A stretch of DNA of 50,367 nucleotides from a virus. Positions 1 through 50,367 of this stretch are shown here, piece after piece (positions within the stretch are counted from its first letter, which is position 1; each line of letters opens with the position of its first letter). The translations under genes were made by a program, and so were the position numbers. Location of the stretch: IMG/VR virus record IMGVR_UViG_3300005100_000006, positions 1 to 50,367 of that record; one strand, given 5' to 3'. Below the pieces are notes generated by a model, which saw only the letters and a program-made list of their open reading frames with translations, searched no databases and was not told the origin of the DNA.

Positions 1-60
1 CGCCGCCGTTCTGAACTGCCGCGACCTTTTCGCGATTTCAAAAATTTTTCAAACCCGTAA
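1..60. other. cos-like left end (candidate packaging site)
   Basis: The stretch at about 19-55 reads GCCGCGACC, TTTTCGCGATTT, AAAAATTTTT. This is reminiscent of the lambda left cohesive end and its flank (GCGACCT, TTTTCGCTATTT, AAAATTTT). The small terminase gene starts at 192, close to the start of nu1 in the lambda genome (about 191), and the large terminase is of the cos-cutting gpA family. I infer that the window is opened at or within a few bases of cosN. The exact nick cannot be fixed from sequence alone. Confidence 0.45.
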
Positions 61-64
61 ACTC

Positions 65-108
65 GTTACAATGTAACTAAAACGGTTAAAAGTGAACCTG
101 TCACTTTT
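65..108. repeat. Two palindromes in the cosB position
   Basis: GTTACA-A-TGTAAC (65-77) is a perfect palindrome around one base. AAAAGTGA-ACCTG-TCACTTTT (88-108) is a perfect inverted repeat with 8-base arms. They sit between the cos-like end and the small terminase gene, where lambda has its cosB terminase-binding R sites. A related palindrome, ATTTACA-G-TGTAAAT, occupies the last 15 bases of the window (50353-50367). They may bind the small terminase or a repressor; neither role is proven. Confidence 0.5.
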
Positions 109-133
109 TGAATATGGGTTTTTGTGGGTTTAC

Positions 134-172
134 GGAAACTGACAAAGCTTTGTGGTATAGTTTCCGGAAACT
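134..172 (+). promoter_or_regulatory. Promoter with nested operators before terS
   Basis: Three GGAAACT half sites occur: 134-140, and both arms of AGTTTCCGGAAACT (159-172), a perfect 14-base palindrome. ACAAAGCTTTGT (142-153), a perfect 12-base palindrome, lies between them. An extended -10 element, TGG-TATAGT (153-161), overlaps the second palindrome, so a protein bound there would block transcription of the terminase genes. The promoter call rests on the -10 element only; no good -35 is visible. Confidence 0.45.
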
Positions 173-191
173 CACTAGAGGCCACAGGACA

Positions 192-941
192 ATGAGCACC
201 AGACCATACAGCGCAAACAAGATAGCCGAAGCGCTTGGCATAAGCCGACAGGCCGTTAATAAGCATGTTCGGAAATATTGCGAAGAGGCGCGCATAGGAA
301 GCGGCAAGGGCGCACGAATCGACATTAATCACCCCGCTATGCAGCAGCTTTTTGAATCGAAGGGCGTCGACCATCAAGCAGAGTTGAAGCCAGCCGAAGA
401 GCGAAGCAGCCCGCAAGCATTCAATAACGTTTGTCAGTCTGACAGCAAAAGCAATGTAGCCAGCAACAGAAAACGCAACCAAGGCGTAAAAGGCAAACCG
501 GCGGGCAGACCACCAAAGCGAAACAAGCCACAGCAACCGGACCAAACCAACGGGCAAAGAAACCTAGAGAAAATTGATATAGCTGAGCATGGCGATCTAA
601 CCATTGACGAGATCGCCGCGTTCTTTGGTTCCGCACCCGATTACCGCGATTGGCTCGACGCCAAGAAAAAGCAAGTAGAAGTGATCGAGAAAGAAACCAA
701 GATAAAAATCACGCTTGGCGAGTACATCCGAAAGGATGTGGTTGAGAGCCTATTTATTGGTGTGGTGGATGCGCTCAACAGTCGACTACTCACTGACTTT
801 TGCAAGTCTGCCCCAATCGATTTGCGTCCCGCTTTCGAGAGTGGCAAGGATGACATCAAGATTGAATCGATACTTAGAACCCTGATCGAGAAAGAGCTAG
901 TAACACTGGTTAAGGCACAAGCGAGGTTTGCAGATGCTTGA
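192..941 (+). CDS. Terminase small subunit-like DNA-binding protein
   Basis: The 249-residue product probably recognises the packaging site and recruits the large subunit. A helix-turn-helix lies near residues 7-28 (SANKIAEALGISRQAVNKHV), as in lambda Nu1. A lysine, proline and glutamine-rich linker follows (about residues 85-120), then a mostly helical acidic/basic C-terminal half. I chose ATG 192 because ACAGGAC lies immediately upstream, although the spacing is unusually short; an ATG at 108 in the same frame lies upstream of the promoter-like element. The gene overlaps the gpA-like gene by 8 bases, the classic terS-terL arrangement. It is longer than Nu1 (181 residues). Assignment rests on HTH plus position. 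Confidence 0.7.
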   Translation: MSTRPYSANKIAEALGISRQAVNKHVRKYCEEARIGSGKGARIDINHPAMQQLFESKGVDHQAELKPAEERSSPQAFNNVCQSDSKSNVASNRKRNQGVKGKPAGRPPKRNKPQQPDQTNGQRNLEKIDIAEHGDLTIDEIAAFFGSAPDYRDWLDAKKKQVEVIEKETKIKITLGEYIRKDVVESLFIGVVDALNSRLLTDFCKSAPIDLRPAFESGKDDIKIESILRTLIEKELVTLVKAQARFADA

Positions 942-2931
942 TATATCCGTTATTGAACAAGAGCAAAATAATTGGTTGGCTGAAAAGCTTCTAGGCGTGA
1001 AGACTTCGCACCATGTAAAACTGGTAAGCGAGTGGGCGGCGACAACGCGGTACCTGCCAAGGTCGGTAACCTCAAAGCCTGGCATGTATGACTATGGCGC
1101 ATTCCCTTACCTTCGAGAGATTGCCGATTGTATGAGCTCAGAGTCACCAGTAAGAGAGATTGACGTGTTGAAAGGCGCTCAAATTGGTGCGACCGTTGGC
1201 TTATTAGAAAACACGGTTGGATATTATGCCGAGCACGAAAAAGGCGTTCCCATGCTTTTCGTGACAGCCGATAAAGAGCTGGCCGATCTAAGGGTGGATA
1301 ACTATCTAACGCCAATGTTTGAGCAATCCGGCTTGAGCCATCTTATCAAGTCGAGCGATACGCTATCGAAAAACAAGAAGGGTAAAACCAAAGATCAGCT
1401 GTCTTTTGCTGGTGGCGGCTTCCTTATCCCGTTTGGTGCCAATTCCGCGAACAAATTGCGATCGGTATCCATGAAAGTGCTTTTGCTTGATGAGATAGAC
1501 GGCTTTAAAACCAAAGTCGGCAAGGATGGCGATCCAATCCAACTGGCAAAAACAAGGACCAACGGCTTTGAATACTCGCGCAAGATCTTGAAGCTATCCA
1601 CGCCACTGGTTAAAGGCGCGTCCAACATCGAAAAACATCACGCAATGGGTGATTGCCGAGTGTATAAAGTACCTTGCAAGCATTGCGGCCATAAGCAAGA
1701 GCTTAGATTTTCTGGCGTGAAGGAAGAAACCGGCGAGCTGTACGGGTTGGTTTTTGAAACTGACGACGGCGTACTGATACCCGAGTCGGTGAAATACCTT
1801 TGCGAAAAGTGTGGCGGCGAACACGTCGAGGCGGACAAAGTGGATATGTTCCGCGAGAAAACCGACGACTATCCAGAGGGTGCGGAATGGGTGCCAACCA
1901 AGACACCAACCGAGCGAAACCGCAGAAGCTATCACATACCTGGCTTGCTTAGTCCTTACGGTTTTAAAACGTGGATCTCTTGTGTAATGGATTGGCTCAA
2001 CGCTTGGGACATTGAAGCGAACAAGGCAAAGGACATTGAAGAGCTGCAAGTTTTTTACAATAACGTGCTTGGGTTACCGTTTGCAGCGCGCACCGATAAA
2101 CTAGATCTCGAAAAAATGTGGGGCCACCGGCGCGAAAATTACGCCCACGGGGAGATCCCGAACCGCATTGCGAATATGTCTTGTGATGGTGATGTCATGC
2201 TATTAACGTGCGCGGTCGATGTGCACGGGGATAATTTGGCGGTTGCTGTTTATGGGTGGACCAAGAAATCGCGCGCGTTTTTGATCGACTACAAACGAAT
2301 CAAAGGCGATTGCGAAGACATAAACGATGTTTGTTGGAAAGAGCTCGAAGAGATGATCTATAACAAAGTGTACGAAGACCACCAAGGAAAGCGATACATG
2401 ATTCAGGTCACTGTTTTGGATACCGGTTATTACAATGACACAGTGATGGATTTTTGCAGCCGAACCGATCGCACCATCCCACTTAAAGGCCAGCAAGACA
2501 TCGTGAAGGGAGCGGCGCTGGTGGAGTTCTCAACCAGGCAAACCCGTTACGGCATCACAGCGTTTAACGTGAACGTTAACTACTACAAAGAACGCTGGTA
2601 CAAAGCGTTGAAGCGACCATGGCAAGGTTATGGCGATCAGCGAATGTATGGCTACAATTTGCCAAGCGACGTAACCAAAAAGCAGCTTAAAGAGCTGGTG
2701 GCTGAAACAAGAGTGCCGGACGAAAACGCCACGGGATACTTAAAGGGCTACAAGTACGACCGTAAAGGTGACAACGAGATGTGGGATTTGCTTGTCTATA
2801 ATAATTTCGCGTTGGACTTTGTAGCGTGGGAGCTTTTCCGAAGCCATGACCGTGAACAAATCAACATGCTCGAGTTTTGGGAATACTGCGAAACCGGCAA
2901 CAATGGCAAACCGATGTTTTATGAAGAGTAA
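934..2931 (+). CDS. Terminase large subunit, lambda gpA family
   Basis: This 665-residue ATPase-nuclease cuts the concatemer and pumps DNA into the prohead. The gpA-type Walker A variant KGAQIGAT is at residues 80-87, and Walker B LLLDEID at 183-189. Two CxxC pairs (C248/C251 and C290/C293) suggest a zinc ribbon. Candidate nuclease acids are D429 (AVDV) and D496 (LDTGYYND). Length matches the family (lambda gpA 641). ATG 934 has GAGG seven bases upstream and overlaps the end of terS; a TTG at 928 in the same frame is less likely. Lambda relatives of this type cut at cos sites and make 5' overhangs, which fits the cos-like left end. Confidence 0.93.
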   Translation: MLDISVIEQEQNNWLAEKLLGVKTSHHVKLVSEWAATTRYLPRSVTSKPGMYDYGAFPYLREIADCMSSESPVREIDVLKGAQIGATVGLLENTVGYYAEHEKGVPMLFVTADKELADLRVDNYLTPMFEQSGLSHLIKSSDTLSKNKKGKTKDQLSFAGGGFLIPFGANSANKLRSVSMKVLLLDEIDGFKTKVGKDGDPIQLAKTRTNGFEYSRKILKLSTPLVKGASNIEKHHAMGDCRVYKVPCKHCGHKQELRFSGVKEETGELYGLVFETDDGVLIPESVKYLCEKCGGEHVEADKVDMFREKTDDYPEGAEWVPTKTPTERNRRSYHIPGLLSPYGFKTWISCVMDWLNAWDIEANKAKDIEELQVFYNNVLGLPFAARTDKLDLEKMWGHRRENYAHGEIPNRIANMSCDGDVMLLTCAVDVHGDNLAVAVYGWTKKSRAFLIDYKRIKGDCEDINDVCWKELEEMIYNKVYEDHQGKRYMIQVTVLDTGYYNDTVMDFCSRTDRTIPLKGQQDIVKGAALVEFSTRQTRYGITAFNVNVNYYKERWYKALKRPWQGYGDQRMYGYNLPSDVTKKQLKELVAETRVPDENATGYLKGYKYDRKGDNEMWDLLVYNNFALDFVAWELFRSHDREQINMLEFWEYCETGNNGKPMFYEE

Positions 2932-2951
2932 CCCCTAAAATAAAAAACCCG

Positions 2952-2984
2952 AAAGGTGTGGTAAACTTGGTTTATTGCACCTTT
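2952..2984 (+). promoter_or_regulatory. Intercistronic hairpin between terL and gpW-like gene
   Basis: AAAGGTG (2952-2958) pairs with CACCTTT (2978-2984). Inside it, TAAAC (2962-2966) pairs with GTTTA (2970-2974) around a TTG loop, leaving a symmetric three-by-three internal loop. No U-run follows, so it is not an ordinary terminator. It may be an RNA processing site or a structure that tunes expression of the joining protein relative to the terminase. Confidence 0.5.
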
Positions 2985-3008
2985 ACCGCCCTAACGGAGC
3001 CCAATATT

Positions 3009-3266
3009 ATGAGCGATCCTTTTTTATGTGGACTACTAGCCGACATTGAGGCAGAAATTAAAGCCGCTATGATGGCGAGCGCAGAAGCCAGCGGCGACGG
3101 GATTATTTCTTATACTTTTAATTCCGGTCAAACAGTCCAAACCGTAAATAAAACCTCAGTTGGCCAACTGAAAGCGCACATTGATAGCCTACTGGCACAG
3201 CGCGACACTTTGCGCCAGCGTTGTGGTTTAGATACAGCGGTGTTTAATGCGGGGCCTGCATACTGA
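3009..3266 (+). CDS. gpW-like head-tail joining protein
   Basis: This 85-residue protein lies between terL and the portal gene, exactly where lambda W lies. Residues about 35-75 (SYTFNSGQTVQTVNKTSVGQ, then a helix ending in LAQRDTLRQR) resemble gpW, which has a beta hairpin between helices and a Lys/Ser-rich turn. In lambda gpW binds the portal after packaging and is needed for tail attachment. ATG 3009 is preceded by CGGAG; a GTG at 2958 in the same frame sits inside the hairpin and is unlikely. The assignment is from size, position and the short motif. Confidence 0.65.
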   Translation: MSDPFLCGLLADIEAEIKAAMMASAEASGDGIISYTFNSGQTVQTVNKTSVGQLKAHIDSLLAQRDTLRQRCGLDTAVFNAGPAY

Positions 3267-3418
3267 TGAGAAAAGATACAAAAAAAGTCGCTGTGCTTGG
3301 TGGTGCAATATGCGCAACTGAGGTTAACGCAATAATGGCTAAAATTATGAATCCAAATAAATTGCCCCGAACAAATAAATCAGACCGCAAGCGCAACCGC
3401 GCAACAAGGTGGTGCTAA
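3266..3418 (+). CDS. Small basic protein, unknown
   Basis: A 50-residue reading frame starts at ATG 3266, sharing its A with the TGA stop of the gpW-like gene (TGATG, translational coupling). It ends three bases before the portal start. The product begins MRKDTKKVAVLGGAI and ends in a lysine/arginine-rich tail (KSDRKRNRATRW). I recognise no domain. Coupling, lack of any other gene here and the tight fit to the portal start support it being real. The basic C-terminus might contact DNA or the acidic surface of a neck protein; that is speculation. Confidence 0.5.
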   Translation: MRKDTKKVAVLGGAICATEVNAIMAKIMNPNKLPRTNKSDRKRNRATRWC

Positions 3419-3420
3419 CC

Positions 3421-5061
3421 ATGTTCAACAAAATAAAAAGCCTATTCACAGGCAGCGCCAACAAGGAAAAGGTTCCCGTTATTGGCGTCGATCAACTGCC
3501 AACAGCGGCAGCGGGCAACTATGACGCGCCTTATCAATTCGCGCAACTAAACGGTGACAAGTTCGTTGGCGGTTACGGTGTAACGCAATTGCAATTCATT
3601 GATTACTGGACTTTGCGCCACCGCTCTATCCAGCTTTTCAATGAAAACCTATACGCGGAAGGATTGATCAATCGATTCATTACCAACATTGTTAACACTG
3701 GTTTAATGCTTGAAGCCAAGCCAGTGGCGAGCATTTTGGGTATTGAGCAAGAATCCATAAACAAGTGGACCGATGAGGTCGAGGCGCGCTTTACCATGTA
3801 CGCAAATTGCAAAGACATGGTAGATTTTTACGGTGAAAAGACGCTTTCTCAACTTCAAACTCAGCGAGAATTACAAGCACTGGTCGAAGGTGACGTTTTA
3901 GTGGTGTATCACTTCGATAAACTAACCAACTTGCCAAAAATTCAGCTTATCAGCTCCAATTCTGTGCAATCGCCTATTGATGGCGAAGGAAGTCTTGCAG
4001 ATGGTCATTATGTTGATCATGGCGTTGAATTTGACAAGAATCACCGAGAAGTTGCCTATCACGTCCTAAAAAGTGACGGCGAATATTCACGTTTCCCATG
4101 CGTAGGCGCGCGATCTGGTCGCGTTGTGGCTAACTTATACCGACCTGGTAAGCGATTAATGGGGCAAGTGCGCGGAATGCCGTTAATCGGTAACGTGCTG
4201 CAGTCACTCCGAGAGATAGACCGGTACCGCGACAGCGTGCAACGAAAAGCGCTTACAACGTCTTTCTTGGCTTTGGCTGTAGAAAAGGACAAGGATTCTA
4301 TTTCCTCCATGCCATTAGGCAGCGCAGCAGCAAGAAGCACAACGATCACCAACGATTCAGCCGACTATAAGCTAAACCTAAAGAATTTTAACCCTGGCGT
4401 ATTCATTGACGATATGCCGGCAGGCCATAAAATCAAAATGATGGGCTCTGATGGTACCGATCTGTCGTTTGGTGACTTCGAGGCGGCGATTATTAACGCC
4501 GTGGCATGGTCCAAAGGTATGCCTCCGGAGATTTTAAAGATGGCTTTCGGCTCAAACTACGCGGCAAGCAAGCAAGCAACGGCCGAATTTAATATGTTTC
4601 TGGATACCGAGCGCGCCAACACGACCACCACCAACGACAAGCCGCTTTATGAACAGTGGTTACAAGCCGAGGTGATGAAAGGCAACGTGAAAGCCGCCGG
4701 ATTGGTTGAAAGCATTGGTGATCCGAATAAATACGCCATCACTGGCGCTTGGATGCAATCGGATTGGTCGGGCTCTGTTAAACTCAATGCGGACTTTGTG
4801 AAAGAGGTTCAGGGGTGGAAGCTTGCCATCGAAGAAGGTTTGGCGACGCACGAAATGGCATCAAAAGCGCTATTTGGTCGCAAAAACAACCTAATCATGG
4901 AAACCCTAAAGCATGAGAACACCAAAAAAGCCGAAGTACAAGACGCTCTAGGCGATTTTGCACAAAATCGAACACAGAGTATAATCAATACAAATGCTGA
5001 CGATCCACAAGATACGAGCGGCCAAAGTGACGAACAGGACACAGAGAAAGGTGAAGAATAA
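3421..5061 (+). CDS. Portal protein, lambda gpB family
   Basis: The 546-residue portal forms the ring through which DNA enters and to which the tail is attached. The N-terminal region (GNYDAPYQFAQLNGDKFVGG, then YWTLRHRSIQLFNEN) and the central part (VVYHFDKLTNLPKIQLISSN; GMPPEILKMAFGSNYAASKQ) are typical of phage_portal_2 (lambda gpB, 533 residues). The C-terminus is charged and disordered (DDPQDTSGQSDEQDTEKGEE). ATG 3421 has AAGG upstream; GTG 3409 is an alternative. The stop codon abuts the protease start directly. Confidence 0.92.
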   Translation: MFNKIKSLFTGSANKEKVPVIGVDQLPTAAAGNYDAPYQFAQLNGDKFVGGYGVTQLQFIDYWTLRHRSIQLFNENLYAEGLINRFITNIVNTGLMLEAKPVASILGIEQESINKWTDEVEARFTMYANCKDMVDFYGEKTLSQLQTQRELQALVEGDVLVVYHFDKLTNLPKIQLISSNSVQSPIDGEGSLADGHYVDHGVEFDKNHREVAYHVLKSDGEYSRFPCVGARSGRVVANLYRPGKRLMGQVRGMPLIGNVLQSLREIDRYRDSVQRKALTTSFLALAVEKDKDSISSMPLGSAAARSTTITNDSADYKLNLKNFNPGVFIDDMPAGHKIKMMGSDGTDLSFGDFEAAIINAVAWSKGMPPEILKMAFGSNYAASKQATAEFNMFLDTERANTTTTNDKPLYEQWLQAEVMKGNVKAAGLVESIGDPNKYAITGAWMQSDWSGSVKLNADFVKEVQGWKLAIEEGLATHEMASKALFGRKNNLIMETLKHENTKKAEVQDALGDFAQNRTQSIINTNADDPQDTSGQSDEQDTEKGEE

Positions 5062-6342
5062 ATGTTATTTCTAGCAACCGAAGATTTAATGGCAGAAGTC
5101 AAGGGGGCAATGAGTCGCCCAATTACTGCCGATCTAAAAGCGCAGCATCAAGAAGTAAAAAGCAGCATTGAATCCGCTTGCCATCTTGGTGAACTCACTT
5201 GTGGAGTTGCAGCACAACACGCCGAACGTAGCCGCATTCTAAGCGTGACGGGTTCTAGTGCTGAAATCATGATCACAGGTGCCATGGTTAACGAGCTTTC
5301 ATTTTGGGCTTGGATCATGGGCGCAACCTCTTACAAAGAAGTCACCGCAGCAGCCAAGGCGCTGGCTTACGATGAAGAAATCGAAACCGTATCACTTCGC
5401 GTTGGTTCTGGTGGCGGCACCGTAGAAGGTATGATCGCCTGTTCTGAATCGCTTCAAGTGTTGCGAGACAGTGGCAAGCTTAAAGTTGCTTATGTTGACG
5501 GTGTTTGCGCGTCGGCGGCCTATGGATTGGCAACTAAGGCGGAAAAAATTATTGCTGTAAGCGCTGGCGAGATTATCGGCAGTGTTGGCGCTATGACTTA
5601 CCGAGTTAAAAACAACAACGTTGAAGAGCTGGCGATCCGCGGTGATAACTCACAAAACAAAAATGCGGATGCCTTCACCGAAGCGGGATTAAAAATCGTA
5701 AAAGAAGAAGTTAACGATTTCGAATCCATGTATTTGAATATGTGCGCTGGTGGTCGAGGCGTGAGCGTTGAGACAGTAAAAGCTAATTATGGCAACGGTA
5801 AAGTGATGAGCGCACAACGCGCTTTAGAATGTGGTATGATTGACGCCATCGCATCACAAGCGGTTAATGATGGCGGACAAACTGCCGGAATTACTGCCGA
5901 AAAACAGACTAATTTAACCGCTCAGGGCGAAACTGAGCACCAACTAACTGCTAAAAGTGGGGAAATCATGAATAAAGCAGAATTAAAAGCAAAGCACCCT
6001 GAGCTTTATGCTGAAATCAAAGCCGAAGGCAAATCAGAAGGCATCGAAGCGGGCAAGAAAGCCGAGCAAGAGCGTGTAAGCGCATTTACAGAGCTTGGCG
6101 AAGCTTCCGGCGATCATGAGCTTGCAATGGCTTGTATCAAAGATGGTACAGAGCATTCAGCTGCTATCAACGCGAAATTCATGGCTTCACAAATGAAGAA
6201 CATGAACCTAAAAGCTATGGCTGACGATAACGTTAACACTGACGACGTTAAACCAGAAGCACCACAAGCTAAATCGGAAGATGAAGCGCTAGACGACGCG
6301 ACTATCGCAGCGTTTAACGGTCAAAAAATGGAGACTTTCTAA
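5062..6342 (+). CDS. Head maturation protease, S49 family, fused to scaffold (lambda gpC-like)
   Basis: This 426-residue protein is a signal-peptide-peptidase-A type serine protease followed by a scaffolding tail. The oxyanion-type glycine loop GSGGGT is at residues 115-120. The nucleophile is probably S151 in CASAAYGLA and the general base K200 in QNKNADAF, a Ser-Lys dyad spacing like gpC. Residues from about 303 are helical and highly charged, as expected of a scaffold. ATG follows the portal stop with no gap, and the TAA overlaps the next ATG. In lambda gpC and its nested Nu3 guide prohead assembly and are then removed. Confidence 0.9.
   Translation: MLFLATEDLMAEVKGAMSRPITADLKAQHQEVKSSIESACHLGELTCGVAAQHAERSRILSVTGSSAEIMITGAMVNELSFWAWIMGATSYKEVTAAAKALAYDEEIETVSLRVGSGGGTVEGMIACSESLQVLRDSGKLKVAYVDGVCASAAYGLATKAEKIIAVSAGEIIGSVGAMTYRVKNNNVEELAIRGDNSQNKNADAFTEAGLKIVKEEVNDFESMYLNMCAGGRGVSVETVKANYGNGKVMSAQRALECGMIDAIASQAVNDGGQTAGITAEKQTNLTAQGETEHQLTAKSGEIMNKAELKAKHPELYAEIKAEGKSEGIEAGKKAEQERVSAFTELGEASGDHELAMACIKDGTEHSAAINAKFMASQMKNMNLKAMADDNVNTDDVKPEAPQAKSEDEALDDATIAAFNGQKMETF
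5968..6342 (+). CDS. Nested scaffold protein (lambda Nu3-like internal start)
   Basis: An in-frame ATG at codon 303 of the protease gene is preceded by GTGGGGA at a spacing suitable for initiation. The 124-residue product starts MNKAELKAKHPELYAEIKAE, is helical and charged, and coincides with the scaffold portion. Lambda makes Nu3 from the 3' part of gene C in the same way. The internal start is an inference from the ribosome binding site and this precedent. Confidence 0.55.
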   Translation: MNKAELKAKHPELYAEIKAEGKSEGIEAGKKAEQERVSAFTELGEASGDHELAMACIKDGTEHSAAINAKFMASQMKNMNLKAMADDNVNTDDVKPEAPQAKSEDEALDDATIAAFNGQKMETF

Positions 6343-6740
6343 TGAGCATGACGGTAACCAATGTAAATCTTCATGGTGCAATCTTAAACTGTGAAAACGC
6401 GGAAACGTGCAAACTTGACGTATCATCGGCTGAAACACTGGCGGAAGGTCTAATTCTTGCGCGCGATACCTCAACGGGTAACCTTGGCTTTTATGCACGC
6501 GGTGGTTCTAACGGCCTTGACGTGGCACGCTATGTTCTTCTAGCTAATACAGAAGTGACAGCAGCAGACGTAACCGCAACAACTAAAAACGTTCGAGTTA
6601 TGCAAGTCGGCAAAGTTCGCCAGGACAAGATCTCAACCAAGGCGGGCGATGCTATCGACTACCGCGAAGTTGATGGCCTAAAAGACAACTCGATCAGCGT
6701 TCACAACACCACTGATTTCTCAGTGCTTGATAATCAATAG
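6342..6740 (+). CDS. Head decoration protein, lambda gpD-like
   Basis: This 132-residue protein sits between the protease and the major capsid gene, as D does in lambda. Features typical of the gpD family are the early GLILARDTSTGNLGFYARGG segment and the beta-rich body (NVRVMQVGKVRQDKI). GpD trimers cap the three-fold sites of the expanded capsid and stabilise it against packaged DNA pressure. The ATG overlaps the protease stop (TAATG), which couples their translation. It is somewhat longer than lambda gpD (110). Confidence 0.8.
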   Translation: MSMTVTNVNLHGAILNCENAETCKLDVSSAETLAEGLILARDTSTGNLGFYARGGSNGLDVARYVLLANTEVTAADVTATTKNVRVMQVGKVRQDKISTKAGDAIDYREVDGLKDNSISVHNTTDFSVLDNQ

Positions 6741-6753
6741 GAGCTTGTAAGCT

Positions 6754-7833
6754 ATGACTAACGCAGTTACTAAACATATGGCTAAGGCTTACGTTCAAGA
6801 GGCTCCGACTCCTGGCGTATTATCTAGCAAATTTAGCACTTCACCGGAAAACTACTACTCGAGCGAATTTATCGAGTTTGATATTGAGCGTGAAGGCGAA
6901 GAAGTCGCGCCGGTCCTAACGGATATCAAAAACGGTCACACGAAATTCGCGCTAGATGAGTTCACAAACAAAGAGTTCAAAGCGCCGGTGATGAAAGAAG
7001 GTTTTACAATCAACGCTTTTGATATGATGAAGCGCCAAATTGGTCAAATCTCTTTCACGGATCCAAACTTCCGAGCTAATGCAATGACTCAGTTCATGAA
7101 GCATATGCGCTACGGTGGTAAGCGCCAACGCCGCACGATTGAGCTTATGGCGTCACAAATCCTACAAACTGGCACAGTGACACTGAAAGACGATCAAGGC
7201 GATGCAGCTTACACAATCGACTTTAAGCCGAAAACTGAGCACTTCCCGACGTTTGCAACAGCATGGACAGACCACGCCAACGCAACGCCGATCGCAAACA
7301 TTAAAGCGCTTTGTGATGTTATCAACACAAACGGCCAATCGAAGCCGAAAGAGCTTTGGCTAGGTGATGGCGCTTACGACAACATGCTGCAGTGTGACGA
7401 GTTCATCAAGTACACAGACACACGCCACGTTAAAATTATCAACGTTGAGCCAACGTCTTTGCCAGATGGCGCGACATACATGGGCACACTGGTTGCGACT
7501 GGCTACCGCCTTGATATGTACACATACCGCGGCGAATACAAAGACGTGAAAGCGGGCAGCAACGCGCGTTACCTAAATGATGCGTCTGTGCTTATCATTG
7601 CAGAAAACGCACGTTTCGACGCAACGTTTGGCGCGATCCCTCAAATCGTTCCGCCAGAAACTCGCGCAATGTCTTTCCTTTCTGGTCGAATGCCTATGGC
7701 GTCGGTTGGCATGGACTTTACGACAAACGCTTGGGTTTCTCTGAACGGTGAAGAGATCAACGGCACTCTTGGCTGTCGTCCACTACTTATTCCAACATCC
7801 ATCGACCGTTTCGGTTGTGGTAAGGCGTTCTAA
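6754..7833 (+). CDS. Major capsid protein, lambda gpE family
   Basis: This 359-residue protein matches the lambda gpE family in length (341 in lambda), position and sequence. Typical features are the N-terminal FSTSPENYYSSEFIEFDIER, DEFTNKEFKAPVMKEGFTIN, and the late block IAENARFDATFGAIPQIVPP. GpE has the HK97 fold and builds the icosahedral shell. AGGAG precedes the ATG by about ten bases. Codon choice is the most uniform in the window, as expected of a highly expressed gene. Confidence 0.93.
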   Translation: MTNAVTKHMAKAYVQEAPTPGVLSSKFSTSPENYYSSEFIEFDIEREGEEVAPVLTDIKNGHTKFALDEFTNKEFKAPVMKEGFTINAFDMMKRQIGQISFTDPNFRANAMTQFMKHMRYGGKRQRRTIELMASQILQTGTVTLKDDQGDAAYTIDFKPKTEHFPTFATAWTDHANATPIANIKALCDVINTNGQSKPKELWLGDGAYDNMLQCDEFIKYTDTRHVKIINVEPTSLPDGATYMGTLVATGYRLDMYTYRGEYKDVKAGSNARYLNDASVLIIAENARFDATFGAIPQIVPPETRAMSFLSGRMPMASVGMDFTTNAWVSLNGEEINGTLGCRPLLIPTSIDRFGCGKAF

Positions 7834-7834
7834 T

Positions 7835-8266
7835 ATGAAAGTCGAAGATTTAGTGAAACTGAATCTTGACGATCTAGAAACAGAGCTCGATAAGGGCTCT
7901 TTTTCTAAGACGTTTTTGGATTCACTGCTAGAAGCAGAAAAAGAGGGCAAAGACCGCAGCGGCGCGATTGAGTTAATTAATGACGCGATCGAGCTTGCGG
8001 ACGATGAGCCAGATCTGGAGTCAACACCACAAGACACAGTGGATCAAATAAAAGAGATCCGCGGTGAAGATTTTGGTGTAATTGACGAACAGCAAAGCCT
8101 AGCAACAAGCGGCGAAACCTACGCAGTTGCACAAGGACAAGCAATCGGCTTTAAAGCTGGCATCAAGTCAAACGGTGACATTATCGATTTGAATTGGCCA
8201 GAGTTTAAAGCTAATCCAAAACTGCTTGATTCAATGCTTGAGAAAGGCTTGGTGATTTCTGTATGA
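7835..8266 (+). CDS. Protein in the gpFI position, unknown
   Basis: This 143-residue acidic protein begins one base after the capsid stop. Its first 60 residues are helical and charged (KVEDLVKLNLDDLETELDKG). The C-terminal part (ETYAVAQGQAIGFKAGIKSN, then EKGLVIS) has the look of a small beta domain. In lambda the same position holds FI, also an N-terminal helical, acidic protein that helps terminase dock on proheads. Sequence similarity is not convincing, so gpFI-like is a positional guess. The longer frame from 7748 lies inside the capsid gene and is not a real start. Confidence 0.6.
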   Translation: MKVEDLVKLNLDDLETELDKGSFSKTFLDSLLEAEKEGKDRSGAIELINDAIELADDEPDLESTPQDTVDQIKEIRGEDFGVIDEQQSLATSGETYAVAQGQAIGFKAGIKSNGDIIDLNWPEFKANPKLLDSMLEKGLVISV

Positions 8267-8643
8267 GCTTGCTTCAACGGATGCAAAAGGACGCACAAAG
8301 AATCATGAACAGTAATGTGGGTTTTTCCTCCGACATTGTTCTGATAAGTCCTGATGAAGATGAATATCCGTTGAAGTCTATTGTTTCAGTGATTCACAAC
8401 CTAATTGATCCAGACACGGGTTTTCCTGTGTCTGGATTTCTTGCAACTGCATCATTGAACAGATTAGACCTAAACGCGTTGGGCTTGGCCATTCCAGAAG
8501 GCGAAGCAAGCGAATACGAGCGCCCTTGGCTTATTCGTGAAACCAATATCGATGGCGTCGATGTTACTTACAAGATAACAAGCTCAAAGCCAGATGAAGC
8601 AAACGGCAATATTCTTTGTGATTTGGGGGCTTATGGCTACTAG
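8263..8643 (+). CDS. Head-tail connector-region protein (gpFII position)
   Basis: The ATG overlaps the previous stop (ATGA). The 126-residue product is one small domain: an N-terminal helix (LLQRMQKDAQRIMNS) followed by beta-strand-rich sequence with IVLISPDEDEYPLKSIVSVI and YERPWLIRETNIDGVDVTYK. Size, position and predicted strands fit head completion/head-tail joining proteins such as lambda gpFII. No residue-level signature allows a firm call. Confidence 0.6.
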   Translation: MSLLQRMQKDAQRIMNSNVGFSSDIVLISPDEDEYPLKSIVSVIHNLIDPDTGFPVSGFLATASLNRLDLNALGLAIPEGEASEYERPWLIRETNIDGVDVTYKITSSKPDEANGNILCDLGAYGY

Positions 8644-9301
8644 TCCATTAACTGATCTGATTGACCTATCATCTAACCCTATTCAACTGGTAATTGATAA
8701 GGTTAGCGAAATATTGGTTAACGAGACAGCAAACCAACAAAGCTTAGCAACGGCCGAAGGTAAAGATCCAGAGCTGTACAAGTTTCGAGTATTTGCTGAC
8801 CGGTTCAACCCCTTCGACAACATGCGAGAAGACCGCACGCCATTGGTTAGCATTAAAGAATCGGACGATTCTAAAAAGCTATCGGTTAGCGGTAACCACG
8901 GCAAGCAACAGAAGCTTTTGACGCTTAATATTGATTGCTTTGGTGTTGGTAAAGCAGAGCAGACCGCAGAAGGCCACCGCCCCGCCGATCTGGACGCTTC
9001 ACAAGATTGCCGACGCTTAGCTAACTTGGTTAACAAGATATTAAAGGCCGATATCAACGAAAACCTACAGCTAGACCGCAAGATCGTAAATTCTGTTAAT
9101 ATTGTAAGTGAGCAGTATTTAGAGCCTGATTTTGATTCTCGCCAGTTGGGGCCGGTAGTAGTTAAACGCATAACGTTACAATGTAACGTAATGGACTTGC
9201 CAGAGATTAACCACGGCGTCGAATTACAATGTATACTAGTTGATATTGAGCGCAGCGACAGCGGCGAGATATACGCAAGTTGTGAATATGATTATACATA
9301 G
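8633..9301 (+). CDS. Tail terminator-like protein
   Basis: This 222-residue protein begins at ATG 8633, behind GGGGG, and overlaps the connector gene by 11 bases. The block LVSIKESDDSKKLSVSGNHG, then LLTLNIDCFGVGKAEQTAEG, HRPADLDASQDCRRLANLV and the final IERSDSGEIYASCEYDYT resemble a family found just upstream of the sheath gene in Mu-like and related contractile phages, thought to cap or terminate the tail. The gene contains a perfect 17-base palindrome at 9173-9189. Confidence 0.6.
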   Translation: MATSPLTDLIDLSSNPIQLVIDKVSEILVNETANQQSLATAEGKDPELYKFRVFADRFNPFDNMREDRTPLVSIKESDDSKKLSVSGNHGKQQKLLTLNIDCFGVGKAEQTAEGHRPADLDASQDCRRLANLVNKILKADINENLQLDRKIVNSVNIVSEQYLEPDFDSRQLGPVVVKRITLQCNVMDLPEINHGVELQCILVDIERSDSGEIYASCEYDYT

Positions 9302-9314
9302 GAGAAGGTAAGCC

Positions 9315-10775
9315 ATGTCATTACCAAACTCATTGCGAGCCAGTGCCGTTGGCATTGATACGCGATACCAAAATTTTAACGTTGGTGCGGTTTCACAACT
9401 GCAGCAACGAATCGCGATCATTGCTCAAGGCAGTGACTCCGCGACATATTCAGCTGATAAGTTTGAAATCACTTCAAGCTTAGAAGTTGCTGAAAAAATG
9501 GGTTTCGGTTCGCCGGCTCATTTAGCAGCTAAGCAGATTTTCCCTGATTTTGGTGAAGGTGCGCTGGGTGCAGGCGTAACGGTTTACCCGTTATCAAACA
9601 AAGCAGGCGGTACAGCATCATCGGCAGACATTACGCCAACTGGTACGCAAACCACATCGGCGCAATATGTCGTGCGTGTTGGTGGTATTGAGTCAAACGC
9701 CTTTGCAGCAGTTAAAGGTGACACGCCAGCCGAACTAATCCCTAAAATGATTACCGCTATCAATGGCGAACTTGATATGCCAGTCATTGCGACAGATGGC
9801 AGCGATAAGGTGACACTGACAGCAAAACACAAAGGCACAACGGGCGACAGTCTAGTGGTTGAGATTTTGGGCGCACCTCAAGGCATTACCTTTGCAGTTG
9901 GCACAATGTCCGGCGGCCTAGTCGATCCAGACATTGACGCGGCACTAGCGCAAATTGGCAATGTTTGGGAAACAATGGTTGTTAACCAACTTGGCACCGT
10001 TGCACATGACAAGCTAAGCGCTTTTGGCGAGGGTCGATGGGGTCAATTGGTACGCAAGCCATTGTTTGCACTGTACGGCTCAAACGAGACAGACGAAAGC
10101 GTATTGAAGACCTACGCAGACGCGCGCAAGCTTGACCGTGTTAACGCTGTTATTCCTTGCCCTGGTTCACCTTCCGCACCTTGGATCATTGCAGCTCGAG
10201 CAGCGGCAAGAATTGCCAAGCAAGCCAACGAAGATCCGGCGACTGAATATCGCGGTATGACACTCGATACAGTGGTAAACGGTAAAGACGGCGAACAGTG
10301 GAACTATGACCAGCGCGACTTGGCTTGGAAAGCGGGCGTTTCATCGACCATTATCGAAGACGGCGCAATCAAGCTTGATAATACGCTGACTTTCTACCAT
10401 CCAGACGGCAAGGTCGATCCGGAATACGGCAAGGTCATTTACTTGGTTAAGCTGCAGAACATCATTTACAACGTTGATCTTATTTTTAATCAACCGGAAT
10501 GGAAGAAAGCGCCGCTAATTCCTGATTTCCAAGTTAGCAGCAACCCGAACGCGCGCAAGCCGAGTGATGCAGTGGCAGGGCTCAATGTTTTAACGGATAA
10601 CTTGGCAGCCAAGGCGATTATTTCGGATCCTGAGTTCACCAAGAAAAACACCACGGCGGCGATCGACGGTTCAAACCCGAATCGCGTAAACACTACATAC
10701 CCTGTCAAACTATCGGGCAACTGGGACATTCACAGCCTAGATGTGTTGTTTGGCTTTTACTTAGGAGGCGCATAA
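9315..10775 (+). CDS. Tail sheath protein, Mu gpL-like
   Basis: The 486-residue contractile sheath subunit starts behind a strong GGAGAAGG ribosome site. Mu gpL is about 495 residues. The N-terminus LPNSLRASAVGIDTRYQNFN and NVGAVSQLQQRIAIIAQGSD, the variable central domain (TLTAKHKGTTGDSLVVEIL) and the conserved C-terminal region (NKKNTTAAIDGSNPNRVNTT, GNWDIHSLDVLFGFYLGG) are typical. The tube gene follows two bases after the stop. Sheath plus tube defines the phage as a myovirus. Confidence 0.9.
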   Translation: MSLPNSLRASAVGIDTRYQNFNVGAVSQLQQRIAIIAQGSDSATYSADKFEITSSLEVAEKMGFGSPAHLAAKQIFPDFGEGALGAGVTVYPLSNKAGGTASSADITPTGTQTTSAQYVVRVGGIESNAFAAVKGDTPAELIPKMITAINGELDMPVIATDGSDKVTLTAKHKGTTGDSLVVEILGAPQGITFAVGTMSGGLVDPDIDAALAQIGNVWETMVVNQLGTVAHDKLSAFGEGRWGQLVRKPLFALYGSNETDESVLKTYADARKLDRVNAVIPCPGSPSAPWIIAARAAARIAKQANEDPATEYRGMTLDTVVNGKDGEQWNYDQRDLAWKAGVSSTIIEDGAIKLDNTLTFYHPDGKVDPEYGKVIYLVKLQNIIYNVDLIFNQPEWKKAPLIPDFQVSSNPNARKPSDAVAGLNVLTDNLAAKAIISDPEFTKKNTTAAIDGSNPNRVNTTYPVKLSGNWDIHSLDVLFGFYLGGA

Positions 10776-10776
10776 T

Positions 10777-11154
10777 ATGCCAGGTTCATTAGTAGAATTT
10801 GCAATCAATGGCCGCGCCTTTAAGTGCGCAGCCGATGCAGACGGTAACACCGACATTGGTGGCAAGGAAAACGAATTTCAGGCCAACGGTGACGGCGTGA
10901 CAGGTCGATTTATTCAACTGACAAAGGGCTGGAAATTTTCAGGCATTAACTTTGCTATTGATGAAGACAACGAAGATCAAGAATTTTTGCAAAACATTGC
11001 GGACGCTGGAAAGTTTGTTCCAATGAAGGCAATTTATTCTGACGGCACAGTCAGAGCGGGCAAGGGCAACATCACGGGACCTATTGAAGTAAGCTCAATG
11101 AATGGAACCGCACCGCTAACGCTTGAAGGCCCTGGGAAATTTCAGAGGCAGTAA
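10777..11154 (+). CDS. Tail tube protein, Mu gpM-like
   Basis: This 125-residue protein directly follows the sheath gene with GGAGG upstream of the ATG. It has the beta-rich composition and features of Mu-type tubes: an early FAINGRAFKCAADADGNTDI, a central KGWKFSGINFAIDEDNEDQE and a late GNITGPIEVSSMNGTAPLTL. Hexamers stack to form the inner tube that is driven through the outer membrane on sheath contraction. A strong terminator lies after it, where reverse-strand genes converge. Confidence 0.85.
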   Translation: MPGSLVEFAINGRAFKCAADADGNTDIGGKENEFQANGDGVTGRFIQLTKGWKFSGINFAIDEDNEDQEFLQNIADAGKFVPMKAIYSDGTVRAGKGNITGPIEVSSMNGTAPLTLEGPGKFQRQ

Positions 11155-11162
11155 GCAGACAC

Positions 11163-11192
11163 AAAAAACCCGCCTAGATTGGCGGGTTTTTT
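11163..11192. terminator. Bidirectional terminator
   Basis: AAAAAACCCGCC and GGCGGGTTTTTT form a 12-base stem around TAGATT. A- and U-runs on both sides let it end the tail-tube transcript and the convergent reverse cluster. Confidence 0.9.
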
Positions 11193-11195
11193 GTT

Positions 11196-11384
11196 TTATT
11201 TTATTAAGCAACTGGCTATCATATCGGCATCTTCAAACACGCCAACAAAATCACTGAAAACAAGAGTTGGACCACCAACAAAGTCGCATCCTTTTATTGA
11301 CACCTTTTTCACCACGTAAACTTCACCGTTAGATCGGCTCTTCACTCGACCTTTCATTAGTAGCTTTGCCTTTTTGTTTTTCAT
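11196..11384 (-). CDS. Small hypothetical protein
   Basis: Last gene of a five-gene reverse-strand cluster. The 62-residue product has a very basic N-terminus (MKNKKAKLLMKGRVKSRSNG) followed by KKVSIKGCDFVGGPTLVFSD, which reads like a small beta barrel. GGAAG precedes the ATG, and the ATG overlaps the preceding gene's stop. No family recognised. It ends beside the bidirectional terminator. Confidence 0.65.
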   Translation of the reverse strand: MKNKKAKLLMKGRVKSRSNGEVYVVKKVSIKGCDFVGGPTLVFSDFVGVFEDADMIASCLIK

Positions 11385-11572
11385 CTTCCACTTTCCTGTT
11401 TTAACCTTTCATAAAGCCCCGCCAAGCCTTCTCGAATCTCTTTCGTGATTTGGCGAGCATTTATTTTTTCGTTAACGATAGCCGGATCGCTGGCGCACAC
11501 TTCGCAAAGCCCTAAATAATCGACTTGCGCGGGCTTCCAGCAATCGCGGCACTTGTTTTTTACTCTTGGCAT
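11381..11572 (-). CDS. Small zinc-ribbon-like protein
   Basis: This 63-residue protein carries two CxxC pairs, C8-R-D-C11 and C23-E-V-C26, separated by 11 residues, a pattern that fits one zinc ribbon. A charged helix follows (TKEIREGLAGLYERLKQE). It overlaps its upstream neighbour by 13 bases and its downstream neighbour by 4. Such tiny zinc proteins in phages often bind nucleic acid or a host protein; the target is unknown. Confidence 0.65.
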   Translation of the reverse strand: MPRVKNKCRDCWKPAQVDYLGLCEVCASDPAIVNEKINARQITKEIREGLAGLYERLKQESGR

Positions 11573-11754
11573 GGCTTACGCTTTAAAACGAAGCACGGGC
11601 GCTTTGGCTTGCTCTCAATCGCCCAAATGTGCGCCACAAAGTCTTCATAGGTATTTTGTTCAATCGGATCGCCGCAAGTGGTAAAGCCCGTTTCCCATTG
11701 GTCGATCAGGCTTTCTTTGTTGGCGTTAATCCAGTCGGTGTAGTTGTTAACCAT
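11560..11754 (-). CDS. Small hypothetical protein
   Basis: A 64-residue acidic-then-basic protein that starts MVNNYTDWINANKESLIDQW and ends FVLKRKPCQE. I chose the ATG at 11754 because GGGGAAGC stands just upstream; a longer frame from 11787 has no ribosome site. It overlaps both neighbours in the reverse cluster. The tryptophan-rich helix (YEDFVAHIWAIE) is notable, but I recognise no family. Confidence 0.6.
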   Translation of the reverse strand: MVNNYTDWINANKESLIDQWETGFTTCGDPIEQNTYEDFVAHIWAIESKPKRPCFVLKRKPCQE

Positions 11755-11932
11755 CAAGCTTCCCCGCCTCTTTGCTGCAGTGTTCAAAACGGCATTCCGC
11801 CCAATGGCGTTGCTTGCTAGTGCACGGACTGTTAGCCGCGTTATTCCAATAAACCGCAGCCATTGGAAAGTCTTTCATTTGTTCAGCTTGCGCCGCTTTT
11901 GCCGTGTTTTTTTGGTAGTTTGCTGTTTGCAT
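11747..11932 (-). CDS. ANR-family regulator-like protein
   Basis: This 61-residue protein has the pattern of ANR (AraC negative regulator) proteins: AAQAEQMKDFPMAAVYWNNA followed by WAECRFEHC. Known ANR proteins (for example Aar of enteroaggregative E. coli) bind AraC-type activators and damp virulence regulons. AAGGAAAC precedes the ATG at 11932. Its place beside a NinH-like DNA-binding protein suggests a moron that alters host gene expression, which is inference from the family pattern. Confidence 0.6.
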   Translation of the reverse strand: MQTANYQKNTAKAAQAEQMKDFPMAAVYWNNAANSPCTSKQRHWAECRFEHCSKEAGKLDG

Positions 11933-11933
11933 G

Positions 11934-12152
11934 TTAGTTTCCTTTCTTATGGTGACCAGACCGGCGATCGAATACGAATGGCGCAAATTTTTCGCCATCT
12001 TTAACAAGAATGACATTGCTGCCATCGCCATTGATGTAACGGCGAAGCGTGCCGCGATTGAGGCCGATCTCTTTTGCGGCCTGTGTGATGTTCCCGCGGT
12101 GTTTAATCATTAGTTGCTCAAGGTCTGCAACTTCAATCATTTTTGTTTGCAT
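11934..12152 (-). CDS. NinH/Fis-like DNA-binding protein
   Basis: First gene of the reverse cluster, 72 residues. Residues about 10-42 (EQLMIKHRGNITQAAKEIGL, then NRGTLRRYING) form a Fis-type helix-turn-helix with the same layout as lambda NinH. AAGGAAA lies upstream of the ATG. A possible weak reverse promoter (TTGATT, 17 bases, TAAGCT) lies at about 12185-12208. It could regulate its own cluster or host genes. Confidence 0.65.
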   Translation of the reverse strand: MQTKMIEVADLEQLMIKHRGNITQAAKEIGLNRGTLRRYINGDGSNVILVKDGEKFAPFVFDRRSGHHKKGN

Positions 12153-12214
12153 GATTTTCCTTATTGGTTTATTTGGTTCAAGCTTAGCCGCCTAATCGGG
12201 TAAAATCAAGCCGT

Positions 12215-12243
12215 TTGCGATAAAATTGCGGGACGGCTATAAT
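12215..12243 (+). promoter_or_regulatory. Sigma-70 promoter for tail chaperone/tape measure genes
   Basis: TTGCGA (12215-12220), a 17-base spacer and a perfect TATAAT (12238-12243). It restarts forward transcription after the reverse cluster. Confidence 0.75.
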
Positions 12244-12314
12244 TAACGCGCCCGTCGGTCTGTCCTGTACCTTTAGCCATTTTGGTGGCGGGCACTAACA
12301 CAGGACCCAATCCC

Positions 12315-12728
12315 ATGACTAAAAAACAAGTAATGCCAATCGAGCAGGCAGAAACCGAACTAATCGAACTATTTAACGCAATGAGCATCGACACAGATGT
12401 TGATTCAATGCTTGAAGACGACCGCAAAGACTTTGAAAGCAAATTGCGCACACTGGCGCGACCTATCGCCAACGGTCAAGCAATCATTGACGGTGAAAGC
12501 TATGTGCTAACGCTTAAAAAAGCACTAGGCGACGAGAAGACGATCACCATTAGCGAGCCAACGGGCAACGCATGGGCGCAAATGGACAAAGCCGGAAAGA
12601 ACCAGGAAATGAAAAAGCTAATGATGTTCGTTAGTGGTTTTACTGGTGTTCCTTATGCTCAGATCGGCAAGCTGGTAAACTCAGACGTAAAAATACTAAA
12701 AGAGTTCGCTTTGCTTTTTTTGGTCTAA
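12315..12728 (+). CDS. Tail assembly chaperone, short form
   Basis: This 137-residue protein starts behind CAGGA at nine bases (a GTG frame at 12282 is spurious). It is acidic at the N-terminus (EQAETELIELFNAMSIDTDV) and occupies the Mu gp41 / lambda G position right before the tape measure gene. These chaperones coat the tape measure protein during tail assembly. Near its 3' end (12716-12722) lies T TTT TTG, the classical -1 slippery heptamer, two codons before the TAA stop. Ribosomes that slip make the long form ending at 12973. Confidence 0.8.
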   Translation: MTKKQVMPIEQAETELIELFNAMSIDTDVDSMLEDDRKDFESKLRTLARPIANGQAIIDGESYVLTLKKALGDEKTITISEPTGNAWAQMDKAGKNQEMKKLMMFVSGFTGVPYAQIGKLVNSDVKILKEFALLFLV

Positions 12729-12973
12729 CGACGATTCGAATTGTTAATGGTGGGGAGCTTAAACGGCTCCCTAATCGTTTGTATTTCGGTAAAGACGTCG
12801 ATCCTAATACTCGTGCTAACATATACACAACCATGTACGCACAAGTTGCCAAAGATTTTGCCAACGCACCAAGGCCGAAAGAAATAACGGTTGAGGAGCT
12901 GCGATTTTATTATGATTTACTTGTGCCAGAACTGATCCAATACCAAAAGGATAAAATGAGAAATGGCCAGTAA
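12315..12973 (+). CDS. Tail assembly chaperone, long form made by -1 frameshift
   Basis: After slippage on T TTT TTG (12716-12722), reading continues in the -1 frame as FGLTTIRIVNGGELKRLPNR and on to the stop at 12971-12973, giving about 219 residues (135 in the first frame, the shifted codon, then 83). The downstream frame has no ATG with a ribosome site (only TTG at 12779), which supports expression by fusion. A hairpin GGGAGC/GCTCCC (12753-12771) lies about 30 bases downstream and might help. This mirrors lambda G/GT and Mu 41/42. The stop overlaps the tape measure start. Confidence 0.8.
12716..12722 (+). promoter_or_regulatory. -1 ribosomal frameshift slippery site
   Basis: T TTT TTG in the zero frame (codons TTT 12717-12719, TTG 12720-12722) lies inside a run of seven T. 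Both tRNAs can re-pair after slipping one base back. The zero-frame stop follows one codon later. Confidence 0.85.
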
Positions 12974-14546
12974 ATACAGCATATCGACAGTATTTAAAGC
13001 TGTCGACAAAGTGACAAAGCCCGTCCGCAAAATGACGGGCTCCATTCAAAACCTTACCGAAAAGACCGAAGCCGGACTGCGAAAGATTGACGCAGCAACG
13101 AGCAAGGTCACAGACGGTATATTCTCACTTGGTGCCACTGGCGCAAAAAGTGCAGCAACTATCACAGCCGCTTTAGTGGTTGGCGCTGGTGCAATCAACC
13201 ATATGAAAGTTGAGCAAGACAACATGACGCGAGCCATGGGCGCAAGCGTTAAAACTGTCGAAGCCGTCACAAGTGGAATAAAAGGTATTGGCTTAAATGC
13301 GGAGAATGTCACAGATTTATACGAAGAAATGAACAACAAGCTGGGCGAATCAGCGGGTATTGAAGAAATAACCGCCGTCACCGAATCGCTTGGTATTCTT
13401 GGGTTGCAGTTCAGAGACATTCAAAAGCTATCACCGGACGAGCAATTTAAAGCGATAACAAACGCAGCGCTTCAAATGGAAGACGCCACACAAGCAGCCG
13501 CCGCCGCCGATATGCTAATGGGTGGTGAGGCTAACAAAGTGATCTCCGCTTTGCGTATGCAGGGCAAGACCATGGACGACATTATTGGTAATTATCAAAT
13601 GTTGTCATTCCGCACCGACCAATCAAGGAAAGGCGCGGAAGATATGGCCAAGGCTCAACAAACCATGATGCAAATCACCGGATCGCTAACTCAAGAAATC
13701 AGCGGTTTGCTTGGTAAAGCGCTTGCGCCGCTTATCGTTAAATTCAACGAGTTCATGATCAACAATAAAGAGCTCATAAACCAAAACCTAGAAAAGCTTT
13801 TTGCATCGATTGGAACGGCGATCGGTGATATCACGCCGCACCTGGAAAGCGCGTTTAAGTGGATCGGAAGCCTTGGCGAGCACTTTAACGAGTTTGTTGA
13901 GTGGGCGAAGTGGGTTGGCAAGCTGGCACTGGTTATTGGTTCTTTAATGATTGGATTGAAGATATTTATCGGCATCATGACAGCGGTTAACCTTGTTATG
14001 GCAGCCAATCCAATCAGCTTGATGATTATTGCGGTTATCGCTCTTGGCGCTGCCTTTGCCTTTGCAGTTAAAAAGATTTATGACAATTGGGACGGGATAA
14101 CCGAGTATTTCGGCGGCATTTGGGAAAACATAAAAACAAACTTCAATATTGGCGTTGAGTTCATTAAATCCGCTTTCGACTGGAACCCGATCGACATGGT
14201 AAAGGCTAAGTGGGATGGTCTTAAAACGTATTTTGCCGATCTGTTTAGCGGTATCATCAATATGTATGATTCGACCATTGGCGCGATAAGTGGCGGCATT
14301 GATAACCTGACTTCAAGCGTTAGTGGATTCCTTGGCTTTAGTTCGGAAGATGAATCACCACAGCTAACCACGGAAGAAACCGCAAGCCCGCAGCAGCGTG
14401 CACAGGTAGCAATGAGCGAGACGATTACCCGAACCATACAAGATAGCCGCGAAACGGTTGATATCAACGTCACGGGGCAAAATGGGGCGCAAGTATCAAG
14501 CCCTATGCAGTCGCCAAGACTGAATTTGATTAATACAGCAAACTAG
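12963..14546 (+). CDS. Tape measure protein
   Basis: The 527-residue protein sets tail length and is ejected into the host. The N-terminal 250 residues are helical and rich in alanine, lysine and glutamate. Strongly hydrophobic segments span residues about 318-369 (KLALVIGSLMIGLKIFIGIM; NPISLMIIAVIALGAAFAFA), as in many tape measures. The C-terminus (TRTIQDSRETVDINVTGQNG) is the usual beta-rich end of Mu-type proteins. The gene follows the chaperone pair with an 11-base overlap. It is short for a myovirus, so a short tail is expected. Confidence 0.88.
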   Translation: MASKYSISTVFKAVDKVTKPVRKMTGSIQNLTEKTEAGLRKIDAATSKVTDGIFSLGATGAKSAATITAALVVGAGAINHMKVEQDNMTRAMGASVKTVEAVTSGIKGIGLNAENVTDLYEEMNNKLGESAGIEEITAVTESLGILGLQFRDIQKLSPDEQFKAITNAALQMEDATQAAAAADMLMGGEANKVISALRMQGKTMDDIIGNYQMLSFRTDQSRKGAEDMAKAQQTMMQITGSLTQEISGLLGKALAPLIVKFNEFMINNKELINQNLEKLFASIGTAIGDITPHLESAFKWIGSLGEHFNEFVEWAKWVGKLALVIGSLMIGLKIFIGIMTAVNLVMAANPISLMIIAVIALGAAFAFAVKKIYDNWDGITEYFGGIWENIKTNFNIGVEFIKSAFDWNPIDMVKAKWDGLKTYFADLFSGIINMYDSTIGAISGGIDNLTSSVSGFLGFSSEDESPQLTTEETASPQQRAQVAMSETITRTIQDSRETVDINVTGQNGAQVSSPMQSPRLNLINTAN

Positions 14547-14563
14547 AAAACAACCGACCGAAG

Positions 14564-14605
14564 AAAAATAGCGGCTTGACTTTAACCAGTTAAGCCGCTA
14601 TTTTT
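14564..14605 (+). promoter_or_regulatory. Combined terminator and promoter/operator (moron element A)
   Basis: AAAAATAGCGGCTT (14564-14577) pairs with AAGCCGCTATTTTT (14592-14605), a terminator for the tape measure transcript. The loop and 3' arm also read as a promoter: TTGACT (14576-14581), 17 bases, TATTTT (14599-14604), with TTAAC-CA-GTTAA between. The element shares CGGCTTGACTTTAACC with the one at 18324 and resembles that at 38228. Confidence 0.65.
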
Positions 14606-14635
14606 TATTCACCAATACAAACAGGACCTTTAAAA

Positions 14636-14806
14636 ATGAAAAAAAAACTTACTAGCCTTTTTCTACTCTCATTCGTTTCTCTTTTGCCTCTTCCTTTTAT
14701 TTTTGATTATTCATTTATTGCGGCTGGCGCTTATATTTGTTTCGTTCTTTTGCTTGCAAGCGGGCTTTGGTCTGCAATGAATACTGGAGCCAAAAATGAA
14801 AAATAA
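14636..14806 (+). CDS. Small membrane protein, two hydrophobic segments
   Basis: This 56-residue protein starts MKKKLTSLFLLSFVSLLPLP and has a second hydrophobic stretch, AGAYICFVLLLASGLW. ACAGGAC stands nine bases before the ATG. It is the first gene of moron cassette A, immediately downstream of a promoter-like element. Two membrane segments in so short a protein fit a small holin-like or host-membrane protein, but no family is recognised. Its 3' end overlaps the next gene by 11 bases. Confidence 0.6.
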   Translation: MKKKLTSLFLLSFVSLLPLPFIFDYSFIAAGAYICFVLLLASGLWSAMNTGAKNEK

Positions 14807-14894
14807 ACTCATTTACTGGGGGTTTATCGGATGCCTTAGCCTGGTGCTTTGGTTCGTCGTCATTAATGTGGCTAATAGAAATGGGTGGTTTTGA
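14796..14894 (+). CDS. Single-span membrane peptide
   Basis: A 32-residue peptide, MKNKLIYWGFIGCLSLVLWF and VVINVANRNGWF, with one transmembrane segment. It starts inside the preceding gene and its TGA shares one base with the next ATG (TGATG). That coupling on both sides is the main reason to believe it is translated. Confidence 0.5.
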   Translation: MKNKLIYWGFIGCLSLVLWFVVINVANRNGWF

Positions 14895-15178
14895 TGATCG
14901 ATTTGATACTGGCAAGCCCCATAATACCAACACCAATAGAGGCAAGGATTTTTGTCGCTATCTGTTGCGCGTACTTAGTTTTTGATTACAGGTCTGATGT
15001 CGAAAGGTCTATAAAATTAAAAAGAAAAAAAATAACAGAAAGGCAAATATTTGATGGTCACAACGAAGTATCTTCAATGATTCACGCGGCCGTAAACACA
15101 ACCCAATTTTGTTGCTTTGAGTTCAGCAAGCAAATGGAAATAATCAGGTTTATAAACAACCGTTATTTGAGCCTTTAA
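14894..15178 (+). CDS. Membrane-anchored small protein
   Basis: This 94-residue protein begins MIDLILASPIIPTPIEARIF followed by VAICCAYLVF, one membrane segment, then a basic stretch (KLKRKKITERQ) and a soluble helical end. ATG 14894 is coupled to the previous stop. The basic residues just after the span suggest the C-terminus faces the cytoplasm. It closes cassette A, and a promoter-like element follows. Confidence 0.6.
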   Translation: MIDLILASPIIPTPIEARIFVAICCAYLVFDYRSDVERSIKLKRKKITERQIFDGHNEVSSMIHAAVNTTQFCCFEFSKQMEIIRFINNRYLSL

Positions 15179-15184
15179 CCCCCA

Positions 15185-15193
15185 TGCTACAAT
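15185..15193 (+). promoter_or_regulatory. Extended -10 promoter
   Basis: TGC-TACAAT in the context CATGCTACAATAA, identical over 13 bases to the site at 18881-18893. A TTGAGC lies 15 bases upstream. It stands ahead of the circularisation/baseplate gene. Confidence 0.55.
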
Positions 15194-15223
15194 AACAACA
15201 TTCAAATTATCGAGGGCTAACCA

Positions 15224-16474
15224 ATGCCATGGCAAGACCGACTAACAGATTGCACATACACCGCACCTAGCGGCGCAGTCTTTACGCTTGAATACGAGAA
15301 CGTCAAGCGATCCCAAAAGAAGAAAACCACAACTTTCGAGTTCGTATCTAGTGATGATGTTTACGTGCAGGACAACGGCGTGGGCGCAAAAGTTTTCCCG
15401 CTTGTGGTTTATTTCTCAGGCGAAGACCACGACACAAAGGCCAATGAGTTTTTTGAAGCACTGGCAGAGCGTGGAGCTGGCGAGCTACAGCATCCTATCT
15501 ATGGCGTGCGAACCGTTAACGTCACAGACAAGGTTGAACAAGTAGACAACTTAAAAAGCGGAGCCAATCAAAGCGCCTTTACCATTACTTTTATTGAGAC
15601 CATCACCGACCTTTACCCGTCCGCGCAGGAAAACGCAGACGAGGCAAACAAAAAAGCTAGTGATGATTTCGACGCAGCAAAAGCCGAAGAGTTTGAGAAA
15701 GGCGTCGAGCTTGAAACCGTAGCCGAAGAACAATCATTGATTGAACAGATTAATGATAAAGTTGGATCGGTCGAAGAGGCAATTAAACCGCTCGTTGATG
15801 GCACAGCAGACGCGGAGCGATTCGCCAACGACTTGACCAACTCGATCACCAACGGCATTGACGTTCTTATTGGCACGCCTACAACACTAGCCTTTCAGTG
15901 CACGCAGCTTGTAAAGACTGGCGCGAATGCGTTTTCGTTAATCGGTGACAAGCTAGAAGCCTATGGCGATCTGCTTAGTGATATTGTTTCACCAGACAAA
16001 ACAACCACAACGCCAACCTACAACAACGTAGGCGCGAACACTGTACAAACACAAGATCTGTTTGCAGCGTCCGAAGTGTCCGCCGTTGCTTTGAGTATTG
16101 CAAACGAAGACTTTGAGACGCGAGAAGAAGCACTGAGCGCGGCGGAGTCGCTGCAAGAGTCGTTTTTTGACTATTCCGAATGGAAGGACCGAAACACCGC
16201 AGCGGTGGGAATTGAAGACGAGGGCCAAGGTTATGAGGCTTTACTTGCGCAAGTCACGCTTGCTGTATCTAGCACTATCAACAGCGCTATTGGGTTGCAG
16301 CGTATGCGCAACGTGGTACTTGATAGAGATATGCTAGTTCTAGACTTTGCTTATCAGTATTTTGGCACAACTGAAAGCGCAGCGGTTGAGAAAGTGATCT
16401 TAATGAACAACCTCGACAACGAGGAAATTTGGACGATTCCAAAGGGGCGCTTGATGCGTTATTTGGTGGATTAG
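15224..16474 (+). CDS. DNA circularisation/baseplate protein, Mu gpN-like
   Basis: This 416-residue protein has the DNA_circ_N type N-terminus: PWQDRLTDCTYTAPSGAVFT, and TTTFEFVSSDDVYVQDNGVG. In Mu gpN is a tail/baseplate component, and related proteins were named for DNA circularisation. The middle is helical (EENADEANKKASDDFDAAKA-like region, about residues 135-185). GAGGG precedes the ATG. It lies after the tape measure gene, as Mu N does, and the next gene begins immediately at its stop. Confidence 0.85.
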   Translation: MPWQDRLTDCTYTAPSGAVFTLEYENVKRSQKKKTTTFEFVSSDDVYVQDNGVGAKVFPLVVYFSGEDHDTKANEFFEALAERGAGELQHPIYGVRTVNVTDKVEQVDNLKSGANQSAFTITFIETITDLYPSAQENADEANKKASDDFDAAKAEEFEKGVELETVAEEQSLIEQINDKVGSVEEAIKPLVDGTADAERFANDLTNSITNGIDVLIGTPTTLAFQCTQLVKTGANAFSLIGDKLEAYGDLLSDIVSPDKTTTTPTYNNVGANTVQTQDLFAASEVSAVALSIANEDFETREEALSAAESLQESFFDYSEWKDRNTAAVGIEDEGQGYEALLAQVTLAVSSTINSAIGLQRMRNVVLDRDMLVLDFAYQYFGTTESAAVEKVILMNNLDNEEIWTIPKGRLMRYLVD

Positions 16475-17686
16475 ATGACAACCCACACCATAAAGCCTGG
16501 CGAAAGTTACGAAGACATATCACGCCAGCAATACGGCACAGAAGAAGGCGCCGACACTCTCAAGAAGTCGAACCCGAGCGCAGGTGACACGCCCGCAGCG
16601 GGTAGCACTTTGTTTGTGCCAAAGACCAAAACCAAAACCAAAATTAACCCAACAAGTGACGTTGTAACGTTGATAATTGGCGAAACCGAGTTTAAAAACT
16701 TCATTGAGATAACTTTAACCCAGCGATTTGATTCCTTCGATACGTGCGACATTATTGCGCCGTTTGAACCAGATAACAGTGAGTTTAGAAAGCTGTTCAA
16801 GCCGTTTAGCTATCAGGATATAGAGGTCTTTATTGGTGACGAGCTGGTTTTTAGCGGTACCCAGATGGGCGTCAATCCGTTTGTTACGCCAGAAAGCAAA
16901 ACCGTTACGCTGTCTGCATACTCTAAATGCGCGGTCATTAATGATTCTTGCGTTCCTATTTCCGCTTATCCGGTAGAGGTGCGAGGCTTTAAGCTCGATC
17001 GCATTGCGAAGGGCATCACGCAAACTTTTCCGTTTGACGTTGTGGTAAGCGCGGACGTTGGCGACTCGTTCAACGTCGCAACTATAAAGCCCAGCAAGAA
17101 AATAGCCCCTTACCTGTTGGAGCTGGCCAAACAGCGCGACATTGTTTTAACTAACGATCTAGACGGTAACCTGTTGCTAACCAAGGCGACCGAATCCGAA
17201 AGCGTGGCGCACATCAAGGGCGATCAACCGCCTATGCTTGGCATTGTTCCGCAATTCAACGAGCAAGAGTATTACAGCGATTACACGGCGATTCTGCCCG
17301 TGATAATCAGGCAAGATCCAACCAGTTACACCGCAAAGAATCGTAAGCTTGCGAACTCGTTACGTGTCGATAACTACATGGCTACCGATTCTTACAACGG
17401 CGATGAGAAAACAGTGGCAGAAAGCCGCAGGGCGCGAGGCATTGCCAATTCAGTGGCTTATACGTGTGCACTGTCTACGCTACGCGATCCGCAAGGTGCG
17501 CTTTATACTGTGAATACGTTTGTGAACATCGAAGCGCCGGAGGCTATGATCTACCGTGATACGAAAATGTTTATCAAAGGCGTTACAATGTCACTTACAC
17601 CAAGCGCCCGCGCGTGCTCGCTTGAACTGACACTGCCAGAGGCTTACAACGGAAAGGACGTGGAGGTGTTACCGTGGGAAGAATAA
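16475..17686 (+). CDS. Baseplate hub protein with LysM domain, Mu gpP-like
   Basis: This 403-residue protein begins with a LysM domain (residues 2-47: HTIKPGESYEDISRQQYGTE to GSTLFVPK), which may bind peptidoglycan during infection. The remainder resembles the 43-kDa Mu gpP hub (TLTQRFDSFDTCDIIAPFEP; PYLLELAKQRDIVLTNDLDG; STLRDPQGALYTVNTFVNIE). Hub trimers carry the spike and connect it to the tube. The N-terminal LysM fused to the hub is less common and stands out. The gene overlaps the spike gene by 13 bases. Confidence 0.85.
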   Translation: MTTHTIKPGESYEDISRQQYGTEEGADTLKKSNPSAGDTPAAGSTLFVPKTKTKTKINPTSDVVTLIIGETEFKNFIEITLTQRFDSFDTCDIIAPFEPDNSEFRKLFKPFSYQDIEVFIGDELVFSGTQMGVNPFVTPESKTVTLSAYSKCAVINDSCVPISAYPVEVRGFKLDRIAKGITQTFPFDVVVSADVGDSFNVATIKPSKKIAPYLLELAKQRDIVLTNDLDGNLLLTKATESESVAHIKGDQPPMLGIVPQFNEQEYYSDYTAILPVIIRQDPTSYTAKNRKLANSLRVDNYMATDSYNGDEKTVAESRRARGIANSVAYTCALSTLRDPQGALYTVNTFVNIEAPEAMIYRDTKMFIKGVTMSLTPSARACSLELTLPEAYNGKDVEVLPWEE

Positions 17687-18309
17687 CCCGAGCGCTTAGC
17701 GTCATTGGCGAAAGAATCAAAGCCCTAGCCGACGCGGGCGATATAAACGAAATGGAACATTTGCAGCCACTAGGCGACGACTCGAAGCCATTGCCGCAGG
17801 ATGATGGATGGAGCGACCGCACAAACCAAAGCGGGGGCGATGTTTATTTTGGTGCGTTTGACTATGAGAACAAGATTGCAGAGCCAGGGGAAAAGCGGAC
17901 GTATGCCCGAGACGCCGACGGCAATCCAGTTAGCCACGTTTATCAGAAGAAAGACGGCACTATCATTATTGCCAATGATAGCTACAGCAAGACGATAAAC
18001 CCCGACGGCTCTTTTGTTGAGACTAACGGCACTTACTCAAAAAACGTTAGCGCCGATGGCTCGTTTACTGAGACGAATGGGGCGTATACCAAGACGGTGG
18101 CCACAAGTGGCGAGGTCAATATCAACGGGTTTGTTATCGGACCAGATGGATCGGCGTCTTCACCGGTTAGCGTTACAGCTCCAACAATCAGCGGCACAAG
18201 TTCGCTAGTGGTGTCAGGCAAAGAGCAGAAAGACCACACGCACACAGTCGGAACGTATAAGGACGCGGAAGGCAGACCGATTACGGGCGACAGTGGTACG
18301 CAGAGTTAA
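17674..18309 (+). CDS. Baseplate spike, Mu gp45-like
   Basis: The 211-residue spike starts with GTG inside the hub gene (no ATG fits). The N-terminal half is the OB-like base; residues 101-146 repeat SYSKTINPDGSFVETNG, TYSKNVSADGSFTETNG and AYTKTVATSG, 17-residue steps of a triple-stranded beta helix. Near the tip lies H188-T-H190, the HxH motif that binds iron in Mu gp45 and related membrane-piercing spikes. It is placed between hub and wedge genes as in Mu. A terminator/promoter element follows the stop. Confidence 0.85.
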   Translation: MGRITRALSVIGERIKALADAGDINEMEHLQPLGDDSKPLPQDDGWSDRTNQSGGDVYFGAFDYENKIAEPGEKRTYARDADGNPVSHVYQKKDGTIIIANDSYSKTINPDGSFVETNGTYSKNVSADGSFTETNGAYTKTVATSGEVNINGFVIGPDGSASSPVSVTAPTISGTSSLVVSGKEQKDHTHTVGTYKDAEGRPITGDSGTQS

Positions 18310-18323
18310 TTAAATAAAAAACG

Positions 18324-18354
18324 GCTTGACTTTAACCGGTCAAGCTTTTATCGT
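18324..18354 (+). promoter_or_regulatory. Promoter/operator (moron element B)
   Basis: TTGACT (18326-18331), 17 bases, TATCGT (18349-18354). GCTTGAC (18324-18330) and GTCAAGC (18339-18345) form an inverted repeat around TTTAACCG. The first 16 bases, CGGCTTGACTTTAACC, match element A at 14573 exactly. AACAGGAC follows the -35 by 45 bases (44 in A). Confidence 0.65.
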
Positions 18355-18386
18355 TTAGGCTCATTTAACAAACAGGACAAATGAAA

Positions 18387-18581
18387 ATGAAAGACTCAAT
18401 GTTTGACTGTAGTAACCTCGAGTACGGCATTAAATACGACATCACCACCCACAGCGGTCAAGTTTATCGCGGTTGGTATCTTTACAGCCAAGAGTGCGGC
18501 TATTTTTCCAAGAAAGAAGGAAGCCAACTAGAAGGATTTTTATATTCTGAATCTGTAGCATCGGTGAAGGAGAGTGATTGA
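18387..18581 (+). CDS. Small hypothetical protein
   Basis: A 64-residue protein beginning MKDSMFDCSNLEYGIKYDIT with a beta-rich body (HSGQVYRGWYLYSQECGYFS). Two ATGs are possible, 18381 and 18387; I prefer 18387 because ACAGGA then stands nine bases upstream, as at most genes of this phage. It heads moron cassette B and shares one base with the next start. No family recognised. Confidence 0.55.
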   Translation: MKDSMFDCSNLEYGIKYDITTHSGQVYRGWYLYSQECGYFSKKEGSQLEGFLYSESVASVKESD

Positions 18582-18739
18582 TGTTCAAAAAATACAAAGC
18601 ACATGTTTTTTGTGAAGTATGCGAATTTCACTTTTCTATTCACGCGGGCAATCCAAGAGTAAATAAAACAGTAAAAACGCATTGCCCACATTGCAAAGAG
18701 TTGCGCCCTGCATACATATACAAAGCAGAGGAGAAGTGA
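18581..18739 (+). CDS. Small zinc-finger-like protein
   Basis: This 52-residue protein has C11-E-V-C14 and C35-P-H-C38 with intervening histidines, a plausible single zinc site, and many lysines (MFKKYKAHVF at the start, YKAEEK at the end). AAGGAG precedes the ATG, whose A is the last base of the upstream TGA. It could bind nucleic acid or a host protein; no family recognised. Confidence 0.55.
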   Translation: MFKKYKAHVFCEVCEFHFSIHAGNPRVNKTVKTHCPHCKELRPAYIYKAEEK

Positions 18740-18742
18740 TTG

Positions 18743-18850
18743 ATGAGTAAATTGGAAAATTTAAGCATTGGTTGGTTTTTGGTTGCATTTTATTCCGTTG
18801 GAATATTGATTGCGTTAGCTAGTCTTTGGTTTGATGGATTCTTTAATTAA
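18743..18850 (+). CDS. Single-span membrane peptide
   Basis: A 35-residue peptide with a central membrane segment (GWFLVAFYSVGILIALASLW) and short polar ends. GGAG lies upstream of the ATG, within the end of the preceding gene. It closes cassette B. Like the peptides in cassette A it may act on the host envelope, but nothing in the sequence says how. Confidence 0.45.
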   Translation: MSKLENLSIGWFLVAFYSVGILIALASLWFDGFFN

Positions 18851-18882
18851 AACTCGCGCCCAATTCATTTAACTCAATAACA

Positions 18883-18891
18883 TGCTACAAT
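18883..18891 (+). promoter_or_regulatory. Extended -10 promoter
   Basis: TGC-TACAAT inside CATGCTACAATAA, the same 13 bases as at 15183. It precedes a terminator (18933-18956) and the gp46-like gene, so it may allow conditional restart of the baseplate operon after cassette B. Confidence 0.5.
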
Positions 18892-18932
18892 AAAAACTCA
18901 TTGTAGATTTAAGCTCCTGTAATGACGAACTA

Positions 18933-18956
18933 GCCCGCCTAACCGCGGGCTTTTTT
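18933..18956 (+). terminator. Rho-independent terminator
   Basis: GCCCGC-CTAACC-GCGGGC followed by TTTTTT. It lies between cassette B and the gp46-like gene, so baseplate genes downstream need read-through or a promoter beyond it; TATACT at 18964-18969 is a candidate -10. Confidence 0.85.
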
Positions 18957-18996
18957 GTTGGTGTATACTTACGCAAACACATTAAAAGGTTACCCC

Positions 18997-19428
18997 ATGC
19001 CAAAACAAACACCGACACAAGAAGGCGACGTTTTACTTTTCCAGACGCTAGACGATGGCGACCTGTCTATCACCGAAGGCATTGTGGAAATGACCGGCGG
19101 ACTAGAGACAGCGGTTTATCTTTCGCTATTCTCGCCAGAGGACTGGTTTTGCAATGAAGCGGCACAAACGCCAGAGCATCGACTCACATCAAGAACCAAC
19201 GACTTTATAAACAATAAGCCGCAATCCTCGAAAAACTATCAGCTATTAGTGCAAGCGGTCGAAGCCGATCTGAAATGGCTAACCAAAGACAAGCTGGCCA
19301 AATCGGTTAGCGCGTCCGTTTCTTCCGACGGCTTAAATCGTGTTATGATTGGGGTAGTAATTGAGCAGGATTCCAGCTCAACTAATCTTAATATACCAGT
19401 TGAGTGGGGAACCCGAGCAAATGGCTAG
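18997..19428 (+). CDS. Baseplate wedge protein, Mu gp46-like
   Basis: This 143-residue protein resembles the GP46 family: an early EGDVLLFQTLDDGDLSITEG, GGLETAVYLSLFS, and a later QAVEADLKWLTKDKLAKSV. GP46-type proteins, like T4 gp25, join sheath and wedge. The ATG at 18997 is preceded by AAGG; the frame from 18955 begins in the terminator and is rejected. The gene overlaps the gp47-like gene by 8 bases, the normal Mu order. Confidence 0.8.
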   Translation: MPKQTPTQEGDVLLFQTLDDGDLSITEGIVEMTGGLETAVYLSLFSPEDWFCNEAAQTPEHRLTSRTNDFINNKPQSSKNYQLLVQAVEADLKWLTKDKLAKSVSASVSSDGLNRVMIGVVIEQDSSSTNLNIPVEWGTRANG

Positions 19429-20614
19429 AACAATCAAAGAGATCTCAAACTCAATCATTTCTCAGCTTGAGTCTACGCTAAACCAAAAAATACCACTGCT
19501 TAAAAAGTCCTTTATGCGAGCGCACAGCCAAGCAACGGCAAGCGTGTTTGTGATGCTTGAGCATTACGCCGTATTTATGAATAAACAGTGGTTTGTTTCT
19601 GTGTGTTCAGATCAAGACATCAAGGTTTTAGGCGTAACAGTTAACCCGCTTGGCTTTTGGGGCGACCTGATTGGTGTATCACCACAAAAGCAAGGGCAAC
19701 GCGCAGAGCACACCGTTAGCGTGACCGTTGAGCAACTAGGCGGCACGTTGAACGCTGGTACGCAGTTGCAGTCTTCCCAAAACGGCTTTACTTACATCAC
19801 CACGCAAGCGTATTTGCTCGATACCAACCCGATCACAATTAGCGTAAAAGCGGCAGACGATCCAACCTTTAACAATGGTATAGGCGCAACCGGTAACCTA
19901 GCCAATGGCGCCGAGTTGTCTTTTGTTAACCCGCTTGCGCAAGTTGGCAAAATCGCCACCGTAACCAGTCAATTGGTAACAGGTGCCGATCCAGAAACAA
20001 GCCAAAGCTATCGAAAGCGAGTGCAAAAAGCTTTTCGTAGACGCAAGCAAGGCGGGGCTATGGTTGACTATCAATCATGGGGCGAAGAGGTGCCAGGCAT
20101 ATCGAACGTTTACCCTTACACTGGCGCACCCATGGAAGTGGATAATTTTGTTGAAGCCACGCCAGAAAGCAGCGGAAGCGCTGACGGTATCCCAACGCCT
20201 ACGCAGCTAGAGCAGGTAAAGCAGTCTATCGAATACGACAGCAACGGCAAAGCGTCACGCCGTCCGGTTGGCGTGTTTGTGAATGTTTACCCAATCAGGC
20301 GCACCGGATTTAATGTGTTTGTTTCTGGCCTTATAGCAAGCAATGAGGCGCAAGTTAAAACCCAAATAGAAAACGGGGTGCGTGATTTCTTCCTTGATGC
20401 TGAGCCGTTTATTACTGGCTTATCGGTACCACCGCGCAAAGACTCAATTTCTAAGATAGCGGTTGAAGGTGTGATCAATGATATTGTTCGAGCCAATAAC
20501 GCCAGCTTTTTGGGCGCGTCTATCTTCAAGTATGCGGACAATTCGCCCGTAGAGCTCGCTTATCAGCTTGAAAAAGGCGAGAAAGCCAAAGCGGTGACGG
20601 TGGAGTTTGTTTAG
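19421..20614 (+). CDS. Baseplate J-like protein, Mu gp47-like
   Basis: The 397-residue protein has the Baseplate_J pattern: GTLNAGTQLQSSQNGFTYIT, then ADPETSQSYRKRVQKAFRRR, KQGGAMVDYQSWGEEVPGIS and VYPYTG. It forms the wedge arms that hold the tail fibres. Start ATG 19421 lies inside the gp46-like gene; the longer frame from 19361 lacks a ribosome site. The C-terminus (ADNSPVELAYQLEKGEKAKA) ends one base before the gp48-like ATG. Confidence 0.88.
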   Translation: MARTIKEISNSIISQLESTLNQKIPLLKKSFMRAHSQATASVFVMLEHYAVFMNKQWFVSVCSDQDIKVLGVTVNPLGFWGDLIGVSPQKQGQRAEHTVSVTVEQLGGTLNAGTQLQSSQNGFTYITTQAYLLDTNPITISVKAADDPTFNNGIGATGNLANGAELSFVNPLAQVGKIATVTSQLVTGADPETSQSYRKRVQKAFRRRKQGGAMVDYQSWGEEVPGISNVYPYTGAPMEVDNFVEATPESSGSADGIPTPTQLEQVKQSIEYDSNGKASRRPVGVFVNVYPIRRTGFNVFVSGLIASNEAQVKTQIENGVRDFFLDAEPFITGLSVPPRKDSISKIAVEGVINDIVRANNASFLGASIFKYADNSPVELAYQLEKGEKAKAVTVEFV

Positions 20615-20615
20615 T

Positions 20616-21389
20616 ATGAGCATAATCAAACTATGGAAAACATCCTTACCACAAAGCCGCGCGTTTAGTCTTATCGTAACCAAGACCATGCGCCGATTTT
20701 ATGAGGGCTTGACCTACCCGCAGTATTATCGCGACTTGTTCGATAAGACCTATAAAGAATTAGATCCACAAGCCACAACTCAGCTCGAGCGCTGGGAAAG
20801 TCAATTTTATCTACCTTCCAGCGGATTAACCGAGCAGCAAAGACGGGATCGACTCGAGACCACTTGGAAAATGACAGGCGGGCAAAGCCCCGCATACTTG
20901 CAAAACATCCTTCGAGGTTATGGGTTTGATGTTTATGTTTATGATTGGTGGATGCCAGAAGCTCAAGTGATAAAGCTTACTATGGGTAACGACAATGCAT
21001 TCATGGGCGGTGATGGCGCTTTCATGGGTGCAAGCTCGAGCGCTTTTCCTGTCCCTTGGAATCCCAACGATTTGCTAGTCGATCCGTACTATCCACTCGT
21101 TAACCGGACAGCAACGACCAACTATAGATCTGTTACAATGGGAAGTGATGGCGGCTTCATGGGCGGCGATGTTGCTTATATGGGCGCGCTAGATAAAGTG
21201 GAAAGCGGCGACTATTACCCAATCCCAAGCGATCCAGTTAAATGGCGTGGCTTTGTGTATGTGGCGGGCGAGACAATGCCAAACGCCGCAAGTGTACCGC
21301 TAGAGCGAAAGGCAGAATTTGAAGAGCTAATTTTGTCGATATTCCCAGCCGATAAATGGGTGGGCGTTATAGTTGATTTTACAGAATAG
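20616..21389 (+). CDS. Baseplate protein, Mu gp48-like
   Basis: The 257-residue protein is in the Mu gp48 position and starts like that family (LPQSRAFSLIVTKTMRRFYE, YRDLFDKTYKELDPQATTQL, SSGLTEQQRRDRLETTWKMT). It carries two copies of a methionine/glycine-rich loop, MGNDNAFMGGDGAFMGA at about 123-139 and MGSDGGFMGGDVAYMGA at 175-191. The C-terminal RKAEFEELILSIFPADKWVG is also family-like. It probably links the wedge to the fibre proteins encoded next. Confidence 0.8.
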   Translation: MSIIKLWKTSLPQSRAFSLIVTKTMRRFYEGLTYPQYYRDLFDKTYKELDPQATTQLERWESQFYLPSSGLTEQQRRDRLETTWKMTGGQSPAYLQNILRGYGFDVYVYDWWMPEAQVIKLTMGNDNAFMGGDGAFMGASSSAFPVPWNPNDLLVDPYYPLVNRTATTNYRSVTMGSDGGFMGGDVAYMGALDKVESGDYYPIPSDPVKWRGFVYVAGETMPNAASVPLERKAEFEELILSIFPADKWVGVIVDFTE

Positions 21390-21401
21390 GGAGCCAGAAA
21401 C

Positions 21402-21695
21402 ATGGCGGACGCAATACAAATAACCGTTCCAGATGATGATTTTATAGAGCTAACCGGCGCAGGCTCAAGCGGTTCGTTCTTGCACCAAGGCGGCAAGGAT
21501 AATCGATCGTCTACTATCGTAATTGTTGAGGCTGAAAACAAACCAAGCTTTGACAAAGACGATCCGAACCGATTCAAAAGCAATCCAGCAACGCTTTATT
21601 TGGAAAGCGGCGGCGTTGAGCCTTACAACAATTCAACCAAGTTTTTTGCTGTGTCACAAAGCGGCGATCAGCTTTTATCAGTCACACCGGCTTAG
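21402..21695 (+). CDS. Small tail-fibre-region protein, unknown
   Basis: This 97-residue, probably beta-rich protein (ADAIQITVPDDDFIELTGAG; SSTIVIVEAENKPSF; KFFAVSQSGDQLLSVTPA) lies between the baseplate and the first fibre gene. Its composition of small polar residues suggests a virion part, perhaps an adaptor between baseplate and fibre. No family recognised. The ATG is 12 bases after the gp48-like stop, behind GGGAG. Confidence 0.6.
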   Translation: MADAIQITVPDDDFIELTGAGSSGSFLHQGGKDNRSSTIVIVEAENKPSFDKDDPNRFKSNPATLYLESGGVEPYNNSTKFFAVSQSGDQLLSVTPA

Positions 21696-21704
21696 GGGGT
21701 TTGT

Positions 21705-23288
21705 ATGCCAATCGGTAGCGGAGGGGGCGGAGGCTTTAAGCTTGGCCCGACACAAAACATTTTTGATGCCGGAACGGGTGGGCTGTCGGCGGCGGAAGCC
21801 TTGCGCGATAGCTATGCAAGCTCAAATCCTTCATGGCTCGCAGAGTATGACGACAATGAAGATTTAAACATTCTTTTGCTGTACACGGACGGCGGACAGC
21901 CTAGCGCTGTTTATAATGTGCGTGGCGGTGGTGACTGGCGCACAAACACTTCAACCAAGGGGCTAAGAGGGCCTAAAGGTGATACTGGTGACGATGGCGA
22001 TCCAACCACGTTAATCGACGATTCAGCATCGTCTACAGTTACAACCTATTCAAGTGACAAGATAGATAAAACATTCCCTAAAATTAACGACAGTGCCGAG
22101 TCAGATAGTGAGGTTTTTTCAAGCGAGAAAACGAAAGAACTAATCGACGCGGCAACGCCAAGCTATAGCGGACAGCCCAACGAGATAATGAAGCTTGACG
22201 CAAACGGGGATCTTGTTCCGTCCGGTGTAATGTCTAATAAAGACGGTTCGATATCTCTTTCGTCCGGCTCTGCTGATATTGGTCCCCACACTCTTTCGTC
22301 TACTGTCGAAGGTGTTGAAGCTACTAATGAAAGCACGGGTGAAAGTTTTAGCTTTGTATTTGCTGGTCAGGGTGATGATTGTGGACCCGTTGATCGTTTG
22401 TTCGGTGATGAGTCACTAATAAAGACAACGGACGATCTTAGCTTACAACTAACTAATCACGCATCAAAGCTAACCGCAACGGCAGATATTCGCATTATCA
22501 AAAAGCCTATTTTGATCAAGCCTGTAGCGCCGCAAACCAACGTTACAATGCAAATCACAGATCTGAACAGCTCTGATCTTTGGACTTATGGTCCGTTTGA
22601 TATTACTGTCGATGCAAATGGCAACTTTGAATTTACCATATCTAGCATCATTGACTTTAAGGTCGGCGAGTATCTTGTGACCTTCCTATCACCGGACGGT
22701 GACGTAACTCTTTACGGTGGATTATCCCCTATTTCTGGCGAGCAAATTGTTTACGGTGAACTGCCGTTTAAGCCTTTCCACGACGAGACGCTTCACAATA
22801 TTAAGTCTCAAGACAAGATAGTGAGAGAAATCGACGTTGACCCAGATAGCGGCCTATCAATTGCGGTGGATGGAAATGGTAAATTAGTTATAGGTAATAT
22901 ACCGTCTGACCCCGAAACGGTGGATATTGCATTTTGGTGGTCTGATAATGCAGAGCCAACAGACGATGATATTTTAAATGCAATGTCTCAAACTCAAACG
23001 CCTAGTGTTATCAGCCATACCGATAATTTCACACGCGAAGACCTGCAAAATCGAACGATGACAGCCAAGCGTGACGAAAGCTCATTTAAGTATGCTTTTT
23101 TTGCTTGGCAATCTGGATTTTTCAGCCCAGAGCCTACAAAAGTTGATACTGGTTTCGGTGGCCCTAGCACGTGGAAGCAAACAGCTATCATTGTTGACGG
23201 TGTAACGTATAACATCCTAACCGTTGAAGTTAAAAACAATAGCACTTCGCTTGAAGATTATGCGCTGATACAGGAGGGCATACGATGA
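21705..23288 (+). CDS. Tail fibre protein with collagen-like segment
   Basis: This 527-residue protein starts with a glycine-rich end (MPIGSGGGGGFKLGPTQNIF). A short collagen-type run, GLRGPKGDTGDDGDP, lies at about residues 86-100, a feature of trimeric phage fibres. Beta-rich domains follow, and a helical repeat-like segment DDSASSTVTTYSSDKIDKTF that resembles fibre shaft sequence. The end overlaps the next gene by 4 bases. It is likely the first of several fibre or adhesin proteins; the receptor is unknown. Confidence 0.75.
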   Translation: MPIGSGGGGGFKLGPTQNIFDAGTGGLSAAEALRDSYASSNPSWLAEYDDNEDLNILLLYTDGGQPSAVYNVRGGGDWRTNTSTKGLRGPKGDTGDDGDPTTLIDDSASSTVTTYSSDKIDKTFPKINDSAESDSEVFSSEKTKELIDAATPSYSGQPNEIMKLDANGDLVPSGVMSNKDGSISLSSGSADIGPHTLSSTVEGVEATNESTGESFSFVFAGQGDDCGPVDRLFGDESLIKTTDDLSLQLTNHASKLTATADIRIIKKPILIKPVAPQTNVTMQITDLNSSDLWTYGPFDITVDANGNFEFTISSIIDFKVGEYLVTFLSPDGDVTLYGGLSPISGEQIVYGELPFKPFHDETLHNIKSQDKIVREIDVDPDSGLSIAVDGNGKLVIGNIPSDPETVDIAFWWSDNAEPTDDDILNAMSQTQTPSVISHTDNFTREDLQNRTMTAKRDESSFKYAFFAWQSGFFSPEPTKVDTGFGGPSTWKQTAIIVDGVTYNILTVEVKNNSTSLEDYALIQEGIR

Positions 23289-24730
23289 GCCGTGAAATTA
23301 TTGAAGATGTAACGTTTAGCACGGAAGACCGTCCGATTAAGGGCTATGCAGTCGATCAGACTTGGTATTTTGCAGAAACAAAGCAATCTGTTTTAGATGA
23401 GCAAGCGATTAGCAATGAGCGCGTGGCTGGCATGATTGCCTATGCGAAAGACACTAAGAAGCTAATGTTTTTTAGTGATGATGGTTCAAGCTTCACTGAG
23501 CATGATTTTGATTTGTCTAAATTCGCACTGACAGACGTATATAATACGTTCACCAACGAAAATGATTTTAATGGTGATGTAACGTACAACGGCGCGACGC
23601 ATTGGATGTTTAAAAACGCTGTCACCAGATACGGTGGACCAAGCCAACCTTACGTCGGTTATGTTTACGCTCGCAACGATAACCAGTTCGAGATCGGCAC
23701 TTATAGCGATGTTAATTTTGTCTTTAAATTGAAAGATTCCACCAACACGACATTCGAAGCTATAAGCCAAGATAGATCAGCTGATGTTATCAATTTGGGT
23801 GGTCGGTGGGATTATCTTGGCGAGTCTGAAAAGCCCACTAGCTTGATTAATAGAGGTCAAGTCGAAGAAATTGTGAGCGAATCTTTTGACAACTTGCTAG
23901 AGCCTAAGCCGAGCCTAGGTACTTTCATGAAGCACCCTAATATCAATCCGGAAGGGTATGTAAACTCCTACGCGGGTGTGACTTATGACTCAAATGATCG
24001 ACTCATTGCGCCACGTAATCCGGCAAGCAAAACACTTTTCGAGATTTTTTTCGAGGCTAACAGTACAACAGCATATTGCACAATTGCAGCCGAAACCGTA
24101 GCTGAAATGGTTGGTGAAGATTTAGCAAACAGCCAGGCTGAGCTTGGGATTGTCATTGCTGACACAACAAGAGTTAAGCCTGGTCTTTATAGCTCAACAA
24201 AGCCGACTAATGTCCCATCCGGTTGGGCGTGGAATGGTAAGTTCTTCCCGCTGACAACGTCCGGTGGTCAAGTTAATGACCCTAACGACCCTAGCGAGTG
24301 GCTAGATAATGGCGGTAATTACGTTAATGACGTAAATTCAGCGGGACAAAGCTCGCCAAGCTATCCAACGCTTAACTTTTTTGACTTGTCGAGTAAGAAC
24401 GGGCAAACGTGGCGGTTTGCATTGCGTCGAGGTTACATCAAAAAAGACGGATCTTTCGAGTTTAATGCAAGCTCTAACTACTTTGTTTTTGTCGTCCGTA
24501 TATCAGGTGGTGAAGCAACAGCGACAAAAATGTTCCCCGTTTTTGTTCTAAGCGGTGGGCTTGAGATTTACCCAGACGCAATAAGTGCGTATTTGTCGAA
24601 GCAGTCTATCAGCGGCGCAGAAATACAAGCAGCAATAAACAATCAAGCAACTATCGACCTAATGTGTAAATCACGTTACGGGAATGATTGCGAATACATA
24701 GAAACACTAACAACGGAGGCCGCGCAATGA
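23285..24730 (+). CDS. Tail fibre or fibre-associated protein
   Basis: The 481-residue protein begins MSREIIEDVTFSTEDRPIKG and contains AYAKDTKKLMFFSDDGSSFT, the kind of short beta modules seen in fibre-proximal proteins. The middle is rich in Asn, Asp, Gly and Ser (PNDPSEWLDNGGNYVNDVNS), typical of beta-structured adhesins. The start is coupled to the previous gene (ATGA). No catalytic motif seen. Position in the fibre cluster is the main evidence. Confidence 0.65.
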   Translation: MSREIIEDVTFSTEDRPIKGYAVDQTWYFAETKQSVLDEQAISNERVAGMIAYAKDTKKLMFFSDDGSSFTEHDFDLSKFALTDVYNTFTNENDFNGDVTYNGATHWMFKNAVTRYGGPSQPYVGYVYARNDNQFEIGTYSDVNFVFKLKDSTNTTFEAISQDRSADVINLGGRWDYLGESEKPTSLINRGQVEEIVSESFDNLLEPKPSLGTFMKHPNINPEGYVNSYAGVTYDSNDRLIAPRNPASKTLFEIFFEANSTTAYCTIAAETVAEMVGEDLANSQAELGIVIADTTRVKPGLYSSTKPTNVPSGWAWNGKFFPLTTSGGQVNDPNDPSEWLDNGGNYVNDVNSAGQSSPSYPTLNFFDLSSKNGQTWRFALRRGYIKKDGSFEFNASSNYFVFVVRISGGEATATKMFPVFVLSGGLEIYPDAISAYLSKQSISGAEIQAAINNQATIDLMCKSRYGNDCEYIETLTTEAAQ

Positions 24731-26403
24731 GCACGCCGATCGCAGTAAAACAAATCAACATCGTAGACGAGAACGGCGCGGAGCTTATGGCTGGCGCAGA
24801 GCAAAAAATTCTCAAGCTTATCAATTTTCAAGGCCGATTCGACACTGACGCAGAGGTCGCAGCAATAGCGAGCCCGCAGGAGGATTATTGGGCTATCAGT
24901 AACGAATCTGGTGTGATGGTATACACGGGCGGACAGTGGGAAGCTAAAGGCGGCGGCGCAAGTGGCCCACAGGACTTTTACGAGTTCACTGATAACAAAA
25001 CCGGTCACTTGGTGCGCTTCGCTATTCGTGATGGACAGCTTATTGTTACGGATACACAAAGCGAAATCGTATCAACGGTTGATCTAGGCTCTACCACACC
25101 GGACAGCTCGCGATTATTCCGCACTGAGCTAAACGGCAACGGGCAATATACAACCGTTAGCCCTGCCACTTTCGGCAACGGTGGCGGCCTTATCACTCAG
25201 GAGTTCATTAACTCAGCTGGTCAGTTCTTTGTTATCGAAGATATCAACGGCGGCGTTTTTGGTGGCGGCGAGCGTCAAACGTTCGCGCTAGTTCGTGAAA
25301 CCATTGTTGACGGCACAGACCTAGACGGCGCGGAGGCGTTATGGGCTGGCTCTAACTATGGCGGCTCATCGTTTGGCCCTACTTGGTACTACACGGGCGG
25401 CTGGCCTTATGTATGGACGACATACACAAGAACCCAACAAAGTCCACAGGGCTTAGGTGAGAGCGCCAGCGGTGCTTTTGCAAGTCAATCGTTCCAACGC
25501 GCGTATTGGGGCGCATGTGTAGCGCTTGGTAAAGGTGTAAAGATTCGTTTGGGTATCTCTAATGGCACGCTGACGCAACAGGACGGCGCGGACTTCACAA
25601 ACCGCCTAGTCTTGCAAATCTACGTACACCAAGAAATTATCGACGATGCGGCGCAGCTTGCACTTATGCCTGGTGCAGTTCAGACACACGGTGCAGGTTG
25701 GTACAACTGCTGGGCGTCAAAAGGTGAGTTCGAAAATATGGGTTCTTTCCCTAATGGCGTAGATAAAGGCTACCGTTTCAAGTGGGCGGGCATTGCTGGC
25801 ACTACGCTAAACCAGTTGCCTTACGTGACGGGTGTTAGTAGTAACGACCAGATTGCAGCGGCAAGCGGTTTGCAATATTACGTTGCATATAACGCAGACG
25901 CAGCGGACGTAAGTGCGGCTAACTCAGTGTTAGGAAATGGCACAACCAGCGCAAATCATCCGATTTACCCGAATGCAACGGTTCACCTACTGCAATTTAA
26001 TCAGCCTCATACGTTTGCAGCGGGTTACCAGTGTGTGCTTGGTCATGAGCAGGCGATGGCGGTTTCTCGTTCTCCGCTATTTGTTACCTATCCGACCACT
26101 ACGCAAGAAGAGATCGAAAACCTAATGACTGAGGTTCAGGGTATTCAGGACCTACGTAAAACGGTGCTTGATGGTATTCGCGCTCGAATCGTTGCCTACT
26201 ACTTAGCAGAAGACCTAAGCGACACGGACGAACAAACCGTACTTGCAACATTTGCCAATGCAAGCGCAGCGGCGGACGGCGGTTATCTTGAACGCTGTCG
26301 CGCAGAGGTTAGTGGAATCACGGCAACGGCTCTAATTCCTCAAGTGTTGCTTGATGAGCTACTCGAAGAGTTAGACTTGGCGATCAAGATGTTTGTTCGT
26401 TAG
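24727..26403 (+). CDS. Probable receptor-binding tail fibre protein
   Basis: The 558-residue protein starts at ATG 24727, overlapping the previous stop; GGAGG lies upstream. The N-terminal 130 residues resemble fibre attachment modules (PQEDYWAISNESGVMVYTGG). A large Trp/Tyr/Gly-rich domain follows (ALWAGSNYGGSSFGPTWYYT) that could bind a surface glycan. The C-terminal 90 residues are purely helical and acidic (EEIENLMTEVQGIQDLRKTV ... LLDELLEELDLAIKMF), which may be a trimerisation or chaperone end. Function is inferred from position and composition. Confidence 0.65.
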   Translation: MSTPIAVKQINIVDENGAELMAGAEQKILKLINFQGRFDTDAEVAAIASPQEDYWAISNESGVMVYTGGQWEAKGGGASGPQDFYEFTDNKTGHLVRFAIRDGQLIVTDTQSEIVSTVDLGSTTPDSSRLFRTELNGNGQYTTVSPATFGNGGGLITQEFINSAGQFFVIEDINGGVFGGGERQTFALVRETIVDGTDLDGAEALWAGSNYGGSSFGPTWYYTGGWPYVWTTYTRTQQSPQGLGESASGAFASQSFQRAYWGACVALGKGVKIRLGISNGTLTQQDGADFTNRLVLQIYVHQEIIDDAAQLALMPGAVQTHGAGWYNCWASKGEFENMGSFPNGVDKGYRFKWAGIAGTTLNQLPYVTGVSSNDQIAAASGLQYYVAYNADAADVSAANSVLGNGTTSANHPIYPNATVHLLQFNQPHTFAAGYQCVLGHEQAMAVSRSPLFVTYPTTTQEEIENLMTEVQGIQDLRKTVLDGIRARIVAYYLAEDLSDTDEQTVLATFANASAAADGGYLERCRAEVSGITATALIPQVLLDELLEELDLAIKMFVR

Positions 26404-26406
26404 CTA

Positions 26407-26481
26407 ATGATTTGGCTAACGTGGTTTTTGATTGGCCTAGTCGCCTGCATCGGTGTTTACCTAGCCAGTAAGCTGAAATAG
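26407..26481 (+). CDS. Very small membrane peptide
   Basis: A 24-residue frame, MIWLTWFLIGLVACIGVYLA-SKLK, is one hydrophobic span with a basic C-terminal end. It begins 4 bases after the fibre stop and ends just before the terminator. There is no clear ribosome site, so it may be translated by coupling or not at all. Confidence 0.35.
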   Translation: MIWLTWFLIGLVACIGVYLASKLK

Positions 26482-26508
26482 AAAAGCCCGCTTAGTGCGG
26501 GCTTTTTT
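26482..26508. terminator. Bidirectional terminator
   Basis: AAAAGCCCGC-TTAGT-GCGGGCTTTT with further T. It separates the forward fibre operon from the reverse DenV-like gene and can serve both. Confidence 0.9.
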
Positions 26509-26511
26509 TAT

Positions 26512-26901
26512 TTATCGCGTGCCATTGTCAATCATGCGCTGAATGTTGATTTCAATAGCTTCACTGGTTGGCGTGTAATCGCCCCACCATTCTCGCGGTA
26601 TGGATGATTCGAACTTATCGCATAAATCGTTAAACAGCTCCAGATTAACGTTATAGCCACGGCGTAACATCTCGCCGCAAAGTTCGACGTATCGGTTGTA
26701 GAGGTATTGGATCTTGTCAAAGAAAAACGTTTCATGACCTTTACCCATGCGGTACGTTGGCGGGATCTTAACGTCGCTAGGTGACTGCCCTTTATTAACT
26801 CGCGCAATGACTTTATTGAAAGGGCGCGTGATTTCTTTCCATTCGCCGCCAAGCTCTTTCTGGGTTAGCTCGTTAACTGGTAATACGTTGATGCGTGTCA
26901 T
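26512..26901 (-). CDS. denV: Pyrimidine-dimer DNA glycosylase, T4 endonuclease V-like
   Basis: The 129-residue protein matches T4 DenV along most of its length. T2 is the catalytic N-terminal threonine and E23 the essential glutamate; R3 and R26 are also kept, while H16 of T4 is a glutamate here. The stretch KIPPTYRMGKGHETFFFDKI mirrors the T4 segment with GAGHVTFFYDKL. It lacks the last residues of T4 (138 residues, WYKYYGKAIYA end). The enzyme cuts DNA at UV-made cyclobutane dimers. ACAGGA stands nine bases before ATG 26901. It is a single reverse gene with its own promoter and terminator between fibre genes, that is, a moron. Confidence 0.85.
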   Translation of the reverse strand: MTRINVLPVNELTQKELGGEWKEITRPFNKVIARVNKGQSPSDVKIPPTYRMGKGHETFFFDKIQYLYNRYVELCGEMLRRGYNVNLELFNDLCDKFESSIPREWWGDYTPTSEAIEINIQRMIDNGTR

Positions 26902-26932
26902 AACTATTTGTCCTGTTTGTTTTGTTGCGGTG

Positions 26933-26961
26933 ATTATCGGCGCGTTTTTGCTCGCTGTCAA
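26933..26961 (-). promoter_or_regulatory. Sigma-70 promoter of the denV-like gene
   Basis: On the minus strand: perfect TTGACA (26961-26956), 17-base spacer, GATAAT (26938-26933). It lies about 32 bases upstream of the ATG and looks strong. Confidence 0.8.
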
Positions 26962-27084
26962 TAAATTATAATTTTAAGTTGTAATTATTTTTTGTAGCGG
27001 CTAATCTTTACTCATCCAAAAAAAACGGGGATAACTATGGGAACGGTAAATCCTTATTCAAAGAAACAACAAACAGGAATCAAA

Positions 27085-27282
27085 ATGGCGATTAACAAAA
27101 CCGCAAAGTACAAAGAGTTTGCAAGAATTGGCGTGCACTTAGAAACCAAAGAAAAGTTTGATAACTTGGTTGATAAGCTGAACCATGAAAACCAAAAAGC
27201 CAACGGCAAAGACGCAGCGAAAATCACTAAAGACGATGTGCTTAACGAGCTGTTAGACGCCTATTTGAGAGTGGGGGTGTAG
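27085..27282 (+). CDS. Small protein, possibly ribbon-helix-helix-like
   Basis: A 65-residue protein starting MAINKTAKYKEFARIGVHLE. The beta strand before two helices (RIGVHLETKEKFDNLVDKLN; TKDDVLNELLDAYLRVG) resembles small ribbon-helix-helix DNA-binding proteins, without a firm family match. I chose ATG 27085, six bases after CAGGA; an ATG at 27037 with GGGGA upstream is an alternative and would add 16 residues. Confidence 0.55.
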   Translation: MAINKTAKYKEFARIGVHLETKEKFDNLVDKLNHENQKANGKDAAKITKDDVLNELLDAYLRVGV

Positions 27283-27283
27283 T

Positions 27284-27529
27284 GTGAGTGCAACTAAAAA
27301 ATTCAAGGGCTGGTATAAAGACCGTTGCGGCCATCCTCTAGGTGTTAATCTGGGAATGAAGGCTGTTAATGAGCTAGAGCAAGAAAACGCAGATCTTAGG
27401 GAGGCCTTGCATAGCAATGAGTTGCTAATCACCTATATAACGGAAAATCTATCAACAAAAGAATTTGAGAAGGTAGAAACTAAAATAGTAGAAGTTTCGC
27501 TTAACAACCTAAAACTACTAAACAAATAA
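27284..27529 (+). CDS. Small coiled-coil-like protein
   Basis: This 81-residue protein starts with GTG one base after the preceding gene. The middle (MKAVNELEQENADLREALHS) is a likely coiled coil; the ends are lysine-rich. No family recognised. Together with the previous gene it forms a short forward unit between two promoters. Confidence 0.5.
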   Translation: MSATKKFKGWYKDRCGHPLGVNLGMKAVNELEQENADLREALHSNELLITYITENLSTKEFEKVETKIVEVSLNNLKLLNK

Positions 27530-27564
27530 CACCAACCCCGCCACAAACAAACCAGCCCCGCTTT

Positions 27565-27573
27565 TGATATACT
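27565..27573 (+). promoter_or_regulatory. Extended -10 promoter
   Basis: TGA-TATACT, about 40 bases before the next ATG. No good -35 is visible, as often with extended -10 promoters. The flanking TTGATATACTCAA is a partial inverted repeat. Confidence 0.5.
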
Positions 27574-27615
27574 CAAGCTAGAGCAATCTATCTCATAAAT
27601 TAAACGGGGCTTTGT

Positions 27616-27999
27616 ATGTCGGAAACATTCAAACAGATCGCCGTCGGCGTGGTCACGTCGGCCTTGGTTAGCTTTGCCAGTGCCGCTTTTTACGCAGGCC
27701 AAAAAGACCAACAGATATCAGAAAATAAGACGGAATCACAGGAAAACAAGGCTGAAATTGCAAAAATTATCCCCGTGCTTTCCAAAATACCCGTTTTAGA
27801 AAATCGATTAAACTCGACTGATAAACGATTAGACACTTACGAAAGCCTGGTGATTAGAGGGCAAGAAAAACAGCAAGAAATTGCAAATCAAATACTCGAT
27901 GAAATGCGCGGACTTCGCCAAGATACATCGGCAAACAAAGGGGAGATCGGCGCTATCAAGACCGATATCCAATGGATTAAAGAATCTATAGGTAATTAA
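27616..27999 (+). CDS. Membrane-anchored coiled-coil protein
   Basis: The 127-residue protein has an N-terminal membrane segment (QIAVGVVTSALVSFASAAFY) and then a long charged coiled coil (ISENKTESQENKAEIAKIIP; NSTDKRLDTYESLVIRGQEK). This topology is shared by inner-membrane spanins and some holin-associated proteins, but length and position do not decide. CGGGG stands ahead of ATG. No family recognised. Confidence 0.6.
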   Translation: MSETFKQIAVGVVTSALVSFASAAFYAGQKDQQISENKTESQENKAEIAKIIPVLSKIPVLENRLNSTDKRLDTYESLVIRGQEKQQEIANQILDEMRGLRQDTSANKGEIGAIKTDIQWIKESIGN

Positions 28000-28009
28000 C
28001 AGGACATTT

Positions 28010-28360
28010 ATGAAAACCAACAAAACCAAAATAAAAGCGTTGGCATTGGCGTTAACTGCTTTTGCTGTGTTCGACGTGCAAGCCGCGCCAAATATGCAGC
28101 TTTTGAAAGACTCGATCGCCTGCAAGACCATCACGACGCTTAACTATGCCGAGCGAATGCTAATCAATGAGCCAGTGCTCGAGGTGCAAAAAGCCGAAGT
28201 AAACAATTCGTGCACGCATACCCGAGAGAATAAGCTGGTCACCGCTTTTGATATTGGCGTCACGTCGAAAGTGGAGTTTTTCGCCCTCGGGAAACTTGAT
28301 GTATACTATGTCAATACTCGCGATCTAAAATCGCTTAGCGAAGACCACACCGCGGAATAG
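28010..28360 (+). CDS. Secreted small protein, unknown
   Basis: This 116-residue protein begins with a clear Sec signal peptide (KTNKTKIKALALALTAFAVF, likely cleaved after VQA at about residue 25). The mature part holds two cysteines (C38, C68) that could form a disulphide. ACAGGA stands six bases upstream of the ATG. Placed between the coiled-coil membrane gene and the tailspike, it could act on the host periplasm, for instance in superinfection exclusion; no family is recognised. Confidence 0.65.
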   Translation: MKTNKTKIKALALALTAFAVFDVQAAPNMQLLKDSIACKTITTLNYAERMLINEPVLEVQKAEVNNSCTHTRENKLVTAFDIGVTSKVEFFALGKLDVYYVNTRDLKSLSEDHTAE

Positions 28361-28377
28361 TAACGCATAAAGTCGCT

Positions 28378-28405
28378 GCTATTCCTTGGCCAAACGAGGA
28401 ATAGC
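28378..28405 (+). promoter_or_regulatory. Hairpin over the tailspike ribosome binding site
   Basis: GCTATTCCT (28378-28386) and AGGAATAGC (28397-28405) form a perfect 9-base-pair stem around a 10-base loop. The Shine-Dalgarno AGGA is inside the 3' arm, and ATG (28407) follows immediately. Folding would hide the ribosome site. Confidence 0.7.
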
Positions 28406-28406
28406 A

Positions 28407-30884
28407 ATGGCTTATTCACCAAAACAGACCTATCCAGGCGCAACCGAAGCCGATCCGAACTATCAAGGCGATAAGTTCAAAAACAACTCACAGCCAACTG
28501 TGAACGATGGTTCACCGCTTCGCGCAGAAGACCGTAACCAACGTTTAGCACTTGATGAAGCCGTCATGAATGCGGCAGGCATGAAGTACAACGGGCAAGC
28601 TGACACGCCTCAAGATTCCCAAATGTTTGCAGCCTACAAAGCCGCTTTAGGCAATGGCGCGAACCTTTTATCGAATCATAACTTTTTGATCCCTTCACCG
28701 GACGACAGCCAACCGGCACCGGACGCCACGCCGCGATCTTACCCTGCCGGTTTTGAAGTCTTTGCTGGCGTGTTTGCCAACGAAACCACCGGCGTTTCTA
28801 ATCTAACTTACATTAATGGCCGCGTGTCGTTTTCTGGTGGCGATATTAATTTCGAAGTGTCAAACAATAACGGACTTGATCGCGTCACTGATTTTGTCGC
28901 ATCCGTGGCTGACTTTGAAGGCAAGCCTCGCACCCGTGGCGTGTCTTTCTCGCTTGTGGGTAACAGCTACCGCGTGACGGTGGGCGTTGACGCCCTAACC
29001 GATACCGATGGCAATGATACGTTTTTGGGTTCGGTGAAGCTTGAGCAAGGATTAGTGGCGACGGGGCATGATGTTGGTTCGTTATCTTTGTGGAATTTGG
29101 CGGATCATACCGACTTAGTTTTTGATAGTGTTGATGATGCAAAGTCCGGGGGTTCGCTTTCAGAGTCAATGCTTAATTCAAGAACCGTAATGGTTGAAAC
29201 GAAATCATATTACGACACATCCGCAGGTAATAAACCTTTAGGCGGTGCTAAATATTTAGCGTCAAGCTTGGTTTATATTAGAAATTCCCTTGGTGATCCG
29301 TCATGGATTCCTGACGGATACGGAAGCAACTATATATCTGGTATCGGTTCTGGCACTGACTACGTAATATATTTACTAGGAGATGTGTTAGATCTTTATC
29401 AATACGGATTCAAGCTTGATGGTACAGACGAGACAGCCAAGTTTAACGCTATTGCTTTAGACGGGCGACCTGTTGTTCAGTCTGGGGGTAATCTAGGAGT
29501 TAAAGACGCTCAATTATTAACGATTGATTTTGAATGCTCTAGTAACTCAAAAATAACCTGTTTAACTCCTGATGGGCTAGGAGATGCTTACGACACCTTT
29601 AAAATAACAGGCGATGACGCAAGGGTGATAATAAACGGGACTCTTGACTGCAACAACTCCGGAATTACCTCTTTTAATTTTACTGGACACAATCCTGATT
29701 TTTACTTGAGAAAGTCTATAAATTGCAGCATAAAATCAGGTTCATCAACTTTTACGGGCGTTGCTTTATTTACGGGTAACAACTCAAAATTTAAAGGTTA
29801 CGGTGAGCAATTCCTAAGAAACGGAGTTTCATTTACTGACATACCCGCCGCGCCTAGGTTATTTACAGTTCAAGGCACTGCTGAGGACTATTATTGTGAA
29901 TATTCAATCACTAAAGGTGCAACTGATAATTTTGTTGTCGGCGCTTCAACAATAAGCGGTCGCTGTGACTTGGTTTACTCTACTGGATGCCTTGACAATA
30001 GCGTTTACCACTTGGGAGGTAAGTTAAGTCTTGGCGCTGTTCATCATATAGATGGTCAAGATGAGGTTGTGGTGTCTGAAGGTGATTTATCTTGCGATTC
30101 AATTACTGTTAGAGGTTACGCTTTAAGCGTGATCGGATGGCAGAACGCAAGCAGAGTTACAATATCGAAAATAGACTGGGATGATGAAGGCAAAAAAAGC
30201 TCTTCCGGACAATACTCAGGCAATATATTTAGACAGCGACCACTTAACACATCTAGCGGTAGGGTTAAAATAGGAAATATAGATGCAAAATACACAGGTA
30301 ATAATCTTTGCAGTGTAGGGTCAGGTAACGGAACAACTGACAGGCTAACCGTTAGCAATATGGATGTTTTATTTAGGGCAGACACAAATAATTCTGGCTT
30401 AAATATGAATTCATGGATGGCACTAAACGGGGTTAGGTCGTTTGCAATAAAGGATTGGACGGTAAATATATTTGATGTAAATGGAACTTTTACCTCATCT
30501 GATAGATTTGAAGGCTCGGCGGGAACTCTTAGCGGGCCTACAACATGGGATAGCATAAAAATACAAACTACAAATTCTTCTGGGTTTGGTTCTCATGGGT
30601 TCAGGTTTAGAAATGCTGCACAAGAATTTTTTGAGTCGTATGGAGCAGTTTGGCAAGCTTCAATCCCATCGATAGAAGGTTCTAATTTTAGCGCTTCATC
30701 TGGTGTTGATATGGCGGAATCATACCCAACCTCCGGAACTTGGAATGCGGGTAAGACTTTACACAGAAGAAATCTAAACCCAACATCACCAGAACAAGAA
30801 AAAGCAGTAAAATGGCAATGTGTTACATCTGGATCGCCTGGTCAATGGGTTCAAGAATCTGCAAAGGTTGTTAATGTACCTTAA
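28407..30884 (+). CDS. Tailspike or long tail fibre, beta-helix type
   Basis: The 825-residue protein starts at ATG 28407 after GAGGA. The N-terminal 200 residues (MAYSPKQTYPGATEADPNYQ, ALDEAVMNAAGMKYNGQADT) look like a virion attachment domain. At about residue 330 QYGFKLDGTDETAKFNAIAL has the opening pattern of pectate-lyase-type beta helices used by depolymerase tailspikes, followed by about 350 residues rich in Asn, Ser, Thr and Gly. Nucleotide use becomes AT-richer from about 29150 on, suggesting a transferred receptor-binding part. No catalytic residues can be assigned. Confidence 0.75.
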   Translation: MAYSPKQTYPGATEADPNYQGDKFKNNSQPTVNDGSPLRAEDRNQRLALDEAVMNAAGMKYNGQADTPQDSQMFAAYKAALGNGANLLSNHNFLIPSPDDSQPAPDATPRSYPAGFEVFAGVFANETTGVSNLTYINGRVSFSGGDINFEVSNNNGLDRVTDFVASVADFEGKPRTRGVSFSLVGNSYRVTVGVDALTDTDGNDTFLGSVKLEQGLVATGHDVGSLSLWNLADHTDLVFDSVDDAKSGGSLSESMLNSRTVMVETKSYYDTSAGNKPLGGAKYLASSLVYIRNSLGDPSWIPDGYGSNYISGIGSGTDYVIYLLGDVLDLYQYGFKLDGTDETAKFNAIALDGRPVVQSGGNLGVKDAQLLTIDFECSSNSKITCLTPDGLGDAYDTFKITGDDARVIINGTLDCNNSGITSFNFTGHNPDFYLRKSINCSIKSGSSTFTGVALFTGNNSKFKGYGEQFLRNGVSFTDIPAAPRLFTVQGTAEDYYCEYSITKGATDNFVVGASTISGRCDLVYSTGCLDNSVYHLGGKLSLGAVHHIDGQDEVVVSEGDLSCDSITVRGYALSVIGWQNASRVTISKIDWDDEGKKSSSGQYSGNIFRQRPLNTSSGRVKIGNIDAKYTGNNLCSVGSGNGTTDRLTVSNMDVLFRADTNNSGLNMNSWMALNGVRSFAIKDWTVNIFDVNGTFTSSDRFEGSAGTLSGPTTWDSIKIQTTNSSGFGSHGFRFRNAAQEFFESYGAVWQASIPSIEGSNFSASSGVDMAESYPTSGTWNAGKTLHRRNLNPTSPEQEKAVKWQCVTSGSPGQWVQESAKVVNVP

Positions 30885-30890
30885 ACAAAA

Positions 30891-30918
30891 CCCCTAGCTA
30901 ATAACTAGGGGATTACTT
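30891..30918 (+). terminator. Terminator after the tailspike
   Basis: CCCCTAG (30891-30897) pairs with CTAGGGG (30905-30911), followed by ATTACTTTTATTT. It also separates the convergent reverse gene. Confidence 0.75.
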
Positions 30919-31122
30919 TTATTTACTTAACCACAACACCCAATCCAACAATCCCATTAATCCAAACGCGGATTTCAACAATCGAATAGCCATAATACGC
31001 CGCTTGCATATCAGTAAGCGGCACATATTGTCGAGTGTCGATCCCACTTGGTTGCAGCTCGACATTAAAGCGGATACAATAGCAATGCATAGGATGTTTT
31101 GCTTGTATTTTGCAATATTCAT
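30919..31122 (-). CDS. Possible lipoprotein (frame uncertain)
   Basis: The 67-residue frame begins at an ATG with CAGGG upstream and opens with a signal-like sequence, MNIAKYKQNILCIAIVSALM-SSC, that could be a lipobox. The downstream part (CRLLICKRRIMAIRLLKSAF) is unusual for a periplasmic protein. A second reverse frame (30923-31204) reads SGIDTRQYVPLTDMQAAYYG over the same bases and looks more protein-like in its C-terminal half. A -1 shift would join signal peptide to that part. It may be a broken or shifted gene; it sits downstream of the lysis operon terminator. Confidence 0.4.
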   Translation of the reverse strand: MNIAKYKQNILCIAIVSALMSSCNQVGSTLDNMCRLLICKRRIMAIRLLKSAFGLMGLLDWVLWLSK

Positions 31123-31149
31123 TTGTTTGCCCTGTTATTTGGTAGTTTG

Positions 31150-31177
31150 AAAAGCCCCGCAGCCACGGGGCTTTTTT
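31150..31177. terminator. Bidirectional terminator after the lysis operon
   Basis: AAAAGCCCCG-CAGCCA-CGGGGCTTTT with extra T. On the minus strand it ends the endolysin-holin transcript, a few bases after the small membrane gene. Confidence 0.85.
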
Positions 31178-31181
31178 GTGA

Positions 31182-31328
31182 CTATAGAAAAAATGAAAGC
31201 GCAACGCCGTAAAGCGTAATTAAGAAGATGTTAAAAGCTAAATGTTTAGGCTTTTGTTCTGGCTTCTTTTCCCACTTCCAGATCCAGCCATTGTGGTAAA
31301 TTATTAGTCTGTGCGTGAATAGCTTCAC
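31182..31328 (-). CDS. Small membrane protein after holin
   Basis: A 48-residue protein starts with GTG at 31328, sharing one base with the holin stop, behind a strong AGAGGGGG. It reads MKLFTHRLIIYHNGWIWKWE, then a lysine/proline stretch, then a membrane span (FNIFLITLYGVALSFFL). As third gene of the lysis operon, coupled to the holin, it may modulate lysis (antiholin or pinholin-like), which is inference from position and topology. Confidence 0.6.
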   Translation of the reverse strand: MKLFTHRLIIYHNGWIWKWEKKPEQKPKHLAFNIFLITLYGVALSFFL

Positions 31329-31681
31329 TATTTCCCCCTCTTCACTGAATCAACAATTCCCCCGGTAAAGTACCACCCCATAACGAGTAACATTAGGTAA
31401 CCAAGTTCAAACTGTGCCGCGAGCGAAACAAGCCCGTCTAGTTGTTCGGAAGTACCAAACAAGTGAACGCCAACACACGCCCACATAAGCGCAAAAAAGT
31501 TAATGCAGACCGCAAAAGCTAGAAAGCGCTGTGCAAGCTTGAAAGGTTCGTACAGCTTCAACAGGTCTTTTTTTGCCGCCGTCTTTTCTTCGTCGGTGTG
31601 AAACATGGCATCGATTGAATTGATACCCGCGTCAATTACTTTGGATGAGCCAAAGATTTTTCCTATTAGGTTGGTTAGCAT
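31328..31681 (-). CDS. Holin-like protein, 3TM-type holin family
   Basis: The 117-residue protein has an N-terminal region (LIGKIFGSSKVIDAGINSID) and helical DEEKTAAKKDLLKLYEPFKL followed by two clear membrane spans (52-72 and 90-110). This resembles the 3TM-type holin family found in many phages and prophages. Holins open the inner membrane so endolysin reaches the wall. Start overlaps the endolysin stop by 7 bases. Confidence 0.75.
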   Translation of the reverse strand: MLTNLIGKIFGSSKVIDAGINSIDAMFHTDEEKTAAKKDLLKLYEPFKLAQRFLAFAVCINFFALMWACVGVHLFGTSEQLDGLVSLAAQFELGYLMLLVMGWYFTGGIVDSVKRGK

Positions 31682-32163
31682 AGTAGATCCCCTAATTTCT
31701 TATAAAACTTAACCGCATCGTTTTCACGGTACAGATAGACGCGTTTTTTGTTGCCTTGCGCGTCAACTTCGCTGTAACACAGCCACACCAAGCGCCCTTT
31801 GCGGCTGTCAATGTGGATCATTGGTTTGTTAGTGTCGAAGTAAATACCAATGCCACCAATGGCTGGTATTTGCTCCGCTGTTAGCATGGCGTGGATCATT
31901 CGTCCAACGCTCGACACTTGCAGATCGGTAGCCGTTGAAAGTCGGGTGCCGCCTTTTGTGTTGTGCTGGCTTCCGCTTTCGTCGTCGCGAACGTGTGCAC
32001 CAAATAAAGGACTTGGCACCATTGGCGTGCCCGAGCGCTTACGCAGTGGAAAAACGCAGTCGGTGAATAGATCCGCGTCCATGTGCTTTAGCGTGCCGCT
32101 TGGCCACTCGTGTGGCTGCATGTTTTGTGGCCATGCTGATTTTGTTAGTTGGCTGGCTTTCAT
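31675..32163 (-). CDS. Endolysin, M15-like peptidase
   Basis: The 162-residue protein has the residues expected of an M15 (VanY-type) zinc peptidase: H67 in SQHNTKGG, D80 in STATDLQV and H117 in the diagnostic MIHIDSR. It likely cleaves peptide stems of peptidoglycan. No signal peptide, so it depends on the holin encoded next. The spacing between H67 and D80 is longer than in the standard SxHxxGxAxD motif, so the subfamily is uncertain. Order endolysin-holin-membrane protein marks a lysis cassette. Confidence 0.7.
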   Translation of the reverse strand: MKASQLTKSAWPQNMQPHEWPSGTLKHMDADLFTDCVFPLRKRSGTPMVPSPLFGAHVRDDESGSQHNTKGGTRLSTATDLQVSSVGRMIHAMLTAEQIPAIGGIGIYFDTNKPMIHIDSRKGRLVWLCYSEVDAQGNKKRVYLYRENDAVKFYKKLGDLLC

Positions 32164-32361
32164 CTAAACCCCCGCAATTGCAAAAGAAAGTAGACCAAAG
32201 AAACAAGCCGCGCCGATACACATGAAAACTTTGTCGCCAGTGGTTAGCGGGTTTCGCGGCGCCTCTTGATGTGTGTTTTCGCAGTGGTAGCGCTGCTTGC
32301 TGCGAGCTAGGCCGGTTGATTGGTTGTAAGCGAACTCGATTGTGGTTTCGTGGTTGTGCAT
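32164..32361 (-). CDS. Small membrane protein in the lysis operon
   Basis: This 65-residue protein has a polar, basic N-terminal part (NHETTIEFAYNQSTGLARSK, HCENTHQEAPRN) and one C-terminal membrane segment (VFMCIGAACFFGLLSFAIAG). The TAA-ATG overlap couples it to the upstream 45-residue gene, and the endolysin ATG follows two bases after its stop. It could be a regulator or spanin-like partner; nothing decisive is visible. Confidence 0.55.
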   Translation of the reverse strand: MHNHETTIEFAYNQSTGLARSKQRYHCENTHQEAPRNPLTTGDKVFMCIGAACFFGLLSFAIAGV

Positions 32362-32498
32362 TATTTCGCATCCTCTTTGATAGCGATTACTTGAAACTTA
32401 TAGCCGTAGAAATTACGGTGAGTAAAAACTAACGGCTTGCCGTTAATCAATTTGTTTAGGTGTTCCGTGATGTTGTCACGGAATTTTTTAAATATCAT
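32361..32498 (-). CDS. Small basic protein
   Basis: A 45-residue frame, MIFKKFRDNITEHLNKLING and further KPLVFTHRNFYGYKF, ending KEDAK. It is coupled at both ends: its ATG overlaps the previous TGA (ATGA) and its TAA overlaps the next ATG. It is amphipathic and basic, with no recognisable domain. Confidence 0.5.
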   Translation of the reverse strand: MIFKKFRDNITEHLNKLINGKPLVFTHRNFYGYKFQVIAIKEDAK

Positions 32499-32593
32499 TT
32501 AACCCAGCCCTTACTTTTTTTAGAGCAACCATAACAGCAGCCTCTATAATTTACTCCCAGCTTTCCGCAGTGGGCGCATTTTGTGAATATCAT
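32495..32593 (-). CDS. Tiny zinc-ribbon-like protein
   Basis: A 32-residue frame with C6-A-H-C9 and C19-C20-Y-G-C23, a plausible single zinc site, and a lysine-rich end (SKKSKGWVK). AAGGGG lies upstream of the ATG. It is the first gene of the lysis-side operon. Similar tiny zinc peptides occur in phage accessory regions, function unknown. Confidence 0.5.
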   Translation of the reverse strand: MIFTKCAHCGKLGVNYRGCCYGCSKKSKGWVK

Positions 32594-32654
32594 CGATACC
32601 CCTTAAATGTTGTTTTATTCTATATTACTCCACTAGGGGAACTTTTCTAATGAA

Positions 32655-32692
32655 AAAAAACGATTAACACGCTAGGTATTAATCGCTTTTTT
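32655..32692. terminator. Terminator between replication-side and lysis-side operons
   Basis: CGATTAA (32661-32667) and TTAATCG (32679-32685) with A-run on the left and T-run on the right, so it works on both strands; on the minus strand it ends the transcript coming from 38117. A weak reverse promoter may follow (TTAGAA, 17 bases, TAATAT, about 32623-32651). Confidence 0.75.
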
Positions 32693-32695
32693 GGG

Positions 32696-32995
32696 TTAAA
32701 GGCTTTCGGTTTTTTGCATCTTCTCAAGTTCAACGATAAAAGCGGCGCAACACATTGCATGTGCTGCATGTGGCAAGCCGGATTCAGCATCAACTGTTTC
32801 ACCGCGCTGAATGGCGAAAGTATGACGCAACAAAGCGGCTCGATATCTATTTAAACCGTCCTCCACATGCTGCCATGAGTTTGGCGCGTACTTTTCAGCG
32901 CCAAACGTTAACACCTTTGCCAATTCATCGATGGCTATTGCTGGTATTAGGTCGTAACGTGGTTTTTCTTGGTCGTGTTTCATTCCTTTATTCAT
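32696..32995 (-). CDS. dATP/dGTP diphosphohydrolase-like protein (MazZ/DUF5664 type)
   Basis: The 99-residue protein matches the phage family now called dATP/dGTP diphosphohydrolase N-terminal domain: KHDQEKPRYDLIPAIAIDEL, AKVLTFGAEKYAPNSWQHVE, RYRAALLRHTFAIQRGETVD and SGLPHAAHAMCCAAF. In MazZ these acidic/His residues bind metal and hydrolyse purine triphosphates, trimming the nucleotide pool; in 2-aminoadenine (Z) phages it works with PurZ. No PurZ is seen here, so a general role in nucleotide pool control or alarmone removal is more likely. GGGGA precedes the ATG. Confidence 0.75.
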   Translation of the reverse strand: MNKGMKHDQEKPRYDLIPAIAIDELAKVLTFGAEKYAPNSWQHVEDGLNRYRAALLRHTFAIQRGETVDAESGLPHAAHAMCCAAFIVELEKMQKTESL

Positions 32996-32996
32996 T

Positions 32997-33518
32997 CTAT
33001 TTCCCCATTATTTCTTTACGCTCAACCAAGCATGTTTGGCTTTTTAGCGGTGACTTTGGATCAAAGACAAACACCACCGAGCCTTTATTATTGCCGCTTA
33101 CTGGCTTTTGTGTTTCAGCATTAATGAAAGCAATGCGCCCGCTTATAAAGTGGCATTCTGAGCAATTACGGTATGCGGCTCTAAACCATTTCACTGATGT
33201 ATCGGCAGGGATAAGCATCACAGTTGTTTTTCCCTGTTGCATTTGCTCAACTGCTTTTAGAACCCATGGCGAAATATCAGAGTATGGAGGGTTGCACCAG
33301 TTAACCGATCCCCATTCGCTTTCGTGTAAAGCATCTAAGAATAAACCGCCATACTGTTCGCCTAAGTGGTTGTGTGGAATGAATGTATTTTCAAAACTTG
33401 CCGCAACGTCACAATCAAAATTAAATCGCTTGTTGTAGTGCTCAAATAAAGCCTTTGGCGTCTGCCATAGGTCGCGTATTTCCGGCGATGTTTTGCTGTC
33501 GTGGTAGCCTTTTGTCAT
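32997..33518 (-). CDS. DNA N6-adenine methyltransferase, phage Dam family
   Basis: This 173-residue protein has the catalytic NPPY motif at residues 76-79 (VNWCNPPYSDI). The opening DLWQTPKALFEHYNKRFNFD, CDVAASFENTFIPHNH and late AFINAETQKPVSGNNKGSVV are characteristic of the small phage Dam methylases (PF05869 type, seen in T1-like and lambdoid phages). It should methylate adenine in phage DNA, shielding it from host restriction or controlling timing. ACAGGA precedes the ATG by nine bases. Confidence 0.88.
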   Translation of the reverse strand: MTKGYHDSKTSPEIRDLWQTPKALFEHYNKRFNFDCDVAASFENTFIPHNHLGEQYGGLFLDALHESEWGSVNWCNPPYSDISPWVLKAVEQMQQGKTTVMLIPADTSVKWFRAAYRNCSECHFISGRIAFINAETQKPVSGNNKGSVVFVFDPKSPLKSQTCLVERKEIMGK

Positions 33519-33532
33519 GTTGGTATGTCCTG

Positions 33533-33811
33533 TTACTTGTTAAAAACCCGAAACCGCTTTTCGATGAACTTTCTTAGCCTGGTGTTGGCCTCATAGCGTC
33601 CCGCGTTGGTTTTCTTGTGTGGTATGGGCTCAAGGCTTACGGCTTCAATGTATGCCTTGCTGTATGCGCGGCAGACTTTGCCGCGTTCGTTCTTGCTGTC
33701 GTCTATCGGGTCAAACTGTAGATAGCTAAGCATTTGATTTATCCACTCCCGATCCGCCTCGTAGTGGTGTTCGGGTAGTTGGCCAAGTGGTTGCTTTTTT
33801 CCGTATGCCAT
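33533..33811 (-). CDS. Hypothetical basic protein
   Basis: The 92-residue protein is lysine/arginine-rich with a helical end (NAGRYEANTRLRKFIEKRFR) and a middle NERGKVCRAYSKAYIEAVSL. It lies between the VRR-NUC nuclease and Dam genes in the replication-side operon, suggesting a nucleic-acid-related role. No family recognised. The ATG lies nine bases from the nuclease stop, with GGGGGAG upstream. Confidence 0.6.
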   Translation of the reverse strand: MAYGKKQPLGQLPEHHYEADREWINQMLSYLQFDPIDDSKNERGKVCRAYSKAYIEAVSLEPIPHKKTNAGRYEANTRLRKFIEKRFRVFNK

Positions 33812-33820
33812 GGCTCCCCC

Positions 33821-34252
33821 TTATGGCCGCTTGTCGGATCCGTGTAGCTTATGCCATGCTCTTACGGCCTCCATTGCGCCAGCAGCGCCCAAAGCGTAAC
33901 AAGCGAAAGCGCCAAGCTTTTTAGAGTTAACCAAGTATTTAAGTTGCTCAGTGCTTGTACTCGAAAGCGTATGATCGCGCCTTTTTAGTTCAATCAAAAT
34001 AGGTGGCTTGCATGGGATCACAATGTCACTTGCGCCCTTGTTCATGCCTTCCATTTTGTGCTGGTTGCCTTGTCGCTTGGTGCGCTTGCCTTCATTGCGG
34101 ATGTGTACCGCTATTTCTGCCAGCTCTGGGAACTCACGGCGAAGCAGTGACAGAAAGCTGATTTGTTCCGGCGTCTCATGTGGACACTTGCCGCGAAATT
34201 CCAGATCCCCGTAAATGGGGATCTTGTGTTTGGTGATTAGGGTTAGGTTCAT
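33821..34252 (-). CDS. VRR-NUC domain nuclease
   Basis: This 143-residue protein is a stand-alone VRR-NUC nuclease of the PD-(D/E)XK superfamily. NEGKR (53-57), GASD76 (KMEGMNKGASDIVIP), E88-L-K90 (ILIELKR) and Q103 form the expected catalytic set. Phage members cut branched or flapped DNA, such as Holliday-like junctions, and may resolve replication or recombination intermediates before packaging. GGAG stands before the chosen ATG (34252); an ATG six codons upstream is less well placed. Confidence 0.85.
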   Translation of the reverse strand: MNLTLITKHKIPIYGDLEFRGKCPHETPEQISFLSLLRREFPELAEIAVHIRNEGKRTKRQGNQHKMEGMNKGASDIVIPCKPPILIELKRRDHTLSSTSTEQLKYLVNSKKLGAFACYALGAAGAMEAVRAWHKLHGSDKRP

Positions 34253-34440
34253 TGTGAGAGCTCCACGCATTCGGCTTTTCGGTAAATTCTTCCATATGGT
34301 CGATCGTCCTTCATGTTGTACATAAAGACGGCTTTCACCTTTTCACACTGCTCATGGCTATCTAAAATAACAGTGTCCAGTGATCCACCACCTTTTTGGG
34401 ATCCGACAATAATCAATTGCATTATTAGTAAGTATTTCAT
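34249..34440 (-). CDS. Small protein with hydrophobic N-terminus
   Basis: A 63-residue protein starting MKYLLIMQLIIVGSQKGGGS, then a charged region (DSHEQCEKVKAVFMYNMKDD). The hydrophobic start could be a signal or membrane segment. It overlaps the helicase stop and the nuclease start by 4 bases each (ATGA), strong signs of a translated gene. No family recognised. Confidence 0.6.
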   Translation of the reverse strand: MKYLLIMQLIIVGSQKGGGSLDTVILDSHEQCEKVKAVFMYNMKDDRPYGRIYRKAECVELSQ

Positions 34441-36593
34441 TGTGCCACCTCGTAACCGGCGTCAATTCTGCTCTTGTAAATTGCATAATCAACAATTTCA
34501 ACGCAAGGCTCTTTGCATAACTCTTGCGCTTCACTTTCTGAATAAACAACACCGCAACAATCACTTTCGTCATGTATCCAGTAATATGCTGTCTTTGGTT
34601 TTTGCTCCTCTAAAAACTCAACTTGTTTAACTTCAAATTTCGCATAACCGTTTTGGCCTTCGCTTTTCTTCACCTTGATTTGATGCGGTGCCACTGTCCA
34701 AAATGCGCACTGTGAATATTGCGCGTCGATAGTGTCGTCGATTTGGCTTCGCTTAACGCCGTTTCCTTCCGCTAGACGATTGAAGATCCAGTGTTGGCGT
34801 GTTGTGTGCCATGCGACTATTGCGCCGATCTCCGTCATGTACGTTGCTTTAATGGAGTATCCGCCCGAGCCCGTCGAGAATCGTCCCTGTCCGCTTTGGT
34901 AAGGCTCGTATTTAGCGCTGGTGCAAGCAACTGTTCGAGTTTCGCCCATGCTCATGATGCCCGCCTGTCCCGCCACTTCGCTTAGTTTTTCATTTGGATC
35001 AACTAGGCGCTCTTTACACTCGACGCAGTGGCGCGCTGCGATATCATTATCAGCGTGGCATTCTGGGCACGTCTTGGCGCTGTAACGGTGTTCACATCGA
35101 ACAGGCTTGCCACTCATTACGTAAGCCTCTGGATTGCTGCAGCGTCTCGAGTAGTGCGCAGGGACGGGGATTTCTTTAAACCCGCAATCTCCGAACTCAT
35201 CCATGGTTGTAGGATCTAAAACTTGCATGGTTAGGGTTTCGCCTTCCCAAAGCACTGGCTCGCCATCCTCAAACTTCACCGCGCGTTCGGTACCGCTAAT
35301 CAAGAAATTACCAAAGGCGTCGTGCGCTAGTCCGTGGTATGCCTGTTCGTTTCGCTTCTTCTTCACGGAGTGAGCGCCGCAAGCGGGGCAAATAACCTCG
35401 ATTTCCACGCCTTCGCCTGGCTTTGGTTTTGCTTTAATTTGAGGGGTAAAAATATCCTCTTGCAGTTCGTGGCGGTCGATGTTGCCCGCGTAGTCGAGAA
35501 TTAAGCAATTGCCTTTCTCTTCATGCAGTCGCAGGCCGCGCCCAATGATTTGCTGAAAAAGCATGGCTGATTCGGTGGCACGTAAAACAGCAACCAGATC
35601 AACGTGCGGCGCATCAAAGCCCGTGGTTAACACCGAGACATTGACCAAAAATTTAAACTCTCGAGCTTTAAAACGGTTGATAATTTCGGCGCGATCTTTT
35701 TTCTTGAGTTGTCCGGTAACCACTTTCACGTCGCCAACCGGTAACAACTCCGCGATTTCTTCCGCGTGGCTAATGGTTGAAGCGAAGATCATCACGCCCA
35801 TACGATTGACTGACAGGCTTGCGATCTCTTTGACGATGTTGTGCGTTTTGGTGGATTTGTTGAAGACTTCCGCCACTTGCTTATCGTCAAATTTGCCCAT
35901 GCGGTTGAGTTCAAGACCGCTTGTGTCGTAGTTGTCCGAGCTCTCGCCAATCTGGACTTGAGACAAAAATCCCTCTTCCACCAGCTCTCCCGCAGTGATT
36001 CGGTAAAGCAATTTATTGAAAAATGGATCGACCGCCTTGGTTTCGTCGTGGTGGACGTCTTCCTCGCCCGCCGCGTCAATGGCGTAAATATAGCCCGTGC
36101 CCATGCGGTAAGGAGTTGCGGTCATGCCAACAATGCGGCACTTCTCGTTTGCCTTCTTGCCGTTAATTTCGAAGTTAAGCACGCCGTCAATGATTTTTTT
36201 AAGGCTTGGAGTAATGCCGTGCGCTTCATCGATAATGATCGCGCTAATACCCATGCGAGCGATTTTATCAATCGATTTCATGGCGCTTTGTGGTGATGCA
36301 AATATCACTTGAGAGCGCAGGCATTTACTGCCCGCGCTGGCGCAATAGATTGAGGCGTTATAGCCGAAATCTTTGTATTTTTGCGCGTTTTGCTCAACCA
36401 ATTCTTTTGAAGGCGCGATACAAAGCACTTTTTTTGATGGTGCGACGCCAGAGAAAAACTCCGCCAGCTTCGCAACGATTAGAGACTTGCCCGCGCCGGT
36501 TGCAAGTTCTAACAGGCTAGGTGAAAGACGCTTTTTTACGTAGGCGATCACAGCGTCTACGGCGTCCTGTTGGTAGTAGCGGAGTTTGTACAT
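34437..36593 (-). CDS. Superfamily 2 DEAH-box helicase with zinc-ribbon C-terminus
   Basis: This 718-residue protein carries the helicase motifs: Walker A ATGAGKS (31-37), DEAH (122-125), GMTATPYR (motif III region, about 155-162) and QQIIGRGLRLH (motif VI, about 345-355). The C-terminal half has CPACG, CPEC and CVEC knuckles that suggest two zinc ribbons. Such ResIII/SSL2-like helicases are common in phage replication modules and unwind or remodel DNA. It precedes nuclease and follows the unknown 165-residue gene in the same operon. Confidence 0.9.
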   Translation of the reverse strand: MYKLRYYQQDAVDAVIAYVKKRLSPSLLELATGAGKSLIVAKLAEFFSGVAPSKKVLCIAPSKELVEQNAQKYKDFGYNASIYCASAGSKCLRSQVIFASPQSAMKSIDKIARMGISAIIIDEAHGITPSLKKIIDGVLNFEINGKKANEKCRIVGMTATPYRMGTGYIYAIDAAGEEDVHHDETKAVDPFFNKLLYRITAGELVEEGFLSQVQIGESSDNYDTSGLELNRMGKFDDKQVAEVFNKSTKTHNIVKEIASLSVNRMGVMIFASTISHAEEIAELLPVGDVKVVTGQLKKKDRAEIINRFKAREFKFLVNVSVLTTGFDAPHVDLVAVLRATESAMLFQQIIGRGLRLHEEKGNCLILDYAGNIDRHELQEDIFTPQIKAKPKPGEGVEIEVICPACGAHSVKKKRNEQAYHGLAHDAFGNFLISGTERAVKFEDGEPVLWEGETLTMQVLDPTTMDEFGDCGFKEIPVPAHYSRRCSNPEAYVMSGKPVRCEHRYSAKTCPECHADNDIAARHCVECKERLVDPNEKLSEVAGQAGIMSMGETRTVACTSAKYEPYQSGQGRFSTGSGGYSIKATYMTEIGAIVAWHTTRQHWIFNRLAEGNGVKRSQIDDTIDAQYSQCAFWTVAPHQIKVKKSEGQNGYAKFEVKQVEFLEEQKPKTAYYWIHDESDCCGVVYSESEAQELCKEPCVEIVDYAIYKSRIDAGYEVAQ

Positions 36594-36595
36594 GG

Positions 36596-37093
36596 TTAGT
36601 CCTTAACCTTCAAAACAGCATCTTCCCACTTAATCAAGCGGCGCGTTGTTGGGTTTTCTTGCTCTTCCCACATCTTGACTTGATACGTTGCTGGCTCGTA
36701 TTCGTAAATGCCATCGATAACGCCGCAATCCAATTCAGTGCCAAGCGGTAGAGGTTGAACGATTTCGTTGTTTTCGCCCCACTCTTTAATCATCTTGCGA
36801 ATAACTGCAGACAGACAAGAATCAACGCTTTCTAGGTCGTCAATGAAGTTGCGATCAACATTCCAACCATCATCTTCAAAGTCTTTCGCTAGATCGTAAG
36901 CGTCGCAGTGCTCGTACCAGTTATCAACGACTGACTCGATAAGATCTTCTTTGTCGCTTTCTTGAAAAGGGCAGTATTTACCAGCAAAAAGTTTTTCGAC
37001 CGCTTTTTCTGCAATCTCTTGCTTGTGAGCGTACCAATTTGGGCGCGGTGGCGTTTCTGTGCCGTCTTTGTTAAATAGTTTTGTAGTTGCCAT
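36596..37093 (-). CDS. Hypothetical acidic protein
   Basis: The 165-residue protein is acidic and tryptophan-rich (ESVVDNWYEHCDAYDLAKDF; DDGWNVDRNFIDDLESVDSC). The last third may be a beta domain (GVIDGIYEYEPATYQVKMWE). ACAGGA lies nine bases before the ATG; a terminator stands upstream, and the helicase ATG is two bases beyond its stop. I recognise no family. It could be an adaptor of the helicase. Confidence 0.65.
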   Translation of the reverse strand: MATTKLFNKDGTETPPRPNWYAHKQEIAEKAVEKLFAGKYCPFQESDKEDLIESVVDNWYEHCDAYDLAKDFEDDGWNVDRNFIDDLESVDSCLSAVIRKMIKEWGENNEIVQPLPLGTELDCGVIDGIYEYEPATYQVKMWEEQENPTTRRLIKWEDAVLKVKD

Positions 37094-37108
37094 GATTATT
37101 TGTCCTGT

Positions 37109-37134
37109 TAAAAAGCCGCCGTTCTTGGCGGCTT
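37109..37134 (-). terminator. Reverse-strand terminator or attenuator
   Basis: Read on the minus strand, AAGCCGCC-AAGAAC-GGCGGCTTTTT. It lies between the SSB-like gene and the 165-residue gene, so it probably makes the SSB-like messenger more abundant than the helicase messenger. Confidence 0.75.
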
Positions 37135-37153
37135 GGGGTGGTGGTGGGTTTAA

Positions 37154-37756
37154 TTAAAAGTCGATATCGTCTTCGTCTTCGTCCGCTTGCTCTGGCGCTG
37201 GCTCTTGATATGTTTCTGGCGCTTCATGCTGTGCTGCAGCTGTGTGGTTTTCTTGCCCTGGCTGCAACATCTTGGCGCGGTCGTAGGCAAAGCCGCGTAC
37301 AAAGTTTATCACGCGAAGATTGCCTTCTTCGTCCATTTCTGGGTTGCCGCTTTCGTCTTCCGGCGTGAATGCGCCAAACTTACATTTTGCGTATGCTTTG
37401 CCAGCCCAATACTGCTCGATGTTTTCCGTTGTTAGTGGCAACTGACCTTGTGACATTGGAAAGCCCGCTTGCGCATCGATAACGCCGAGATTTTTCATTG
37501 CACGATCGCGCTTGGTTGCGTCCATGTCGAAAATTTTTGCATCAAACTTGTATGTCTGACCAAAGAACTGACCAGGTGTGACAATTTTAAGGTTAAGAAA
37601 ACAAACGTGATTTGCTTTGCCTTCTTCGATACCTTCAAAGCCGCCAGTTACAAGAATGTCGAAAACCGAGTTATCAGGCACAGGAAGGTTTTGCCCGTCA
37701 AAAAAGCCTTCGTAATCTAGATCGTCTTGAGAAATTGGGTTTAATGTTACTTGCAT
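37154..37756 (-). CDS. Single-stranded DNA-binding protein, DUF669-like
   Basis: This 200-residue protein resembles the DUF669 family of phage proteins often found beside helicases and annotated as ssDNA-binding: NPISQDDLDYEGFFDGQNLP, then KANHVCFLNLKIVTPGQFFG and KRDRAMKNLGVIDAQAGFPM. Its C-terminus is strongly acidic and ends DEDEDDIDF, like the DDDIPF tail through which E. coli SSB recruits partners. CGGAG precedes the ATG. The role is inferred from family resemblance, the tail and the neighbours. Confidence 0.75.
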   Translation of the reverse strand: MQVTLNPISQDDLDYEGFFDGQNLPVPDNSVFDILVTGGFEGIEEGKANHVCFLNLKIVTPGQFFGQTYKFDAKIFDMDATKRDRAMKNLGVIDAQAGFPMSQGQLPLTTENIEQYWAGKAYAKCKFGAFTPEDESGNPEMDEEGNLRVINFVRGFAYDRAKMLQPGQENHTAAAQHEAPETYQEPAPEQADEDEDDIDF

Positions 37757-37826
37757 TGGTTTTACTCCGTTAAATTTGGAAAAGTCGCGACGCTTGCCGC
37801 GCGTTGGGGTTTTTGGGTTTATTTGG

Positions 37827-38117
37827 TTACTGGAACCATTCGCCTACATTGCGCGGCATTGCGAATTTTGTGTCGCTGCCTGATTTTTCACGCATGATGT
37901 AATCAAATGTTTCTTCTTGATTTGCAACGCGTAGACCGTTTGCAGAAAGAACTTCACTAGCTGAAACTTCGTTAATCGCATCGATGACAGCTTCTTTTGT
38001 TGGGAATCGCATTGGAGGAAGTTCAAAGGTCACTTCGCCCGCGCCGGTGCCGTCAGGCTTTACAGCAATAACTTTAATTTCCACCTTTATCGGCGCTTCG
38101 ATTTTTATATCGCTCAT
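37827..38117 (-). CDS. Early protein of unknown function
   Basis: First gene of the long reverse operon, directly behind a strong promoter. The 96-residue product is part beta (MSDIKIEAPIKVEIKVIAVK, PDGTGAGEVTFELPPMRF) and part helix (TKEAVIDAINEVSASEVLSA). ACAGGA lies eight bases before the ATG. No family recognised. Its place suggests an early function, perhaps replication or host takeover. Confidence 0.65.
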   Translation of the reverse strand: MSDIKIEAPIKVEIKVIAVKPDGTGAGEVTFELPPMRFPTKEAVIDAINEVSASEVLSANGLRVANQEETFDYIMREKSGSDTKFAMPRNVGEWFQ

Positions 38118-38172
38118 TGTTACCGTCCTGTTTTGGGTTAATTAATCCGGCGCTGTGCCGTTGATGTGGTGA

Positions 38173-38202
38173 AGTATAAGCGGACTAAAAAAAGAAAGTC
38201 AA
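38173..38202 (-). promoter_or_regulatory. Early reverse promoter
   Basis: On the minus strand TTGACT (38202-38197), 18-base spacer, TATACT (38178-38173). It faces away from the forward XRE promoter; the operator-like palindrome at 38232-38247 lies about 30 bases upstream. Confidence 0.75.
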
Positions 38203-38227
38203 TACTTTTTGTTTAAAAAGTTAAGGA

Positions 38228-38254
38228 TTGACATTAACAGGTTAATGTTATAGC
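38228..38254 (+). promoter_or_regulatory. XRE gene promoter with operator (element C)
   Basis: TTGACA (38228-38233) overlaps CATTAAC-AG-GTTAATG (38232-38247), a perfect inverted repeat, followed by extended TGT-TATAGC (38246-38254). Spacer is short (15), offset by the extended -10. The repeat covers the promoter, as expected of an autoregulated repressor. Moron elements A and B contain related sequence. Confidence 0.7.
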
Positions 38255-38288
38255 TTTTACCAAAATTAAACTCATTGTTAGGTGAATT

Positions 38289-38489
38289 ATGAACATTGCA
38301 AAATCAATCAAACACGGTCTAGTCAATAAAGACATTGCAGCGCAAGACCTTGCAAAGTCTTTAGGCAAGACAAAGCAAACTGTTAGCCAGTGGATGAACA
38401 AAAAAGCCGAGCCGCGTATGGCTGACGTGGAAAAAATGGCTAACATCTTTGGCGTGAAGGTGAGCGAATTTATTGGTTGGGGCGAATAA
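38289..38489 (+). CDS. Cro/XRE-type transcriptional regulator
   Basis: This 66-residue protein is a single HTH_3 domain: NKDIAAQDLAKSLGKTKQTV (helices 2-3 with the recognition helix KTKQTVSQWMNKK), then PRMADVEKMANIFGVKVSEF. It is the only obvious small DNA-binding repressor in the window. Standing between divergent promoters with a palindrome over its own -35, it probably binds the TTGAC-TTAAC sites and switches early transcription. No CI-like partner with a peptidase domain is present. Confidence 0.88.
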   Translation: MNIAKSIKHGLVNKDIAAQDLAKSLGKTKQTVSQWMNKKAEPRMADVEKMANIFGVKVSEFIGWGE

Positions 38490-38507
38490 AACAAACAGGG
38501 CTACAAA

Positions 38508-41273
38508 ATGAAATTTCCTTTGATATTGTCGTGCGGGCACACGACGCGCAAAAGCTTGGCCGATCCTATCGATTGCGGTTGTAACTCTAACCGCACTTAT
38601 TCTAGCGATGGCGACACGCCAATCGATAAGGCGCTGAATCAATTCATGGGTCAGTGGCGCAGTGTTTTAAATAACTACGGCGTTAACTTGCCAAGTAATA
38701 AAAAGCACGGCCCTTGCCCCGTATGTGGCGGTAAAGACCGTTTTCGCTTCGACGACAAAAACGGGCTTGGTACTTGGTACTGCTCGCAGTGTCCAGAAGA
38801 AAGCGGCGGCGGTTTAAAGCTTTTGTCTATGTACTTAGGCAAAACCACAATGGAAACAGCCAAAGAGCTGATAGGCGACGATATAGAGCAAAGCGTTGCT
38901 CCAAAGCGTGTGCACATGGTCAATCATGACGAAATACGCAAAGCCAACATCGAACAGGCCAAAAAAGGCGCTAAGTTGCTATTAGACAGCGCGAAGCTTG
39001 CAAGCCATCCATACATGGACAACAAAGGCTTTGGCGGTGAGTGGCTGACCAATGGCGATCCAATGATAGGGCGTGACGGTGTAACGCAACCATGTGAGCT
39101 TTTACTGGTCCCAATCTACAAATCGGGCGAACTAGTAAACATTCAGAAGATAAAAGCCGATGGCGAAAAGCGACCGCTAACCGGTGGAGATATGTCTGGG
39201 GTTTATCATCCAATCGCCGGCAAAGACAAAAACATTGCTATCGCGGAAGGCTTTGCAACGGGCATTACCATTAACAAAGCGACCGGATGGAAAACATACG
39301 TTTCTTTTAACACGGCCAACCTAGCCGCAGCGGTGAAGACCGCGAAGGATGAACACCCGAACGCGTCGATTATTATTTTTGGTGACCATGACGACTTAGA
39401 TCCAAAGCATGGCTGGCGACCTGGTGAGCATTGGGCCAATGAAGCGGCGGCCGCTTATGGCGCCGGTGTGGTCCTGCCCAATATGCAGGATGAGAAATGC
39501 GACTGGGACGACTACCGCCAAGAGCATGGCATGGACGCGCTAAAGTCGGTATTGCGTGAAAAGGTGGCGGCAGAGCTGGCAGCGATCAAGCCTAAGCCGG
39601 TGAAGAAACCAAAGCCCGAACCAAAGACAGAAACAAAGCCAGTTATTGTGGAGTCAACGCCACAAGTTGCGCCACAACTAACCCTTGAAACCGCGCCCGC
39701 GTTTGGATCTTGGAACATGACGCCACCAGCAGCCAAGCCAAAGAAAGACAACAGCAAACCAAAGTGTGTAAACGACTTGCCCGAAGGCGTGAGCCTTGAA
39801 GGTGTGGACGTAGACAACCCGCCAAGTATCGCGGGCGACATTGTGCGCTACATGCAAAAAGGCGCGCACCGTGAACTGGAAGGCGGCGCATATGCAGCCA
39901 TGGCTTTGCAGTGCTTAGCGATGGCGGGCGCGGGTATCAGTGGATTCATGGGAACCAAAACAAGCATGATCACCATCGTTCTTGGTTTGTCTGCAGGTGG
40001 TAAAGAATGGCCGCAGAAAGTTATCAAGGAAATACTGGCAGCAAGTGGGATCAAGGTATACGGTGATATTCGTTCCGATAAAGACATTATCCGATCGGCA
40101 GTGTATGACAACGGACGCTGTTTTTATGTGAAAGATGAGGCTCATTCGTTGCTTGCTTCGAACAGTAAGCAGGAAAAGCACAGCGCCAACATTCCGGCCA
40201 CGTTGATGGAGCTTGCCACAACGTCACTAATGCCAATCTCGCGCCTTCACCTTGACGAGTTCCAGGGGCAAATGCAGAACCGTATTAGCCGACTTGATAA
40301 GCAGCTGGTGGCCAAGGAAGACATCAAACTTGGTTACCACCAAGAGCTGGAAAAGGCGAAGATTGAAAAGATTGATCAAGAGATTGAGAAAATCACAGTC
40401 GAAATAAACAAGTTAACCGGCATGATGGAAGGCTTGGAAAGCGGCATAAAAGATCCATGCTTAAACTTGATCGCCCTGTCGACACCGAAAAAGCTTGCCG
40501 CCATCGTAGACGAGGACGCGATCGAGTCGGGATTTTTGGGCCGTGGTTTTATCTTCGATTGTGGCTCAGAGCGTACGCACCGCAACTTTGATTTGTGGGG
40601 CGAAAACGCGCTTGACGGCGACAAGATGCGAATCGAAAACGAAATGCTAAAAGCGCGCATTGGTGCCATTGCACAGATGGCAAGCGACACCAGCCAGAAG
40701 AAAATCGACGCGGAGTTTAACGGCAAAGAGTACAAAATGACCGCGACCAAAGAAGCCCGCCAGCTTATGTATGATATTTCGCGTCATTACGATCAATATC
40801 AATACATTAACCACCCGCGACTGGGTGCCATTTACGCGCGTTTGCCTGAGCGTGTGATGTCTGTTGCTTCAATTCTTGCTATGGATAACTTGGTGGGCGG
40901 CGATCTGGTTATTGAAACCGAATACGTTCTTTATGCTTTAAAGCTTGGCTTGTCTTCAATTGACCACCTCAACAGTAATTTAAGGGTTAATGAAGCCGTA
41001 GACGGTCAAACAATCGAGGATAAACTCGAAGGCATCAAAGAGGCGATCATCAAGCGTCTGACAGTATCCAAAAAGGATAAAGATGAAGGATGGCGCTATA
41101 AGTCCGAGCTCAAAAACTACTTGAAGCGCCAGAAGTATTACCAAGAAATCAGCAAAGAGCTTTTGGCGCATGGCCAAGACGCCATGGAAAACGCGCTTGC
41201 TGTGCTAATGGGTGAAGGGAAGGTGATCCGCCACCCTGAGAACGATAAGAAGATAAAGCGACGTTGGCCATAA
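38508..41273 (+). CDS. Primase-helicase (zinc ribbon, TOPRIM, DUF3987)
   Basis: The 921-residue protein combines a primase zinc ribbon (C70-P-V-C73 ... C92-S-Q-C95 with GGKDRFRFDDKNG between), a TOPRIM core (E247 in AIAEGFATG, D293-H-D295 in IIFGDHDD), a proline/lysine linker (about 355-420) and a DUF3987-type C-terminal ATPase half with Walker-like GLSAGGKE at 493-500. It should lay down RNA primers and unwind at the phage fork. An ACAGGG site lies upstream. It is the largest replication protein; no DNA polymerase is encoded, so host polymerase III is likely used. Confidence 0.88.
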   Translation: MKFPLILSCGHTTRKSLADPIDCGCNSNRTYSSDGDTPIDKALNQFMGQWRSVLNNYGVNLPSNKKHGPCPVCGGKDRFRFDDKNGLGTWYCSQCPEESGGGLKLLSMYLGKTTMETAKELIGDDIEQSVAPKRVHMVNHDEIRKANIEQAKKGAKLLLDSAKLASHPYMDNKGFGGEWLTNGDPMIGRDGVTQPCELLLVPIYKSGELVNIQKIKADGEKRPLTGGDMSGVYHPIAGKDKNIAIAEGFATGITINKATGWKTYVSFNTANLAAAVKTAKDEHPNASIIIFGDHDDLDPKHGWRPGEHWANEAAAAYGAGVVLPNMQDEKCDWDDYRQEHGMDALKSVLREKVAAELAAIKPKPVKKPKPEPKTETKPVIVESTPQVAPQLTLETAPAFGSWNMTPPAAKPKKDNSKPKCVNDLPEGVSLEGVDVDNPPSIAGDIVRYMQKGAHRELEGGAYAAMALQCLAMAGAGISGFMGTKTSMITIVLGLSAGGKEWPQKVIKEILAASGIKVYGDIRSDKDIIRSAVYDNGRCFYVKDEAHSLLASNSKQEKHSANIPATLMELATTSLMPISRLHLDEFQGQMQNRISRLDKQLVAKEDIKLGYHQELEKAKIEKIDQEIEKITVEINKLTGMMEGLESGIKDPCLNLIALSTPKKLAAIVDEDAIESGFLGRGFIFDCGSERTHRNFDLWGENALDGDKMRIENEMLKARIGAIAQMASDTSQKKIDAEFNGKEYKMTATKEARQLMYDISRHYDQYQYINHPRLGAIYARLPERVMSVASILAMDNLVGGDLVIETEYVLYALKLGLSSIDHLNSNLRVNEAVDGQTIEDKLEGIKEAIIKRLTVSKKDKDEGWRYKSELKNYLKRQKYYQEISKELLAHGQDAMENALAVLMGEGKVIRHPENDKKIKRRWP

Positions 41274-41335
41274 ATCGACGGCCCTAGAGAACACCAAATA
41301 ACAGCAAACTACCAAGCAAAACAGGACTATACACA

Positions 41336-41995
41336 ATGAAAAAAAATCGATTTTACAAAACCTCTTGTCATGGCGGCGTTGGGTCTAACGTTTGTTTTCA
41401 CGGCATACAAGGCGCTGGATATGTTACTAATCTTGATGAGTCGCATATTTACACGCTTGAAGAAGCACAAAAGGAAGTCAACAGCGGCCACATGCGAAAC
41501 CATCCAGAGCAAGAACTATTCTTGAGCGCTGACCACGTGGACGCGCTTTGCGTTTGGAAAGTTGATTGCCAATACATAAAATTTAAGTATCCAGAAGTCA
41601 AAGATCCAAATGATGAGTATGTGGCATACAAAAAGCAATGCTGGGATGGTAACGATCTAGGATTTGCCTCTGAGCTCCATTTTAGTTATGACTATTCATC
41701 AGCAAGGGTTTTTACTAGCGAGCAAATAGAGAAAATCGATTTTGATGGTTGGGTGGTTGTTCCAAAGTTCCACACCGACGAAATAGCAAGGCGAACTTTT
41801 CAATACAAAAACATTAACAGACGCAAAATGATTTCTTGCGCCGGTGTGATTGGCATCCATAAGCCAAGAAGAAGATCGACAACAGGGAAGGAGCGCTGGA
41901 ACTGCCCGACTTGCGGGAAGATAAACTGGCAATACAACCCTTACGATTTTGAAGGGTGCAACGATTCTAATTGCAAAGATTGGATTTACGCATAG
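41336..41995 (+). CDS. Hypothetical protein with C-terminal zinc ribbon
   Basis: This 219-residue protein starts MKKNRFYKTSCHGGVGSNVC, contains many aromatic and acidic residues, and ends with a clear zinc ribbon (WNCPTCGKINWQYNPYDFEG, then CNDSNCKDW). ACAGGA is nine bases upstream. No family recognised; the ribbon suggests nucleic-acid binding or a structural zinc. Confidence 0.65.
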   Translation: MKKNRFYKTSCHGGVGSNVCFHGIQGAGYVTNLDESHIYTLEEAQKEVNSGHMRNHPEQELFLSADHVDALCVWKVDCQYIKFKYPEVKDPNDEYVAYKKQCWDGNDLGFASELHFSYDYSSARVFTSEQIEKIDFDGWVVVPKFHTDEIARRTFQYKNINRRKMISCAGVIGIHKPRRRSTTGKERWNCPTCGKINWQYNPYDFEGCNDSNCKDWIYA

Positions 41996-42017
41996 GCACC
42001 AACAAACAGGACAATAT

Positions 42018-42212
42018 ATGAACTGGATAGACGTTAATGAAAAGCTGCCAGAAAAAAACCAATATTGCATCGTATACATGAAAAGACGAGGATTTTCACC
42101 GACTAACGTTATTGTTACGCGTTACAGCAGATACGGCTTTGAGGTTGAAAGCGTCACGCACTGGATGCCTTTACCGGATGCGCCAAATAACCACCAGCAA
42201 ACAGAGAGATAG
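42018..42212 (+). CDS. DUF551-family protein
   Basis: The 64-residue protein has the DUF551 signature: an opening MNWIDVNEKLPEKNQYCIVY and a closing VESVTHWMPLPDAP. DUF551 proteins are common in phages and prophages of gammaproteobacteria, and their function is unknown. ATG 42018 lies six bases after ACAGGA; the longer frame from 41949 lies in the previous gene. The end of the gene is part of a 30-base direct repeat. Confidence 0.8.
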   Translation: MNWIDVNEKLPEKNQYCIVYMKRRGFSPTNVIVTRYSRYGFEVESVTHWMPLPDAPNNHQQTER

Positions 42213-42218
42213 ATTATG
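42189..42218 (+). repeat. 30-base direct repeat, copy 1
   Basis: Bases 42189-42218 are identical to 42519-42548. Each copy covers the last codons (HQQTER), the AGAGAGA ribosome site and the ATG of the next gene. Confidence 0.95.
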
Positions 42219-42542
42219 AAAGTAAAAAAGGGTCAAATAGTTGCCTTTTCTGAAGGCGAGTATTCCGATTATACTGTAGAGGCCTTATGTGTAGTTGATA
42301 ATCCTTTTGATTTAGAAGAAATGAAAAACAAATGGATGGATGAGTGCTGTGAGGAATTAACCACCAATATTTACAAGCACAGACCAGAGCGGAAACTTAA
42401 GAGTGGTAAGCCTTCATTTTTAGCTTGGCTTTCAATGAAAATGCTAGTAACAGACATTGATTATATAGAGGTTCACACGGGCTCTTATGGTGAGGTTGAT
42501 GTTACTTTCGATTTAGTCAACCACCAGCAAACAGAGAGATAG
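42216..42542 (+). CDS. Hypothetical protein flanked by direct repeats
   Basis: This 108-residue protein (MKVKKGQIVAFSEGEYSDYT; DEC-CEELTTNIYKHRPER) ends in NHQQTER, the same residues as the previous gene, because a 30-base repeat spans both gene ends. GAGAGAT precedes the ATG. No family recognised. The repeats suggest the gene is a cassette that came in, or can leave, by recombination. Confidence 0.65.
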   Translation: MKVKKGQIVAFSEGEYSDYTVEALCVVDNPFDLEEMKNKWMDECCEELTTNIYKHRPERKLKSGKPSFLAWLSMKMLVTDIDYIEVHTGSYGEVDVTFDLVNHQQTER

Positions 42543-42548
42543 ATTATG
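42519..42548 (+). repeat. 30-base direct repeat, copy 2
   Basis: Identical to 42189-42218, separated by 330 bases start to start. Confidence 0.95.
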
Positions 42549-42701
42549 TTTAATAAGAATTACAAAACTAACGAATCGAGTTTTGCTTATGGCATGTGGT
42601 GGGAAAGGGTTTATTTAAATAATCTCAATTGGACAGATTTTTACAGGAGATTGGTGATAAGGATGAATTACGACCACGCACAACAGATCTCACAGATTTA
42701 A
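42546..42701 (+). CDS. Small hypothetical protein
   Basis: A 51-residue frame, MFNKNYKTNESSFAYGMWWE, then NNLNWTDFYRRLVIRMNYDH, rich in Asn, Tyr and Trp. It starts with the ATG carried by the second repeat copy and ends before a double hairpin terminator. No family recognised. Confidence 0.5.
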   Translation: MFNKNYKTNESSFAYGMWWERVYLNNLNWTDFYRRLVIRMNYDHAQQISQI

Positions 42702-42704
42702 ACC

Positions 42705-42752
42705 AAAGAGGTCTAGCGCCTCTTTATTAAGCCCCTCAACAGGGGCTTTTTT
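42705..42752 (+). terminator. Tandem terminator hairpins
   Basis: AAAGAGG-TCTAGCG-CCTCTTT (42705-42725) and AAGCCCC-TCAACA-GGGGCTT plus TTTTT (42729-42752). The second is a standard rho-independent terminator; together they end the primase transcript. Confidence 0.85.
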
Positions 42753-42793
42753 ACGTCTGCAATAAAAAATCTAATAAAACTCACGAAAAAAGC

Positions 42794-42821
42794 TTGATAA
42801 AACTAACGGTTTTGCTATTAT
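42794..42821 (+). promoter_or_regulatory. Promoter for the 42867-44959 operon
   Basis: TTGATA (42794-42799), 16 bases, extended TGC-TATTAT (42813-42821). AAAAC-TAACG-GTTTT between the boxes is an inverted repeat that may be an operator. Confidence 0.75.
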
Positions 42822-42866
42822 GTACTCAAGCCAACGCGGCGCCACTTACTAAAAGGTCAAAAAATT

Positions 42867-43004
42867 ATGAACATGGATACACTGGTAAAACAATCACTTG
42901 AAGCGGCATCAAAAATTACCGGTAAAGGTTTTGATGATAAAGAAACTCAAGAAGTTGCATTCAAACTATCATGTGCAGCAATGGCGGAAGAGCTATCAAA
43001 GTAA
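42867..43004 (+). CDS. Small hypothetical protein
   Basis: A 45-residue helical protein (MNMDTLVKQSLEAASKITGK, FKLSCAAMAEELSK), first in its operon, with AAGG upstream. No family recognised. The leader CCAACGCGGC appears both here (42831) and before the next gene (43015), each with a palindromic GC-rich core. Confidence 0.5.
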   Translation: MNMDTLVKQSLEAASKITGKGFDDKETQEVAFKLSCAAMAEELSK

Positions 43005-43058
43005 ATAACCACCCCAACGCGGCCACGGCCGCACTTATTTAAAACAGGAGTAATGCCA

Positions 43059-43649
43059 ATGGCAAACGAAAAATATTATGACTACTTCAAGTATGTCAAT
43101 CATGATCTTATGGGCCAGTACAGCGAAGAGGTTGGCCAAAAGCGCCATGAGTCTTTGCAAAAAATGCTTGATAACAGCGGGGCAATTGCTTACACATCAC
43201 GCAGCAGTTGGGGCGGTCCTGAAACTGTAGCGGAGCTAGTTTATCCATACGAAACGGAATTAAAAGAGCTTCCGCATGTAATGACTATCCGTACTGATTG
43301 GTTTGAAGACCAAAAAGTTGTCGTGCTTCGAGGCAAACTAAACAGCAAGGCGGGCAAAGAGTTTAACAAGTGGATTGATAAAGCCCGTGAAGAGCTTAAA
43401 GAGCTGCCAAATTTCAAAGCATGGGTAATTGATTTGCTAGACGTAAAGCGAACAGGTTTAGCCGGTCCGCATGAGTCAGGGCGTGGTACAGCCATGATAG
43501 AGACAGATTTTGCAATGCGTGAGGGTATCTATTTGTTTCGCATTCCAAAAAGCGATACTGGAAATGTTAGCGGCACGGAGGAAGTGCCAAAGGAATTTAC
43601 ACCGATCACTTATGGTCAGTGGTTTGATATCAAAGCGGAGTGGGACTAA
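43059..43649 (+). CDS. Hypothetical protein
   Basis: This 196-residue acidic protein (ANEKYYDYFKYVNHDLMGQY; NFKAWVIDLLDVKRTGLAGP; EEVPKEFTPITYGQWFDIKA) has no recognised domain. AGGAG is 8 bases before the ATG at 43059; an ATG at 43053 is too close. The stop overlaps the next ATG, so it is co-translated with the HTH gene, and the pair may act together. Confidence 0.6.
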   Translation: MANEKYYDYFKYVNHDLMGQYSEEVGQKRHESLQKMLDNSGAIAYTSRSSWGGPETVAELVYPYETELKELPHVMTIRTDWFEDQKVVVLRGKLNSKAGKEFNKWIDKAREELKELPNFKAWVIDLLDVKRTGLAGPHESGRGTAMIETDFAMREGIYLFRIPKSDTGNVSGTEEVPKEFTPITYGQWFDIKAEWD

Positions 43650-44050
43650 TGAAACCATCAGAACTAGCCAAGAGCCTTGGCGCAAAAAGCCTTTCGGAAG
43701 TGGCGACCGCTTACGGCGTGCACCCTAGCTATTTAAACCAGATTTTTAAGTCTAACCAAGTGCGCCTTGAAAACATGATCAAGGTGTATGTACTGGCTAA
43801 AAAGCTGAACATTAAAACCACGCACCTTCAATTCATGCTTGAAAGCGTGCTGGGCAACATCGAAGGCACCAACGCGGCGCATTACTTCATGACCTGTCCA
43901 GAAGCCCGCGAGGAGTTAACACGCGCTTATGTGGCGGACTTTAAAACCCGAATGTATGACATGTGCCAAAAGCTACTTACAGACATTGAGGCGCAAGCAG
44001 GGTTTCGCGACGTGGTGCACGACATGGTGAAGGCCAAGGATAAAGGCTAA
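43649..44050 (+). CDS. Helix-turn-helix DNA-binding protein
   Basis: The 133-residue protein has an N-terminal HTH (ELAKSLGAKSLSEVATAYGV, HPSYLNQIFKSNQVRLENMI), with helices matching small XRE-type or initiation-factor domains, followed by a helical region. TAATG coupling joins it to the upstream gene. It may be a second regulator of the phage, or a protein of the replication machinery. Confidence 0.65.
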   Translation: MKPSELAKSLGAKSLSEVATAYGVHPSYLNQIFKSNQVRLENMIKVYVLAKKLNIKTTHLQFMLESVLGNIEGTNAAHYFMTCPEAREELTRAYVADFKTRMYDMCQKLLTDIEAQAGFRDVVHDMVKAKDKG

Positions 44051-44084
44051 TATTTAGGTATATTAGCCGCCAGGATTGCCACCA

Positions 44085-44276
44085 ATGAACGTACACCGAA
44101 AGGCACCAAAACTAACCAGCAAGGACATGGATCCAGAGGATGCCAGCGCGATTTTTGCGCTAATGGACTCCGATATTGCGCTGATTGATATGCGGTACAA
44201 CCTCAAGGTGTACGCTCCGAAAGCCAAAAAGGTGATTGATGATTGGCTGGCTAGGCTCAACCAGGGATCTATTTGA
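44085..44276 (+). CDS. Small hypothetical protein
   Basis: A 63-residue mostly helical protein (NVHRKAPKLTSKDMDPEDAS, FALMDSDIALIDMRYNLKVY). AGGA stands about 11 bases upstream, so initiation looks weak. No family recognised. A GGTATATTAG just upstream (44053) could be a weak -10. Confidence 0.5.
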   Translation: MNVHRKAPKLTSKDMDPEDASAIFALMDSDIALIDMRYNLKVYAPKAKKVIDDWLARLNQGSI

Positions 44277-44326
44277 GGCCATTCTATTAAGGCCATTTGG
44301 ATAAACACAATTTAACAGGACAAGAA

Positions 44327-44959
44327 ATGAAAGTATTAGTTGCTTGCGAAGAAAGCCAAGCGGTTTGCAAAGAATTTAGGGCGCTAGGTCATGAGGCTTA
44401 TAGTTGTGACATTGATCCTTGCTCTGGTGGTCATCCTGAGTGGCATATTCAAGATGATGTTTTAAATGTAATTAATCGAGGTTGGGACTTGATGATTGCT
44501 CACCCTCCGTGCACCAGGCTTACAAATGCAGGGCGTAGATGGCTTCATAATCCACCAAAAGGTAAAACCATGGTTGAAATGTGGCGTGATTTCTTTGATG
44601 GTGTTGAGTTTTATAAAGCTCTAAGAAATGCGCCAGTACCAATGATAGCGATAGAAAATCCAGTGATGCACGACCACGCAAGGGAGATGCTTGGGAAGGA
44701 GAGTCGCAACATAGTTCAACCGTGGTGGTTTGGAGAAAAGATGTTTAAAGCAACCGGATTCGAGCTGATTGGATTACCAAAGCTTGTTGAAGGTAAAAAC
44801 AGCCTTAGATCTGAGATTCCAGAAAAAGGCACAGAAGAGCACAAAGCATGGTCATGGGTTCATAGACTTCCGCCAAGCCCAGAAAGGGCAAGATTGAGAA
44901 GTAAAACGCCTATCGGCATCGCTAAAGCAATGGCAGAGCAGTGGGGTGGTTTAGCTTAG
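44327..44959 (+). CDS. DNA methyltransferase-like protein, C5-type fold with PPC motif
   Basis: The 210-residue protein begins MKVLVACEESQAVCKEFRAL with acidic turns (D28-I-D30 in SCDIDPCSGG) typical of a SAM site and carries HPPCTRL at 59-65, the PPC of C5-cytosine methylases. The other C5 motifs are not clear, and length is well below that family, so it may be a divergent methylase or a relative without activity. ATG 44327 lies six bases after ACAGGA. It ends before the terminator that closes the operon. Confidence 0.65.
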   Translation: MKVLVACEESQAVCKEFRALGHEAYSCDIDPCSGGHPEWHIQDDVLNVINRGWDLMIAHPPCTRLTNAGRRWLHNPPKGKTMVEMWRDFFDGVEFYKALRNAPVPMIAIENPVMHDHAREMLGKESRNIVQPWWFGEKMFKATGFELIGLPKLVEGKNSLRSEIPEKGTEEHKAWSWVHRLPPSPERARLRSKTPIGIAKAMAEQWGGLA

Positions 44960-44992
44960 CCACCCAAAACACTCCACCCAAAACGTACAGAC

Positions 44993-45016
44993 AGCCGCCT
45001 TATTAGCGGCTTTTTT
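44993..45016 (+). terminator. Rho-independent terminator
   Basis: AGCCGC-CTTATTA-GCGGCT followed by TTTTT. Ends the 42867-44959 operon. Confidence 0.85.
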
Positions 45017-45502
45017 GTGTCAGCACAGTAATTGCTAGTGTGTACAGCTTTTTGGTTTGTTTGCATGTAAAGGGTGTACATCAGCTTTTAATCACACCAT
45101 TTGTAAATTTTGAAATCGACCTGACAAAAGTAGACAAAAATTTTAACTAACTGTTTTTAAAGGCTTTTATTTTTTTTGTGTTATTTTTCATATACCCACC
45201 CCCTTTCCTTCTAAAATACGTTAGTTCTTAAAAGAGGTCTATTTCCTACTAAAAATATTATACCTTTCTTTTATTTTATTAATAAATAATAAATTATTAT
45301 ATATATATTATAGTAAAAAGAGAGAAAATACAGGCACTTAGGGAAGGTGAACTTTTTGTAAGTCCGTTTACAAAATCCGACAAAACAGCCTGAAAAAGTA
45401 AAAAACTTATCTGGTGTCATGTTGAAATTAAATATTTAATCTAATAGTTGTTTTTTATGTCTAATGCTGCTAATTTAAAACTACCGCAGACAAGGGGGGC
45501 GT
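45017..45502. other. Gene-free AT-rich region, candidate origin or control region
   Basis: No plausible gene fills this stretch. It contains a run of A and T including alternating TATATATATATTATA (about 45298-45313), two TGTACA boxes (45041, 45075), three GACAAAA boxes (45123, 45133, 45379) and an inverted repeat TTTTGTAA-GTCCGT-TTACAAAA (45354-45375). Such a mix of AT-rich DNA and short repeats is typical of replication origins or repressor regions. It ends with a promoter (45448-45476) for the recombination operon. Confidence 0.45.
45448..45476 (+). promoter_or_regulatory. Promoter of the recombination operon
   Basis: TTGTTT (45448-45453), 17 bases, extended TGC-TAATTT (45468-45476). The gene downstream has an exceptionally strong AAGGGGGG ribosome site. 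Confidence 0.5.
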
Positions 45503-45949
45503 ATGTACTCAAACAACATCAACAAGAAACAAGTCGAAATGGTCAAGCGAGCAGAGCGCGGTGAAATCGATTTGCCTACAAGCAGCAAAGAGCTTGCCGA
45601 TATCATTCGCGAGGCTTTGCTTGTTCAAGATCATGAATCTTTGGAAGAGGAGTTTTTGACTAAGTCGAAAGTTGCGTTTGTTAAAACCTACAAGCGATTA
45701 AGCCGAGACTTACTGAACGCTGGCAATGATGAGCCCGAAATGGTGTACACGTCGCAAGTGTTTAACGTGATTAAGCATCGGAAGTATTACCAAACGCTAC
45801 GCGCTATGTGCAATCAACGCGGCGCTAACGTGTCAAACGTTATTTTGCAAAGCTTGATTCAACAAGGACTCGCAACGCGACGCGGCAACATGGTTAAGAT
45901 TGATATCGAAAAGGGTGATTTGTATGTTGAATCAGAACATCAAAAGTAA
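45503..45949 (+). CDS. Hypothetical protein, possible winged helix
   Basis: This 148-residue protein has a charged N-terminal helix (NINKKQVEMVKRAERGEIDL) and a C-terminal part (YYQTLRAMCNQRGANVSNVI, QSLIQQGLATRRGNMVKIDI) that reads like a winged helix with the turn at GLATRRG. It begins the recombination operon next to the AT-rich region. It might bind that region (origin or autoregulation), which is speculation. No family recognised. Confidence 0.65.
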   Translation: MYSNNINKKQVEMVKRAERGEIDLPTSSKELADIIREALLVQDHESLEEEFLTKSKVAFVKTYKRLSRDLLNAGNDEPEMVYTSQVFNVIKHRKYYQTLRAMCNQRGANVSNVILQSLIQQGLATRRGNMVKIDIEKGDLYVESEHQK

Positions 45950-46265
45950 AACGGTAAATCACCACGGCGGCAGAGACTTGGCGATTTTTATCGTGAAAAG
46001 CCTTGAGTGTCGCAACCGCTCGCTTAAATCAATCAACAGCCTGACATTTGGCAAGCCGGTTAGGAAAACCATTGAGGCCGATATCTACAACCCGCAACAG
46101 TGGATCTTCGAGTGGCTTTGGGATGTTGGAATAATTCAACCGGTTAAGCAAACAAAAACCATCAACGAGCACAAACCTTTCATGCTGGTTGATAATTTAG
46201 AAATGGCGCTGTACGAACTAGACCGCGCAATCGAAAATCAAACCAAACTAAAACAGGACCAATAA
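45924..46265 (+). CDS. Hypothetical protein
   Basis: The 113-residue protein begins at ATG 45924 inside the previous gene (AAGGG upstream). Middle: DLAIFIVKSLECRNRSLKSI; late: NPQQWIFEWLWDVGIIQPVK. The W-rich end may pack against a partner. It overlaps its upstream neighbour by 26 bases, so the two are probably co-translated. No family recognised. Confidence 0.6.
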   Translation: MLNQNIKSKTVNHHGGRDLAIFIVKSLECRNRSLKSINSLTFGKPVRKTIEADIYNPQQWIFEWLWDVGIIQPVKQTKTINEHKPFMLVDNLEMALYELDRAIENQTKLKQDQ

Positions 46266-46267
46266 CC

Positions 46268-47488
46268 ATGGCAGAACAAACAACACACGCCGAGCAATCA
46301 ACCGAGCAGGCAGCGCAGGCAGAAAAATTCATCATCACAGAATTTAAATCTGGCGGTATTGACAAAGTTGAAGCGTACCTTGAGCAAGTATTCTCAGAAT
46401 ACAGCGCGAAAGTGTCCTCAGAAGTCCCCCAAATCGATTCTAAGGAGGGTCGCGCGCGAATTAAGGCTCTAGGCGCAGAAATCAATAAAAAGCTCGCAGA
46501 GAGCGATACACCGATGCGCGATTACCTTCGTGACATTAAGAAGCAGCCGAAAATTATCGAAGCAATCGCAAAAGCAAACAAAGAAAAGTTTGTAAAACTG
46601 CGCGCTGATATATTAAAACCGCTTGAGGAGGCGCAGAAAGAGCAAGACGAGAAGCTTGATTGGTTAAATGAAGTTCCAACTATTTGTGGTCAACCTGGAA
46701 TTACTAGCGATCACTTGTGCGGAATTATTCAAGAGGCAGAATCATTCGATCTATCATCCGTATGGCCAGAGCTTAAAAAGAAATTCAAAGTCGCACACGA
46801 AAACGCACTGACTACAGCCCGCGTGACACTTGAGCGAGTGGAAGCGGCAGAAGAGCAAGCGGCAGAGCTTAAACGACTTCAAGAAAAAGAAGAGGAGCGC
46901 AAGCGCGAAGAAGAGGCCAACAAGGCCGCCGAAAAAGCACGCCAGGAGGCCGAAGCGAAAGCCGCGGCTAAACTCACAAACGCGGTTAATGCTCGAATTA
47001 AAAATGAGCTGACAGTTTACCCGTACCAGACCAAGCCTATGATTCCGGCATGGTATGAAGAGCAAATCGCACACCTTAACGAAATTGTTATCGATGAAGA
47101 GTGGCAGCCGCTACAGCAAGAAGCAGCAAACGCGCTTGCATCGTCAAAGATTAACGCCAGTGAAGGCTTGAAGCTTGCCAAGGATGCAAAAGCCAAAGCC
47201 GAAGAGCAACGCAAAGCCGACGAAGAGCAGGAAAGGCGCAACCGTGAAGCAGCCGCACAGCGCCAAGCCGAAGAAGCAGCCGCAGCAGAGCGCAAGGCTA
47301 TCGAAGAAGAGCAGAAGGAAGCGGAGCGCCAGGCAAAGCAGCGTGAAGCAGACAAAAAGCACCGCACGACTATTAACCGTCGAAACCTGGCTGTTTTCTT
47401 GGCTATGGGTATCAGCGAAGCGGACGGCAAGAAGGTTATTACCGCGATTGCTAAAGGCGAGCTTCCAGACATTCGTATTTGTTACTAA
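46268..47488 (+). CDS. Coiled-coil protein of the recombination operon
   Basis: This 406-residue protein is dominated by charged coiled coils (KRLQEKEEERKREEEANKAA at about 210; QAEEAAAAERKAIEEEQKEA at about 335). The ends are helical domains with KADGKKVITAIAKG-like sequence near the C-terminus. Coiled-coil proteins often precede the exonuclease and annealase genes in phages, possibly as an accessory of recombination. ACAGGA stands nine bases before ATG. Not recognised as a known enzyme. Confidence 0.65.
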   Translation: MAEQTTHAEQSTEQAAQAEKFIITEFKSGGIDKVEAYLEQVFSEYSAKVSSEVPQIDSKEGRARIKALGAEINKKLAESDTPMRDYLRDIKKQPKIIEAIAKANKEKFVKLRADILKPLEEAQKEQDEKLDWLNEVPTICGQPGITSDHLCGIIQEAESFDLSSVWPELKKKFKVAHENALTTARVTLERVEAAEEQAAELKRLQEKEEERKREEEANKAAEKARQEAEAKAAAKLTNAVNARIKNELTVYPYQTKPMIPAWYEEQIAHLNEIVIDEEWQPLQQEAANALASSKINASEGLKLAKDAKAKAEEQRKADEEQERRNREAAAQRQAEEAAAAERKAIEEEQKEAERQAKQREADKKHRTTINRRNLAVFLAMGISEADGKKVITAIAKGELPDIRICY

Positions 47489-47497
47489 TCAACCAAC

Positions 47498-47533
47498 AGG
47501 AGCAGCCGCCCAAGGGTGGCTGTGATTACCATG
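47498..47533 (+). promoter_or_regulatory. Shine-Dalgarno plus spacer hairpin before exonuclease start
   Basis: AGGAG (47498-47502) is followed at once by a stem, CAGCCGCC (47503-47510) with GGTGGCTG (47515-47522), loop CAAG, one G-U pair. ATG (47531) comes 8 bases after the stem. Folded, the hairpin brings the ribosome site to a normal distance from ATG; unfolded, 28 bases separate them. Confidence 0.65.
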
Positions 47534-48358
47534 CAAGCAACACTAACAACACTTTTAACCAACGACGAATACCGCGCCCAGCGTGGCACCAGTAAGTCAG
47601 AGCTAGACTTGGCTAATAAATCCGTTGCACTGCTTGAGTGGTCGCGCAACTGCCCGACCGATGGCAGTCGCTCAATTGACCTTGGTACGGATGTTCATTG
47701 CGCCTGTTTGGAGCCGGACGTTTTCGCCAAGGACTACGTAAGAATGCCCGAATTTGGCAGCGGCAAGGCAGCAGCAGAGAAGGCCGAGCAGTTCAAGGAG
47801 AACATGAAAGGAAAGATCGTGCTAACAACGCCCGAATATCAACAGGTGTTAGATATGCGCGACAGTGTGCTGGCTCATCCAGTCGCTAACAGGCTGCTAA
47901 CCTCAAAAGGCATTAGCGAGGCGTCGATTTTTTCAGAAATGGAATTGCAAGACGGCTCAAAAATTAAAGTTAAGTGCAGGCCCGATCGCATTGTGGATCC
48001 TGAAGTGTTTGGACAACATATTCTGGTTGATGTGAAGAAAACCGCAGACATTGACAAGTTTCACTGGTCAGTGCGTGATTTTCGCTATCATGTGCAGGAT
48101 GCGTATTACTCGGATATTTACAAGCACACCGATATGTACCTAAAAAGCAACACGGAATCGGTTCGATTTATCTTTATCGTCGTAGGCGAAAAGCGTAGTA
48201 TTGGACGCCACCCCGTTCGAGTGTTTCAGTTAGACCGAGACACCAAAGAAACAGGCCGCAAGGCTTATTTGCAAGACTTAGAAACCGTGAACGAATATCA
48301 AGAGTTCGGTTGCGGTTTGGACGTGGAAAAGCTCGATTTGAGCGGTATTATTAAGTAA
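47531..48358 (+). CDS. PD-(D/E)XK exonuclease (RecE/YqaJ-like)
   Basis: The 275-residue protein has D152 (KCRPDRIV) and D167-V-K169 (HILVDVKKTAD), the catalytic core of the PD-(D/E)XK exonucleases, and an N-terminal SKSELDLANKSVALLEW with GTDVHCACLEP that are typical of phage RecE-type proteins (DUF3799 group). It should resect DNA ends to give single strands for the annealase encoded two genes on. ATG 47531 is preferred because a hairpin places AGGAG nearby; GTG 47516 or 47522 in the same frame are alternatives. Confidence 0.8.
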   Translation: MQATLTTLLTNDEYRAQRGTSKSELDLANKSVALLEWSRNCPTDGSRSIDLGTDVHCACLEPDVFAKDYVRMPEFGSGKAAAEKAEQFKENMKGKIVLTTPEYQQVLDMRDSVLAHPVANRLLTSKGISEASIFSEMELQDGSKIKVKCRPDRIVDPEVFGQHILVDVKKTADIDKFHWSVRDFRYHVQDAYYSDIYKHTDMYLKSNTESVRFIFIVVGEKRSIGRHPVRVFQLDRDTKETGRKAYLQDLETVNEYQEFGCGLDVEKLDLSGIIK

Positions 48359-48378
48359 CTAAAACAGGACTAAACAAC

Positions 48379-48624
48379 ATGGGCGAAATGACACAGCAGG
48401 ATTATGACGACAGTTGCGATGGCTTTAAGTTAGAAGTAAATAACCTGGTGAAAAAATCAGGCGAAAACAGTCTTTCAATGGCAATTGCAAAGGGCAACAA
48501 AGAAATTACAACCATGCTTTATCAATTCCAAGAAATGATTAATCCAGCCGTTAATAAACTTGGATTAAAAACTAAATCACTATCTGAAATCTTTGGCGTA
48601 GAAATCAAGCTAACAGCTTACTAA
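48379..48624 (+). CDS. Small hypothetical protein
   Basis: This 81-residue helical protein (TQQDYDDSCDGFKLEVNNLV, AIAKGNKEITTMLYQFQEMI) sits between exonuclease and annealase. ACAGGA stands nine bases before the ATG. Its position suggests a recombination accessory, but no family is recognised. Confidence 0.6.
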   Translation: MGEMTQQDYDDSCDGFKLEVNNLVKKSGENSLSMAIAKGNKEITTMLYQFQEMINPAVNKLGLKTKSLSEIFGVEIKLTAY

Positions 48625-48640
48625 AACAGGACTAAAAACT

Positions 48641-49516
48641 ATGACTACAGCACTATCCCTAGTAGCACAAAACACAGGCGCAAGCGAAGCAGAAATCACC
48701 GAAGTAATGAGCGGTATGATTGTTTCAGCTAAAAACCAACACGGCGCAACAGCAAGCAAAGCCGAGCTCGCAATTGTCACGGGTGTGGCGGCTAAATACG
48801 GACTTAACCCGCTTGTTCGTGAAATGGCGGCGTTTGTATCTGGTGGCAAGCTGCAAGTTACAGTGATGATTGATGGCTGGTACAAGATGGTCAATCGACA
48901 GCCAACTTTTGACGGCGTAGAGTTTGACGACCACATTACCGATGGCAAGCTGACAGCCATTACTTGCCGCATGTATCTAACCAACCGCAATCGACCGGTT
49001 ACAGTGACCGAATACTTGGCAGAATGCCAAAAGACTGGCAACGGCTCAGACGTTTGGAAAAAATGGCCAAGCCGTATGTTACGACACAAAGCTTATATTC
49101 AAGCGGCACGCATGGCCTTTGGTATTAGCGAAGTGGTTGATCCAGACGAAGCGGACCGCATCAAGCAAGCCGAGCCAGTGGAGCGAGATATTACGCCAGA
49201 AAAGCCAGCGTTTAGCCTTGATTCAATCGAAGCTGATATGGTTGAATGTGGCGACCTTGAGACACTAAAAAAGGTTTGCACGTCAATTCGTCAAACGCTC
49301 GAAGGAAATGGCACTTGGGAGCAACACAAGGATCAAATCATCGAGCTAAACAAGAAGCACAAAGCCCGCATTAATTCATATAGCAATGACGTGGAAGAGG
49401 CTGAGTTTGAAGAGGTGGTCGAGCCAGAGCAGCAAGACACCAAGACAATGGCGGACGCATTCAATGCAGCAGAAGAAGAAGAAGAAGACATCCCATTTGA
49501 GGACGATGAATTTTAA
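48641..49516 (+). CDS. Single-strand annealing protein, Bet/RecT family
   Basis: The 291-residue protein has the lambda Bet pattern: a KYGLNPLVREMAAFVSGGKL stretch, MIDGWYKMVNRQPTFDGVEF, and RMLRHKAYIQAARMAFGISE. It anneals complementary single strands left by the exonuclease, supporting phage recombination and concatemer formation. The C-terminus is strongly acidic and ends DIPFEDDEF, similar to SSB tails and to the DUF669-like protein of this phage. Length is slightly above lambda Bet (261). Confidence 0.85.
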   Translation: MTTALSLVAQNTGASEAEITEVMSGMIVSAKNQHGATASKAELAIVTGVAAKYGLNPLVREMAAFVSGGKLQVTVMIDGWYKMVNRQPTFDGVEFDDHITDGKLTAITCRMYLTNRNRPVTVTEYLAECQKTGNGSDVWKKWPSRMLRHKAYIQAARMAFGISEVVDPDEADRIKQAEPVERDITPEKPAFSLDSIEADMVECGDLETLKKVCTSIRQTLEGNGTWEQHKDQIIELNKKHKARINSYSNDVEEAEFEEVVEPEQQDTKTMADAFNAAEEEEEDIPFEDDEF

Positions 49517-49538
49517 CCAGCCCCACTAATGCTAAACT

Positions 49539-49567
49539 AGCCCTATCATTCGATGGGGCTTTTTTTA
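49539..49567 (+). terminator. Rho-independent terminator
   Basis: AGCCCTATC-ATTC-GATGGGGCT with one G-U pair, then TTTTTTT. Ends the recombination operon. A promoter-like TGC-TAAACT (49530-49538) lies just before it. Confidence 0.8.
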
Positions 49568-49598
49568 TTTGCAGAGCACATCTGTACATGGGGGCATT

Positions 49599-50321
49599 AT
49601 GGAAATAGACACGCGAGAGCTAAAACGACTAGAGCTGGATTTATTACGGCTCAACAAAACGGGGTTTAAAATCGCTCAAGAACAAACAATGAACGACCTT
49701 GCTTTTGAGACCAGAAAGCAAGCCAAAGAGAAGATAAGCCAAGATTTTACTATCCGAAATCATTGGACCTTATCACCAAGAAATAACCCGATTGAGAAGG
49801 CCAAGAGGGGCAAGCCATTTGCTGAATACGGCTCGACACTAGACTACATGGCAGACCGTGAAGAGGGTTCAATCAATCAACCCGACCCATACACGGGAGC
49901 GGTGGCCATTGCGACGCCTGTTGCGTCCGGTGAGCGAAAAGGGGCAGCAAGAGGCAAGACCCTAAGACGCAAGCCAGTTCGCAAGCCTAACCGTAGAACC
50001 ATGTTAAAAATGCCATCCAATCGCATGAAAGAATTGCCACGCAGACAGCGCAACGCAGCGCTTATCCAAGAGGCCATCAAGACCAAAAAGCGATTCATTG
50101 AACTGCATAGGCATGGGGAGTCGAATATCTATCGTGTGCGTGGCAGTAAGAAAAACTACAAGCTTGACCGCATGTATAAGACAGAGCACAGAGCTGTGAT
50201 TGTGAAGCCTATGCCATGGCTACGACCGAGCACAGCCAAGGCATACGAGAGCGCGCCAGTGTTTTATCAGCAGCGCATACAATATCAGCTTGACAGGATG
50301 ATGCGCAGGCGTGGTAGGTAA
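49599..50321 (+). CDS. Basic protein of unknown function, possibly a morphogenesis gene
   Basis: This 240-residue very basic protein starts at ATG 49599 behind GGGGG. The N-terminal part (EIDTRELKRLELDLLRLNKT; NDLAFETRKQAKEKISQDFT) resembles the opening of tail-completion/HK97 gp10-like proteins; a basic linker follows (GKTLRRKPVRKPNRRTMLKM) and a Tyr/Arg-rich end (QQRIQYQLDRMMRRRG). As the last gene before the cos-like junction it is transcribed toward the terminase genes. The assignment is a guess. Confidence 0.5.
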   Translation: MEIDTRELKRLELDLLRLNKTGFKIAQEQTMNDLAFETRKQAKEKISQDFTIRNHWTLSPRNNPIEKAKRGKPFAEYGSTLDYMADREEGSINQPDPYTGAVAIATPVASGERKGAARGKTLRRKPVRKPNRRTMLKMPSNRMKELPRRQRNAALIQEAIKTKKRFIELHRHGESNIYRVRGSKKNYKLDRMYKTEHRAVIVKPMPWLRPSTAKAYESAPVFYQQRIQYQLDRMMRRRGR

Positions 50322-50352
50322 GTGGTTGATTGCAAAAGAAAAGGTACTCCAG

Positions 50353-50367
50353 ATTTACAGTGTAAAT
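50353..50367. repeat. Terminal palindrome at the right end
   Basis: ATTTACA-G-TGTAAAT, a perfect 15-base palindrome with one central base, ends exactly at the last base of the window. It resembles GTTACA-A-TGTAAC at 65-77. Confidence 0.6.

Follow-up and report, generated by a model that had tools for sequence, protein, structure and literature searches.

Background

In the T4-like myoviruses, promoter early stem-loops (PeSLs; Arbiol 2010, via PMC4503421) are repeated composites of a promoter and a stem-loop that lie next to exchangeable small ORFs in intergenic DNA; the cassette stays conserved as the genes around it are shuffled. Both features recur in the 50,367-nucleotide stretch of viral DNA analysed here (hereafter the window), which is a Vibrio-type phage that opens each optional cargo cluster with the same short signal. 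This phage is not T4-like: its genome is about 50 kb long with a Mu-like baseplate gene order, and such close relatives as were found are Vibrio phages of a similar kind. By that account, the present element also differs in that its -35 and -10 overlap the stem arms and in that divergent borders use a form without a strong hairpin. The T4-like early -35 is described as GTTTAC-like (PMC1524935); that of the present element reads TTGAYW.

The cargo also resembles the lambdoid morons (definition quoted in PMC1524935) in consisting of ORFs with promoter and terminator signals and a deviating GC content, located between genes that lie side by side in a relative. Unlike those morons, it comprises multi-gene clusters, which occupy several fixed borders with a promoter class in common. 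We noticed no integrase gene in these phages, and one of them, MAG7, has been reported as lytic (PMC10179652). With the Cro/C1 operator regulons of temperate phages the window shares a small XRE-type regulator and a palindrome over the promoter of that regulator, but no cargo site repeats the palindrome, and phages that lack this regulator still have the cargo promoters.

Results

The preliminary description of this DNA had reported a motif, TTGAC-W-TTAAC-NN-GT-YAA, at positions 14576, 18326 and 38228, and we found exact matches at all three on the plus strand (TTGACTTTAACCAGTTAA, TTGACTTTAACCGGTCAA and TTGACATTAACAGGTTAA, respectively). The 16 bases said to be identical at two of them are indeed so (CGGCTTGACTTTAACC, starting at 14572 and 18322), and the reported distance from the motif to AACAGGAC is 44 and 45 bases (AACAGGAC at 14620 and 18371). 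A fourth copy, at 12209 on the minus strand ahead of a reverse cargo cassette (11196-12152), had been missed. The pattern TTGA[CT][AT]TTA[ACG]N13TA (TTGAYWTTAV-N13-TA) matched the window four times, exactly at these sites, versus a mean of 0.115 and a maximum of 1 in the shuffled window. This pattern was defined post hoc, after the sites and some relatives had been inspected; it also held in phages fetched after its definition, and it predicted one base that it does not fix. Exact TTGACWTTAAC occurs three times versus a shuffle mean of 0.075 (maximum, 2), which is remarkable. The 16-mer direct repeat was rejected as stand-alone evidence, since shuffles of 50 kb average 0.7 such pairs and contain up to 5. 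Likewise, AACAGGAC was discarded as a special part of an operator because it is a general ribosome-binding context and not cassette-specific (16 exact copies, 13 of them just 5' of an ATG), and the constant distance of 44-45 bases is what a fixed promoter, a short leader and a ribosome-binding unit would be expected to give. A wide distribution of the element was rejected on pattern searches: an exact degenerate pattern built on the element of the relatives gave no match in 84,980 bacterial and archaeal genomes, and its 8 matching stretches in IMG/VR were mostly on contigs already known to be related; a window-type pattern matched no other contig.

By its sequence, the element reads as a sigma70-type promoter. 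All 51 matches carried TTGAYW, a 17-bp spacer and TAnnnT; the final T of the -10, which is not part of the search pattern, was present in 51/51 matches and in 29/29 distinct ones. Among 73 distinct TTGAYWTTAV sites, TA....T occurred 29 times at the 17-bp spacing and 0-4 times at every other spacing from 12 to 22. The -10 hexamers of the window (TATTTT, TATCGT, TAAGCT and TAGCTT) are weak, so that the strength of these putative promoters is uncertain or an activator may be needed.

At the tape-measure (TMP) border, a hairpin lies directly 3' of the tape-measure gene (14566-14603; stem 14566-14581 / 14588-14603, loop TTAACC). With A-rich DNA upstream of it and T-rich DNA downstream, it resembles a terminator in either direction, and its folding (dG of -27.8 over 65 nt; z of -11.2 against shuffles) gives, with the T-rich tract that follows, the layout of an intrinsic terminator at 14566-14610. 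The promoter-like element (14576-14604, plus strand) is inside the hairpin arms, with the -35 TTGACT at 14576-14581, the 17-bp spacer and the -10 TATTTT at 14599-14604. The ribosome-binding context of the first cargo gene (AACAGGAC, 14620-14627) and three small ORFs (14636-14806, 14796 to about 14893, and 14894-15178; cassette 14636-15178) follow on the same strand. Their GC content is 37%, as against 46-52% in the flanking tail genes. No clear terminator was seen at the right end of this cargo in the window, where CATGCTACAATAACA (15183-15197, plus strand) forms an extended -10 promoter-like re-initiation site 5' of the DNA-circulation gene (15224); its counterpart, CATGCTACAATAAC, is present in nine other phages.

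The border of the gp45-like baseplate gene is built in a similar way. Its weaker terminator-like hairpin (18324-18345, GCTTGACT-TTAACC-GGTCAAGC, then TTTTAT) had a shuffle z of -2.5, and the promoter-like element (18326-18354, plus strand) consists of the -35 TTGACT at 18326-18331, a 17-bp spacer and the -10 TATCGT at 18349-18354. The AACAGGAC context (18371-18378) and a cassette of small ORFs with 37% GC (18381-18850) follow, both on the plus strand. The first ORF (18381-18581) had no family match, another from 18581 shows a CxxC...CxxC zinc-ribbon-like pattern, and the third is short and hydrophobic; the TMP and gp45 cargo ORFs tested gave no confident family match. The cassette is followed, 5' of the gp46-like gene, by a terminator and an extended -10 promoter-like site (18932-18971, plus strand; AGCCCGCCTAACCGCGGGCT-TTTTTG at 18932-18951 and TTGGTGTATACTTA at 18958-18971), so that promoter-like and terminator-like sequences occur at the borders of the gp45 cargo. 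The promoter-like re-initiation site before the gp46-like gene, GTGTATACTTA, was found in 15/15 genomes.

The two remaining copies, at 12209 and 38228, are at divergent borders and have no strong hairpin. The former (12181-12209, minus strand) presents TTGATT at 12209-12204, a 17-bp spacer and TAAGCT at 12186-12181, ahead of the reverse tail-tube cargo (11196-12152, minus strand). Within this cassette, the gene at 11934-12152 encodes a Fis/NinH-like HTH protein (PF02954, 8e-8) that is conserved in the 14 relatives compared. A strong bidirectional terminator (11161-11194) separates the tail-tube gene from the reverse cargo, and GGCTATAATTAACG (12235-12248, plus strand) is a promoter-like re-initiation site 5' of the gp41-like tail gene (ATG at about 12315). 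Base composition deviates in the TMP and gp45 cargo (37% GC as against 46-52%), the tube cargo being the exception (46% GC, no deviation from its neighbours). The copy at 38228 is an XRE promoter of the same class (38228-38256, plus strand; TTGACA at 38228-38233, 17-bp spacer, TAGCTT at 38251-38256), and a perfect 18-bp palindrome, ACATTAAC-AG-GTTAATGT (38231-38248), covers its -35. Downstream is the gene of a 66-aa Cro/C1-type HTH (XRE) regulator (38289-38489, plus strand; PF01381, 1.9e-10).

Hairpins were stronger than in shuffles at co-directional TMP and gp45 sites (z -8.6, -2.5, -4.9 and -4.0), whereas divergent sites gave only +0.5 to -2.0; the window gp45 hairpin (-2.5) is barely stronger than that of the XRE site (-2.0), and the co-directional copy in phage L011 has no strong hairpin. 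The gp45 hairpin of the relatives has a poor T-tract (TTATTGTGTTTG), and termination there may thus be partial. Between the window and the relatives the stem register is shifted by one base and the 17-bp promoter spacing is unchanged. The TMP stems of the window and the relatives differ in several pairs and are both fully paired. A covariation count on the ungapped alignment, in which the window stem is one register out of line, detected no double changes for that reason; to see compensation, each stem has to be folded in the register proper to it. A known structured RNA was discarded, as Rfam gave no match in 11000-20000.

The preliminary description had proposed to scan relatives for the motif ahead of moron cassettes, and it is conserved there in every close relative examined, an outcome in favour of that description. 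In 15 genomes (the window and 14 related Vibrio phages, which are not phylogenetically independent), TTGAYWTTAV-N13-TA had 2-4 matches per genome, always at promoter positions. In the relatives, these are 5' of cargo after the tape-measure, gp45-like or tail-tube genes, 5' of the XRE gene and 5' of a few early genes. The 82-nt gp45 linker was 96% identical among 13 relatives, as against 77% for the gp45 gene, 86% for J and 38% for the cargo, and it was more identical than the gp45 gene in 78/78 pairs. The gp45 element is also retained in phages H188 (China) and MAG7 (Greece), and L011 and H188 carry a further copy 3' of the DNA-circulation gene. In relatives with an unrelated TMP linker, a hairpin resembling a terminator and a sequence resembling a promoter still mostly open the cargo, as judged by eye; an example is L027, with GGGGCTTCGGCCTC-TTTTTT and then TTGATC-17-TACAAT. 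The re-initiation promoters sit at the right borders of the cargo. In phage CKB-S1, which is without cargo, the genes that flank it elsewhere are adjacent, with 0 bp between the tape-measure gene and the next one, 17 bp between gp45 and gp46, and 75 bp between the tail-tube gene and gp41.

Discussion

We consider it quite probable that one sigma70-type phage promoter class starts both the exchangeable cargo cassettes and the XRE/primase early operon, and that it overlaps a terminator hairpin at co-directional borders. A promoter of this class would be made of TTGAYW with TTA directly after it, a 17-bp spacer and TAnnnT. Behind a co-directional structural gene (tape measure or gp45-like), the -35 would lie in the left arm of the hairpin and the -10 in the right arm, or three bases beyond it in the gp45 copy of the window. 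A stretch of about 40 bp could then do two jobs, ending the incoming late transcript in its RNA form and starting the cargo transcript in its DNA form. The latter would begin about 22-25 nt 5' of the cargo start codon, and the cassette would end with a terminator, an extended -10 promoter restarting the structural genes, or both. Since the early operon uses the same promoter class, we infer that cargo expression is probably early and does not depend on the late genes. In addition, differing cargo lies behind a nearly invariant linker, which therefore probably also provides homology for cargo swapping. The fuller picture, a mobile stop-and-start cassette of non-T4 Vibrio phages whose promoter overlaps the terminator arms, which places unrelated accessory genes inside the late structural operon under early control, which is followed by matching restart promoters and whose linker is the exchange homology, has in our judgement an even chance of being correct.

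An earlier suggestion was that all sites may be bound by the XRE protein, which would co-control the cargo promoters along with its own. What holds of this is that the XRE gene and the late-operon cargo have a promoter class in common; control by the XRE protein does not follow, and we regard it as unlikely. By tblastn (E<0.01), homologues of this XRE were absent from L017, L019, L022, L024, L026, L027 (read nearly whole) and MAG7 (L037); all that H188 (L036) and 1.005.O (L038, partial) possess is an XRE paralogue of about 30% identity. At least seven relatives without this XRE thus retain the element unchanged (gp45 element identity was 0.981 within XRE-bearing phages, 0.978 within those lacking it and 0.979 between the two groups), so that XRE was rejected as a necessary regulator; in an XRE regulon, the regulator would be expected wherever the operator is conserved, and these relatives lack it. 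The spacer of the window XRE promoter agrees with that of its own gp45 site at 9/14 positions and with the relatives' XRE promoters at 3-5/14. A similar resemblance within one genome is seen in L016, L007 and L023 (9-10/14), but in L008 and L028 it is only 6-7/14, and the tube site is unlike the XRE site (2-5/14). Concerted evolution of XRE and cargo sites, suggestive in four genomes and contradicted by two, was accordingly dropped as proof of a common regulator. The perfect palindrome over the -35 of the window XRE promoter was not found at the other sites; autoregulation by XRE is plausible in the phages that bear it, and binding to the cargo sites is conceivable there. Should the class have a common regulator, another phage factor might serve, for instance the Fis/NinH-like HTH protein encoded in the tube cassette, which is conserved in 15/15 aligned genomes, XRE-less ones included, and whose gene is itself behind a promoter of this class. 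Nevertheless, the elements have little in common beyond what a sigma70 promoter needs and binding by this protein is only putative, which makes such a role rather improbable.

The element could also be mainly a recombination linker, a short homology at cassette ends with a minor transcriptional role, given that unrelated cargo follows a linker of such identity and that copies occur at several gene borders. However, a transcriptional function explains the high conservation equally well and the hairpin-less copies share mainly promoter positions, so that we give this explanation a low probability; the two roles are mutually compatible. Even less probable is that the hairpins are only intrinsic terminators of late transcripts, with the promoter likeness as a by-product. 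The strong hairpin and T-tract at 14566-14610 and the placement of hairpins directly 3' of stop codons would agree with this, but the tube, XRE and L011 sites have the same -35, 17-bp spacer and -10 without strong hairpins, the 17-bp spacing is fixed despite the shifting stem register, and the final T of the -10 is invariant.

The shared promoter class would provide a simple rule, readable from sequence, for the location and arrangement of the optional genes of a common marine phage group, and it predicts that the cargo is expressed early despite its position among late genes. It would also extend the PeSL idea, that regulatory cassettes mediate the shuffling of modules, beyond the T4-like phages. 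With this rule, it becomes easy to catalogue the cargo carried by some 30 sequenced Vibrio phages and to test its genes for roles in host takeover or anti-defence. The cargo of the relatives includes methyltransferases, antirepressors and many unknowns.

Distribution of the element in the window and its relatives

The sequences at 14576, 18326 and 38228 are exactly those reported in the preliminary description. TTGACWTTAAC occurs at three places in the window, against a mean of 0.075 in shuffles, and this class followed by TA at 17-bp spacing gives four matches where 0.115 were expected, the fourth (12209, minus strand) lying ahead of the reverse cassette 11196-12152. The 16-mer repeat was rejected as evidence by itself, as shuffles showed it not to be significant in 50 kb. 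The tape-measure gene ends at 14546, and the 14576 copy starts 30 positions later; the 18326 copy starts 17 positions past the end of the gp45-like baseplate gene (18309). Both lie inside hairpins, the former with a 16-22-pair stem and a T-rich tail (dG -27.8, z -11.2) and the latter with a weaker, 8-pair stem. Read as DNA, these copies are TTGACT-17-TATTTT and TTGACT-17-TATCGT, respectively, and a generic promoter scan picks up both. Each -35 falls within the left hairpin arm, while the -10 is within the right arm at 14576 and starts three bases beyond it at 18326. The predicted start lies past the hairpin but ahead of the ribosome-binding sequence, and the 44-45-base distance therefore corresponds to a compact promoter-leader-RBS unit; AACAGGAC is this phage's usual translation-start context.

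The window is a separate virus record, and 27 Vibrio phage records are related to it, their tail regions matching at about 75% DNA identity. The fourteen relatives compared, read nearly whole, have a common structural gene order and differ in the small genes after the tail tube (reverse strand), the tape measure and gp45. The linker behind gp45 is about 82 nt long in all, and across 13 phages its first 70 nt show 96% mean identity; the gp45 gene upstream reaches 77%, gene J 86% and the opening 500 nt of the cargo 38%. This element is retained in H188 (China) and MAG7 (Greece). Paralogous elements were found after the tape measure in five relatives and ahead of the reverse cassette, and a further copy follows the DNA-circulation gene in H188 and one IMG/VR contig. 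The tape-measure cargo of other relatives opens with unrelated sequence, by eye mostly with a terminator-like hairpin plus a promoter-like sequence. In MAG7, the DNA-circulation gene is separated from the P-like tail gene by about 670 bases (L037:29849-30518) that carry no annotated gene and end in a terminator-like hairpin; others have protein cargo or nothing at this position. In the window, a small ORF at 18581-18740, second in the gp45 cargo, shows a zinc-ribbon-like CxxC...CxxC pattern.

Evidence for a promoter and cassette borders

TTGAYWTTAV-N13-TA has two to four matches in each of 15 genomes, every one at a gene start, and the sixth -10 base, left free by the pattern, is T in 51/51 matches (29/29 distinct). 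TA....T enrichment is limited to the 17-bp spacing: of 73 distinct sites, 29 have TA....T there, whereas any other single spacing in the 12-22 range accounts for 0-4. Moreover, the stem register is shifted by one base between the window and its relatives, whereas promoter spacing is unchanged. These results suggest that the elements act as promoters. Clear hairpins occur only at the borders behind the tape measure and gp45, which are entered by transcription from upstream. The divergent tube and XRE sites have no strong hairpin; a co-directional copy in L011, the IMG/VR contig with the element after the DNA-circulation gene, also has no strong hairpin and is an exception. The hairpins would terminate incoming transcription, cargo expression is probably early, and the element probably has a role in cargo exchange.

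Behind the cargo, terminators and extended -10 sequences precede the next structural gene. GTGTATACTTA precedes the gp46-like gene and a TATAAT/TATACT site the gp41-like gene in 15/15 genomes each; CATGCTACAATAAC stands before the DNA-circulation gene of the window and of nine further genomes. The extended -10 promoter-like sequences of the window (15183-15197, 18881-18893, 18958-18971 and 12235-12248; CATGCTACAATAA, TTGGTGTATACTTA, GGCTATAATTAACG) are conserved in relatives and are candidates for a late-promoter class; CATGCTACAATAA occurs twice in the window. In CKB-S1, a distant relative without cargo, the tape measure abuts the next gene and the gp45-gp46 gap is 17 bp. Relative to this arrangement the cassettes are therefore insertions with a predicted start of their own, and the structural genes have a predicted restart of their own.

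The cassettes would work like the morons of lambdoid phages, with a composite promoter-terminator as their start. Of the kinds that have a name, the PeSL cassette of T4-like phages, as presented in paper titles and a citing paper, comes closest; this phage is not T4-like, so we class ours as a variant rather than a member. We found no description of such cassettes for the Vibrio group in the open-access papers searched, and the main text of the MAG7 paper contains neither "promoter" nor "terminator".

Candidate regulators

It had been proposed that the 66-aa XRE protein, with a Cro/C1-type HTH, co-controls the cargo. As a requirement this does not hold: MAG7 and six of the nearly completely read relatives lack an XRE homologue; H188 and 1.005.O have only a distant paralogue; and the gp45 element is equally conserved in XRE-bearing and XRE-less phages. 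Thus, the cargo elements are independent of XRE presence. XRE may also bind them in the phages that bear it. XRE and gp45 spacers are alike in four genomes and differ in another two; in the window, the XRE promoter carries a perfect palindrome of its own. The tube cassette encodes an alternative candidate, a Fis/NinH-like HTH protein shared by every genome compared. The gene for this protein (11934-12152, minus strand), conserved in 14/14 relatives, possibly encodes a core regulator.

Some relatives carry a second XRE paralogue, about 30% identical, in their tail-fibre region (L007:27150-27347, L008:26144-26344, H188 L036:48188-48385 on the minus strand, and 1.005.O L038:26810-27010); its promoter, of the TTGACATTAAA type, belongs to the element's class. 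Adjoining the XRE promoter of the window, a promoter-like TTGACT-18-TATACT (38202-38173, minus strand) faces the divergent early operon. Finally, AACCACCAGCAAACAGAGAGATAGATTATG, roughly 30 bp long, is directly repeated at 42189-42218 and 42519-42548. Twice in succession it spans the last codons of a small ORF (NHQQTER, stop) together with the start codon of the ORF that follows, and it is another repeated gene-border linker.

Follow-up and report, generated by a model that had tools for sequence, protein, structure and literature searches.

Gene order and features of the junction

The window, meaning the whole stretch of DNA analysed here, is a 50,367-base virus record of a marine phage, in which an exonuclease VIII-like gene stands upstream of a gene for a RecT/Bet-like annealing protein, likely the partner of the exonuclease. 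The exonuclease matches Pfam DUF3799 (E 1.2e-17), and its closest described relatives are from Vibrio phages, mainly of the Nahant collection, with ~62-73% identity; one study (PMC6029569) places two of these Vibrio relatives among myoviruses whose Virfam type is unassigned. The features of this region are:

46268..47488, + strand: upstream gene, 406 aa, coiled-coil-rich, PHROG 1376, with stop codon TAA at 47486-47488
47496..47502, + strand: Shine-Dalgarno (SD) box ACAGGAG, directly abutting the stem, ACAGGA being the ordinary ribosome box here; AGGAG is 47498-47502
47503..47510, + strand: hairpin 5' arm CAGCCGCC
47511..47514, + strand: hairpin loop CAAG
47515..47522, + strand: hairpin 3' arm GGTGGCTG, which covers in-frame GTG 47516 and reaches the first base of GTG 47522
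47523..47530, + strand: 8-nt spacer TGATTACC, from stem to ATG
47531-47533, + strand: exonuclease start codon ATG
47531..48358, + strand: exonuclease VIII-like gene, PD-(D/E)XK, DUF3799, PHROG 412, starting at ATG 47531
48379-48624: ORF of 81 aa that separates the exonuclease gene from recT, with its own ACAGGA-N9-ATG site
48641..49516, + strand: RecT/Bet-like annealing protein gene, with an ordinary ACAGGA-N9-ATG site

The 81-aa ORF has no family match in Pfam or PHROGs. After recT, at 49517-49568, lies a terminator-like hairpin, AGCCCTATCATTCGATGGGGCT, followed by T's, and its lead, TGCTAAACTAGCCCTATCA, is common to relatives.

The original prediction described a ribosome site far from the exonuclease ATG, with a stem filling most of the gap, and this geometry holds. 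Read from the sequence, AGGAG stands 28 nt from ATG 47531, and a stem of eight pairs (one G.U) with a 4-nt loop, at 47503-47522, takes up 20 nt of this distance, so that 8 remain. The two in-frame GTG codons that had been named as other candidate starts, GTG 47516 and GTG 47522, are present 13 and 19 nt 3' of AGGAG.

Predicted fold of the leader

RNAfold predicted exactly this 8-pair stem, plus one outer G.U pair, with an energy of -14.8 kcal/mol for the window hairpin alone. In the 42-nt gap the fold had a z score of -3.2 and was equalled by none of 200 dinucleotide shuffles; the excess was weaker in an 81-nt context (z -1.68), in which 11 of 200 shuffles were as good. The 8-bp stem includes neither AGGAG nor ATG, and the outer G.U can take only the last G of AGGAG. 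In longer context partial pairing of AGGAG and ATG is predicted in the window, and the five bases 5' of the stem are predicted unpaired just half the time. Besides the in-frame GTGs, the region near the exonuclease start contains GGGUGG within the stem, ~11 nt off, and GUGAU by the ATG, any of which might compete with the proposed site. The window had no match in Rfam at gathering thresholds.

The hairpin was the best fold in the window and in the other 9 of 13 sequences tested. When the longer RNA was folded, three class A sequences (L011, L003 and L002) gained 1.9-5.2 kcal/mol from an alternative to the hairpin, in which UUAGGUGGCC, a segment of the hairpin, pairs with AUGGCUAACCUAA in the AUG region of the exonuclease; this may make the leader two-state in part of class A. 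Another fold was better by 1.6 kcal/mol in one class B sequence (L015).

Distribution of the hairpin among related phages

The junction was read in 16 phage records and in 14 of 17 IMG/VR exonuclease loci (L034-L036 were left out), the set of relatives being taken without hits H11-H13 and H16. Left out of the distinct sequences were duplicates at the junction (L013, L014 and L018, equal to L008, and L009, equal to L007), loci from the same record or identical (L026 to L025, L028 to L019 and L029 to L020) and contigs of other loci (L023, L024, L059 and L060, of L002 and L003, and L061, of L001).

The arrangement of SD, stem, 8 nt and ATG is present in seven of the 16 records (L008, L011, L013, L014, L017, L018 and L019), and six others (L007, L009, L010, L012, L015 and L016) have the class B form, which keeps the hairpin without an SD on its 5' side. 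A different hairpin arrangement is found in two (L021 from Aeromonas and L022 from Erwinia), and Serratia Eta (L020) has no clear hairpin. The IMG/VR loci gave six with the SD-stem-ATG form (L002, L003 and L025-L028), one of class B (L001), three with unlike sequence near the end of the coil gene (L004 and L005 with a stem, L033 with a weak one) and one that is Serratia Eta again (L029); in L030-L032 no strong hairpin was found in the 51 nt folded. This gene junction carries the hairpin in related phages of both Vibrio and Shewanella.

Nine distinct sequences share the layout of the window: the window itself, L008, L011, L017, L003, L002, L019, L025 and L027. All nine have GGAG or GGGG flush against the stem base, and the distance from stem to ATG is 8 nt in eight and 9 nt in L025. 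The six distinct class B sequences have 11 nt between stem and ATG, with GGA after the stem in five and GGU in L015. In Erwinia Gungnir39 and Aeromonas 62AhydR11PP the coil-gene junction also carries hairpins, with an ATG 12 and 22 nt on, respectively.

The gene that follows the hairpin is the exonuclease in six of the nine shared layouts, another small ORF in the remaining three (L017, L025 and L027), and the exonuclease in only two of the six class B sequences; small genes other than the exonuclease follow it in L001, L007, L010, L016, L017, L025 and L027. A protein-family search on the small genes adjoining the hairpin gave zero matches. The gene 5' of the hairpin differs too (L002, L012, L001 and L027). 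Since both neighbours vary, the hairpin belongs to the junction and not to one gene.

In every class B sequence (L010, L016, L012, L015, L007 and L001) an ORF of 3-4 codons opens directly at the hairpin and ends in a stop codon that shares bases with the ATG of the following gene (AUGA or UAAUG); this ORF is possibly a coupling leader.

Pattern searches found class A in 8 of 17 records and class B, without mismatch, in 7 others. Each of these 15 records has one junction copy and the two classes never occur together, while the window and Shewanella phage 1/41 have their own hairpin variants. A second copy of the element was sought and discarded, as the class A and B patterns occur once per genome, at the junction, and the matches elsewhere carry two mismatches. 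The exact class B pattern had zero matches in viral_contigs, and scans of genome_contigs confirmed no bacterial prophage relatives.

Comparison of stems

The nine shared-layout sequences fall into three unlike stem groups: that of the window (CAGCCGCC/GGUGGCUG), class A (CGGCYGC/GUGGCCG) and a Shewanella-type group (GGGCG.../...CGCYC; L019, L025 and L027). Stems were anchored by hand and the arms grouped by our own judgement, because a MAFFT alignment across classes put the 5' arms wrongly; pairs were then counted by script. Pooling of the window, class A and class B gave 12 distinct stems with 0 mispairs. One pair is compensatory, being A-U in seven stems and G-C in five, and three further pairs differ solely through G.U, so a true double change occurs at one pair only and most substitutions are transitions tolerated by G.U. 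The loops of the six distinct class B hairpins are UUCG (three), UCCG, UACG and UUUG, all closed by C-G; UNCG loops are a stable type. Predicted fold energies across the hairpins range from -7 to -15 kcal/mol.

Ribosome-site spacing, start codon and chance occurrence

The window contains 32 ACAGGA boxes on its two strands, of which 21 were counted as having an ATG (0-12 nt on, with an ORF of at least 40 aa). The distance was exactly 9 nt in 13 of these 21, and in four relatives it was exactly 9 nt in 7 of 11, 6 of 11, 4 of 11 and 4 of 4 cases, making 9 nt the modal ACAGGA-ATG spacing in all five genomes examined. The exonuclease site of the window reads ACAGGA-G-[20-nt hairpin]-TGATTACC-ATG, which becomes N9 once the hairpin is left out, and that of Shewanella phage 1/41 reads ACAGGA-G-[19-nt hairpin]-GTAATTTT-ATG, again N9 with the hairpin skipped. 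In our view no other single argument for spacer folding is as strong as this match to the usual spacing of the phage, which supports an accommodated, or split, ribosome-binding site.

The start codon itself is conserved. Fourteen aligned exonucleases begin at most 1-2 codons from the ATG of the window, the exceptions being rows cut at the match edge (L001-L004). Exonucleases that do not adjoin the hairpin keep this ATG, their proteins beginning MANLTT or nearly so, and have an ordinary SD; such an SD-like stretch is found at the ATG of L001, L007, L009, L010, L016 and L017, in which a gene lies between hairpin and exonuclease. The conserved start is therefore the ATG and neither of the GTGs. 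In Shewanella phage 1/41 (L019 2464-2500) there is also an ATG within the hairpin, 9 nt after AGGAGG, which opens a 13-codon ORF out of the exonuclease frame and is a competing start.

A scan of both strands for an SD, a stem of at least 7 bp, 5-11 nt and an ATG found one site in the window, that of the exonuclease. Ten Markov random genomes scanned in the same way had 0-3 sites each (mean 1.3), so the SD-stem-ATG pattern by itself is within chance genome-wide. As about one such pattern per genome is expected by chance, the case rests on location and conservation: the location at a real gene start, together with its conservation, is beyond chance.

Alternative explanations

The exonuclease could instead start at GTG 47516 (or 47522), 13 (or 19) nt from AGGAG on an unfolded leader, which would add the prefix VAVIT. 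This prefix runs, as GTG-GCN-GTN-ATN-ACC-ATG, in an uninterrupted frame into the ATG in the window and class A, even in L011, where AAA replaces ACC. It is, however, confined to these sequences, being absent from class B and L019, while in L017 it would be joined to a different protein; GTG 47516 also lies within the stem, and exonucleases elsewhere begin at ATG with ordinary SDs. A GTG start is accordingly the least credible of the readings considered. Scarcely more probable is that the hairpin acts as an off-switch by hiding an SD in its own 3' arm (GGGUGG). This arm would pair with the anti-SD somewhat better than AGGAG does in the window (-7.4 vs -6.6 kcal/mol), and at -9.9 kcal/mol in class A, but its use would require melting a hairpin of -7 to -15 kcal/mol. 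Moreover, among 203 starts counted in three relatives only 3 use a spacing of ~11 nt, two of them belonging to the genes in question, and the motif is absent from the Shewanella-type arms (L019, L025 and L027).

An unlikely alternative, though better founded than these two, is that the hairpin is mainly an intercistronic element, acting in mRNA processing or stability or as a protein-binding operator, and that its placement between SD and ATG is incidental or secondary. This would agree with its retention in the six distinct class B sequences, with the Erwinia and Aeromonas junction hairpins at their differing distances from the ATG, with the variety of small genes that follow it in seven loci and with the other intergenic hairpins that relatives have 5' of further genes. 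It leaves unexplained the flush GGAG or GGGG and the 8-9 nt of all nine shared layouts, as well as the modal N9 recovered in two phages with different hairpins.

A probable accommodated ribosome-binding site

An accommodated (split) ribosome-binding site at the junction 5' of the exonuclease, in a phage group unrelated to those in which such sites are described, is the reading we prefer, with a probability of about 0.75. That the hairpin would bring the distant SD to the exonuclease ATG, as originally proposed, is supported by the nine layouts, the modal spacing and the conserved ATG. The 30S subunit would bind ACAGGAG at 47496-47502, and the stable hairpin at 47503-47522 would keep its fold within the mRNA path, with the 8 nt on its 3' side setting ATG 47531 at the usual distance of the phage. 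What is observed here is the set of sequence elements, a predicted fold that is conserved, and a match to the spacing of the genome; from these we infer that the ribosome uses ACAGGAG and ATG 47531 with the hairpin folded, that breakage of the stem would lower exonuclease synthesis and that translation would depend on folding. Such dependence most likely means a permanently folded spacer rather than a switch, as expected from the high stability of the hairpin (-14.8 kcal/mol), which should be folded at the temperatures of sea hosts.

Spacer folding is known in T4, as the original prediction stated, and is established for genes 38 and 25: structure shortens the SD-AUG distance from 22 to 5 nt in gene 38 and from 27 to 11 nt in gene 25, destabilising changes reduce initiation, and only close T-even phages have the arrangement of gene 25 (PMC3014915). 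Gene 25 resembles the present junction in its distant SD (27 nt in T4, 28 here) with a hairpin between, in its folded distance (11 nt in T4, 8 here) and in its intercistronic position (gene 26-25 in T4), conserved in close relatives. It differs in that other genes and another phage group are involved, that the stem here is flush with the SD, that a sister group here lacks the SD 5' of the same hairpin, and that the T4 case is based on reporter and DMS data and the present one on sequence comparison and predicted folds. Gene 38 likewise has a folded spacer, though in another gene and with a shorter folded distance than here. The features of T4-type accommodated sites found at this junction are thus a distant SD, a stable hairpin, a functional folded distance and conservation. 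The SD-sequestering hairpins of T4 genes e, soc and 49 are a different arrangement, in which the helix takes up the SD and/or AUG that is used; in the window SD and ATG are outside the 8-bp stem.

The E. coli thrS leader is an autoregulatory operator. According to one account, the split thrS ribosome-binding site carries a hairpin that the ribosome accommodates without unfolding it (PMC3936740), as proposed here. On the same account the thrS hairpin is assigned to the structured standby region 5' of the SD, whereas in the window it is between SD and AUG, and class B is closer to the thrS layout.

The class B sequences keep the hairpin without a 5' SD, so spacing is probably not its sole role; a second role could be, for example, guarding or processing of the intergenic mRNA, or protein binding. 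A broader and more tentative proposal is that the recombination operon carries the hairpin as a conserved junction module, whichever gene follows, around which the ribosome site has moved (5' in the window, class A and the Shewanella-type group, 3' in class B). Besides folding the spacer, the hairpin might then be a site at which the exonuclease-RecT messages are regulated or processed.

Few worked cases of ribosome-site spacer folding exist, those reviewed being T4 genes 38 and 25, and the largely open-access literature searched on such sites and phages gave, among the matches listed, no description of this hairpin. The present junction would add a second, unrelated lineage, whose nine sequences, three stem groups and SD-displaced sister group form a natural comparison series. 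Gene callers and translation-rate models assume a linear spacer, and junctions like that of the exonuclease are a warning in this respect.

Other hairpins in related phages

Several other hairpins were noted in relatives. One of them, GCCGCUUUCGGGCGGC, is similar to the class B stem and lies ~20 nt 5' of helicase-region genes in L056 (minus strand, near 40715) and L058 (near 36729); it was not found in the window. L056 (28534), L057 (26660) and L058 (27532) each have, just 5' of a gene, an SD buried in a hairpin of 10-12 bp, GCUAUUCC..GAGGAAUAGC. More distant phage contigs (L062 and L064-L088 except L083; ~2656-2672) have an ORF of 43-56 aa after the coil gene, encoding M..YAIAGGA.. and similar sequences in the 14 loci read, with an SD just 5'. 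In many of these loci the ATG lies within a long hairpin closed by the ORF's own coding sequence (for example CCCACGAUG..CAUCGUGGG and CACCCAUG..CAUGGGUG), which looks like a conserved start-codon-hiding hairpin.
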